DNA of 43,847 bases from Candidatus Bathyarchaeota archaeon (GCA_016783485.1 JADHWM010000007.1:1-43847); one strand, 5' to 3'; positions 1 to 43,847 are shown, counted from the first letter of the stretch. The notes: a model not told the origin generated them from the sequence alone. Translations and numbers: made by a program.

Positions 1-193
1 AGTGGCAGTGCATGTCGATGAAGCCCGGGGAGACGACGAGTCCCTTGGCGTCGTAGACCGTATCCGCCTTGGAGGCGGGAAGCCTCGTGTTTATGGCGTC
101 GATCCTGCCTTCGGCGATGGCGACATCGGCCTTGAACCACGGAGCCCCCGTGCCGTCGACCACGAACCCGTTCTTGATAAGGTAATCCCACAT
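1..193 (-). CDS. Amidohydrolase, N-acyl-D-amino-acid deacylase-like, N-terminal fragment running off the window edge
   Basis: Reverse complement from ATG at 193 reads MWDYLIKNGFVVDGTGAPWFKADVAIAEGRIDAINTRLPASKADTVYDAKGLVVSPGFIDMHCH; GFIDxHxH metal-site motif. Absent from the ORF track because it is truncated. Confidence 0.85.
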   Translation of the reverse strand, partial: MWDYLIKNGFVVDGTGAPWFKADVAIAEGRIDAINTRLPASKADTVYDAKGLVVSPGFIDMHCH

Positions 194-352
194 AATCGAT
201 CAATCCTGATGAGCCGTATGACGATAATTAATTTTCTACGGGATGAGCCCACAAAAGGGGATTGAACAGGTGTTTTGCCCTCAGTTGTTCAGTATCAGCG
301 TCGGTCCCTTGGGTCCCCCGAAGAATTTGAGCACGAGAAAGACTGTTGAGGG

Positions 353-1345
353 CTAAAAGTCCCTCTCCATCAGCGTCAACTTCCGGTAGCCGCCCCTCTC
401 GGAGGCGATCTCGTAGATCCTGTTTGCGAGGAACACGTCCTCGAGGGCGAGGCCGATGTTGATGGCGAGGATCCTCTCCCGGGGGTTCTCCCTCCCGGGC
501 TTCATGCCGCTGACCACCTCCCCCAGCTCGGCGTGCAGCTCGGGCAACCCGTCCGGGAACGCTCCCTGCTCAGTGTAATAAACGGTCTGGTCCCAGCTGT
601 CCGTGATGAACTTGTCGGCGCCCAGGATCGCGTCCCCGTACCACGCCCTGCTCGCCTCTATTCCGAAGCCGAGGCACCCGGGCTCGAACCACTCGTCCTT
701 GACGAGGGGCTCCTCGAGCCTCTGAGTCGCGGTGAGGAGGATGTCCGAGCCCCGGGCCACCTCCCGGACGCTCTCGCAGATCTCGATATCCACGCCCGCC
801 TTCTCGGAGAGGTCGTCCCTGTAGCGCTCCATCGCAGCCCTGTTGATGTCGAAGACCTTGACACGGCTGAGGCCGGGCACCACCTCCTTGAGGGCGAGGA
901 GATTCATCCTCCCCTGGACGCCGCAGCCCACCACACCCAGGACCTCCGAGTCGTCCCTGGCGCAGAACTTGGCGGTTACAGCCGTCACGGCGGCGGTGCG
1001 GACGGCGGTGATCCATCTGCAGTCCATCACCGCGAGGGGCACCCCGGTCTCCATGTCGTTGACGATCATCACCCCGAGGATCTGGGGGAGGCCCCGCGCC
1101 CTGTTCGACGGGTATCCGCTCACCCACTTCAGCCCCCCTATCCCGAGCCCTTCGAAGTAGGCGGGCATAGCGTGGATGAAAGAATCCGACCTGGAGTGGA
1201 TCCCCGGCTTCGGGGGGTTCTCCACCCGACCCTTCCCGTGCTCATACAGCCCCTTCTCGATGAGGCCGATGACCTCCCCGAGGCCGATCCCCAGGTCCAG
1301 GATCTCCTCTTGGGAGAGATAGAGCATCTCGACGCGCTTCACCAT
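353..1345 (-). CDS. Ornithine cyclodeaminase / mu-crystallin family protein
   Basis: 330 aa; KWVSGYPSN, DCRWITAVRTAAVTAVTAK and GVVGCGVQGR Rossmann motif typical of the OCD/AlaDH family. Confidence 0.88.
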   Translation of the reverse strand: MVKRVEMLYLSQEEILDLGIGLGEVIGLIEKGLYEHGKGRVENPPKPGIHSRSDSFIHAMPAYFEGLGIGGLKWVSGYPSNRARGLPQILGVMIVNDMETGVPLAVMDCRWITAVRTAAVTAVTAKFCARDDSEVLGVVGCGVQGRMNLLALKEVVPGLSRVKVFDINRAAMERYRDDLSEKAGVDIEICESVREVARGSDILLTATQRLEEPLVKDEWFEPGCLGFGIEASRAWYGDAILGADKFITDSWDQTVYYTEQGAFPDGLPELHAELGEVVSGMKPGRENPRERILAINIGLALEDVFLANRIYEIASERGGYRKLTLMERDF

Positions 1346-1589
1346 GGTCCCTCGTTACCGATCTAGCCTCACCGAGTTTGTAAGCCTTTATTCATTTTGT
1401 CGAGGCGAGGCCAACATGAGTGAAAATCTATACTTCTAGTATTGATTTGGGGTATTTACGATACGTATCTATGACAGGTCTCAAACCTTCATGGATGATA
1501 AATAGCGGGTCCGCGGAGACCCGGTGCGCGCGAGTTAAATGTTGTCCGCTGGACCCACCTCTTGAAGGCGGACACCTCGCGCGCAAATC

Positions 1590-1775
1590 TCAAGTTTTCC
1601 TGAACTTCCATATAGCGAAGGCGCCCACTACGATCATCGCCAGGAAAGCGATGCCCTGAGACCCCAGGGATCTGGCGTAGTTCCCCCGCTGGAGGACGTC
1701 CCAGTAGACCACGAGAAGGGTCAGCAAGAAGACGGCGAAGCAGAAGATGAGGAAACCCCGGAACGAGATGTACAT
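1590..1775 (-). CDS. Small two-TM membrane protein
   Basis: 61 aa; two hydrophobic segments (FLIFCFAVFLLTLLVVYW, GIAFLAMIVVGAFAIW) and a basic C-terminus. Confidence 0.5.
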   Translation of the reverse strand: MYISFRGFLIFCFAVFLLTLLVVYWDVLQRGNYARSLGSQGIAFLAMIVVGAFAIWKFRKT

Positions 1776-1864
1776 CCAAAAAGTCTACAGTCAGGCTACG
1801 GTTAAGCCCACTGGTCCCGGGCGACTCGATAATGCTAAGTATAGAATATACAACGGGGAGATGA

Positions 1865-2710
1865 GTGTCAATTTTGAAGGATAAGATCGAGTATGAAGTA
1901 GTGGAGGGCTGGGACAGGCTCCCCGAGGGATGGGTCTACACCCAGGTCGCCGGGGTGAGCGTCGACTCCAGGGACAGAGTCTACGTCCTCAACAGGGGGG
2001 AGCACCCCATCATCGTCTACGAGAAGGACGGCACGTTCATCGGGTCCTGGGGCGAGGGGATGTTCCAGAACGCCCATGGGGCCTACATCGACGAGAAAGA
2101 CCACATCTACTGCGTCGACAGGGACCGCCACGTCCTCTGGAAGTTCACCACCGACGGGGAGCTCCTCATGACCATCGGGAACGTGGACCAGGCGGCCGAC
2201 GGGGAGCCCTTCAACCTCCCCACCGACGTCGCCCTCGCCCCCGACGGGGGCATCTACGTCTCCGACGGTTATGGGAACAACCGGGTCCACAGGTTCTCCC
2301 CCGAAGGGGAGCTCCTCTTCTCCTGGGGGGAGCCCGGGGAGGGCCCCGGCCAGTTCAACCTCCCCCACGGCATCTGGGTCAGAGGGGGGAAGGTCTACGT
2401 CGCTGACCGGCAGAACCACAGGATCCAGATATTCACCCCGGAGGGGGAGTACATAGATGAGTGGGGGGGCTTCAAGCAGCCATGCGACCTCTCCATCGAC
2501 GAGGCGGGCATCGTCTACGTCCCCGAGCTCCAGGGCAGGGTGAGCATCCTCAACCTCGACGGGGAGATCCTCACCCGCATCGGGGACGAGAGGAGCAAGG
2601 AGCCGGGCCTATTCTACGCCCCCCACTGCACCTGGACCGACTCCGAGGGCAGCCTTTACGTGGGGGAGGTCCTCGAGGGGCAGCGTATCCAAAAGTTCGC
2701 CAGGAAATAG
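1865..2710 (+). CDS. NHL-repeat six-bladed beta-propeller protein
   Basis: 281 aa; repeated units such as GQFNLPHGIWVRGGKVYVADRQNHRIQIFTPEGEY and LPTDVALAPDGGIYVSDGYGNNRVHRFSPEGEL; GTG start. Confidence 0.88.
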   Translation: MSILKDKIEYEVVEGWDRLPEGWVYTQVAGVSVDSRDRVYVLNRGEHPIIVYEKDGTFIGSWGEGMFQNAHGAYIDEKDHIYCVDRDRHVLWKFTTDGELLMTIGNVDQAADGEPFNLPTDVALAPDGGIYVSDGYGNNRVHRFSPEGELLFSWGEPGEGPGQFNLPHGIWVRGGKVYVADRQNHRIQIFTPEGEYIDEWGGFKQPCDLSIDEAGIVYVPELQGRVSILNLDGEILTRIGDERSKEPGLFYAPHCTWTDSEGSLYVGEVLEGQRIQKFARK

Positions 2711-2721
2711 GAGGAGAAGGA

Positions 2722-3846
2722 ATGCCCAGGAAGTACACCATACTGGCCCTGGTCGGGGACGGCATCGCGGAGGAGATAGTCCCCGAGGCCGTCAAGGCCC
2801 TCGAGGCCGCCCGGGACAGGTACGGCTTCGACTACGAGCTCATCGGGCCACACGATTTCGGTGCCCAGTACTACGTGGACCACGACATGGAGGCGGGCTG
2901 GGACCCCGCGATCACCCCGGAGCTCCTGAAGGAGGTGGACTGCTGGTTCAAGGGCCCCGTGGGGCTCCCCCAGTGGCTCGGGAAGCTCCCGGGCCCCTAC
3001 CTCCCCATCAACCAGAGGCCCGACCTCGACGTCTACGCCAACATCAGGCCCTGCAGGCTCCGGCCCGGGGTCGAGGGGGTCCTGAAGGGACGGGAGCCCG
3101 GGGACATCGACTTCATCGTCCTCCGGGAGAACACGGAGCACATGTATGCCAGGGTTGGCGGCACATTAAGCAGGGCCGGGGAAGCGGAGCTCGCCGTGGA
3201 CAACTACATCCAGACCCGGAAAGGCTGCGAGAGGATCATAAAGTTCGGATTCGAGCTCGCCCGCTCAGGGGACTACAAGGGACGCGCCGGGGCTCCCGCG
3301 GACGGGGTGAAGAGGCTCACCTGCAGCGCCAAGTGGGGCATCTGCCGGGGAGACAACCTCTTCAAGGCGGTCTTCGAGGAGCAGGCCCCCGGGAACCCTG
3401 ACATCGAGGCCGACTACGCCTGGATCGACGCCTGGAGCTACTGGGCCATCATGAAGCCCGACTACTACGACGTCGTGGTGATGCCCAACCAGTACGGGGA
3501 CATCATGTCCGACATGTCCGGGGCCCTCCAGGGGAGCATGGGGATGGCGGGGAGCATCAACGCCGGGGACCGCCACTGCTTCGCCGAGGCCACCCACGGA
3601 TCCGCTCCCGACATCGCAGGCCAGGGGATCTCCAACCCCACATCCCTCATCCTCAGCGTCGGGATGATGCTAAACTGGCTGGGGGACCAGAGGGGCGACG
3701 ACAGACTCAAAGATGCCTGGAAAGGCATCGATAAGGCGGTGGACGATGTCCTCATCGAGGACAGGGTCAGGACGCCCGATCTCGGCGGAAAAAATGGCAC
3801 CCATGAATTCGGGGACGCCGTCGCGGAGGCGATCACCGGAGCCTGA
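2722..3846 (+). CDS. Isocitrate/isopropylmalate dehydrogenase family protein
   Basis: ATG at 2722 after GGAGGAGAAGG; MPRKYTILALVGDGIAEEIVPEAVKAL, FIVLRENTEHMYA, MPNQYGDIMSDMSGAL, EATHGSAPDIAGQGISNPTSLILS. The listed ORF start at 2461 overlaps the upstream gene and is unlikely. Confidence 0.9.
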   Translation: MPRKYTILALVGDGIAEEIVPEAVKALEAARDRYGFDYELIGPHDFGAQYYVDHDMEAGWDPAITPELLKEVDCWFKGPVGLPQWLGKLPGPYLPINQRPDLDVYANIRPCRLRPGVEGVLKGREPGDIDFIVLRENTEHMYARVGGTLSRAGEAELAVDNYIQTRKGCERIIKFGFELARSGDYKGRAGAPADGVKRLTCSAKWGICRGDNLFKAVFEEQAPGNPDIEADYAWIDAWSYWAIMKPDYYDVVVMPNQYGDIMSDMSGALQGSMGMAGSINAGDRHCFAEATHGSAPDIAGQGISNPTSLILSVGMMLNWLGDQRGDDRLKDAWKGIDKAVDDVLIEDRVRTPDLGGKNGTHEFGDAVAEAITGA

Positions 3847-3854
3847 CGGGCTAC

Positions 3855-4751
3855 CTACCCTATTTCCGATATAAGTAAATCCACGACCAGTGCGGTGACG
3901 TCCCTCTCCGTGACGGTCTGGAGCCCCTGCCACCCCGGGGTGCTGTTGAGCTCGATGACGTAGGCCTCGCCGTCGTCCTCGGAGCGGAGGATGTCGACGC
4001 CGGAATACTCGAGGCCTATCGCGGCTGTCGCCTCGACGCTGAGCTCCGCCAGCTCCTCCTCGAGGTCGTAGGGCTCAGCCTTGCCTCCCGCGGAGATGTT
4101 GGTCTTCCAGTCGTCGGCGGTCCTCAGCATGGAGGCCACCACCGCCCCCCCGATGACGAAGGCCCTGATGTCCCTGTTCCCGTGGGGGATGTACTCCTGA
4201 ATGTAGTAGACCCCCTGGGTCATCTCGAGGGCCCTGAAGATGCGGTAGGCGACGTCCTCGTCGCTGACCCGGCTCATCCCCATCCCGAGGCTCCCGAAGA
4301 GAGGCTTCACCACGACGTCTCCTCCCAGTTCCTGGTAGGCTTTCATGGCCTCGTCGAACCTCTCGGTCACCACGGTCCGGGGGGTCTTGATGCCTGCGTC
4401 CTCGAGGCGGGCCGAGGTGTAGTACTTGTCCACGGCGATCTCGATGGCGTCGGGGGGGTTGAGGACGTAGACCCCGAGGTCCTTGAGGCGGTGGAGGACG
4501 TCCATCCTGTAGAAGACCCTCTCCGCGGTGCCCCCGGGGACCTTCCTCACTATGACGGCGTCGTAGTCGTCGATAGCGTAGCCCCGCACCGAGAGCCTCG
4601 GCTCCAGTCCGACTCCGGAGCGGAACCGGGTGGCTGGGAGGACGTAGGCCTCGGCGCCCCTGGCTTTGAGCTCGGCGGTGAGCCTCTCGACGTGCCACTC
4701 CTTGGGGTCCGACGCGACTATGCCTACCTTCAAACCTTCAGCCCGGCTCAT
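3855..4751 (-). CDS. RimK-like ATP-grasp ligase (possible tetrahydromethanopterin:L-glutamate ligase, MptN/CofF-like)
   Basis: 298 aa; ATP-grasp signatures VVVKPLFGSLGMGMSRV, YYIQEYIPHGNRDIRAFVIGG, YVIELNSTPGWQGLQ; ATGA overlap with the fwdC stop. Confidence 0.82.
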   Translation of the reverse strand: MSRAEGLKVGIVASDPKEWHVERLTAELKARGAEAYVLPATRFRSGVGLEPRLSVRGYAIDDYDAVIVRKVPGGTAERVFYRMDVLHRLKDLGVYVLNPPDAIEIAVDKYYTSARLEDAGIKTPRTVVTERFDEAMKAYQELGGDVVVKPLFGSLGMGMSRVSDEDVAYRIFRALEMTQGVYYIQEYIPHGNRDIRAFVIGGAVVASMLRTADDWKTNISAGGKAEPYDLEEELAELSVEATAAIGLEYSGVDILRSEDDGEAYVIELNSTPGWQGLQTVTERDVTALVVDLLISEIG

Positions 4752-5587
4752 GGTTCGACTACTAGTATCTCCGCGGTCCCGCCCACGGCGATGTCCCCCC
4801 GGTACCTCTTGAAGGAGGCCTCGAGGAATTTCCCCGCGGCCTCGATCCCGAGCTGGTCACGGAGCTGGCGGAGGTAGAGCTTCATGAAGTCGGGGCGGAA
4901 GGTGGTGTCGTAGACGTAGGTGGGCAGGATGGACTCGACCCCCCCGAAGCAGGCGATGAATCCCCCGTTCCCCTTCGCCTCGGCCCCGAACCTCCTCGCG
5001 ACCTTACCGAAGACGAATACCTCGCCCCCGTTCATGTGTACCCCCAGGAAGGAATCGACGTTTCCGTGGATGATGAGCATCCCCCGGCGCATGAAGGCCC
5101 CGGCTTCGAGTCCGACGTCTCCTCCCACCACGATGACTCCCCCGGTCATCCCCTCGGGGCTCCCCCGGTAGGCGGCGCCGAGCTGGTGGCCCGCATCTCC
5201 GTGGATGCGCAGTAGGCCTCCCTTCATCTCGGCCCCGGCCCAGTTGGATGCGGAGCCGGTGACGATGAGCTCTCCGCCCTCCATCTCGGCCCCGGCGTGC
5301 ATCCCGACGCAGCCCTCCACGATGAGGCGGCCGGCGGTCATGCCCGCCCCGATGTACTTGACGTTCCCACACTCCCCCTGGATGGCGACTAGCTGGTCGG
5401 AGGGGGTCTCGGCGGTCTCGCCCTTCACGTCGAAGTAGTCCCCGAGCTCGTGTACGGTGTTGCCGACGTAGACGGGGAGGGCCTTGACCTCCTTGAGAGT
5501 CTTCCCGGCCACGGAGTCGGGTGTGATCACCTCGGCCTCCAGGGGCAGCTCCGGGAGCTTCTTCGGCTTGAGTACGAGCTCCTTCAT
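4748..5587 (-). CDS. fwdC: Formylmethanofuran dehydrogenase subunit C
   Basis: 279 aa with repeated G-x-x-x-G beta-helix motifs (AGAEMEGGELIVTGSASNWAGAEMKGGLLRIHGDAG), the GltS-C-like domain of FwdC; operon context. Confidence 0.92.
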   Translation of the reverse strand: MKELVLKPKKLPELPLEAEVITPDSVAGKTLKEVKALPVYVGNTVHELGDYFDVKGETAETPSDQLVAIQGECGNVKYIGAGMTAGRLIVEGCVGMHAGAEMEGGELIVTGSASNWAGAEMKGGLLRIHGDAGHQLGAAYRGSPEGMTGGVIVVGGDVGLEAGAFMRRGMLIIHGNVDSFLGVHMNGGEVFVFGKVARRFGAEAKGNGGFIACFGGVESILPTYVYDTTFRPDFMKLYLRQLRDQLGIEAAGKFLEASFKRYRGDIAVGGTAEILVVEP

Positions 5588-5588
5588 C

Positions 5589-6515
5589 TCATTCCACCCC
5601 CAGGGCGTCCTTGAGCCCCATCTGGAACTTGCCGAGCTTCCCGGCGAAGTTGACTGCCGTGATCCACTTGATTCCCTCCACCTCTGTAGCAGCCCTGATG
5701 CCTGCCGCCATGGCCTTCATCACCGAGGGCTCGTCGAGGCCGTTGAGCACCACCTCGAGGACCGAGTTGCACCCCGGGGGCACCTGGGAGTCCGGGGAGG
5801 TGTGCTTGATCGCGGGGCAGAACGGCGTGTTCGTGGAGGCCTTCAGGAACGCGTAGGTGCTCCCCACCTTGCTCCCGCTCCTGCAGAGCCCCCCGGGGAA
5901 CGGGGTGATGACCCCGGGGACCTCTAGGATCGCCTCCACGGCCCTCTCGGAGGCCTCGAGGGTCGCGTCCTCGTTCTCCCCCATTATCAGGAAGTTGCCC
6001 CCGGCCACGGCCCTCACGGCGCCGAACTTGGCCTCGGCGAGGAACTCCCCCTCCATGACGGGGATCCTCCAGAACCGTTGGCGCTCCCCCCAGCCGTCCC
6101 CCATCCGCATCTTCACCTGGTAGCCGTCCCCGAAGAACCTGAGGCTCGCCCCCACGTCCAGCATGTCGTCGGCCTCCTCCTCGGGGATGCCGTTGTATAT
6201 CGCGGTGGTGGGGCAGGTGAGGACGCACTGCCCGATCCTGTTGAGCATCGGCGTCGCGAGGCGCGTCTTGGAGAACCCGAAGACCATCACCGAGACCCCG
6301 GGGCGGCCGTCAGGCGTCTCCTCGGGAGGAACCTGCCGCTCTATCCCCGCCTCGCAGTCGCACGCGATGACGCTGGTCGCGAAGCCCGTCATCTCCCTCG
6401 CGGCGATGTTCGCCCATTTCCGGTTCTTCGCCGTGATGATGATCCTGGCGCCCCACATCCCGAAGCCCTCGGCGAAGGTGTCCTCGATGCCTACGCCGTT
6501 CAGCGTGAAGCTCAT
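5589..6515 (-). CDS. ftr: Formylmethanofuran:tetrahydromethanopterin N-formyltransferase
   Basis: MSFTLNGVGIEDTFAEGFGMWGARIIITA N-terminus and FPGGLCRSGSKVGSTYAFLKASTN; ATG at 6515 overlaps the fwdA stop (ATGA). Confidence 0.95.
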   Translation of the reverse strand: MSFTLNGVGIEDTFAEGFGMWGARIIITAKNRKWANIAAREMTGFATSVIACDCEAGIERQVPPEETPDGRPGVSVMVFGFSKTRLATPMLNRIGQCVLTCPTTAIYNGIPEEEADDMLDVGASLRFFGDGYQVKMRMGDGWGERQRFWRIPVMEGEFLAEAKFGAVRAVAGGNFLIMGENEDATLEASERAVEAILEVPGVITPFPGGLCRSGSKVGSTYAFLKASTNTPFCPAIKHTSPDSQVPPGCNSVLEVVLNGLDEPSVMKAMAAGIRAATEVEGIKWITAVNFAGKLGKFQMGLKDALGVE

Positions 6516-8227
6516 CGGGCCCACCTCCCCTTGGTCTCCATGCGGACCCCCGTCGGGAGGTATGCGTCCTCCACGGGGTAGTTCCTGAATCCCACGGTGT
6601 AGTACTTGTCGAAATCCGCCTCGATCTCCTTCATCACTTCAGCCTCCAGCTTCTCCGGTATCTTAGAGTCCACCCAGAAAGTGGAGCCCAGGGGCGTGGC
6701 CGTGACCACGCCGTCCTTAACCACGATCTCGCCCCCCTTGACGGTGTAGGCCGCCCTCGCCAGGGATTTCTCCAGGTCCCTGTACATGGAGGGCCTCCAG
6801 GCCGTGGGGTCGAGGTGGTAGACGGAGACGTCCCCGTCGGCGCCTATGCCCAGGTGGCCCTTGTCCTTGAGCCCCAGGGCCTTGGCGGTGGCCGCCCGGG
6901 TGACCGTGGCGATCTCGCCGAAGGTGTACTCCCTGTAGATGTTGGGGAGGGTGGTGCGCCTGAGCACGGATTTGTTCATCTCCCTCATGAGGTCTGTGCG
7001 GGCCTGGCGGCTCATGAGCCAGGAGATCACCGTCGGGTAGAAGGTGAAGGGCCCCCCGTTGGGGTGGTCGGTGGTCATGTAGACCCTCCACGGGTCCTCG
7101 ATGAGGAGCGCGAGCTCCAGCCCGATGCCCCACTGGATCGCGTTGGCCGGGTTGTCCTTCTTGAAAGTGTAGGGGACGACGCCGGCGCCGGCCTCCATCT
7201 CCACGTCGCTGTTCACCCACTTGTTCCCGGTGATGTTCCAGAGCCTGAACTGCCACGGACCGTCCCCTGTCATCGTCGTGGTGTCCGTGAATATGGCCTG
7301 GCCCAGGTCGAGGGTGACGTGCTCGTTGGCGTTGACGTACTTGGCGACCTTCGAGGCACCGGACTTTACGTTCATCCAGTTGTCCCCGTCCAAGGAGTTG
7401 AACTGGCAGTGGACCACGTGGACCGTCGCCTTCCTCCCGTCCGCGGGCCTGATCCCCTTCACGGCCTCCATGGTATCGATGGTGGTCTCGTAGTTCCCCG
7501 GCACCCCCAAGTTGTTGCAGTGGAGGTGGATGGTGTGGGGGAGCCCCAGCTCCTCGTTGGCCTGGGCCAGCATCGTGACGATCTGCCTCGGGGAGACCTC
7601 GTAGTTGTAGACCAGGTCGTCGAGGCCCCCGACGTTTTTGCCCCACTTCCAGTTCTCGACGCCCCCAGGGTTCACGATCTTCACGGCGTAGCCCCTCGTG
7701 GCCCTGAGGAGCCAGGAAATGAAGGCCTTGAGCTTCTCGAGGTCACCCTCCTTGACGTACTTGAGGGTGAAGTGGTTGTTCCCGAAGAGGGTGAACGCGG
7801 ACTTGTCGATTATCGGGGTGTCGTTGAGCTCCTCATGAACGTGGCGAGCCCCCAGGGGGGGCATCGCGGCCTCCATCACCGCCGTGTATCCCATCTGGGC
7901 GTACCTGTAGCCGGCGACGAAGGTGCTGGGGCAGCTGTAGCCCACCCCGGCGCGGGTCACCCGGGTCCTGGGGACAACGTCCTTCCTGTGGTCCTCGGGG
8001 CGCATGAGGCGCCCGATGTTGATCTTGGAGCCGGCGATGTGGCTGTGGAGATCGACCCCTCCGGCCATCACCAGCTTCCCCTTGGCGTCGATGACCTTCG
8101 CGTCCCTGCCCACCTTCTCCACCACCTTCCCGCCGCTGATGAGGACGTCCATCGCGTCCCCGTCGACGCCGTTCAGGGGGTCGTAGACGTATCCGCCTTT
8201 GATCTTCAGGTCTTCCATCTCACGCAT
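6512..8227 (-). CDS. fwdA: Formylmethanofuran dehydrogenase subunit A (amidohydrolase subunit)
   Basis: 571 aa; IKGGYVYDPLNGVDGDAMDVLISGGKVVEKV, GVDLHSHIAGSKINIGRLMRPEDHR, MTTDHPNGGPF. Start is 8227 or 8218. Confidence 0.95.
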   Translation of the reverse strand: MREMEDLKIKGGYVYDPLNGVDGDAMDVLISGGKVVEKVGRDAKVIDAKGKLVMAGGVDLHSHIAGSKINIGRLMRPEDHRKDVVPRTRVTRAGVGYSCPSTFVAGYRYAQMGYTAVMEAAMPPLGARHVHEELNDTPIIDKSAFTLFGNNHFTLKYVKEGDLEKLKAFISWLLRATRGYAVKIVNPGGVENWKWGKNVGGLDDLVYNYEVSPRQIVTMLAQANEELGLPHTIHLHCNNLGVPGNYETTIDTMEAVKGIRPADGRKATVHVVHCQFNSLDGDNWMNVKSGASKVAKYVNANEHVTLDLGQAIFTDTTTMTGDGPWQFRLWNITGNKWVNSDVEMEAGAGVVPYTFKKDNPANAIQWGIGLELALLIEDPWRVYMTTDHPNGGPFTFYPTVISWLMSRQARTDLMREMNKSVLRRTTLPNIYREYTFGEIATVTRAATAKALGLKDKGHLGIGADGDVSVYHLDPTAWRPSMYRDLEKSLARAAYTVKGGEIVVKDGVVTATPLGSTFWVDSKIPEKLEAEVMKEIEADFDKYYTVGFRNYPVEDAYLPTGVRMETKGRWAR

Positions 8228-9509
8228 CCTCCTTGAGGGCCTTCACCCTCTCAATTATCATATCCAGGACCTCCCGGTCTGACTTGACCCCGCCGTGGGG
8301 CTCCACGACCTTGCTCAACCTCAGGCTGAACCCGTCCATCCGGTAAGCGGTGCCCTCGACCTCTATTCCGGCGGTGGCCACGGGTATCACCACATCGCTC
8401 AACATCGTGGTGGGCGTGACTTTCTGGTCCAGCGTGATCGTGGGTATCCTGGCGAGATGCTTAGCCGAATTCGCGGGGAAGGTCGCTGCAGGGTCCGATG
8501 CGACGATGATCGCGGCGTCGGGCTCCCCCTTTGCGAGCATGTCCACGGCGGTGTACTCCCCCGGGTTGTAGCGGGGGTAGCCCCGGGCGAAGTCGACGGC
8601 GTAGGGGTAGCCCGTCTGCCATGTGGTGACTGTGTTGGCCCCGGCGACGTTGTAGTGGCCCCGCATCGGGGTGAGGACGAATTTGGTGTGATGGTTGAGC
8701 TCGGCGACGAGGCCCACCGCGACGTCGATGTTCATGTGCCTCCCGTCACTCTGGGTGAGCCCCAGCCCGAAGAAGACGATGCCCATCTTGGCCTCCTTCA
8801 TCCTCTTCGCGAGGGCGTTGATCTCCTCAGCGGGGACCCCGGAGATGTCCTCGGTGATCTTGGCGCCCCTAACCGCGGCCCTGAGGGCTAGGAGGAGCTC
8901 AAAGTCCCCCCCATGGTCCACCTTGATGAACTGGTCGGCGACCCTCGAGGTCGGGGTCTCCCGGACGTCTACGTGGACCACGTATCTGCCCTTCCTCCCC
9001 TCCGGGACGTAGAGCCCTCTGGGGGTCACGGAGTACCGAACGAAGTGGCGGATGTGGGCTGCGGGGGGGTTGGAGCCCCAGAAGATGACGAGGTCGGCCC
9101 GGTTCTTCACCTCACCGAGGCTCGTCTTGGACTCCCCCACCTGCTGGAGCGCGAGGATGGTGGGGCCGTGGCAGACGGAGGCGGTGTTGTCCACCACGCC
9201 GCCGGTGATCTCTGCGAGCTCGACGCACCGGGCGATGGCGTCGCACTCCGTGGAGCTGAGGCCGTAGACTATGGGCCTCTTCGCGGAGGCGAGGGCCTTC
9301 GCGGCGGCCTCGACCGCCTTCTCAAGCGAGACCTCTTTGCCCTTGACGGTGGGTGTTCTTATCCGGTTCTCGCCGTGGCTCATGAACTTGGAGCGGGAGA
9401 TCGCGCAGGCGTTCTTGGCCCCCTTGATCTCGTTTCCCTCCACGGTTATCTCCAAGTCGTCGCAGAGGCAGCCGCAGAAGGGGCAGACGACGTCGGTGAT
9501 GACCGCCAT
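8220..9509 (-). CDS. fwdB: Formylmethanofuran dehydrogenase subunit B (molybdopterin/tungsten catalytic subunit)
   Basis: ATG at 9509: MAVITDVVCPFCGCLCDDLEITVEGNEIKGAKNACAISRSKF (4Fe-4S ligands); ASVCHGPTILALQQVG with Cys where the metal ligand is expected. The listed start at 9650 is in fwdD and is rejected. Confidence 0.95.
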   Translation of the reverse strand: MAVITDVVCPFCGCLCDDLEITVEGNEIKGAKNACAISRSKFMSHGENRIRTPTVKGKEVSLEKAVEAAAKALASAKRPIVYGLSSTECDAIARCVELAEITGGVVDNTASVCHGPTILALQQVGESKTSLGEVKNRADLVIFWGSNPPAAHIRHFVRYSVTPRGLYVPEGRKGRYVVHVDVRETPTSRVADQFIKVDHGGDFELLLALRAAVRGAKITEDISGVPAEEINALAKRMKEAKMGIVFFGLGLTQSDGRHMNIDVAVGLVAELNHHTKFVLTPMRGHYNVAGANTVTTWQTGYPYAVDFARGYPRYNPGEYTAVDMLAKGEPDAAIIVASDPAATFPANSAKHLARIPTITLDQKVTPTTMLSDVVIPVATAGIEVEGTAYRMDGFSLRLSKVVEPHGGVKSDREVLDMIIERVKALKEDA

Positions 9510-9931
9510 CAGGAACCCCCCTTCAGCGTAGCCACGAGGTCCGCCAGCGACGGGACCCCCGCACTGGATGGACTGATCTCCGCCTCTATCCCCTTGAAAT
9601 GAGGCATCCCCGTTCCTCCCGTCTCCGACCCGAAGACCTGGTTCGCCCATATCCCGTAGGGAAAGAAGGAGGTGCCAGGCTCCAGTTTATCCGAGAGCTT
9701 GGCCGAGACCACTACGGAACCGTGGGCCGTCTCGACCTTGACTTGGTCGCCGTCCCCGACCCCCAGGGACCCGGCGTCCCCGGTGCTCAACTCGATGTAG
9801 GTGACGCTCTCGAAGTACTCCTCCGAGGTCTTCCCCACCTCGAGGCCCACGCCCTGCTGAGAGGTCCTACCGCTGATGAGTATGACAGTGATCTTCTCCA
9901 CAAACAACACCCCGAACCTATGTAACTTCAC
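9509..9931 (-). CDS. fwdD: Formylmethanofuran dehydrogenase subunit D (molybdopterin dinucleotide-binding domain)
   Basis: ILISGRTSQQGVGLEVGKTSEEY...GVGDGDQVKVETAHGSVVVSAK; start likely GTG at 9901 (MEKITVILISGR) rather than 9931; TGATG overlap with fwdB. Confidence 0.9.
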   Translation of the reverse strand: MKLHRFGVLFVEKITVILISGRTSQQGVGLEVGKTSEEYFESVTYIELSTGDAGSLGVGDGDQVKVETAHGSVVVSAKLSDKLEPGTSFFPYGIWANQVFGSETGGTGMPHFKGIEAEISPSSAGVPSLADLVATLKGGS

Positions 9932-9941
9932 GCGGAGCAGA

Positions 9942-9957
9942 CTTAAAATTTATGAGA
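9942..9957. promoter_or_regulatory. Shared A/T-rich promoter element between fwdD (-) and the DUF2961 gene (+)
   Basis: cttaaaatttatga block, the only A/T-rich patch in the short divergent intergenic region; TATA-like on both strands. Confidence 0.45.
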
Positions 9958-10028
9958 GACCCTAGTCTTCACTTCCCGTGCAAAACCATATCTCGTGAGC
10001 GGGACAGAGTCTCCCGCGAGGATCAGGC

Positions 10029-11060
10029 ATGTACGGTTTAGAGGGACTCCCGAAGCTCAGGAGCCACAAGAGGAGGAGGGTCTCCAGCTACGACAGGACC
10101 GGGGGCAACAAGGACTACATCGTGGTCCCCGCCGGGGAGACCGCGGTCCTCGCCGAGATGGAGGGAGCCGGGAAGGTCAACCACATCTGGGTCACCATCA
10201 GGAGCAAGGAGGAGTGGTACCTCAGGAAGCTCGTCCTCAGGGCCTACTGGGACGGGGAAGAGGAGCCCAGCGTCGAGGCCCCCATCGGAGACTTTTTCGG
10301 CATCGGCCACGGGATGCACCGCAACTATGTCTCGGCCCCGATGCAGATGAGCCCCGAGGACGGCAAGGCCTTCAACTCCTGGTGGCCCATGCCCTACGGC
10401 AAAGGGGCACGGATCACCCTGGAGAACCAGGGGGGGATGGAGTGCGAGGCGTTCTATTACTACGTGGACTATGAGGAGTGGGATAAGCCCGGGGAGGGCC
10501 TGGGCAGGTTCCACGCGACCTGGCACAGGGAGAATCCCACAGAAGGCATCAGCGACGAGGGGGTGGATAACCGGGAATGGTTGTTCCAGGGGGAGAATCC
10601 CCGCGGGGAGGGGAACTACGTCCTCTTGGAGGCGGAGGGGAAGGGGCACTACGTTGGTTGTAACGTGAACGTCCACAATCTCAGGGAGACCGAGGAGTTC
10701 AACTGGTACGGCGAGGGGGACGACATGATCTACATCGACGGAGAGGAGGAGCCCAGCATCATCGGCACGGGCACCGAGGACTACTACGGGATGAGCTGGT
10801 GCCCCACCCAGGAGTACTGCGCCCCCTACCACGGGCTCCCCCTTCCCGGGGGGCCGAACTGGAGCGGGAAGATCACATGGTACAGGTACCACATCCTGGA
10901 CCCCGTCTACTTCGAGGAATCCATCAAGGTCACCATCGAGCACGGCCACGCCAACCACAGGAGCGACGACTACAGCAGCACAGCCTACTGGTACCAGACC
11001 GAACCCCACAAGCCCCTGAGACCGCTGCCGCCCGTTGAGAAGAGGCTCCCGAGAGACTGA
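10029..11060 (+). CDS. DUF2961 / glycoside hydrolase family 172-type protein
   Basis: 343 aa; RRVSSYDRTGGNKDYIVVPAGETAVLAEMEGAGKVNHIWVTI, APIGDFFGIGHG, GTGTEDYYGMSWCP characteristic of DUF2961. Confidence 0.87.
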   Translation: MYGLEGLPKLRSHKRRRVSSYDRTGGNKDYIVVPAGETAVLAEMEGAGKVNHIWVTIRSKEEWYLRKLVLRAYWDGEEEPSVEAPIGDFFGIGHGMHRNYVSAPMQMSPEDGKAFNSWWPMPYGKGARITLENQGGMECEAFYYYVDYEEWDKPGEGLGRFHATWHRENPTEGISDEGVDNREWLFQGENPRGEGNYVLLEAEGKGHYVGCNVNVHNLRETEEFNWYGEGDDMIYIDGEEEPSIIGTGTEDYYGMSWCPTQEYCAPYHGLPLPGGPNWSGKITWYRYHILDPVYFEESIKVTIEHGHANHRSDDYSSTAYWYQTEPHKPLRPLPPVEKRLPRD

Positions 11061-11085
11061 TGGCGCACGATCCGCATTAAGCAGG

Positions 11086-11973
11086 CTAGAGGTTCAACCT
11101 CGTAAAAATGAAAGGCCAGATGAACATTGCAGTGATCACGCTCAGGGCGTATCGGGCTGCCCGCAACCAGTAGATTTCCGAGGGAAGCACCATGGAGAGC
11201 CCGGCCATCACCATTAAGATCAGGGCCAGGCCCAAAACGGCCCTCAACACCCTTCGGCGCCTCTCGCCGGATTCTGGGACCTCGAAGTTCACGTACCTCC
11301 TCTCGAGCATGAGACCGACCCCCAGCCCGATCATGAATCCCCCGTTGCCCCCGAAATTGTCCTCTAATCCAGCCAGGTTTACGGGGAACAGGAACTCCGT
11401 GAGCACCATGGAGACGAGGCCGAGGACGACGAGCCCCAGATACAGGGTGTCGGCTCCGTATCTCGACGTGACGGATGAGGCCCACTCTTCGAGCCTCGAC
11501 GCCACCAACAGCAGCAGCACCGCTCCGACGGCCCAGCCCAGCAGGACGTCCCCCAGCCAGTGCACACCGATGTAGACCCTCGACAATCCGATGAGGAGAA
11601 TCAAGGCCAGGGAGAGCCCCCATATCCACGCCTCCCCGCCCTTCAGGCTCAGCCAACCCCAGATGGTCGTAGAGGTCTGCGCGTGGCCGCTGGGGAGACT
11701 GTAGTTGGACGCCTCCGTCCCCGGTAGCCAGTTAGAAGGAGGGGGCCGGGGATTCCTGAGAGAGACCTTGAGCCAGTAGTTCGAGCAAGAGGAAGCGAGG
11801 AGCAGCAGGGCGGCCCTCCTGGATGCCCTTTTGTCCAATGTCCAGTATCCGATGGCGACCAACGCCACGTAGAAATTGGCGGAGCCGAGCATCGAGACGG
11901 CGGAGAAGAACGGGGCGGCCCAAGGCATCAACCCCCTCAAAGCCTCGGTCCAGTACGCGTCGAAAAGGGACAT
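11086..11973 (-). CDS. PAP2-superfamily membrane phosphatase
   Basis: 295 aa multi-TM; KVSLRNPRP, SLPSGHAQ and SRVYIGVHWLGDVLLG, the three PAP2 motifs. Confidence 0.92.
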   Translation of the reverse strand: MSLFDAYWTEALRGLMPWAAPFFSAVSMLGSANFYVALVAIGYWTLDKRASRRAALLLLASSCSNYWLKVSLRNPRPPPSNWLPGTEASNYSLPSGHAQTSTTIWGWLSLKGGEAWIWGLSLALILLIGLSRVYIGVHWLGDVLLGWAVGAVLLLLVASRLEEWASSVTSRYGADTLYLGLVVLGLVSMVLTEFLFPVNLAGLEDNFGGNGGFMIGLGVGLMLERRYVNFEVPESGERRRRVLRAVLGLALILMVMAGLSMVLPSEIYWLRAARYALSVITAMFIWPFIFTRLNL

Positions 11974-12079
11974 CGCATTCTGAAACGCGCGAGGTTCAAT
12001 TTAACATCAGAGTGGCTAATCTCGGCCGTCTGGAGCCCGCAGGTCCCTCACGCAGGTTGGTCTAAACGCGCGCCCCCGG

Positions 12080-13219
12080 TCAACCGCCTACAACCTTGCC
12101 GAGGGCATCCAAGGCCGTCTCGACATCGCTCATTTTGTTGAACAGTGCGAAGGACGCCCTGAGGTCCCCGTAGTGGGCGCTCAGCATGACCTCCCTCTTG
12201 AGGATCTCCTCCCGGACCTCCGCGCTCTCCCTCCCCTCGACCTTGAAGGCGACGATGTTGGAGCGCTCCTCAGGGTTCGGCGAATCGAGCAGAGTCACAC
12301 CCAGAGCGTTCAGTCCTTCCCTGAACGCATCGGCCAGCTCGAGGCAGTGGGGGTAGATGTTCTCGACGCCCACCTTCTCGAGGATGCCCAGCGCCGGCAC
12401 CATGGCATGGCCCCCCAGGTAGTTGTAGTTCCCGTACTCGAACCTAGCCGCGGTGTCCTTCAGCCTAGCCTCCCCCGTGCCGGGTGCCTGCTCGTAGCTG
12501 ATACCGGCAACGTAGGGGGGCGTAATATCCTTGAGGGCTTCGTTGCTGCAGTAGTAGAACCCGAAGCCGTGGGGGCCCAGGAGCCCCTTGTGGGCCGAGG
12601 CGGAGAACACGTCCACGCCTGCCTCCTTCACGTCGAGGGGCTCTATGCCGAGGCTCTGCACGGCGTCCACGACCAGGAGAGCGGAGTGCTCGTGACATGC
12701 GGCCCCAATCTTCTCCAGGTCGAACCTGAAGCCCATGTTGGTGGTGGAGGCGATCGCGACGGCGCAGGTCTTGGAGTCGATGGCGGCGTTGATGTCCCCG
12801 ACCTCGACTCTGCCATCCCTCTGGGGGACGGTCCTGATCTCCACCCCTTTCTCCCGGAGCAGGTTCCAGCAGTGAGTGTTGTTGGGGTGCTCCAGCTCGT
12901 TGAGGACCACGTTGTCCCCGGCCTCGACTCTGAGGCCGCTCGAGGTGATGTTGAGCCCCTCCGAGGTGTTCTTCACGAAGGCGATCTCGGAGGCCTTGGC
13001 GCCCACCAGGGCTGCAAACTTCGCCCTCACCTCCTCCAAGACCCTATATGCCCTCGCCCGGGCCACGGAGACCCCGTCCCTCTGGAAAGCCTCCATGTAC
13101 TCCTCCATCGCCCACATCACGCTCGTCGCCAGGGGATTGCCGTAGGCCATGTCCAGATAGGTCATCTCACCGACGACGGGGAACTCGGACCTCAACCATT
13201 TGATCTCTTCGAGCATCAT
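12080..13219 (-). CDS. Class V aminotransferase / cysteine desulfurase-like PLP enzyme
   Basis: 379 aa; FVKNTSEGLNITSSGL, LNELEHPNNTHCW, VDAVQSLGIEPLDVKEAGVDVFSASAHKGLLGPHGFGFYY. Confidence 0.9.
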   Translation of the reverse strand: MMLEEIKWLRSEFPVVGEMTYLDMAYGNPLATSVMWAMEEYMEAFQRDGVSVARARAYRVLEEVRAKFAALVGAKASEIAFVKNTSEGLNITSSGLRVEAGDNVVLNELEHPNNTHCWNLLREKGVEIRTVPQRDGRVEVGDINAAIDSKTCAVAIASTTNMGFRFDLEKIGAACHEHSALLVVDAVQSLGIEPLDVKEAGVDVFSASAHKGLLGPHGFGFYYCSNEALKDITPPYVAGISYEQAPGTGEARLKDTAARFEYGNYNYLGGHAMVPALGILEKVGVENIYPHCLELADAFREGLNALGVTLLDSPNPEERSNIVAFKVEGRESAEVREEILKREVMLSAHYGDLRASFALFNKMSDVETALDALGKVVGG

Positions 13220-13267
13220 GACATCTCTCCCAAATGGGAATACTCCACATTAGATACGCCTCTATCC

Positions 13268-13285
13268 AAATATAACTTTAAACGC
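13268..13285 (+). promoter_or_regulatory. TATA-like promoter element for the FGGY kinase
   Basis: caaatataactttaaacg about 45-60 bp upstream of the ATG at 13330. Confidence 0.4.
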
Positions 13286-13329
13286 CCCCCGCCGAAAACG
13301 CTTAACGCAACAACCATCAAAACTCATCC

Positions 13330-14862
13330 ATGACATACCTCGTCGGAACCGACATCGGCACCATGGGCACCAAATCGGTCCTCGTCGACGCCGAGGGAGG
13401 CGTCCTGGCCTCCGCGTTCAGGGAGTACGGTGTCATAAACCCCCAGCAGGGCTGGGCGGAGCAGTGGCCCCACGTCTGGTCCCAGGCCGTCTCGGAGACA
13501 ATGAAGGAGGTGGTCGACGCCTCCAAGGTAGACCCCCGGGACGTCGCCGGAGCCTGCATCAGCAGCCTCTACGGCGGAAGCGGCATCCCCGTGGACCGCG
13601 ACTACCGGGCGATACGCCCCTGCATCATCTGGGCCGACCGCCGGGCCACCCAGCAATGCCGGAAAGTCGAGGAAAAGATCGGCACCGATGAACTCTTCAA
13701 GGTCACGGGGAACGTCATCGACCCCTACTACGGCTACACCAAGATGCTCTGGATCAATGACAACGAGCCCGAGAACTGGGGCAGGATCCACAGGTTCGAG
13801 GCTCCCAACTCTTACGTTTCCCGGCTCATCACCGGGGATGAGAGCGTCGACCTCTCCAGCGCGGGGAATTACGGGGGCATCTTCGACATCCACAAGAGGG
13901 ACTGGTCCGAGGAGATGATGGAGGAACTCGGGATCCCCCGCAGCTTCTTCCCCGAGAAGATCGTCTCCTCCGAGGAGATCGTGGGGGAGGTCACCGAGGA
14001 GGGCTCAAAATTCACCGGCCTCGCGAAGGGCACCCCGATCTGCGCCGGGGGCATCGACGCCCCCGTGAGCGCCCTCGCAGGCGGGGCCATACGGGACGGG
14101 GACCTCGCATCGATGCTGGGCACATCCATGTGCAACGGGTTCATCAGCCACACCCCCCGCCTCTCCCCCCGCCTCATCAACATGCCCTACGTAGTCGACG
14201 GCACCAGGATCACCTACGGCTTCACGGGGATCGTCACCGCGGGCTACTGCGTCCGCTGGTTCAGGGACGAGCTGGGGGAAGCCGAGAGGAGGAGGTCTGA
14301 GGAGACCGGCGTCGACGCGTACGCGCTCCTCGACGGGGAGGCCGAAAAGGTCCCCCCGGGCTCCGACGGCCTCGTCTTCCTCCCCCACCTCATGGTGGGC
14401 GAGAGGGCCCCATACTGGGACGAGCACCTCCGGGGAGGGCTCCTCGGCCTCGGGGTCTACCACACCCGGGCCCACATCTTCCGGGCGGTCCTCGAGGGGG
14501 TCGCCTACGCCATGCGCTACAGCATCGAGGCCGCCAGGGAGACCGGACAACCCATCAAGAGGACCACCCTCGTCGACGGCGGCGCCCGGTCCCCCCTCTG
14601 GAGGCGGATCATCGCAGACGTCACAGGCCTCGCCATGGATTACATACCGGACGCCAAGGGCGCCCCCCTGGGGGACGCAATCCTCGCGGGACTCGGCACG
14701 GGAGTCATCACCGACCACACCGTCATCGAGGACTGGCTCGGAGAGAAGGTGAAGACAGAGCCCAACCCGAAGCAGGCCGCACTATACGACGCCTACTACG
14801 ATCTGTACAAGTCCAGCCTTGAGGCAAACAAAAAAATATTCGAAAAAATGGGGGAGATCTGA
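13330..14862 (+). CDS. FGGY-family carbohydrate kinase
   Basis: 510 aa; MTYLVGTDIGTMGTKSVLVDAEG, WADRRA, LASMLGTSMCNGF, DGGARSPLWRRIIADVTG. Confidence 0.92.
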   Translation: MTYLVGTDIGTMGTKSVLVDAEGGVLASAFREYGVINPQQGWAEQWPHVWSQAVSETMKEVVDASKVDPRDVAGACISSLYGGSGIPVDRDYRAIRPCIIWADRRATQQCRKVEEKIGTDELFKVTGNVIDPYYGYTKMLWINDNEPENWGRIHRFEAPNSYVSRLITGDESVDLSSAGNYGGIFDIHKRDWSEEMMEELGIPRSFFPEKIVSSEEIVGEVTEEGSKFTGLAKGTPICAGGIDAPVSALAGGAIRDGDLASMLGTSMCNGFISHTPRLSPRLINMPYVVDGTRITYGFTGIVTAGYCVRWFRDELGEAERRRSEETGVDAYALLDGEAEKVPPGSDGLVFLPHLMVGERAPYWDEHLRGGLLGLGVYHTRAHIFRAVLEGVAYAMRYSIEAARETGQPIKRTTLVDGGARSPLWRRIIADVTGLAMDYIPDAKGAPLGDAILAGLGTGVITDHTVIEDWLGEKVKTEPNPKQAALYDAYYDLYKSSLEANKKIFEKMGEI

Positions 14863-14865
14863 GCC

Positions 14866-15816
14866 CTAGCTCTCGACAGAGTTCTGGACGATCTCGCTGT
14901 TGATCTCGCCGCAGGTGAAGGAGGCTCCAGTCTTGGCGCAGGTCAGCGTCACCACCGCTGGTGCGAACAGGGCAGGGTCGATCTGCGTGAAGTCGAAGTT
15001 CACCGCGCTGTAGATCTCGAAGCTCGACTTACCGTAGTCCTTGCAGTTGGTGCTGGGCGCTTTCTCGACCATCTCCTTCAGGACGTCCTCCTCCTCGTCG
15101 ACGATGTACGCGGTCACGCCCCCGTAGGTTAGGGCGTCCTCGGCCCGCCCCATCGCCTTCCCCCCGTCGGGGTGCACCGGCATGATTGGGGCGTAGCCGC
15201 AGCCGTACTTCACCTTCTTGAGGTCGAGGCCCAGGACATCGAGCCTGAAGAGCCCGGTCTCCACGATCCTCCCCGAGATCTGGGTCATCCCCGCCATCGA
15301 GGTCCCCGTCGTGAGGAGCATGTAGACGTTCTCAGGCTTCACGCTGCACGCCTCGGCGATGAAGTGAGCGGCCGAGTCAGGCGGCTTCTTCTCCGTCTCC
15401 AGGAGGAGCACAGCGACATCCGCCTCGTCCTTGTACTCGATCTTGGCGAAAACTTTCTTCGGCTTCAGGGCCAACGCACGCGCAGGACCTGAACCGAAGG
15501 CCGTGTATCCCTCCGGCTTAATAGTCCAACCCGCGAGCTGCGCCCCGAAAAGGGCCACAGCAGGGTGATCGGTCGCCACGACGACTGTGGGCAGCTTGAG
15601 CCCCCCAAAGTCGGCGTAGCCTAGCTCAGCGGTCCCCGCTCCCCCCATCGCGATCCGTGTCGTCATGAGACCGGCCTCGTAGCCCCCGTGGGCCTCGAGT
15701 CCCGTGTCTATGACCGTCGCCCCGGAGGGAAGCTTCTCGACGCCTACTCGGTAGTACTCGGGCTTGGCCAGGAGCTCCTCGACGAGCTCGTAAGCCAGCT
15801 TGTTTATGCTTAGCAT
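14866..15816 (-). CDS. mch: Methenyltetrahydromethanopterin cyclohydrolase
   Basis: MLSINKLAYELVEELLAKPEYYRVGVEKLPSGATVIDTGLEAHGGYEAGLMTTRIAMGGAG; GGVTAYIVDEEED. ATG at 15816 preferred over the listed start at 15906; TATA-like gatataaatg (minus strand) lies just upstream. Confidence 0.95.
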   Translation of the reverse strand: MLSINKLAYELVEELLAKPEYYRVGVEKLPSGATVIDTGLEAHGGYEAGLMTTRIAMGGAGTAELGYADFGGLKLPTVVVATDHPAVALFGAQLAGWTIKPEGYTAFGSGPARALALKPKKVFAKIEYKDEADVAVLLLETEKKPPDSAAHFIAEACSVKPENVYMLLTTGTSMAGMTQISGRIVETGLFRLDVLGLDLKKVKYGCGYAPIMPVHPDGGKAMGRAEDALTYGGVTAYIVDEEEDVLKEMVEKAPSTNCKDYGKSSFEIYSAVNFDFTQIDPALFAPAVVTLTCAKTGASFTCGEINSEIVQNSVES

Positions 15817-15924
15817 ACCTCTCGTTTTACGTATAGTCTGTATTTCATTTATATCTTTGATGAGGGGCCTCCACAATCCATTTATGGCGTCGAGGCGGGT
15901 TCTCACTTAAGGGAGGAGAAGGTT

Positions 15925-18204
15925 ATGAGGAAGATCGTCGCATTCATACTCTGCACTCTTGCTGTGCTCACCGTTGGGTTCGCAGTGGTCCACCCGACGT
16001 TCCTGTTCGTGGCGGACTGGCTTGTGCCCACCCTGGGGTCGAGCCTGCTCAACGCCCTCACCATCGTCTACCTCCTCCTAGGGGACCCCCTGCAGTTCAC
16101 GTCGCTCCTCGTCCTCTGGGGGGGAGCCGCATTCCTCGCCGGGGTGCTGATCCGGCGGAGGGTGGGCTCCATCGCCACTATCCTCCTCGTCCTCGTGTCG
16201 CTCATCGCAATACTGGGGATAAACCTGATCGATGTCGGATTCACGGCCTCCCAGATGTTCGAGAACTTCCAGGGCTCCAACCCCCTCGAAGTCCTCCCGC
16301 CCCTCCCCGAGGGGCTCACGTTCGCGGAGCTCTACGAGGCCCCCATAGTCGGGGAGATCGCCGAGAGGGTCCTCGGGGTGATGCAGTCGGGGGGGCCAGA
16401 GAACCCGATGAGCATCGTGATGGAGATCGCCTCGAGCCTCGCGGTGGGCGTCTTCATCAAGATCGCGGTGATGATTGGGGCGGCCCTCGCAGGAGTCGAG
16501 GTGGGCAAGCTCCTGGAGCCCGCCGTGACGCCCTTCAGCGAGTCCATCAGGATGGGGCTCGGGGGGAAGCCGAGGGGAACAGGAGACATCCCCACCCTCA
16601 AGGAGGCGATGTCCCTCCTAACCATTGCACTCCTCCTTGGACCCGCCCTATTCGCCAACCCAATCGGCGTGGGAGCTGCTGGAGAGGAGTTCTACATAGA
16701 GACTATACTGGGCTTCGCCGACCTCAGTGGTAGGGCATACGTCGGGGACCTGTTCGCCTCCTCTGAAACACCCTTCGGGGGCATCAGCGGGTCCGAGGGC
16801 CTGCTGGCGAGCGTGATCGCCTCCCACGAAGGGGTGAAGGAGATCCTCGCGGAGTTCATGGGCTCCGAGGAGAGCCTGGGGTCCTTCGCCAACATCATCC
16901 CCGAGACCCTCATGGTCGCAGTCTACATCGACGTCCCCCCCGAGACAGCGGGCCCCCAGTCGGAGGGGATCGCGGACGCCTTCTCCGAGGCGTATCAGGT
17001 GGACCTGACCCAGCTCATGGCCCTCAACGCCCCCTTCCCCCTGGGGGAGGGCCCGGACAGCCCCCAGATCTCAATTGTGCTCTACCAGTCGGGCGCCGAG
17101 GTAGGAGACCTCGCCTCGACTTTCCTCGATGCGTTCTTGGATAAGGGGGGGCTCGTAGAACTCATCTCCGAGGCGTCCTCGAACGGGCGTATCGTGCCCC
17201 AGTCGACCCCCGACTCGGCGGACGGTGGGGCCTTGTTCTCGGGTTTCGTCAACGTGGAGCTCCTCAAGGAGTACGCGCCCGCGGAGTACATCCAGCAAGT
17301 ATCCGAGTACTTCCCCGTCGACGAGTGGGAGCAGATGGGGTTCTCGGGGAGCGTCTCGTTCTGGGACCACGGGGTGGAGTCGGTGGGTGAAGGGCAGGGC
17401 CTCGACCTCCTGAACCTGATGGGGGCCGATGAGGCACCCAGCTTCTCAGGGGACTCCGAGGTCTCCCTGGTGCTCCTCGCGGCGCCCAACGGCACCGACA
17501 TCGGCGGGGATGACGTTCCCAACCTCAAGATAACCACAAACATGCCGGAGGACGACAACAGGCTCGCGGCCCTCTTCAGGGTCCTGGAGATGCTGGGGCT
17601 CATCGACCTCGCGACACCCGAGGTGAACCTCGACGAGTCGGCCTTCGAGATCGGGGTCTCAGGGGTGATACTACCGCTGAACATCGAGGTCACCAAGACG
17701 ACCTCCCCCAGCAACCCGCAGCCCAACAGCTTCGTCGAGGTCACCGTGACCGTCACCAATCACGACTCGGCTCCCATGAGGGACGTGGCCCTCGACGACT
17801 CGGCGACCATCGCCCGATACGCGTCCAGCTCTCGGCTGGTCGGGGGCTCCACCTCCGGGCAGTGGAGCGAGATAGGCTCCGGGGAGTCCAGGTCCATAAG
17901 CTACAGCGTCGAGATCGGCGACGGGGGAGTTTACAGCCTCGCCCCGGCCCAGATCGAGTATCTCCATGAGGCGGTGGAGTTCTCCGACGCCTCCCGGGGG
18001 CTCGAGACGAGGGTGAAGAGGCCCTCGGCCCTAGGCCTTGGGGTGGGCTCATTGGTCTCCACGGGGGAGGCGGCGTCGAAGCTGCTGGACAACGTGGCTG
18101 GGGGCAACGGGAGCACCCTGGGGCTCGGTGCAGTCTCCGTTGTGGTGCTTGTGTTCGCATTCCTCGAGTTCATGAACCTGAGGAAATGGCTCGGCGGCCG
18201 GTAG
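15925..18204 (+). CDS. Large membrane-anchored protein of unknown function with a C-terminal DUF11/CARDB-like beta-sandwich domain and terminal TM
   Basis: 759 aa; several N-terminal TM segments, long extracytoplasmic-type middle, then NIEVTKTTSPSNPQPNSFVEVTVTVTNHDSAPMRDVALDD and a final TM LGLGAVSVVVLVFAFLEFMNLRKWL. SD gggaggagaagg before the ATG. Confidence 0.75.
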   Translation: MRKIVAFILCTLAVLTVGFAVVHPTFLFVADWLVPTLGSSLLNALTIVYLLLGDPLQFTSLLVLWGGAAFLAGVLIRRRVGSIATILLVLVSLIAILGINLIDVGFTASQMFENFQGSNPLEVLPPLPEGLTFAELYEAPIVGEIAERVLGVMQSGGPENPMSIVMEIASSLAVGVFIKIAVMIGAALAGVEVGKLLEPAVTPFSESIRMGLGGKPRGTGDIPTLKEAMSLLTIALLLGPALFANPIGVGAAGEEFYIETILGFADLSGRAYVGDLFASSETPFGGISGSEGLLASVIASHEGVKEILAEFMGSEESLGSFANIIPETLMVAVYIDVPPETAGPQSEGIADAFSEAYQVDLTQLMALNAPFPLGEGPDSPQISIVLYQSGAEVGDLASTFLDAFLDKGGLVELISEASSNGRIVPQSTPDSADGGALFSGFVNVELLKEYAPAEYIQQVSEYFPVDEWEQMGFSGSVSFWDHGVESVGEGQGLDLLNLMGADEAPSFSGDSEVSLVLLAAPNGTDIGGDDVPNLKITTNMPEDDNRLAALFRVLEMLGLIDLATPEVNLDESAFEIGVSGVILPLNIEVTKTTSPSNPQPNSFVEVTVTVTNHDSAPMRDVALDDSATIARYASSSRLVGGSTSGQWSEIGSGESRSISYSVEIGDGGVYSLAPAQIEYLHEAVEFSDASRGLETRVKRPSALGLGVGSLVSTGEAASKLLDNVAGGNGSTLGLGAVSVVVLVFAFLEFMNLRKWLGGR

Positions 18205-18233
18205 AGCTACCCCCGCAGCCCTATTTTTCGCTC

Positions 18234-18251
18234 CCCCAAAGGGTTTTGGGG
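18234..18251 (+). terminator. Possible 3' hairpin after the 759-aa gene
   Basis: CCCCAAA-gggt-TTTGGGG perfect 7-bp stem 30 bp after the stop, next to a tatttttcg T-run. Confidence 0.35.
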
Positions 18252-18379
18252 TAATCCATAATTATTTTCTGAAATGGTAAAAAGGTTCTTCCAAAAATGG
18301 GAAATAGTTCTAAAAATGGGAAAAAAGGGCTTTATTCTGCCATTAAGGGTAATAGCGTTACTTAATTCGGGTGAGAAGC

Positions 18380-18390
18380 TTTATATCTTA
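18380..18390 (+). promoter_or_regulatory. Archaeal TATA box for the winged-helix gene
   Basis: tttatatctta about 40 bp upstream of the start; SD gaggtg at 18416-18421. Confidence 0.6.
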
Positions 18391-18428
18391 ATATTTCATA
18401 GAAATAGCCAAGGAAAGAGGTGTATGGA

Positions 18429-18683
18429 ATGAGAAGGAACGACCTCGATATCTGTGCCGACATCCTCAAGGTCTCGAAGGCCGGCGCGAAGAAGACCCAC
18501 ATAGTCTACAGGGCCAACCTGAACTTCAAGATAGTCAAGAAGTATCTCAGCAGGCTCATCGACAACGGATTCCTGATGGACAGATCCGACAACGGCATCT
18601 TCGTCACGACCGAGAGAGGATCCGATTTTCTGGAGCAGTACGCACGGCTGACGATCCCCCTGGGACCCACCGGCATCGACTAG
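18429..18683 (+). CDS. Small winged-helix transcriptional regulator
   Basis: MRRNDLDICADILKVSKAGAKKTHIVYRANLNFKIVKKYLSRLIDNGFLMDR...FVTTERGSDFLEQY, the archaeal wHTH pattern. ATG 18429 is 8 nt from the SD; the alternative is GTG 18420. Confidence 0.85.
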   Translation: MRRNDLDICADILKVSKAGAKKTHIVYRANLNFKIVKKYLSRLIDNGFLMDRSDNGIFVTTERGSDFLEQYARLTIPLGPTGID

Positions 18684-18844
18684 CGAGGCGGACGTTCAAT
18701 CTCGGAGTCCGCAGATCCTCTCCTATCCTTCCGCGGGCTAATCCCTCACCTCCCCTTCTCGCTCCGAATCCATTCTAATCAGGACTGAGTAGGTTTCTAG
18801 ATGAATGAGGAAAATCGGGCTGCCTGATTGGATTTTACTATGCG

Positions 18845-19546
18845 TCAGAGGATGATCCGGGCGTCCACGACCTTGGCGCCCTCCTCGTAGACAAGCACCG
18901 GGTTCATATCCAGTTCGGATATCTCGGGGCATGCCACCAGCATCTCCGAGGTCTTCAGCAGGATCTCGACGATGGCCTCCCTGTCTGAGGGGGGCTTTCC
19001 CCGGGCCCCTTCAAGTATCTTGTAGGCCTTGATCTCCTTCACCATCTCCTCGGCGTCGGACCTGTTTATCGGGATTAGCCTGAAGCTGACGTCCTTCAGT
19101 ATCTCGACGAATATCCCCCCGAGCCCGAACATCAGCGTGGCGCCGAAGGTGGGGTCCTTGGTGGATCCGACGATGACCTCGGTCCCCCAGGGAGCCATCT
19201 CCTGGACCAGGATGCCCGTGATCTCGGCGTCGGGGGCGTAGGCCTTGACGTTCTCCAGGATGGCCTTGTAGCCCTCCCGGACCCCCGCCTCGTCCTTGAT
19301 GTCGATGAGGACGCCGCCGGCATCCGATTTGTGGAGGACCTGGGGGGAGACTATCTTGAGGACGACAGGGAAGCCGAGCTTCTTCGCGGCCTCGACGGCG
19401 TCGTCCTCGGTCTCCTCGACGGTGATCTTGGTGACCGGGAGGCCGTACAAGGCGCAGAGGTTCTTGGCCTCGTGCTCGAAGAGGAAGTCCCTGCCCTCGG
19501 CCTCGGCGGTGCTGAAAATCTCGTTGACCGCTTCGTCTCTCATCAT
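18845..19546 (-). CDS. ATP-grasp domain protein, ADP-forming acetyl/acyl-CoA synthetase beta subunit type
   Basis: 233 aa; LGFPVVLKIVSPQVLHKSDAGGVLIDIKDEAGV, EMAPWGTEVIVGSTKDPTFGATLMFGLGGIFVEILKDVSFRLIPINR. Confidence 0.92.
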   Translation of the reverse strand: MMRDEAVNEIFSTAEAEGRDFLFEHEAKNLCALYGLPVTKITVEETEDDAVEAAKKLGFPVVLKIVSPQVLHKSDAGGVLIDIKDEAGVREGYKAILENVKAYAPDAEITGILVQEMAPWGTEVIVGSTKDPTFGATLMFGLGGIFVEILKDVSFRLIPINRSDAEEMVKEIKAYKILEGARGKPPSDREAIVEILLKTSEMLVACPEISELDMNPVLVYEEGAKVVDARIIL

Positions 19547-19623
19547 CGGTTACCTCTGAATCGAATCCATTACTGCATTAACTCAGGATTTTTAAAAATA
19601 TGGTATCACACTACGCGGGGGGA

Positions 19624-19926
19624 TCACGCCGTGAGCCGGGTCTTGAGCCATGCCGCGACGTTCCTGAGGACGGGATTGGGGTTCATCAGCACCGGGATGT
19701 CCCGGGGGCCCACCTTGAGGCTCGGACGATAGCCCGGCATCGCGGCGAAGATGACGCTGGCCCAGTAGATCCTCCCCCTCATCCTCTCCCTGAGCAGCTC
19801 CTTGGTGTTCAGGGGGAGGGGTTGATGGTGGAACGCGATGCCCTCGGCCCAGCTCAGAATAAGGGGCCTCCCCGAGTCGAGGAGGAGCGCGCAGGTCTCC
19901 GCTAGCTTCCTGAGTTCGTACTCCAC
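19624..19926 (-). CDS. Hypothetical protein
   Basis: 100 aa from GTG, no homolog recognised; open frame extends upstream (...RDPPVKISYKPLEELVILEIVEYELRKL) so the start is uncertain. Confidence 0.35.
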   Translation of the reverse strand: MEYELRKLAETCALLLDSGRPLILSWAEGIAFHHQPLPLNTKELLRERMRGRIYWASVIFAAMPGYRPSLKVGPRDIPVLMNPNPVLRNVAAWLKTRLTA

Positions 19927-20003
19927 AATCTCCAGGATAACGAGCTCCTCGAGAGGCTTGTAGGAAATCTTGACCGGGGGATCCCTTCCCGGACGGGACA
20001 GAG

Positions 20004-21344
20004 CTAGAGGACCTCCCCCTCCGCCTCGCCGATGGCCTCGTCGAGGAGGGAGACTATCTCGTCTATCTGCTCCCGGGTCACCACGAGGGGCGGCGCCACC
20101 TGTATGTGGTCCCCGACGTAACCGTCAACGGTGGCGACCCCGGGATAGACGAGGAGCCTCTTCTGGAAGCAGCGCTCCACGACCCTGCTGTAGAAGGCGA
20201 CGTCCGCCGGGAAGGGCTCCTTGGTGGTCTTGTCCTTGACGAACTCGATCCCCGCGAAGAGGCCCTTGCCCCGGATGTCCCCCACCGTGGGGTGGTCGTG
20301 GAGAATCCCGAGCCTCTTGTGGAGGTGCTCACCCAGCTTTGCGGATCTCTCCACCAGCTTGTGCTTCACGGTGTACTCTAGGACGGCGGCTCCCACCGCG
20401 CATGAGACGGGGTGGCTCCCGTATGTGTGGCCGTGGGCGAAGGGTCCCTTGAAGGCCTCTGCGACCCCGTCACTCACTATGCAGGCCCCGAGAGGCATGT
20501 ATCCCCCGGATAGGCCCTTGGCTGCGGTGATGATGTCGGGCTCGACTCCCCAGTGGTCGATGCCCCAGTTCTTCCCCGTCCTCCCGACCCCGGTCATCAC
20601 CTCGTCGGCGATGAAGAGGATCCCGTGGTCGTCGCAGATCTCCCGTATCATCTGGAAGTAACCATCAGGGGCGGGGAGGGACCCAAGCGTGGCCCCCACG
20701 AAGGGCTCCGCAATGAACGCGGAGACCTCGGACTTGCCGTTAGCCTTGACCTCCCAGTCCAGGGCCCTGGCGCACTCCAGGTCGCAGGCGTCCCGGGTCT
20801 TCCCGTAGGGGCATCTGTAGCAGTAGGCCGGCGGGATGTGGGGGAAGTCGAGGAGAAGCGGGACGTACCTCCTGCGCCGGGCGATGTTCCCCGACATCGA
20901 GAGGGCCCCCAGGGTGTTCCCGTGGTAGCTCTGCCACCGGGCGATCACCTTGTACCGGCTGGGCTCCCCCCGCTCCAGATGGTACTGCCTCGCAAGCTTC
21001 GCCGAGGCCTCCGTAGCCTCGGAGCCCCCGGAGCAGACGTAGACCCTGTTTAGGCTCGGGGGGGCGAACTTGGCTAGTCTCTCGGCGAATTCGAGGACCG
21101 TGCCCGTGGTGAAGTGGGAGCTGTGGGCGTAGCTGATCTCCGCCATCTGGCGGGCTACCGCGTCGGCAACCTCTTTGACTCCGTGGCCGATGTTGACGCA
21201 GACGGGGCCCGCGCTCCCGTCGATGTACCTGTTCCCCTCCTCGTCCCACACGTAGACCCCCTCACCCCGGGTGATGGTGAGGAGCTTTCCCGTGGCCCGG
21301 GAGAAGAGATGCGACGAGGAGGCCGTGGCGCTGGGTGCGGACAT
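20004..21344 (-). CDS. Class III (omega-amino acid type) aminotransferase
   Basis: 446 aa; YIDGSAGPVCVNIGHG, VCSGGSEATEASAKLARQYH, LFIADEVMTGVGRTGKNWG, AKGLSGGYMPLGA. Confidence 0.93.
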   Translation of the reverse strand: MSAPSATASSSHLFSRATGKLLTITRGEGVYVWDEEGNRYIDGSAGPVCVNIGHGVKEVADAVARQMAEISYAHSSHFTTGTVLEFAERLAKFAPPSLNRVYVCSGGSEATEASAKLARQYHLERGEPSRYKVIARWQSYHGNTLGALSMSGNIARRRRYVPLLLDFPHIPPAYCYRCPYGKTRDACDLECARALDWEVKANGKSEVSAFIAEPFVGATLGSLPAPDGYFQMIREICDDHGILFIADEVMTGVGRTGKNWGIDHWGVEPDIITAAKGLSGGYMPLGACIVSDGVAEAFKGPFAHGHTYGSHPVSCAVGAAVLEYTVKHKLVERSAKLGEHLHKRLGILHDHPTVGDIRGKGLFAGIEFVKDKTTKEPFPADVAFYSRVVERCFQKRLLVYPGVATVDGYVGDHIQVAPPLVVTREQIDEIVSLLDEAIGEAEGEVL

Positions 21345-21349
21345 AACAA

Positions 21350-22093
21350 TCAGAGAGAAGCCGGGTCCATCTTGGACTTAACTTTAGCGCCCAACACGGT
21401 GCCGGAGAGAACCCGAACCGAGCGGCCTCCGCAGTCCAGTAGGAGGGCCCCGTCGTCGTCGATGGATTCGGCTACCCCCTCGAGAATGTTGCCGGATGAA
21501 TCCTTGACTACGATCCTCCTCCCCAGGGTCTCCGAGATCCTCTCCCATCGGGCTAGGGCTTCCCCCGGATCGTCCTCCAACGTGGGCAGGATGCCGGCGA
21601 GGCGTTCAAGGAGGCTCTCGATGAAGGAGTCGACGCCGATCTCCTCACCCGCTTCCTCCGAGAGGGAGGTCGCCTCCTCGAGGTGCTCGGGGATGGCGTT
21701 GTTCAGGTTGACGCCGACTCCCAGCAGGATGACTCCTCGCTCATCCCCCGACCAATCGGCGTCCACCAGGACACCGCCCACCTTCCTGCCCCCGATCAGC
21801 ACGTCGTTGGGCCACTTGAGCATCGCCTCGACGCCGTAACCATCACGCATAACCTCTGCGACCGCCACACCCGCCACCAGGGGCATCAGGTTGGCGTGGG
21901 AGCCTGCAGCCAGCAGCGCCGTCATGTAGAGCCCTCCGGGGGGTGAATCCCAGCTCCTGCCCTGGCGCCCCCGTCCCTCAGACTGGGTGTCCGCGACGAT
22001 CACCGTTCCAACTTCGGCACCTGATTCCGCGTGGGCACGGGCAGCGTCCTGTGTCGAGGATACACGCCCCACGCGCAGGATCTCCCATGGCAT
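21350..22093 (-). CDS. birA: Biotin--[acetyl-CoA-carboxylase] ligase
   Basis: 247 aa; VSSTQDAARA, SEGRGRQGRSWDSPPGGLYMT, LKWPNDVLIGGRKVGGVLVDA, GVGVNLNN. Confidence 0.94.
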   Translation of the reverse strand: MPWEILRVGRVSSTQDAARAHAESGAEVGTVIVADTQSEGRGRQGRSWDSPPGGLYMTALLAAGSHANLMPLVAGVAVAEVMRDGYGVEAMLKWPNDVLIGGRKVGGVLVDADWSGDERGVILLGVGVNLNNAIPEHLEEATSLSEEAGEEIGVDSFIESLLERLAGILPTLEDDPGEALARWERISETLGRRIVVKDSSGNILEGVAESIDDDGALLLDCGGRSVRVLSGTVLGAKVKSKMDPASL

Positions 22094-22462
22094 AGCGTTC
22101 CAGAGAGAAGACGTGTGGCTGCGAAAAAAGGGTTTTCGAGCCCAGATAGATGCCTTGCTCGGGGGCTTTCCTCAACCAAAAGCGTACGATTGGAGAAAGA
22201 GAATGAAGAAAAAAGGCATATTGATCACGAGATCAATTGGATAGTCATGGAGCCAATTTATTATAAAGGAATTATGAGGCCCAGATATTGATCAGAAGAA
22301 AGGACTCTCCCGCGTGAAAATCACATTTCAGTACGGGATTCATTGAAAACAACTATGCCCTTTCAGATATAACCCGGTTATGGAGACTAGAAACAGGTCG
22401 GAGAACCGGGTGAGCCGAACAGTCTTATATCGACTTGGCCGTTAAAGGATCGGCTGCTCAGG

Positions 22463-22744
22463 ATGTCCATGGAGTTCGGCCTCTACGTAACCGCGATCGG
22501 CGTGGGCCTCGTCTTCGCCGCCCTCCTCGCAGTGGCGATTCTGAGCAAGGTCCTCACCGGAGTCTTCAAGGGGGGAGGGGAGCCCCTCAGGGAGGGCGGG
22601 AACGAGAAGATTGCGGCGGTTGCCGCCGTCATCGCCTCGATGGGTGAGAATCCCGAATATGGAAGCGGGACCACGAGGGAGGGCAGTAGCAGATGGGAGG
22701 CGGCCGCCAGGATGGAGGCCATGGAGAGGGGAGACGAGAGATGA
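22463..22744 (+). CDS. oadG: Na+-pumping decarboxylase gamma subunit (OadG-like)
   Basis: 93 aa with one N-terminal TM (FGLYVTAIGVGLVFAALLAVAIL), then EKIAAVAAVIASM; ATGA overlap with the biotin carrier gene. Confidence 0.75.
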   Translation: MSMEFGLYVTAIGVGLVFAALLAVAILSKVLTGVFKGGGEPLREGGNEKIAAVAAVIASMGENPEYGSGTTREGSSRWEAAARMEAMERGDER

Positions 22745-23109
22745 AGCGGAAGTTCAATGTGACCGTGGACGGCAAGACCTACGCCGTCGAGGTGGAGGAG
22801 GTATCCGGGAGAGGGGAGGCGCCCAGTCCGGTCAGCCCTCCGAAGGCTCGGGTGTCGGTGCGGGAGAGGACCGTGAGCCCCCGGGCTCCCGTGGAGGAAG
22901 GCGTGATATCCGCCCCCCTCCCGGGCGTCGTCTCCGATCTGCGGGTCAGCAGGGGCGACTCGGTGGAGGCCGGTGATGTGCTCCTGGTCCTGGAGGCGAT
23001 GAAGATGGAGAACGAGATACACGCCCCCTCCGGCGGCGTCGTGGAGGAGGTCTTCGTCGGGGTCGGGGATCAGGTGGGGCGGGGAGCCCCCCTGGTGAAG
23101 GTCGCGTAG
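22741..23109 (+). CDS. Biotin carboxyl carrier protein (biotin/lipoyl attachment domain)
   Basis: MKRKFNVTVDGKTYAVEVEEV ... ISAPLPGVVSDLRVSRGDSVEAGDVLLVLEAMKMENEIHAP; EAMKM biotinylation motif. Confidence 0.93.
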   Translation: MKRKFNVTVDGKTYAVEVEEVSGRGEAPSPVSPPKARVSVRERTVSPRAPVEEGVISAPLPGVVSDLRVSRGDSVEAGDVLLVLEAMKMENEIHAPSGGVVEEVFVGVGDQVGRGAPLVKVA

Positions 23110-23117
23110 CGGGTCGG

Positions 23118-24224
23118 ATGGGCATGTGGGAGCACCTCGGGAACGCCCTGATGATGGGAGTCGGCCTCGTCCTCGTCTACCTCGCCGTGGCGAAAAAATA
23201 CGAGCCCCTCCTGCTCCTGCCCATCGGGTTCGGTGCCATCCTAGCCAACGTTCCCTATGCCAATCTGGGGGATCCCGGGGGGATGCTCCACACGCTGCGG
23301 GTCTACGGGATCGAGAACGAGCTCCTCCCCGCCCTCCTCTTCATCGGGATCGGGGCAATGAGCGACTTTTCAAGCCTCATCAGGAAGCCTATACTCCTCG
23401 TCTTCGCGGCCGCCGGGCAGCTGGGGATCTTCGCGGCCCTCAACCTCGCCCTTTCCCTGGGGTTCACTCCGCTGGAGGCGAGCAGCGTAGGGGTAATCGG
23501 GGCCATGGACGGCCCCACCGCGATCTTCGTGGCCCAGAGGTTCGCCCCCCACCTCCTGGGGCCCATCACGGTCTGCGCCTACTCGTATATGTCCCTGGTG
23601 CCCCTCCTCCAGATTCCCCTCTCCAGGATCCTCACCTCGGAGAAGGAGAGGAGGATCGTCATGGAGTACGCGCCCGGGGAGCTCCCCAGGGCCGTCAGGG
23701 TGGTCTTCCCCATCGTGGTATTCCTCGCAGTGGCCCTCATCGCCCCCCAGGGCACCCTGTTGATAGGCACGCTGATGCTGGGGAACCTCATGAGGGAGAG
23801 CGGCGTCGTGAAGAGGCTCACAGACGCGGCGGAGAACGAGCTCTCCAACCTGGTCACCCTCCTCCTAGGACTCACCATCGGGGGAACCATGACAGCGGAG
23901 GCTTTCCTCAACGTCTCGACCCTCTACGTCTTCGGCCTCGGCCTCGTGGCCTTCGTCATCGCGATCGCGTCGGGCCTCGTCTTCGCCAAGATCGCGAGCG
24001 CAGCCACGGGAGGAAGGATCAACCCCCTCATCGGGGCCTGCGGAGTCTCAGCTTTCCCGATGGCTGCCAGGACCGCCCACCTCATCGGGCGCCAGGAGGA
24101 CCCGGAGAACTGGCTGCTGCCCCACGCCCTCGCGACGAACATTGGGGGGCAGATCGCCTCGGTTGTCGCGGGGAGCGCGATCCTCACCTATGCTCCCCGG
24201 GTCCTCGCCTTGCTAGGCGCCTAG
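23118..24224 (+). CDS. oadB: Na+-translocating decarboxylase beta subunit
   Basis: 368 aa multi-TM; LPIGFGAILANVP, LLPALLFIGIGAMSDFSSLI, GAMDGPTAIFVAQRFAP, GACGVSAFPMAAR. Confidence 0.92.
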   Translation: MGMWEHLGNALMMGVGLVLVYLAVAKKYEPLLLLPIGFGAILANVPYANLGDPGGMLHTLRVYGIENELLPALLFIGIGAMSDFSSLIRKPILLVFAAAGQLGIFAALNLALSLGFTPLEASSVGVIGAMDGPTAIFVAQRFAPHLLGPITVCAYSYMSLVPLLQIPLSRILTSEKERRIVMEYAPGELPRAVRVVFPIVVFLAVALIAPQGTLLIGTLMLGNLMRESGVVKRLTDAAENELSNLVTLLLGLTIGGTMTAEAFLNVSTLYVFGLGLVAFVIAIASGLVFAKIASAATGGRINPLIGACGVSAFPMAARTAHLIGRQEDPENWLLPHALATNIGGQIASVVAGSAILTYAPRVLALLGA

Positions 24225-24231
24225 ATGAGCG

Positions 24232-24885
24232 TCAGAATTGCCGGCTGAACCTCTGCTCCTTCCAGGGGTCGGCCTCGTTGTGGTAGCCTCCCCCCTCCCA
24301 GAAACCGGGGCGATCCCTCTCCCTGAACTCCAGTCCTCTGAGCCATTTCCCTCCCTTCCAGAGGTAGACGGTCTTCTCCTCGCTCCTGTCGGGGAAGGAG
24401 CCGGTCACCCCCCTCAAAGGGTATCCGTGCTCCAAGGTTAGAGGCTCCCCGGCGTAACGGGTGGCGAGGAGGAAGTTGTCGGCCATGACGAGATCGATGG
24501 GGAGGTTCTCGGTGAAGTCGTTCTCGCAGTGCTGGATGACGTATTTGGCCTCGGGCTTGGGTTTTATGATGCCCTCCTCGACGAGGTCTCTCACGAAGAC
24601 CCCCTCCCACTCCGTGTCGAGTTTTGTCCAATGGGTCACGCAGTGAATGTCCAGGACGACCTTCCTCCGGGGGAGGCGGCTGAACTCCTCCCACGTCCAC
24701 CTGGCATCCTCCTCGACGAGGCCGAAGACCCTGAAGTCCCACTCCGCCAAGTCGACCCTGGGGACTGATCCGTAGTGGAAGACGGGGAACTTCTCGGTGA
24801 GGGACTGCCCCGGGGGGAGACGCCGGGGCTCTCCTCCGCCGCTCTTCTTGAATCGAGAGAAGAATCCGCTCAAAATTATCGCCAC
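24232..24885 (-). CDS. Sulfite oxidase-like molybdopterin oxidoreductase
   Basis: 217 aa; FPVFHYGSVPRVDLAEWDFRVFGLVEE, LDIHCVTHWTKLDTEWEGV (Moco Cys motif), LEHGYPLRGV. Confidence 0.9.
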   Translation of the reverse strand: MAIILSGFFSRFKKSGGGEPRRLPPGQSLTEKFPVFHYGSVPRVDLAEWDFRVFGLVEEDARWTWEEFSRLPRRKVVLDIHCVTHWTKLDTEWEGVFVRDLVEEGIIKPKPEAKYVIQHCENDFTENLPIDLVMADNFLLATRYAGEPLTLEHGYPLRGVTGSFPDRSEEKTVYLWKGGKWLRGLEFRERDRPGFWEGGGYHNEADPWKEQRFSRQF

Positions 24886-25035
24886 GATGGAAAAACCGGC
24901 GGCGGTTAATCAACGTATACAAAAATCTGTTGATCCCCGGCAGATAACCATATGCGGTCGTAGACAAATTCCTCCGCCAGATTCTCGGCTCCGACGATTA
25001 CTTTAAGGATCGAAGCACATCTATCATGGATCATC

Positions 25036-26181
25036 ATGGATTTCGAAGGAAGGCTGAGAAGGGCCAGGGAGGAGATGCGGGAGAGGGGAGTCGGGTTGAT
25101 GTACCTGCGCCGTGGGGCGAAACTCTGGTACCTCGCCGGCATCCGGAGGCGGGGCCCCGAGATGACGGACCATAACACCTACGGGGACTACGTCCAGGGG
25201 GCGTACATCGGGGCGGAGGAAGGCTTCGTCCTGGTGGGGCCCCGGATGGGGAGCGCTGCGTGGGTGAACGAGGCCGAGGGGAAGCCCTGGGTGGACGAGT
25301 TGAGGATCATCGACGAGTCCGAGACCCCGGAGGAGGTACTGGAGGAGGTCCTCGAGGGGTTCGACGTCAAGGGGGGCGTCATGGTCGACGAGAGGGCCTG
25401 GGCCCACGCCTCGCTGCTTATCCGGAAGAACCTTCCGGGTTCGGAGATGAGCCTCGCATCGGAGATCATCGACCCCATGAAGATGATCAAGGACGACGAC
25501 GAGATCGCCCGCATGAAAAAGATAGGGGAGATCACCGACGAGGTCTACGGGGAGGTGGTCAAATACCTGAGGGTGGGGCTGAAGGAGGAGGATGTGGCCC
25601 ACGAGGTGGACTACCAGTTCACCAAGCACGGCTCTGAGCAGAACTCCTTCGTCACCGGGGTGAGGTTCAGAAGCCCCAAGAGGCCCAGTCGACCCCACGC
25701 GCTCCGGTCAACATCACGGACGCTGCAGGAGGGGGACGCCGTCACGTTCGACTTTGGCGGAGTCTACCAGGGCTACTGCTCCGACTTCGGGAGGACCGTC
25801 TACGTGGGAGACCCCCCGGCGAAGGTGAGGGAGATCCACGACACAGTTATGGCAGCCCAGGCCGCGGCCATCGAGAGGATGGTGGACGGCACCATCACCG
25901 CCAAGGGGCTGGACAGGGTCGCCCGGGGCATCATCGAGGACAAGGGATACGGGGAGTGCTTCGGCCACAGGCTGGGGCACGGGATAGGGGTCACCGTCCA
26001 CGAGCCTCCGTTCCTCTACATCCCGGACGAGACGGTGCTGAGGAAGGGGATGACATTCACCATGGAGCCCAGCATCCTCCTCCCGGACAGCTGGGCGGCC
26101 CGGGTCGAGGACGTCGTGATGGTCACTGAGGAGGGGGGAGTCCCCTTCAGCAACTACCACAAGGAGCTCACCACCATCTGA
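25036..26181 (+). CDS. M24 family metallopeptidase (Xaa-Pro aminopeptidase-like)
   Basis: 381 aa; DAVTFDFGGVYQGYCSDFGRT, GHRLGHGIGVTVHEPP, GMTFTMEPSI. Confidence 0.92.
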   Translation: MDFEGRLRRAREEMRERGVGLMYLRRGAKLWYLAGIRRRGPEMTDHNTYGDYVQGAYIGAEEGFVLVGPRMGSAAWVNEAEGKPWVDELRIIDESETPEEVLEEVLEGFDVKGGVMVDERAWAHASLLIRKNLPGSEMSLASEIIDPMKMIKDDDEIARMKKIGEITDEVYGEVVKYLRVGLKEEDVAHEVDYQFTKHGSEQNSFVTGVRFRSPKRPSRPHALRSTSRTLQEGDAVTFDFGGVYQGYCSDFGRTVYVGDPPAKVREIHDTVMAAQAAAIERMVDGTITAKGLDRVARGIIEDKGYGECFGHRLGHGIGVTVHEPPFLYIPDETVLRKGMTFTMEPSILLPDSWAARVEDVVMVTEEGGVPFSNYHKELTTI

Positions 26182-26238
26182 CGGGGGCCATGCGCAAACG
26201 TTAAGACGCTTCCCCCTCCAATATCAACCGATTTCGTC

Positions 26239-27177
26239 ATGAGTATGAAGGACCGATTCAGGGGGAAGGACTTCCTCACCCTCATGGACTACAGCCCAGT
26301 CGAGATCAGCTACATGCTCGACGTGGCCCAGGAGTTCAAGCGGATGCGGATGATGAAGGAGCCCCACGCTTATCTCCAGGGCCGGACCATCGCGATGGTC
26401 TTCGAGAAGCACAGCACCCGCACCCGTTTCAGCTTCCAGGCTGCGATCGCCCACCTGGGGATGCAGAGCTTCTACTCCACCCCCGAGACGATGCAGCTGG
26501 CCCGGGGGGAGCCCATCAAGGACACCGCCCGGATACTGGATAGGTACTGCGACGCCCTGGTGCTGAGGACCTACGGCCAGGAGATCGCTGAGGAGTACGC
26601 CGAGTACATGGTCAACCCCGTGGTGAACGCCCTAACCAACCTCACCCACCCCTGCCAGGGGCTCGCCGACCTCCTCACCATCCGGGAGCACAAGGGCAAG
26701 ATCAAGGGGAATAAACTGGTCTATGTAGGCGACGCCTACAACGTCTGCCAGACCCTGATGGTGGTGAGCAGCCTCATGGGTATGGACTGCAACGTCGCCG
26801 TGCCCAAGGGCTGGGCCCCCGAGAAGTTGATCGTCGACTTCGCGGAGGACAACGCGAAGAAGAGGGGCACCGAGATGGTGGTCACCGACGACCTCAAGGA
26901 GGCCCTGACGGGGGCGGACGTGGTGTACGCGAACACGTTCCACAGCATGGGGCACAAGGACATCGAGGAGAGGAAGAAGGCCTTCGCCAAGTACCAGATC
27001 AACGACGAGACCCTGGGATGGGCGAAGCCCGACGCCATCTTCATGCACTGCCTCCCCGGCTACAGGGGCGAGGAGATGACCGACAGCGTCATCGAGGGGC
27101 CCCAGAGCGCCGTCTTCGACGAGGGGGAGAACAGGATGCACACCGAGAAGGCTGTCCTCTCACTGGTGGTCGCCTGA
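26239..27177 (+). CDS. argF: Ornithine carbamoyltransferase (ATC/OTC family)
   Basis: 312 aa; FEKHSTRTRFSFQ, LTHPCQGLADLLTI, FMHCLPGYRGEEMTDSVIEGPQSAVFDEGENRMHTEKAVL. Confidence 0.88.
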   Translation: MSMKDRFRGKDFLTLMDYSPVEISYMLDVAQEFKRMRMMKEPHAYLQGRTIAMVFEKHSTRTRFSFQAAIAHLGMQSFYSTPETMQLARGEPIKDTARILDRYCDALVLRTYGQEIAEEYAEYMVNPVVNALTNLTHPCQGLADLLTIREHKGKIKGNKLVYVGDAYNVCQTLMVVSSLMGMDCNVAVPKGWAPEKLIVDFAEDNAKKRGTEMVVTDDLKEALTGADVVYANTFHSMGHKDIEERKKAFAKYQINDETLGWAKPDAIFMHCLPGYRGEEMTDSVIEGPQSAVFDEGENRMHTEKAVLSLVVA

Positions 27178-27266
27178 CCACCCCCCCCCACCTATTTCCG
27201 GCGAAAGGCATTTATCGAGTGTCTATGAAACTGGATGAAAAGGCGGACCCTAAAGGTAGATACTAA

Positions 27267-28520
27267 GTGGCCTCGATCCTCAGACAGGTCTTCTCGAATC
27301 GGAATGTCCTCGCCATCTCATCGACGAACATGCTCTACCACATCTTCAACAGCCTCTGGGAGCTGTGGTGGACCCTCTACCTCATCGAGGAGCTCAAGAC
27401 GCCGATAACCATCGTCGGATTACTCGCCACCATCCAGAATACCAGCAGTATCCTCTTCCAGCTCCCCGGGGGCATCATCGCGGACAGGATCGGGCGTAAG
27501 AAGGTGATAGTATTCGGGACGGGGATGAGGATCATCGCCCCATTATTCCTCCTCACAGCCAGGTCGTGGCACTGGGTAGTCCCGGGGATGGTGCTCAACT
27601 CCCTCGCTTCCCTATACGTCCCCGCCTTCAACGCGATCATCGCCGAGTCTCTCCCCCAAGAGAATAGGGGAGCGGCCTTCGGAGCCTACAGGATGATGAC
27701 GTCGATCCCCCAGATATTCATGCCCGTGGTCAGTGGCTTCTACCTGGACCAGATGGGCATCGCGAAGGGGGTGAGAGTGGGACTGCTGCTCTTCATCGGC
27801 GCTGCTTCAATAGCGACTATCGTCAGGGCCATGTTCCTCACCGAGACTCTGAAACCGGAGGACAGGGATGACCCCGAGAACAACGAGAGCGGATGGCAGG
27901 GTCTCCTGGAGGTCTTCAGGCGCCAGCCACGCACCATCTGGGCGATGATGGCGGTCTCCATCATCTCCGGGTTCGCGATGAGGATGACCTGGACATTCCT
28001 CACCCCCTACGCCACATACGAGATAGGACTATCCACGACCCAGTACGGCCTCCTCCAGAGCGTCGCCACAGGGATCTCGGTCCCCCTCTACCTCATCAGC
28101 GGGATCATCGCGGACCGCTTCGGCAGGGTCCCCTGCATCCTCATCGCCCGGGGGCTGGGTCCCTTCGACAGCCTAAGCCTCCTCGTGCTCAGGGACTACA
28201 ACCATCTCCTCGCCGCCTACGGCGTCATCGGGGTCGCCGGCGGCCTCGGGGGCGGGAGGCTCAGAGGGGGTGGCTTCATGGGAGGCCCCGCCTGGCAGGC
28301 GCTCATCGCGGACATCGTACCCCAGAGGGACAGGGGCAAGGTGATGGGGCTGATGGGGACGGTATCGGGTATCATAGGCCTCCCCGGATCGTACATGGGC
28401 GGGGTCATGTACGACAAAGACCCCAATATGCTGTTAGCCGTAGGTGCCGGGCTCGAGGCCCTGGCTATCCCTTTGATCCTCCTCTTCGTCCGGGAACACA
28501 AGGGAGAACCCGAGGATTAG
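27267..28520 (+). CDS. MFS transporter
   Basis: 417 aa multi-TM; GIIADRIGRKKVIVFG and GIIADRFGRVPCILIAR, the duplicated MFS loop 2-3 motif; GTG start. Confidence 0.9.
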   Translation: MASILRQVFSNRNVLAISSTNMLYHIFNSLWELWWTLYLIEELKTPITIVGLLATIQNTSSILFQLPGGIIADRIGRKKVIVFGTGMRIIAPLFLLTARSWHWVVPGMVLNSLASLYVPAFNAIIAESLPQENRGAAFGAYRMMTSIPQIFMPVVSGFYLDQMGIAKGVRVGLLLFIGAASIATIVRAMFLTETLKPEDRDDPENNESGWQGLLEVFRRQPRTIWAMMAVSIISGFAMRMTWTFLTPYATYEIGLSTTQYGLLQSVATGISVPLYLISGIIADRFGRVPCILIARGLGPFDSLSLLVLRDYNHLLAAYGVIGVAGGLGGGRLRGGGFMGGPAWQALIADIVPQRDRGKVMGLMGTVSGIIGLPGSYMGGVMYDKDPNMLLAVGAGLEALAIPLILLFVREHKGEPED

Positions 28521-28585
28521 AGTCCGCCTAACTGCGCTAAACAGTAAAGCATTTTATTGGATGGGGCGATGTTTAGGCGATAAGA

Positions 28586-29923
28586 ATGGGTAAAGTTCCC
28601 AACATAGTCACCCCTCCCCCGGGCCCCAAGTCGAAGGCCCTGGTGGAGAAGCGCAACGACCTCATCCCCCCCGGAGTCTATCTGGTCCAGCCCGTGACCA
28701 TCGCCGAGTCGAAGGGGGCAGTGATGAAGGACGTGGACGGCAACTCGTACATCGACTTCACATCGGGTATCGGCGTCACGAGCCTGGGCCACTGCGCCGA
28801 CGAGATCGTGGAGACCATCAGCGAGCAGGCCTCCAAGATCATCCACACCTGCATCCACGTCGTCAACTACGAGCCATACCTCGATCTCGCCCAGAAGCTC
28901 ATCGAAGTAACCCCCGGGGCCTTCAAGAAGAGGGCGATCCTGCTCAACAGCGGCTCCGAGGCGGTGGAGAACGCGATCAAGGTGGTCCGCCAGAGCACCG
29001 GGCGCCCCAACATCCTCAGCTTCGAGAACAGCTTCCACGGCCGAACCTACATGGCGCTGACCCTCACCGGGAAATGGGACCCCTACAAGGTGGGGCTCGG
29101 CCCCTTCGTCCCCGGCGTCTACTTCACACCGTTCCCCTACGCGTACCGCTGCCCCTGGGGAACCGACGACCCCGAGGAGTGCGGAAAGGCGGCCATCCAC
29201 CACATCGAGAAGAACATATTCAAGACCCAGGTGGACCCCTCCACCGTGGGCGCCATCATCACGGAGCCCATCCAGGGAGAGGGGGGCTTCATCGTCCCCC
29301 CTGACAGCTTCCTCCCCGACCTCAAAGGGCTCTGCGAGGAGCACGGCATCCAGCTCATCATCGACGAGATCCAGACCGGCTACGCCCGCACCGGCAAAAT
29401 GTGGGCCATCGAGCACTGGGGCGTCGAACCCGACCTCATGACCATCGCCAAGGCCATCGCCAGCGGACTGCCCCTGAGCGCCGTCGTAGCCCGGGACGAG
29501 CTCATGAAGGACATCTACCCGGGGAGCCTCGGGGGCACATACGGGGGCAACCCCATCGCCTGCGCCGCCGCCCTCAAGGTCCTCGAGATGATCGAGCGGG
29601 AAAAGATCGTGGACAAGGCCGCAGCCCTCGGGGTGAAGCTCGGGAAGAGGCTCGACGAGTTCTACGACAAGTACGAGGTCATCGGCGAGGTCAGGGGCAA
29701 GGGGCCCATGCTCGCCATGGAGATGGTGAAGGACCGGGGCTCAAGAAAACCCAACCCGGAGGCAGCATCCAATGTGATGAAGGCCGCCCTCGCCTCGGGG
29801 CTGCTGACCCTGAAGGCGGGACTCTACAACAACTGCATCCGGCTCCACCCGCCCCTCACCATCGAGGACGAGCTCCTCGAGAAAGGCCTCGACATCCTGG
29901 AGAAGGCCCTCAAAAAGGCCTGA
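28586..29923 (+). CDS. Class III aminotransferase (4-aminobutyrate/acetylornithine type)
   Basis: 445 aa; YIDFTSGIGVTSLGHC, LNSGSEAVENAIKVVRQ, LIIDEIQTGYARTGKMWA, AKAIASGLPLSAVVA. Confidence 0.94.
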   Translation: MGKVPNIVTPPPGPKSKALVEKRNDLIPPGVYLVQPVTIAESKGAVMKDVDGNSYIDFTSGIGVTSLGHCADEIVETISEQASKIIHTCIHVVNYEPYLDLAQKLIEVTPGAFKKRAILLNSGSEAVENAIKVVRQSTGRPNILSFENSFHGRTYMALTLTGKWDPYKVGLGPFVPGVYFTPFPYAYRCPWGTDDPEECGKAAIHHIEKNIFKTQVDPSTVGAIITEPIQGEGGFIVPPDSFLPDLKGLCEEHGIQLIIDEIQTGYARTGKMWAIEHWGVEPDLMTIAKAIASGLPLSAVVARDELMKDIYPGSLGGTYGGNPIACAAALKVLEMIEREKIVDKAAALGVKLGKRLDEFYDKYEVIGEVRGKGPMLAMEMVKDRGSRKPNPEAASNVMKAALASGLLTLKAGLYNNCIRLHPPLTIEDELLEKGLDILEKALKKA

Positions 29924-29933
29924 CCTCCCCTGT

Positions 29934-29951
29934 TTTTTCCTCTTCTTTTAC
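29934..29951 (+). terminator. Poly-T terminator after the class III aminotransferase
   Basis: ttttttcctcttctttta shortly downstream of the stop at 29923. Confidence 0.5.
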
Positions 29952-29952
29952 C

Positions 29953-30405
29953 TTAGGCACTCTGCTGAAGTGCCACCTGTTCCGCCGGGACACCCTCGAC
30001 GCCAATGTCTCGGGTCTCAGAGGGGGAGTGGAGGAGATCAGGCGGGGGATAGGGGACCTCGAGCTGGGCTGCGAGTAGGTAGAGTGACGTGAACACTCGC
30101 TGGTAGACGAAGTGGAGGACCTTGGGGACGCTCGACTCCTCGTCCATCTCGAGGGCGGCGTCGAAAGCCTCCCGCCCCCCAGAGATCACCGCGGTCCCCC
30201 CAACCTCGAACTTCACGAGGGAGGGCTTCGTGCGTATGGTGAGGTTGAATGTGAGGGTGAGCTCCCCGTTGGTCCTGTTCTCCTCGTCCATGCTAACATC
30301 CACGTCGAAGGTGACAGAGTCTGGCGTAGCCCCGGTGTCGATCCTCGTGCCCTCCACCTTGCCCAGCTTTACCCGGATGGGCGCCACGCCAACAATAGAC
30401 TCCAA
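29953..30405 (-). CDS. Small uncharacterised protein, possible SecB-like fold
   Basis: 150 aa from TTG; alternating beta pattern TFDVDVSMDEENRTNGELTLTFNLTIRTKPSLVKFEVGGTAVISG followed by VLHFVYQRVFTSLYLLAAQLEVPYPPPDLL. Confidence 0.55.
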   Translation of the reverse strand: MESIVGVAPIRVKLGKVEGTRIDTGATPDSVTFDVDVSMDEENRTNGELTLTFNLTIRTKPSLVKFEVGGTAVISGGREAFDAALEMDEESSVPKVLHFVYQRVFTSLYLLAAQLEVPYPPPDLLHSPSETRDIGVEGVPAEQVALQQSA

Positions 30406-30561
30406 GTAATGTCCCCACTAACGTCTAGACTCGCAACTCACCCGAACATGGTCTGATCTTCGAAGGTCAAATGAGCCGGAGAGGGTTTTGTGAATATGTG
30501 TGTAGCCTCTACGACATTCAACGGACCCAGCGGATCAAACCCCTGAGCCAAAGCTGGGCAA

Positions 30562-31191
30562 CTAGCCAACCTCCACCAGGGAGTCGGCGATGGACTGAAG
30601 CTCCTTGGTGACGCTCGAGAGGAAATTAATCCTGTTCTCGATCTTGCTCCTCCTCTGAGCGACCAGCGCATTGAACCGGGGCATCGCGTCGCTCACCACC
30701 GTGACCAGCAGATCACGGTTCTCAACGTCTGTGAGGTCCACCGACTCCATCCTCCCGTCCCGGTGAAGGACGACCAAATCCCCCTTGGGCAGAACGTTGG
30801 CTTTCTCGACGGCCCCGAGCTCGAGGGGGAGGACGCCTGCATCCACGGGCAGAGCCTTGGTGAGGGGCTCCATGAGCTTCAGGAACGCGAGGGAGAACGC
30901 CGCCACGATGCTCCCCTCCTCCGAGCTGAGCTCGCTGATCTGCCCAACGTCTTCCCTGAGCCGCCTCAGTGTCTCGACCACCGCATCGGGAGACGCTGGC
31001 ACGGCCACCCTGGGAACCGATGACTGGACAGCGGGCCCGGGCATCTCATGTGGAGCCTCATCCACCCTATCTTCTGACTCTGGCTGAGTATCACTTATGG
31101 GCTCGAGGCTTTCACCTTCATCGGAGCCGCTCACGTCGACAATATCAGTGCCTTCCTCCTCTTGTGAGCCCTGGGAATCATCCTGTGACAT
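30562..31191 (-). CDS. Uncharacterised protein with acidic N-terminal linker and helical C-terminus
   Basis: From ATG 31191: MSQDDSQGSQEEEGTDIVDVSGSDEGESLEP... then ordered region ending QRRSKIENRINFLSSVTKELQSIADSLVEVG. Confidence 0.6.
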   Translation of the reverse strand: MSQDDSQGSQEEEGTDIVDVSGSDEGESLEPISDTQPESEDRVDEAPHEMPGPAVQSSVPRVAVPASPDAVVETLRRLREDVGQISELSSEEGSIVAAFSLAFLKLMEPLTKALPVDAGVLPLELGAVEKANVLPKGDLVVLHRDGRMESVDLTDVENRDLLVTVVSDAMPRFNALVAQRRSKIENRINFLSSVTKELQSIADSLVEVG

Positions 31192-31332
31192 GAACCGCCC
31201 TTCTCCACGGACAGATACCCCGAAACAAAGTATCACGATAAGACTTTGTGTGTAGAAATCCCCCACATCAAGCTGAGAACGATAGAAGGTTGCCCCCTAG
31301 GAAGCCCCATTCAGTTAATTGACGGGATCACC

Positions 31333-31359
31333 GTATCAGAGGACACGTTACGCTGATAC
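31333..31359. promoter_or_regulatory. Operator-like inverted repeat in the divergent region before the MoxR gene
   Basis: GTATCAG (31333-31339) and CTGATAC (31353-31359), perfect 7-bp inverted repeat with a 13-nt spacer. Confidence 0.45.
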
Positions 31360-31418
31360 TTCACAGTTTCCTCTACCGGGAGACCGTATCGCCGGTGAAG
31401 AATCTATTTATTCCCGCC

Positions 31419-31442
31419 TTGAAGGGTTGATAAAACCCTCAA
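31419..31442 (+). promoter_or_regulatory. Hairpin upstream of the MoxR gene
   Basis: TTG-a-AGGGTT-gataa-AACCCT-CAA: 9 paired bases with a one-nt bulge. Confidence 0.4.
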
Positions 31443-31503
31443 CGGGACGCAGTTATCGAGACAATCGAGGAGCAATTCGGAGGATAATCCAGGTGTCGAC
31501 GCC

Positions 31504-32538
31504 TTGACGAATGAAAGCAAATCTCTAGGGTACGGCCATCAGGGGCTCAAAGAGCATGACGTCAGCAAAGTAGAGGAGATCAAGTCGTCCCAGGGCCGGA
31601 ACGGGAAGATCACCGTCCGCATGCAGAAGCAGCGGGCGATCACGACGAGCCCCCTCTACTACAAATATGACATCCAGAAATACGATCTCCACCCCAACTA
31701 CTACTTCGACGACGTCGCAGGGATGATCCCCAGCGGAGTCCCCGAGTACATCGATGCCGGCAACCAGTACGTGGAGCGCATCATCAGGGCGATGTACTAC
31801 TTCAAACAGTGCGCCCTCATCGGCCCCAGCGGCACAGGGAAGACCCACATCATCTACCTCGTCGCCGAGCTCACTGGACTCCCGGTCTGGGAGGTGAACT
31901 GCGGCCTACAGACGAGTAGCTACGACCTCATCGGCCGCTTCGTGGGGCTCGGGAAGGAGAACTGGATCGACGGCCAGGTCACCCTCTGGCTCAGGCACGG
32001 GGGCATCCTCTACCTCGACGAGGCGAACATGATGAAACAGGACGTCGCGACCCGCCTCAACCCGGTGCTGGACACCCGGGGCCACCTCGTCCTCACCGAG
32101 AAGGACAACGAGATCGTCCCCCGCCACAAGTACGCCTACTGCATCATCGCGATGAACCCCGCCACGGCCGAGTTCGCAGGGGCCAAGAAGCTGAACGCCG
32201 CGTTCAGGAGGAGGATGGCGGTCTGGATCAACTTCAAGTACCAGAGCATCGGCGAGAAGATCGCGGCGAGGGAGGCCGAGCTAGTGATGAAACGGTCCAA
32301 GGTAGACGAGGACACAGCTTACAAGCTCCTCAGGGTGGGGGCCGAGATGCGGAGGCAATATCTCGCCGGGGACCTCCCCTACGGTCCGAGCCCGGGCGAC
32401 ATCATCAACTGGGCGGTCCTCTGCAACGACGGCGTCGACCCGAAGAAGGCTGCCGAGGAGACCATCATCGCCCTCACCAGCGACAATCATGAAGTCCAGG
32501 AAGACGTCAGGCGGATCATCGATAGCGTATTCCGCTGA
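31504..32538 (+). CDS. MoxR/CbbQ-type AAA+ ATPase
   Basis: 344 aa; Walker A GPSGTGKT, Walker B GGILYLDEANMM, LNPVLDTRGHLVL, IIAMNPA, LNAAFRRRMAVWINF; TTG start. Confidence 0.92.
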   Translation: MTNESKSLGYGHQGLKEHDVSKVEEIKSSQGRNGKITVRMQKQRAITTSPLYYKYDIQKYDLHPNYYFDDVAGMIPSGVPEYIDAGNQYVERIIRAMYYFKQCALIGPSGTGKTHIIYLVAELTGLPVWEVNCGLQTSSYDLIGRFVGLGKENWIDGQVTLWLRHGGILYLDEANMMKQDVATRLNPVLDTRGHLVLTEKDNEIVPRHKYAYCIIAMNPATAEFAGAKKLNAAFRRRMAVWINFKYQSIGEKIAAREAELVMKRSKVDEDTAYKLLRVGAEMRRQYLAGDLPYGPSPGDIINWAVLCNDGVDPKKAAEETIIALTSDNHEVQEDVRRIIDSVFR

Positions 32539-32559
32539 AAATCATCGGGAAAGCGTCGG

Positions 32560-34263
32560 CTAAACTGCGTCATCACAGGCCTGGTAGAATCTTTGACTGA
32601 ACCTGTTGACGAACTGTTTGAGCGTGTACGATGTGCAGTGAGAGTCGAAGAGGTACTCCATCCGCCCGCTCTGAGCCCCTATGCCGATCACCGCCATATT
32701 CGCGGCCACGAGATTACTGATGATCTCCGAGGCAGCGGAGTGAATGTCTTTGTACCCGTAGGGCCAGCCATCGGAGATGACCATCATCACCTTGAGCTCC
32801 TCCCTCCTCGCAACCAGGGCCCTCCCCGCGAGCTCGATCGCGTCAGGCATGAAGGAGAGGCCCCTGAAGGCCAAGCCTCCGAGCCTGGCCTTGACTCGGG
32901 CGTTGTAATGCTCGCTGAAGTCCTTGATGATCTCGAACCGGTCGTTGAAGGCGAAGACGCTCCACGATGTCATGTCCAGTAGAACCTTGCCCGCGGACTC
33001 CGCCAGGATGACGGCGGTCTCCAGCGCGTAGTCTCTGACGTTCCTCATGCTAGTGCTCGCGTCGACGACGATGGCCCAGGCGAAGCTCTGCTTGATCTTC
33101 TCGTCCTTGAGGAAGATGTCGGTCCTTTCGCTCTTGCTCGCGATGACCTGGACGGCGTCTGCGAGGTCGAGGACCCCGAACTTCTTCCTGATGTCCTCCA
33201 TGTACTCGTTCATCGCCCCATTCAGGGCCTCGGTCATCTTGCTGGTGCTCCGCTTGCACCTCTCCTTGACCCGCAGGTACTCGGAGTAATCCTTGTTGGG
33301 GAACCCCAGGGAGTTGAACCTAGTGGATTGCGCAGGCTCCTCGTATCTCGAGAGAATCTTCCGCTCTTTCTCCTTCTCGAGAAAGTGGGATTCGAAGACC
33401 TGGAGCGCTTCCGCCTCCGACACTCTGCCAGGTTGAGACTGCCCTACGACAACCTGATCTCCACTGAGACCCTCGACGCACTCGGCCAGAAGCCCCTCAA
33501 ACCACTCCTGAGTGCCCACCCTCATGGGCGGAAAGAGGCTGCTTGCACCCAGATTCTCAGAAAAAGGCGGTGAGGGAGCCTCGATTATGGGCCCATACTC
33601 CAACAGGGCTCTGTAGACGGATTCAGCCGCTTCCAGCTTCTGGGGGAGGATGTCCGTCTCTTCATCGCGCAGGGACCTGCCAACAGCTTCCCTGAATCTC
33701 CTCAATAATTGGTAGAGGGGCTCAACGATGCCCAGGTCATAATCGGAGACATAACTAGTGAGACCGGTGTTGGCATAGACCATCAGGGATACCATGAGGC
33801 GGGTCGCCTGGACCCGTATGTTATCTACGCTCCTGAGCCTCGCAAGCATCATCGCCCCCGCGAATCCTAGGTCCAACACTTTGTCGGGATACCAGGTGGC
33901 GACGCATTGATTGACCCATATATCCTCCACCAGGGAGACCACGAAATTTGACAATACATCGTTCTTCCCCTCCCTCCACCCGTCGTAGGCGATATCCTTC
34001 CAGGACAACGTATGGCCGCTGAGGTGATAAACCGAGGCCCTGAAGAGCCAAACGATCTTTTTCCTGCCCTCCACGTCGTCTGGGAAAGTATATTCAAGGA
34101 ATGCAAGCGTTCCATCCCCGATTCTGGGTAAAGGGAGCTTAACGATGAATCCTAGCTCGTCCTCATCGAAATCGGGATACTCCAGGTCATATGCCATGAT
34201 GAACTTGAGTTTCAGTGGATCCTTCTCGAAAGAAAGGGATCTGGCGTACTCATCGAACCCCAT
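32560..34263 (-). CDS. von Willebrand factor A (vWA) domain protein
   Basis: C-terminal FAWAIVVDASTSMRNVRDYALE (MIDAS DxSxS), FNDRFEIIKDFSE, KVMMVISDGWPYG. ATG 34263 (MGFDEYARSL) preferred over 34335. Confidence 0.88.
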   Translation of the reverse strand: MGFDEYARSLSFEKDPLKLKFIMAYDLEYPDFDEDELGFIVKLPLPRIGDGTLAFLEYTFPDDVEGRKKIVWLFRASVYHLSGHTLSWKDIAYDGWREGKNDVLSNFVVSLVEDIWVNQCVATWYPDKVLDLGFAGAMMLARLRSVDNIRVQATRLMVSLMVYANTGLTSYVSDYDLGIVEPLYQLLRRFREAVGRSLRDEETDILPQKLEAAESVYRALLEYGPIIEAPSPPFSENLGASSLFPPMRVGTQEWFEGLLAECVEGLSGDQVVVGQSQPGRVSEAEALQVFESHFLEKEKERKILSRYEEPAQSTRFNSLGFPNKDYSEYLRVKERCKRSTSKMTEALNGAMNEYMEDIRKKFGVLDLADAVQVIASKSERTDIFLKDEKIKQSFAWAIVVDASTSMRNVRDYALETAVILAESAGKVLLDMTSWSVFAFNDRFEIIKDFSEHYNARVKARLGGLAFRGLSFMPDAIELAGRALVARREELKVMMVISDGWPYGYKDIHSAASEIISNLVAANMAVIGIGAQSGRMEYLFDSHCTSYTLKQFVNRFSQRFYQACDDAV

Positions 34264-34484
34264 CAATCCCCGCCTCGCTGATAGTAGTTGCCCCCCGGAA
34301 TAGATCTTGAGAGCTCGCCTATTCCGAAATAGCATGGGACGGTGAATCGGAGACGCTCAGCCAGGCCCTCTAGTCTCTCAATCATCTCGGTTGTTTCGGT
34401 CAAAACTCGGAGAGATTCTTCATAAACGCCTGTCTGTGAGGAAAAAGACCAACACTGCACCCACGAAGAGAGCATGCATGCCAT
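34263..34484 (-). CDS. Small helical ORF translationally coupled to the vWA gene
   Basis: 73 aa; TGATG overlap with the vWA start at 34263; EESLRVLTETTEMIERLEGLAERLRF amphipathic helix. Exact start uncertain. Confidence 0.45.
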   Translation of the reverse strand: MACMLSSWVQCWSFSSQTGVYEESLRVLTETTEMIERLEGLAERLRFTVPCYFGIGELSRSIPGGNYYQRGGD

Positions 34485-34541
34485 GAGGCTGGGAGTTAGC
34501 GTATGTGAAGTGTTTCAAAGAAACGGAGGCGGGCATGGGCC

Positions 34542-35060
34542 CTATCGTTGGACGGCCTGGATGACGGTGAACCCCCTGTTGAAGGTGAACCTCGCCAGGG
34601 CGTCGTCGTCCACGGGATTGATGATGATCTTCCTTAGGACGCCTTCCTCTAGGTAGCAGATGTACCTGATGTCGTTTCCGAGCCCGACCTTCCTGAGCTC
34701 CTCGAGGGACTCAATCCCCCTGCTCAGCGCCTCCAGCTTCTCCGAGATCTTCGAGATGGCCTCGAACATCACCTCGGCCTCTCCCTGGAGGCTTGAGCTG
34801 AGCTCTATTCCCTGGAACTGGACCCAGTCGGAGCCTTTCCTCTTCTTGTCGTTCTTCTTGCTGCCGAGTTTCTCGAGGTCAAGCTGCTTGAACCAGTCCT
34901 CGTCGCCGTGCTCCTCCTCGGCCTCCCGCAGGAAATTCCCGAGGCGCTCGCTGATCTCCTCCTTTTGGGACAGGTACGACTCGCTCTCAGCTTCGAGACG
35001 AGTCTGGAGCTCCTGGAGCGAGCGGATGGTGACGATCTCGGTGACGAGCCTCCCGTTCAA
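34542..35060 (-). CDS. Coiled-coil protein of unknown function
   Basis: 172 aa; long heptad-like segment LQELQTRLEAESESYLSQKEEISERLGNFLREAEEEH and a C-terminal beta-rich part. Confidence 0.65.
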   Translation of the reverse strand: MNGRLVTEIVTIRSLQELQTRLEAESESYLSQKEEISERLGNFLREAEEEHGDEDWFKQLDLEKLGSKKNDKKRKGSDWVQFQGIELSSSLQGEAEVMFEAISKISEKLEALSRGIESLEELRKVGLGNDIRYICYLEEGVLRKIIINPVDDDALARFTFNRGFTVIQAVQR

Positions 35061-35171
35061 GCGAATCCTCCCTTAGTAATTGTTCGGCCCTTGCCTTAGC
35101 CTCTGACCAGAATGAGCTCCGAGTTTTAATGAGGATTTGTGAGTTTTACGGCACTACACACTCAGCTAGGT

Positions 35172-35948
35172 CTAGCCGAGGAAGAAAGGCTTCAGGGTGG
35201 CGAGAGCGATATCACCCAGCGCCAGCGCCAGTACGTATCCGATGGCGATGTAGACCAAGAAGGGCAGGGTGTTGGAGACCCAGACCTCCTCCACGCCCGA
35301 GGCCTCCAATGTTGTGAAGACCTCCACCGCCGAGTCGTCGTCCTGGATGTCGGGCATGAGGATCAGCCTTCTACCCTGCATCTCCTCGGTTCCGGGTACC
35401 TCGAGGGGATACTGGAACGGGGGGCCCCTCACGGACCCAACCTCCATCTTGATCCCGGTGAACATGACCACGAGCTTCCTCCAGGTGGACTCGTCCTCGA
35501 GCCCGCTGAACAGGTTCCTGCCTTGAAGGGTCGACGCTAGGTTCCGGACCAGGAGGACGAGGGAGAAGGATGCACCGCATATAGCTGAGTTGGAGAACAG
35601 AGTGAGAGGGAAAAGAGGAGACACAATCCCGAGGGAAGGTTCCAGCCCTCGTGGGGATGTGGGATGGAGAACTGCGAGAGCGATGAACGCAAGCACGTCT
35701 GCGCCCCCGAACAGGCCGAGGTATCCCAAGCCGATTGATATTGCCGAGGAGATCAGAACCACGGCCACGAACCAGACCAGGGTGAGGCTGCCCGTGTATA
35801 CCTCGTAGAGGGCGATTATCAGCCCGAGGCCCCCGAACACCAGCCAGACCATGTCGTAGATCTCCCTGGTCTTCAGGTCGACCCAGGACGTGTAGCCCAG
35901 CATGGTGAGGCTGAGGAGGACCCTCAGGGCGTCCAGGGTGTTCAGAAT
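35172..35948 (-). CDS. Archaeal A24-family prepilin peptidase
   Basis: LGYTSWVDLKTREIYDMVW (first Asp), GLFGGADVLAFIALAVL (GGAD second Asp), C-terminal VWVSNTLPFLVYIAIGYVLALALGD. End given as 35948 because TM1 lies upstream of the ATG at 35903 (see findings). Confidence 0.85.
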   Translation of the reverse strand: MLNTLDALRVLLSLTMLGYTSWVDLKTREIYDMVWLVFGGLGLIIALYEVYTGSLTLVWFVAVVLISSAISIGLGYLGLFGGADVLAFIALAVLHPTSPRGLEPSLGIVSPLFPLTLFSNSAICGASFSLVLLVRNLASTLQGRNLFSGLEDESTWRKLVVMFTGIKMEVGSVRGPPFQYPLEVPGTEEMQGRRLILMPDIQDDDSAVEVFTTLEASGVEEVWVSNTLPFLVYIAIGYVLALALGDIALATLKPFFLG

Positions 35949-36005
35949 GGTGCACCTCTATTCTCGAACAGATTACCGTTTCAAGTCGCTTTTAAGGAGT
36001 TGTCG

Positions 36006-36761
36006 TCAACCCTCGACGAGGGTCTCCTGGGCCTGAACGAAGACCCCTCTCACGTCATTGACTCGCATGCGGATATTGATATGGTTCCCCGGGACTCCTG
36101 CACTGAATGTGAATCTATAGATCCCGTTCCCGTAATCCATAAACGCATAATCACCCTCCTGTGAAGCGTCGTTCCAAAGCCCAATACTCATGTACTCAAG
36201 CGCCGTAGATTGCGCCAGAGCTGGGGAATCCTCGTTCAGCACGTAAAGTGTTACGGTGACGTTTTTCTGGTTCCCGGAGATCACTGTGTAGCTCCCCAAG
36301 GTCCTGATCTCCGTGGTCTTGTTTACCGGGAAAGCCCAGTCGACCTCCGCTCCCCGGCCACCGATATTAAGTGTGAAGTCGACGTATGCGCTGGAGACCC
36401 CCACGCCCGAGGTCCCCCAGTCGAGCCAGATCCCGTCAGAATATGGCACTTGAGACCCAAGGGTCGCATTGAGGTCGCAGACACCGAACCTGTAATCGCC
36501 CCTCGTGAACGCCTCCCACCGGACGAGGTTGACACCCAGATTCGAGGAGGCCCCCCCATGGCTGACGTTGACGAGGGAAGCTGTGACGGTGTGAATCGAC
36601 CCCAGCCTGATGTGCTGAGCATAGTCGATCAGTGTGCCGTACGCCGGGGATGCATCGATCCTGCTGTTCCTGTAGATGTACACGTTGGCGGACAGGAGTA
36701 GGATGGAGATAGCGAAGGCGGCCACAATGAGGACCTGCCCACGCCTGAAACTGGCTTTCAT
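36006..36761 (-). CDS. Pilin-like protein, class III signal-like N-terminus
   Basis: MKASFRRGQVLIVAAFAISILLLSANVYIY: basic RRGQ followed by a hydrophobic helix, then a beta-rich ectodomain. Confidence 0.75.
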   Translation of the reverse strand: MKASFRRGQVLIVAAFAISILLLSANVYIYRNSRIDASPAYGTLIDYAQHIRLGSIHTVTASLVNVSHGGASSNLGVNLVRWEAFTRGDYRFGVCDLNATLGSQVPYSDGIWLDWGTSGVGVSSAYVDFTLNIGGRGAEVDWAFPVNKTTEIRTLGSYTVISGNQKNVTVTLYVLNEDSPALAQSTALEYMSIGLWNDASQEGDYAFMDYGNGIYRFTFSAGVPGNHINIRMRVNDVRGVFVQAQETLVEG

Positions 36762-37175
36762 CTATGGGCCTCCTAGCTGCAGGCGTAGCCTGTATATGGG
36801 ACAGGTGCTCGACTCGACGGCAAGGAGATACTCAACGCTCTCGATCCTCCGCCCCGAGACGCCGCCATTGGATATCTCCCTCGTGTTTACTACGGTACCC
36901 TGCTCGTCAATCACCGTCATGTTGAAGGATACTCGGGTCGGCAGAACGACTCGGAGAGCCAGCTCAAGGCCGTCCCAGTCTCCAGAATCCACGAGGCGCC
37001 CCAGGATCCCGTTGGATTCGAGCATCAGCAGTGCCTGCATCCCCAAGGAGTCGAGGCCCGTCTCCTCGAGGTAATCCCTCTCCCTCGGCATCTGAGAGGC
37101 AAAGAGGAGGGTGGTCACTATGATAACCGCGGCGAGGAACACGTCCAAGGTGTGGACCACGCCCCTCCTAGTCAT
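36762..37175 (-). CDS. Pilin-like protein
   Basis: MTRRGVVHTLDVFLAAVIIVTTLLFASQ; short basic RRG then hydrophobic helix; operon position. Confidence 0.65.
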   Translation of the reverse strand: MTRRGVVHTLDVFLAAVIIVTTLLFASQMPRERDYLEETGLDSLGMQALLMLESNGILGRLVDSGDWDGLELALRVVLPTRVSFNMTVIDEQGTVVNTREISNGGVSGRRIESVEYLLAVESSTCPIYRLRLQLGGP

Positions 37176-38202
37176 ACTCGGCAGGGCTCCTGAACTTCAT
37201 CCCGCACCTGTATAGACCCCCTTCGATCTCAACGACGTACTCCACGACCCTGACATCCGAGACGACGTAGTCGTCGTCCATGTCCCCCCCCACCACCAAC
37301 GGGACCTGAGGGTATGCTACCCACTCCGCCCAGCGGTCCGTGCCGTTGATGCCGGTGAGGGTGACGACCATGGAGCCCCCGGCGAGGAGCCTAGGAATGG
37401 TATAGTCGGACCCCGAGGCGGTGAGGTTGAAGGAGTATCCGTACGAGAAAACCGCAGCGTTCCAGGCGGAGGCCCCGCCGGTCAGGGAGACACCGAGCAT
37501 GTAGTCGAGGGGACTCAGAGAGGCGAATGCTCCCGGCTGGCTCGGTTGGCTGATGTTGTGGGCGAAGGGTAAGACATCGAAGCTCATGATTGAGCCCTCT
37601 GCGCGAGCTATCCCGATCAACATTGCGGTGCCGTTCAGGGAGTTGGGGAGGGTGAACTGGACGGTCCCGGAGCCGTCCAGGGTCGTAGGCCCCGAGGATG
37701 AGTGCGTCGAGTTCCCTACAGCTACGTAATAACTCACCTGACACGGAAGGGGAAACCCGTCCCTCACCGCCGTGGCTGAGAAGTCGTACACTGTATCGCT
37801 CCCCTGAACCTGAGAAGAGGCCAGTGTCAAAGTGAGGTTGAACAAGGGCTCGACTGAGATCCGGAACGAGACATCGTCGATGCCCAGTGCCTGCCAGAGC
37901 GTGGAGTAGTTCAAGGATTGGGAGTGATCCGGGTTGAGGCGGGTCACCTTGTCGATGTCGAGCTGATAGGGGTCGCCACCGGCGGCTAACCCCAGCTCTG
38001 TGGGGGTGCCTCCCGTTCCCCAGCCTGCCGGCTCACCCCTCGATAGGAGGATGTATCGCCCTATCTGCTGGTAGCGCTCGACGCCGTGGACTTCCCCATC
38101 CAGGTAGGGTGCCACAACCATGCTGACGCCGAAGACCGCCCCGAGGGTGACCACGATCATCGCGATGGCGGCCAGGGTGAAGTCCACTGAGGCGGTGGGC
38201 AT
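37168..38202 (-). CDS. Pilin-like protein with large ectodomain
   Basis: ATG 38202: MPTASVDFTLAAIAMIVVTLGAVFGVSMVVAPYLDGEVHG; TAATG overlap with the TadC stop. The listed start at 38718 lies in tadC and is rejected. Confidence 0.7.
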   Translation of the reverse strand: MPTASVDFTLAAIAMIVVTLGAVFGVSMVVAPYLDGEVHGVERYQQIGRYILLSRGEPAGWGTGGTPTELGLAAGGDPYQLDIDKVTRLNPDHSQSLNYSTLWQALGIDDVSFRISVEPLFNLTLTLASSQVQGSDTVYDFSATAVRDGFPLPCQVSYYVAVGNSTHSSSGPTTLDGSGTVQFTLPNSLNGTAMLIGIARAEGSIMSFDVLPFAHNISQPSQPGAFASLSPLDYMLGVSLTGGASAWNAAVFSYGYSFNLTASGSDYTIPRLLAGGSMVVTLTGINGTDRWAEWVAYPQVPLVVGGDMDDDYVVSDVRVVEYVVEIEGGLYRCGMKFRSPAEYD

Positions 38203-39689
38203 TAGAACATCCCCCCGAAGAGCCCCGTCACGAGTCGAACGGAGAGGATGAGGGTGAAATATGAGGTGATAGCCAGGAGGGCCGCGTACTTGAAGCCCGA
38301 CGCGAAGTTCCCCTCGCTGACTTTCCCGATGAAGAATCCGGAGAGCCAGCTGTGGAAGACGATCCCCGCCCGGATGATGCCCCCTCCCCCGCTCATGTCG
38401 ACGTTGATCTGAGGGGCCGCGATAGAGCCCGCCGCGAGGGCCGGGATCTGGCTGAGGGTCTCCATGGTGAACGTGATGGTGAACGCCATCAGGATGGTCC
38501 AGATGAAGGGGAGGATCACGTAGGGCCGGAGCATGTCCCTCTGGCTCTTCTCGATGCTCTGGATCCTCTCGGTGTACTCCGCGAGGAGCCCCAGGGTGTC
38601 CGCGTCCCCGCCACCGATCTCGATGGTCTCCACGAGGATGAAGAAGTCCACAACCACGGGCCAGCTCTTGATCCACTCCGTGAGATCCGTGTAGATCTTC
38701 CTCAAGGAGACCCCCCACTCGATCTGGCTGTTGATCCGGCTGAGATCCGCCGTGAAGGGGCCGTAGCCCTTCCTCTTGGCGGCGTGGGAGATGCTCTTCT
38801 CCGGGGAGATCCCCGTCCTCCTCGCCTCGGTCACGTCCCTCATGAAGCTGGGTATCGCATTCTCAGCCGAAAAGTTCCTTCTGGAGATTCTACTGTAGAC
38901 GAGGATGGGGGGAATGCAGACCGCCACCAGCCCAGCGGTGACGATGGAGGCCAACCCCACAGTTTCCGTCACCCAAGATAGCTCTGGCAGGAGCTGGGTC
39001 GCCGCAAGGATAGCCGCAAAGAGGATCAATGGGATCGCCCCGGCGATGTAGGGCTCCCTCATCCCCCTCAGGGTGCCCGGCCTCGCGAGATTAGCCAAGT
39101 ACATGAAAAAGAACGAGAAGATAGGTATCACGTACAGGACTAGCGGATATATTAGAGCCGACGTGTCGGGGAGGCCCACGTCCCCCAGCATCTCGGTGGC
39201 GGGGGAGGTCACCGTGGAGAGGATATAGAAGCAGAATATGACGATGAGGAGCACCATGTAGGCTTCGACGAGGGTCTCGAGGCGCTCCACGGCGTTCCTG
39301 GCGTTCGAGGCATGGACATCGAAGATGCTCCTTAGCTTGCTCGTGAGGTAGTTGATGACGCTGCCACCGCTCCGCACCGAGGAGATGTACCCTTCCAAGA
39401 AGTCGGCGTACTGCCTCGAGACCGTTTTCTCTGCCCGCTTCCCCATCGCTGTGAGGGGGTCGTTCCCCAGGACCTCGACGAGACGTACGATCTCGTCCCC
39501 CTCCTCCTTGAACTTGTGGAGGATGTCCACCTTCCGGAGCCTCTTGAAGCTCTCATAGGGCGTGATGCCGCTGGCGGCCATCAGGGTGATCATCATCGTG
39601 GCGTAGGGGAGCTCGGCCTCGAGCTTCGGGTCCGAGTCCCCATCGAGGACCTGCTTGATCCTGCTGCGCCACCCAGTCTCCTCCAACAT
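38202..39689 (-). CDS. Type II secretion/pilus assembly membrane platform (TadC/FlaJ-like, two F domains)
   Basis: 495 aa multi-TM; two F-domain-like segments (ASGITPYESFKRLRKV...GSVINYLTSKL and RRTGISPEKSISHAAKRKGYGPF...EIGGGDADTLGLLAEYTERI). Confidence 0.88.
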   Translation of the reverse strand: MLEETGWRSRIKQVLDGDSDPKLEAELPYATMMITLMAASGITPYESFKRLRKVDILHKFKEEGDEIVRLVEVLGNDPLTAMGKRAEKTVSRQYADFLEGYISSVRSGGSVINYLTSKLRSIFDVHASNARNAVERLETLVEAYMVLLIVIFCFYILSTVTSPATEMLGDVGLPDTSALIYPLVLYVIPIFSFFFMYLANLARPGTLRGMREPYIAGAIPLILFAAILAATQLLPELSWVTETVGLASIVTAGLVAVCIPPILVYSRISRRNFSAENAIPSFMRDVTEARRTGISPEKSISHAAKRKGYGPFTADLSRINSQIEWGVSLRKIYTDLTEWIKSWPVVVDFFILVETIEIGGGDADTLGLLAEYTERIQSIEKSQRDMLRPYVILPFIWTILMAFTITFTMETLSQIPALAAGSIAAPQINVDMSGGGGIIRAGIVFHSWLSGFFIGKVSEGNFASGFKYAALLAITSYFTLILSVRLVTGLFGGMF

Positions 39690-39698
39690 CTCTCCTCC

Positions 39699-41282
39699 CT
39701 ATGTGTCCTGGCTCACCTTCTGGTACATCGCCGCGGGGTCGTTGTAGTACTTGTTGAGGACCTCGTTGACGCTCCGGTAGTCCCTGATGTTCATGTTAGC
39801 CATCCAGAGAAGGATGTCCTTCCTCCTATCCAGCTCCTCCACGAGGAAATCGACGGAGAGGTCGAGGCTCAAAGCCATCTGCTTCAGGAGGTAGCTCTCA
39901 GCGAAATTGTCGTCGAAGGTGTCCGTCCCAGGGTTCCACTTGGAGACCTCCACGGTCCCCCCGGCCCGGGTGACCTCCGCGATGTTCACAAACTTCCTGT
40001 TCGAGCTCCGCCGCTCCCCGCTGACGAACATGGGACTCTTGACGTGCTTAACCACGATTACGCAGTTCATCAAGGGAAGAATGTCCGCGGGGATATCCAT
40101 CGGAGGCTGGGTGAGCCTCTTCAGGGCGATATCGACGCTGTCCGCGTGCATCGTGCATAGGCCGCCGTGGCCCGTCGCGAGGCTCTGGAACAGTACGTAG
40201 GACTCGTCGCCCCTGATCTCGCCCACGATGATGAGGTCTGGCCGGTGGCGTACGGCCGACTTGATGAGGTCGAAGAGGGAGATCTCCCCGCTACGCTCTA
40301 TCCCGAAGCCTGGGCGGGAGATCATGGAGACCCAGTTCTCGTGGGGGAGGTTGACCTCGGCGACCTCCTCGACGGTGATGAGCTTGTAGCTCGGGTGGGT
40401 GAGGCACGCCACCGCGTTGAGGGCTGTGGTCTTGCCGGCTCCAGTAGAGCCCACGATCATCGCCGAGTACTTGTTCTCCATGAGCAGCCAGAGGTAAGCA
40501 GCGGAGGCCTCGCTTAGGGTCTCCATCTTGATGAGATCCACGATGGTGATGGGGTCGGTCCTGAACTTCCTGATGGTGAAGCTGGTACCGGAGGGCGTCA
40601 CCTCCTTCCCGTATGTGACTGCGAGCCTGTGCTTCCCTGGGAGGGTCGCGTCGACGATGGGATAGGCCAAGCTGACGTGTTTCCTGGCCTTGTGGACCAG
40701 CTTGATGATGAAGTCGTTGAGCTCCTCCTCCCCGAACTGGATGGTGGTCCGGATGTTCTCGAAGTTCCTGTGCCAGAGGAACAAGGGCTTCCCGAACCCG
40801 GTGCAGCTGATGTCCTCTATCCCGGGGTCGTGCATAAGGGGGTCCACCTTGTCGAAGCCCGCTATGTCCCTCTCCAGATAGTAGAGGACCTTCTTGATGC
40901 CGATGGGGGTGAGGCCCGAGACGAGCTTCTTGTTCTCCCCCAGGATAAGGGGCACCTGCTCGTTGAAGGCCTCAGCGATGTTCTGGCCCTCCCTCGGGGC
41001 CTCGAGTTCCTTCTCCAGGATGTCGTTGAGCTTCTCGCTGACTTCTCTCTCCTCGGCGTCCATGAGGAGTTCGTCGACGATGAAGATGTGCTCCGATGTC
41101 TCCTCGTCCTTAGCTATGATGCAGTATGAGAACGGGGCCCGGAGAGGATAGCTCTCCACCTCGACGTAGCCTTCCGGGACTTTCCACCGGTTTATTCCGA
41201 GGGCGCCCAGCAGGGTGTCCCGAGGCACCCCCTCGTCCCCGATGTCCTTGAGCCTGCTCTTCTTCCGCCTGAATGCCATCAA
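39699..41282 (-). CDS. Type II/IV secretion system (VirB11/TadA/FlaI) ATPase
   Basis: 527 aa; IVGSTGAGKTTALNAVACLTHPSYKLITVEEVAEVNLPHENWVSMISRP, RHRPDLIIVGEIRGDESYVLFQSLATGHGGLCTMHADS. Confidence 0.95.
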   Translation of the reverse strand: MMAFRRKKSRLKDIGDEGVPRDTLLGALGINRWKVPEGYVEVESYPLRAPFSYCIIAKDEETSEHIFIVDELLMDAEEREVSEKLNDILEKELEAPREGQNIAEAFNEQVPLILGENKKLVSGLTPIGIKKVLYYLERDIAGFDKVDPLMHDPGIEDISCTGFGKPLFLWHRNFENIRTTIQFGEEELNDFIIKLVHKARKHVSLAYPIVDATLPGKHRLAVTYGKEVTPSGTSFTIRKFRTDPITIVDLIKMETLSEASAAYLWLLMENKYSAMIVGSTGAGKTTALNAVACLTHPSYKLITVEEVAEVNLPHENWVSMISRPGFGIERSGEISLFDLIKSAVRHRPDLIIVGEIRGDESYVLFQSLATGHGGLCTMHADSVDIALKRLTQPPMDIPADILPLMNCVIVVKHVKSPMFVSGERRSSNRKFVNIAEVTRAGGTVEVSKWNPGTDTFDDNFAESYLLKQMALSLDLSVDFLVEELDRRKDILLWMANMNIRDYRSVNEVLNKYYNDPAAMYQKVSQDT

Positions 41283-41285
41283 CTC

Positions 41286-41741
41286 TCAACCACTCTCCCA
41301 ACGCGCCAAGACGACCGTTTGAACGCCGCCCTGGATGGTGCAGTTCATCATCAGCGTCCCGAAGCCCCCCCTGTAAGTCCCCGACGCGTCTACGCCCCAG
41401 GGAAGCTCAACCCTGTGGTCGGGGTTCCCTGCCCAGGGCTCCCCGAAGGCTCCCTCCACCCAGGCCTCGGTTGTGTCGGAGTGGAGCCTTATCCAGTACT
41501 CCCTGTCGCCGATCAGCGTAGGTGTCAGGAGGCTCACCTTCGCGGTGGCGTTTGTCGCCTCCGTGAACGCGATGAGCTCTGTGGCCTCAGTAGCCACCGC
41601 CTCTAGGAGCTCCCGGAGCTCTTGGCGATCGGAGAAGGCTTTGAGGCCCGCGACCTGAATCTTGAACGCGTTGGTGATCATGAGGGCGACGACTCCCATC
41701 GCCACGATGGTGTAGAAGTAGCTGGTGGCCTGGGAAGGCAT
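41286..41741 (-). CDS. Pilin-like protein
   Basis: MPSQATSYFYTIVAMGVVALMITNAFKIQVAGLKAF N-terminal TM, beta-rich remainder, operon position. Confidence 0.65.
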   Translation of the reverse strand: MPSQATSYFYTIVAMGVVALMITNAFKIQVAGLKAFSDRQELRELLEAVATEATELIAFTEATNATAKVSLLTPTLIGDREYWIRLHSDTTEAWVEGAFGEPWAGNPDHRVELPWGVDASGTYRGGFGTLMMNCTIQGGVQTVVLARWESG

Positions 41742-42562
41742 CAGATGGCCACCCCCTCGATCTTCACGCTGCTCACCACCACCTCGACCCGGACCGATGA
41801 GCCGGAGGCCCCGACGCTTATGGGCACCGAGATGGTCCGGGTCGCCCCGTCGAGGCTAACGAAGACGCTCATAACGGTGTCGGAGGCGGTGCCGTTGAAT
41901 GTGTCGAGGCTGGTCGTGACGTCGATGCAAGTGACTTTGACGTGGAACTCCCCACCAGATGTGATGCCCTCAGACGCGTTGAGGTTGATCACATAGATCC
42001 TCACATAGTTGATCCTCCGACCGGCAGACAGGCCATCCACCGACGACGAGACCAGAGGCCTGTATCGGGAGACCAGCTCCTGATATTCAGAGCCAGTTAC
42101 GACGCTCATCTGAGCTTGATACGAGGTGCTCTGGTTGACGACAGCCCTCCTGTCCCCCCTGATCCACCGGCCCTCCCGCCCCAGGATCGTGCTGGGGAGC
42201 TCGTAGATGAAGCGCCCCGTGTCGCTGTTATAGACCGTGCCGTTCGACGCCCCGAGGGTGACGTTGATCTGCAACGGGTTGGCCGCTGTCTCGACCCTGA
42301 GCTGCCCCCCGTAGTCCGAGAAGGCTAGGGTCCGGGACCCGGAGGGGGTCCAGGCCGTGGATGTGATGGCCTCCTCGAGGTCGAGCATCTTCTCCTCCGC
42401 CGCTACCAGCTTCAGGTCTTCCTTTCTGGCGTCGATCTGTCTCAGGGCGTAGTTGTAGGCCACGGTGGAGACCAGGGTGAGGGAGAAGACTATGAGGAGG
42501 AGGCTCACGGGGGCGGCGAGGCCTCTGCGTTTCTTCGGATTTTCCCTATCCTTTCTCCTCAA
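41741..42562 (-). CDS. Pilin-like protein
   Basis: MRRKDRENPKKRRGLAAPVSLLLIVFSLTLVSTVAYNYALRQIDARKEDLK; basic RRG then TM; first gene of the operon. Confidence 0.7.
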   Translation of the reverse strand: MRRKDRENPKKRRGLAAPVSLLLIVFSLTLVSTVAYNYALRQIDARKEDLKLVAAEEKMLDLEEAITSTAWTPSGSRTLAFSDYGGQLRVETAANPLQINVTLGASNGTVYNSDTGRFIYELPSTILGREGRWIRGDRRAVVNQSTSYQAQMSVVTGSEYQELVSRYRPLVSSSVDGLSAGRRINYVRIYVINLNASEGITSGGEFHVKVTCIDVTTSLDTFNGTASDTVMSVFVSLDGATRTISVPISVGASGSSVRVEVVVSSVKIEGVAI

Positions 42563-42663
42563 TGTTCTCGCTCTCCATTTTGTCTCGGGGCGGATCGCCT
42601 CTCCATTGCCTAACCTCGTCCAGACTGACCGCGGGCTCTTTGTTTCACCTTGGAAAAAGTCCG

Positions 42664-42693
42664 GATATCTCGGTTTGTGTGTAGCTGATATCT
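42664..42693. promoter_or_regulatory. Paired GATATCT elements upstream of the pilus operon
   Basis: GATATCT at 42664-42670 and 42687-42693, start-to-start spacing 23 bp, between the TrmB gene and the pilin operon. Confidence 0.4.
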
Positions 42694-42731
42694 ACCACTG
42701 ACATGTGTCGAGAAAAGGGATGAGGGATGGA

Positions 42732-43691
42732 TTACAGGGCCTCGGGGGGCAGCTCGGGGAGCTCCGTGACGTCCTCGTGGGGCACGCTCTTCTCGGCCCA
42801 GAGGAGGTCGAAGAGCAGCCTGAATGACTGCACCAGGGTCAGGTAGTTGGTCCACATCGCGTAGGGCTTCCCGTCGTCCCCGTCCCGGTGCAGGAGGAGG
42901 AGCATCTGGCCGTTGTCGGAGATGATGAAGCACGGGGAGTCCTCGATCTCCTTGTAGTCGAAGTCTCCGCTCCCCAGGTCCACCTCCTCGAGGACGTAGC
43001 TGCTCGTGGGGGAGAAGTTGGTGATGAGGCTGACCTTGACCCCTTTCTTCTTCGCTATCTTCTCGAGGTCGTCGAAGAAGGGGGAGTTGAAGAGCCAGAG
43101 GAGTGTTTCGTCCCTGAGGATCATGTGGATCTCGTCGGTGCAGGCGCTCAGTATCTCGGTGGCCTTCACCCCCAGCTGCCTCCTGCCCTCGAGGACCTGG
43201 AATGTCTCTTTCCGGGTGGTCTTGTCCTCCGGGGTGGGGAGGCTTCGCCAGGTCTTGAGGAGCTCCTTCTTCCACTGCTCCATCTGGTGAACCCTCTGGC
43301 GCCTTTCCTCGATGAGGCTCCCCAGGGCCTTCTCGAAGGGGACCGAGACGAACTTCATGGGTCTCTCGAAGACGCAGGAGACGAGCCCCTGCTTCTCGAG
43401 GCGGCGGAGGATCTTGTAGGCCTCGGTCCTGTGGACGCTGAGGGCCTCTGCGATCCTCTGGGCTTTCTGGGCCCCGAATCGGGCGAGGTAGAGGTAGACT
43501 CGGACCTCGTTCTTGGAGAGGTCGAACCGGCTGAGGGCGTCCTTGATGTGTCTGAGGGACTTGAGGTGCTCCGCCTCGGCTTCTGTGACCCTCTTGGTGT
43601 TGATCCTGCTCCGGACGGTGAGGAGTTCGAGGTCGTATTCTTGGTCCTCGTCTGTCTCGGAGTTTAATCGCGATACTCGTTCTAGCTGCAT
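42732..43691 (-). CDS. TrmB-family transcriptional regulator
   Basis: LSKNEVRVYLYLARFGAQKAQRIAEALSVHRTEAYKILRRLEKQGLVSCVFERPMKFVSVPFEKALGSLIEER, TrmB-type wHTH. ATG 43691 preferred over 43766. Confidence 0.92.
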   Translation of the reverse strand: MQLERVSRLNSETDEDQEYDLELLTVRSRINTKRVTEAEAEHLKSLRHIKDALSRFDLSKNEVRVYLYLARFGAQKAQRIAEALSVHRTEAYKILRRLEKQGLVSCVFERPMKFVSVPFEKALGSLIEERRQRVHQMEQWKKELLKTWRSLPTPEDKTTRKETFQVLEGRRQLGVKATEILSACTDEIHMILRDETLLWLFNSPFFDDLEKIAKKKGVKVSLITNFSPTSSYVLEEVDLGSGDFDYKEIEDSPCFIISDNGQMLLLLHRDGDDGKPYAMWTNYLTLVQSFRLLFDLLWAEKSVPHEDVTELPELPPEAL

Positions 43692-43766
43692 TTTCCTGTC
43701 CCGGGGAAGGGTTGAGTGAGAGCTTAAAAGAGAATTATGGAATGATATCACTTGTCTGAAATCCAT

Positions 43767-43783
43767 GATATTCGGTGAATATC
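43767..43783. promoter_or_regulatory. Palindromic operator-like element upstream of the TrmB-family gene
   Basis: GATATTC-GGT-GAATATC, perfect 7-bp inverted repeat with a 3-nt spacer. Confidence 0.55.
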
Positions 43784-43847
43784 CGCCTCATCGAGGAGAT
43801 CTGATGGTTACTGAAGCGAGTTGTTTACCTGGGAACATGCTCTGGGA

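Follow-up and report, generated by a model that had tools for sequence, protein, structure and literature searches.

What do a MoxR AAA+ ATPase and a vWA protein do beside the genes of an archaeal pilus? The question is raised by a stretch of 43,847 nucleotides (GCA_016783485.1, JADHWM010000007.1:1-43847; the whole of it is called the window here) from a MAG of Bathyarchaeia, for which the closest record with a name comes from Candidatus Bathyarchaeota isolate QDN_3 (MoxR 96% identical). A sequence-only reading had listed in this DNA a TrmB regulator, two pilins, an ATPase, a double-F-domain TadC, three more pilins, a peptidase, a coiled-coil protein, a vWA protein and MoxR, and had proposed that the MoxR-vWA pair acts on the pilus or secretion apparatus by remodelling, activating or gating it, with the coiled-coil and acidic-linker proteins as adaptors. 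All of these components were found by ORF and family scans, which bore out a block at 29953-43766 with the following genes:

42732..43766, minus strand: TrmB-type HTH regulator (Pfam TrmB 5.2e-16; start possibly 43691)
41741..42562, minus strand: pilin-like protein, 273 aa (N-terminal hydrophobic helix, operon position, synteny)
41286..41741, minus strand: pilin-like protein, 151 aa (N-terminal hydrophobic segment, synteny)
39699..41282, minus strand: pilus assembly ATPase of the VirB11/FlaI superfamily, T4P-A subfamily (T2SSE 2.7e-32)
38202..39689, minus strand: TadC-type membrane platform, subfamily A (two T2SSF domains; class-wide search)
37168..38202, minus strand: pilin-like protein, 344 aa (N-terminal hydrophobic segment, synteny)
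36762..37175, minus strand: pilin-like protein, 137 aa (N-terminal hydrophobic segment, synteny)
36006..36761, minus strand: pilin-like protein, 251 aa (N-terminal hydrophobic segment, synteny)
35172..35948 (start uncertain), minus strand: class III prepilin peptidase (Arc_PepC_II 1.9e-12, Peptidase_A24 1.2e-8)
34542..35060, minus strand: cc172, coiled-coil protein, 172 aa (in 57/164 genomes, 55 of these with TadC-A)
32560..34263, minus strand: vWA protein (VWA_2 4.7e-7; N-terminal domain of about 390 aa and C-terminal MIDAS vWA domain)
31504..32538, plus strand: MoxR AAA+ ATPase, CbbQ/NorQ type (AAA_5 3.2e-21, CbbQ_C 2.1e-14)
30562..31191, minus strand: p234, a 234-aa protein with an acidic N-terminus and a conserved C-terminal domain (in 66/81 MoxR loci)
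29953..30405, minus strand: p150, 150 aa, putative SecB-like chaperone (predicted SecB fold)

Within the pilus operon (42562-36006, minus strand) the genes are closely spaced, neighbours being separated by -8 to +9 bp; then come the prepilin peptidase, cc172, vWA, MoxR on the plus strand, and, again on the minus strand, p234 and p150. MoxR and vWA are convergent, with 21 bp between the gene ends; this inversion is peculiar to the window's genus, and relatives have a same-strand pair. The sequence-only reading passed over the opposite orientation of MoxR, the SecB fold of p150 and the link to chemotaxis described below. The vWA gene most likely starts at 34263, to judge from the sequence MGFxDYA found likewise in relatives, and p234 most likely at 31191. 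A "small coupled ORF" (40 aa, 34385-34263) that had also been reported is probably spurious: in the sister genome it is not in frame, has 26 residues alike and is uncoupled from vWA. The pilin-like proteins are putative pilins on the strength of N-terminal hydrophobic segments and synteny, a Pfam scan of these ORFs having returned no match above cut-off; a Pfam search with p234 was equally without match.

The locus contains the parts expected of a non-archaellum archaeal type IV pilus, namely an ATPase, a TadC/PilC platform, pilins and a class III prepilin peptidase. In the ATPase tree, the Bathyarchaeia proteins of this type (T4P-A) form a clade (100/99) and group with three MoxR-linked thaumarchaeal ATPases (98/100), while the ArlI ATPases of the archaellum stand apart (100/100). 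Against the FlaI model the window's ATPase scored 325 bits, under that model's 550-bit cut-off. An archaellum was considered and rejected, as the locus has no archaellin or ArlH/F/G and its ATPase falls outside the ArlI clade. The archaellum (ArlI/J/H, archaellins) shares with T4P-A the common ancestry of ATPase, platform and prepilin peptidase, but where it coexists in some of these genomes it lies elsewhere, distinct from the T4P-A locus. Archaellins were traced with PF01917, after Arch_fla_DE, with zero matches in 45/45 genomes, had proved uninformative as an archaellum marker.

The block of 14 genes is almost whole in genomes G001, G005, G006 and G016, in which the family is represented by three genera. 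G003 has it in two parts, TrmB to vWA at one site and, about 300 kb off, MoxR (with an assembly gap) together with p234 and p150. The near-identical order in four genomes, together with the split form in a fifth, indicates that the block is not a product of chance. In G059 the pilus genes and the MoxR-vWA pair are on separate contigs. We collected 81 MoxR loci (80 by genome scan plus one; many contigs are short). In all 81 the vWA gene adjoins MoxR; 79 of these pairs share a strand, and in 76 the two are at most 60 bp apart. Other neighbours are p234 (66 loci), cc172 (54), p150 (48) and TrmB (30).

Neighbourhood alone could reflect a shared genomic island, co-inherited without functional coupling, as the MAGs are related and the genes are contiguous in many of them. 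Co-occurrence was assessed in 164 Bathyarchaeia genomes (at least 85% complete, the window's own added), in which four families, MoxR, TadC, cc172 and the SecB-like p150, were searched separately. TadC-A was taken as the matches with E values no higher than 1e-101, to which three split genes were added; other TadC proteins scored from 1e-87 upward. These subfamily thresholds were chosen after gaps in the score lists had been seen. MoxR and TadC-A were both present in 54 genomes, MoxR only in 4, TadC-A only in 3 and neither in 103, so that 54/58 genomes with MoxR also have TadC-A (Fisher p 1e-34, a significance overstated because the genomes are related). For cc172 and for p150 the corresponding figure is 55/57 genomes each, and 52/61 genomes with any of the four have them all, neighbours or not. 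The controls behaved differently: TadC-B, another TadC group, occurs in 25 genomes that lack MoxR, and archaellin is unlinked to TadC-A (12 genomes with both; p 0.53). Exceptions are G085, G178 and G156, with TadC-A but no MoxR, and G027, G109, G154 and G174, with MoxR but no TadC-A; the latter are attributable in part to incomplete assembly, as in G027, where the contig end falls within the peptidase gene.

Within genera g1, g33, g41, g45, g48 and g55 the set is present in some members and absent in others, mostly jointly, which counts against shared ancestry alone. The sequence-only reading would have been undermined by homologues lying usually away from pilus genes, and on this point the outcome is mixed. 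Where MoxR and TadC-A are on one contig they are at most 25 kb apart in 20 of 22 genomes; in the other 2 they are far apart, and in 30 more they are on different contigs, yet they co-occur still. That the association holds across separate contigs or hundreds of kb (G130, G141), and that other gene orders exist, makes the island explanation very unlikely. The linked unit comprises at least five proteins, MoxR, vWA, cc172, p234 and the SecB-like p150, and the near-perfect co-occurrence of MoxR, cc172 and p150 with TadC-A across the 164 genomes supports the functional link to the pilus that had been proposed.

How might such a unit act? Among PDB structures MoxR matches NorQ/CbbQ. Walker A and B motifs are intact in all 81 loci and the arginine-finger motif in 80. 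Alignment-column counts found a complete MIDAS (DxSxS-T/S-D) in 40/40 aligned vWA sequences, and the AF2 model of the vWA protein (pLDDT 89) matches NorD (9qhd, the nearest, E 5e-8) and the MIDAS domains of midasin, the matched PDB chains being about the size of a vWA domain. For the N-terminal domain of about 390 residues, neither sequence nor fold comparison identified a relative. NorQ/NorD and CbbQ/CbbO have in common with the present pair a MoxR with CbbQ_C, a C-terminal MIDAS vWA domain and the fold match to NorD, but they have another target and other neighbours, the locus here being without nor or rubisco genes. In NorQD a finger of the vWA domain inserts into the pore of MoxR; NorD and CbbO have N-terminal domains that are described as unrelated to each other and are believed to determine the target (PMC13036017, PMC9976466). 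The vWA protein of the window should, by analogy, use its own N-terminal domain to recognise a target in the pilus. MoxR-vWA ternary conflict systems also exist (PMC7159879), and the pair could be a defence system that adjoins pilus genes by chance; we regard this as extremely improbable, given that no effector or third-component gene was recognised, that PADLOC gave no convincing match, and that the pair is single-copy in each genome and follows the pilus.

A link of this kind has a precedent. Makarova, Koonin and Albers (2016, PMC4858521) found a vWA (arCOG02900) and GvpN/MoxR (arCOG00441) pair strongly linked to thaumarchaeal subclade 4A pilus loci and considered it potentially regulatory or modulating. 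The Bathyarchaeia pair is of the same kind and likewise adjoins pilus ATPase/TadC loci, a likeness drawn from neighbourhood; Nitrososphaerota relatives of the window's MoxR are 58-67% identical, and some of them adjoin pilus ATPases. Following the 2016 suggestion for vWA/MoxR pairs, the module might control expression in the manner of ArnA/ArnB instead of acting on the machine. ArnB is a vWA repressor of archaellum expression, the 2016 census groups MoxR-linked vWA proteins with it (PMC4858521), and a TrmB regulator is often nearby (30/81 loci). A Pfam scan of the module, however, revealed no DNA-binding or FHA domain, and the nearest vWA folds among PDB structures are those of NorD and midasin. 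We hold expression control to be unlikely, and action of the module on the pilus machine itself to be likely.

The two small proteins that had been called uncharacterised are both present, but p150 is not featureless: its AF2 model (pLDDT 82.8) has a 4-stranded sheet and two helices, and its 23 best Foldseek matches comprised SecB, the SecB-like Rv1957 and, from streptococci, two structures so far uncharacterised (2hng, 2o2a), with Rv1957 and SecB coming first. The predicted fold is like that of SecB and Rv1957 (E 8e-5, probability 1.0), but with a TM of only about 0.55, and p150 is archaeal and pilus-linked; a sequence-profile search of the PDB gave no SecB match, so that the likeness is one of fold. 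We read p150 as a SecB-like chaperone, a putative holdase. A second SecB-like family is widespread in these genomes, and p150 thus looks like a specialised paralogue. A cc172 paralogue of 141 aa adjoins class III pilin genes in genomes with other pilus types. Homology between p234 and cc172, suspected by eye, was rejected (hhalign probability 0.3%).

Our preferred explanation, to which we assign a probability of about 0.6, is that the locus encodes one family of non-archaellum archaeal type IV pilus, T4P-A, together with a dedicated cytoplasmic module for its maturation or control. Reasoning from NorQ/NorD, we infer that the vWA domain would dock onto the MoxR ring, and that the N-terminal domain and the MIDAS would engage some part of the pilus, for which the ATPase/TadC motor platform is the likeliest candidate; the target could instead be the pilins or something else. 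ATP hydrolysis would then remodel the target, so that assembly is licensed or the motor is switched, and the SecB-like and coiled-coil proteins may hold or deliver unassembled pilus parts.

It is possible, if doubtful, that the module is nothing other than a chaperone set for pilus biogenesis, serving prepilin holding, metal insertion or motor assembly, with no part in dynamics or signalling. The predicted SecB fold of p150 speaks for this, as do the MoxR/vWA pairs that mature complexes, such as NorQD (PMC13036017, PMC9976466), and the presence of the module in che-less genomes, the window's included. Assembly alone nevertheless leaves unexplained why MoxR adjoins che genes in G059, G104, G109, G110, G113, G114, G115 and G138. 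CheC (PF04509) was found in 20/164 genomes; TadC-A is present in 18 (p 7.5e-8, kinship ignored) and archaellin was not detected in 14. CheC is a few kb from MoxR in G059, G104, G109, G110, G113 and G115, and in G138 a che operon is located between SecB-cc172 and p234-MoxR-vWA. A stretch of about 28 kb in G114 runs pilins-ATPase-TadC-pilins, TrmB, CheA, CheR, CheC, CheD, CheY, MoxR, vWA, a 128-aa protein, CheW, CheB and the beginning of a receptor-like gene (Che identities by similarity to Che genes tested in other loci), the archaellum genes of this genome being on a separate contig. G079, a genome without archaellin, has on a 2.15-Mb contig the module, T4P-A and CheA-CheD-CheC-CheC-CheR-MCP-CheW-CheB inside about 45 kb.

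As CheA/W/Y/R/B/C/D lie beside the module in relatives, the module is a candidate route by which a chemotaxis signal could reach the pilus. No CheC was detected in the window genome, its sister or G006; chemotaxis is thus not needed for the module, and signalling would be an add-on. Like bacterial Pil-Chp, the relatives (not the window) have a che operon placed next to genes for type IV pili, but they differ from that system (Tfp class, multi-Hpt CheA with receiver) in having a single-Hpt CheA with CheC/CheD; the CheA of one relative's locus (L160) has one Hpt, a P2 and no receiver domain. Taken with the T4P-A module as preferred above, these loci suggest a part for the helpers in building or controlling a pilus able to join in directed movement. 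One might speculate, tentatively, that this is a chemotaxis-steered type IV pilus for archaellum-free surface motility, in which the MoxR-vWA machine and the SecB-like chaperone link Che output to the motor, the window holding a chemotaxis-free version.

The sequence-only reading had put the system forward as a candidate undescribed one, which holds in part. The MoxR-vWA/pilus link itself was already known (2016, PMC4858521); what is new is the five-protein unit, its co-occurrence with the pilus and the chemotaxis loci. The main text of that paper does not mention Bathyarchaeia, nor does it describe the SecB-like protein, the coiled-coil protein, p234, near-obligate co-occurrence or chemotaxis linkage, and the 2016 census saw no evidence for chemotaxis control of non-archaellum archaeal pili (PMC4858521). 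Our search of full-text literature on Bathyarchaeia, pili and chemotaxis, which most subscription journals lie outside, found no account of the present linkage. The loci thus give genomic evidence tying chemotaxis to non-archaellum pili, and with it a defined five-protein module. To our knowledge, no dedicated retraction ATPase is known for the pili of most archaeal species. For the control of archaeal pili, the AAA+/vWA pair, as a near-obligate companion, offers a concrete candidate, and a SecB-like chaperone that tracks a single type of pilus suggests that pilus parts in archaea have a chaperone route dedicated to them.

The vWA protein carries in its N-terminal domain an HxxxH motif followed by ED (residues H80, H84 and D114), a pattern kept in about 35 of 40 relatives in the aligned sequences. 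These three residues may form a metal site. A short reading frame overlaps the start of this gene, and its frame is not kept in the sister genome:

Window 34263-32560, minus strand: vWA protein
Window 34385-34263: 40-aa ORF, overlapping the vWA start

A 141-aa paralogue of the coiled-coil protein cc172 is found in genomes with other pilus types (loci L149-L154 and L158). Its gene immediately follows that of a class III pilin and precedes one for a conserved protein, about 220-390 aa long, that looks roadblock-like by eye. A further SecB-like family, of about 145 aa, is common in Bathyarchaeia genomes outside the module.

In G003, a one-scaffold MAG, the pilus and module block lies in two pieces about 300 kb apart (L055 and L056), which could be a rearrangement or a scaffolding error; the MoxR of this genome contains an N gap.

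Three module-bearing genomes encode a 114-128-aa protein beside che genes:

L160:16830-17174
L162:13202-13555
L170:5613-5999

One representative, searched against Pfam, gave no match. This protein is a candidate Che-to-pilus adaptor.
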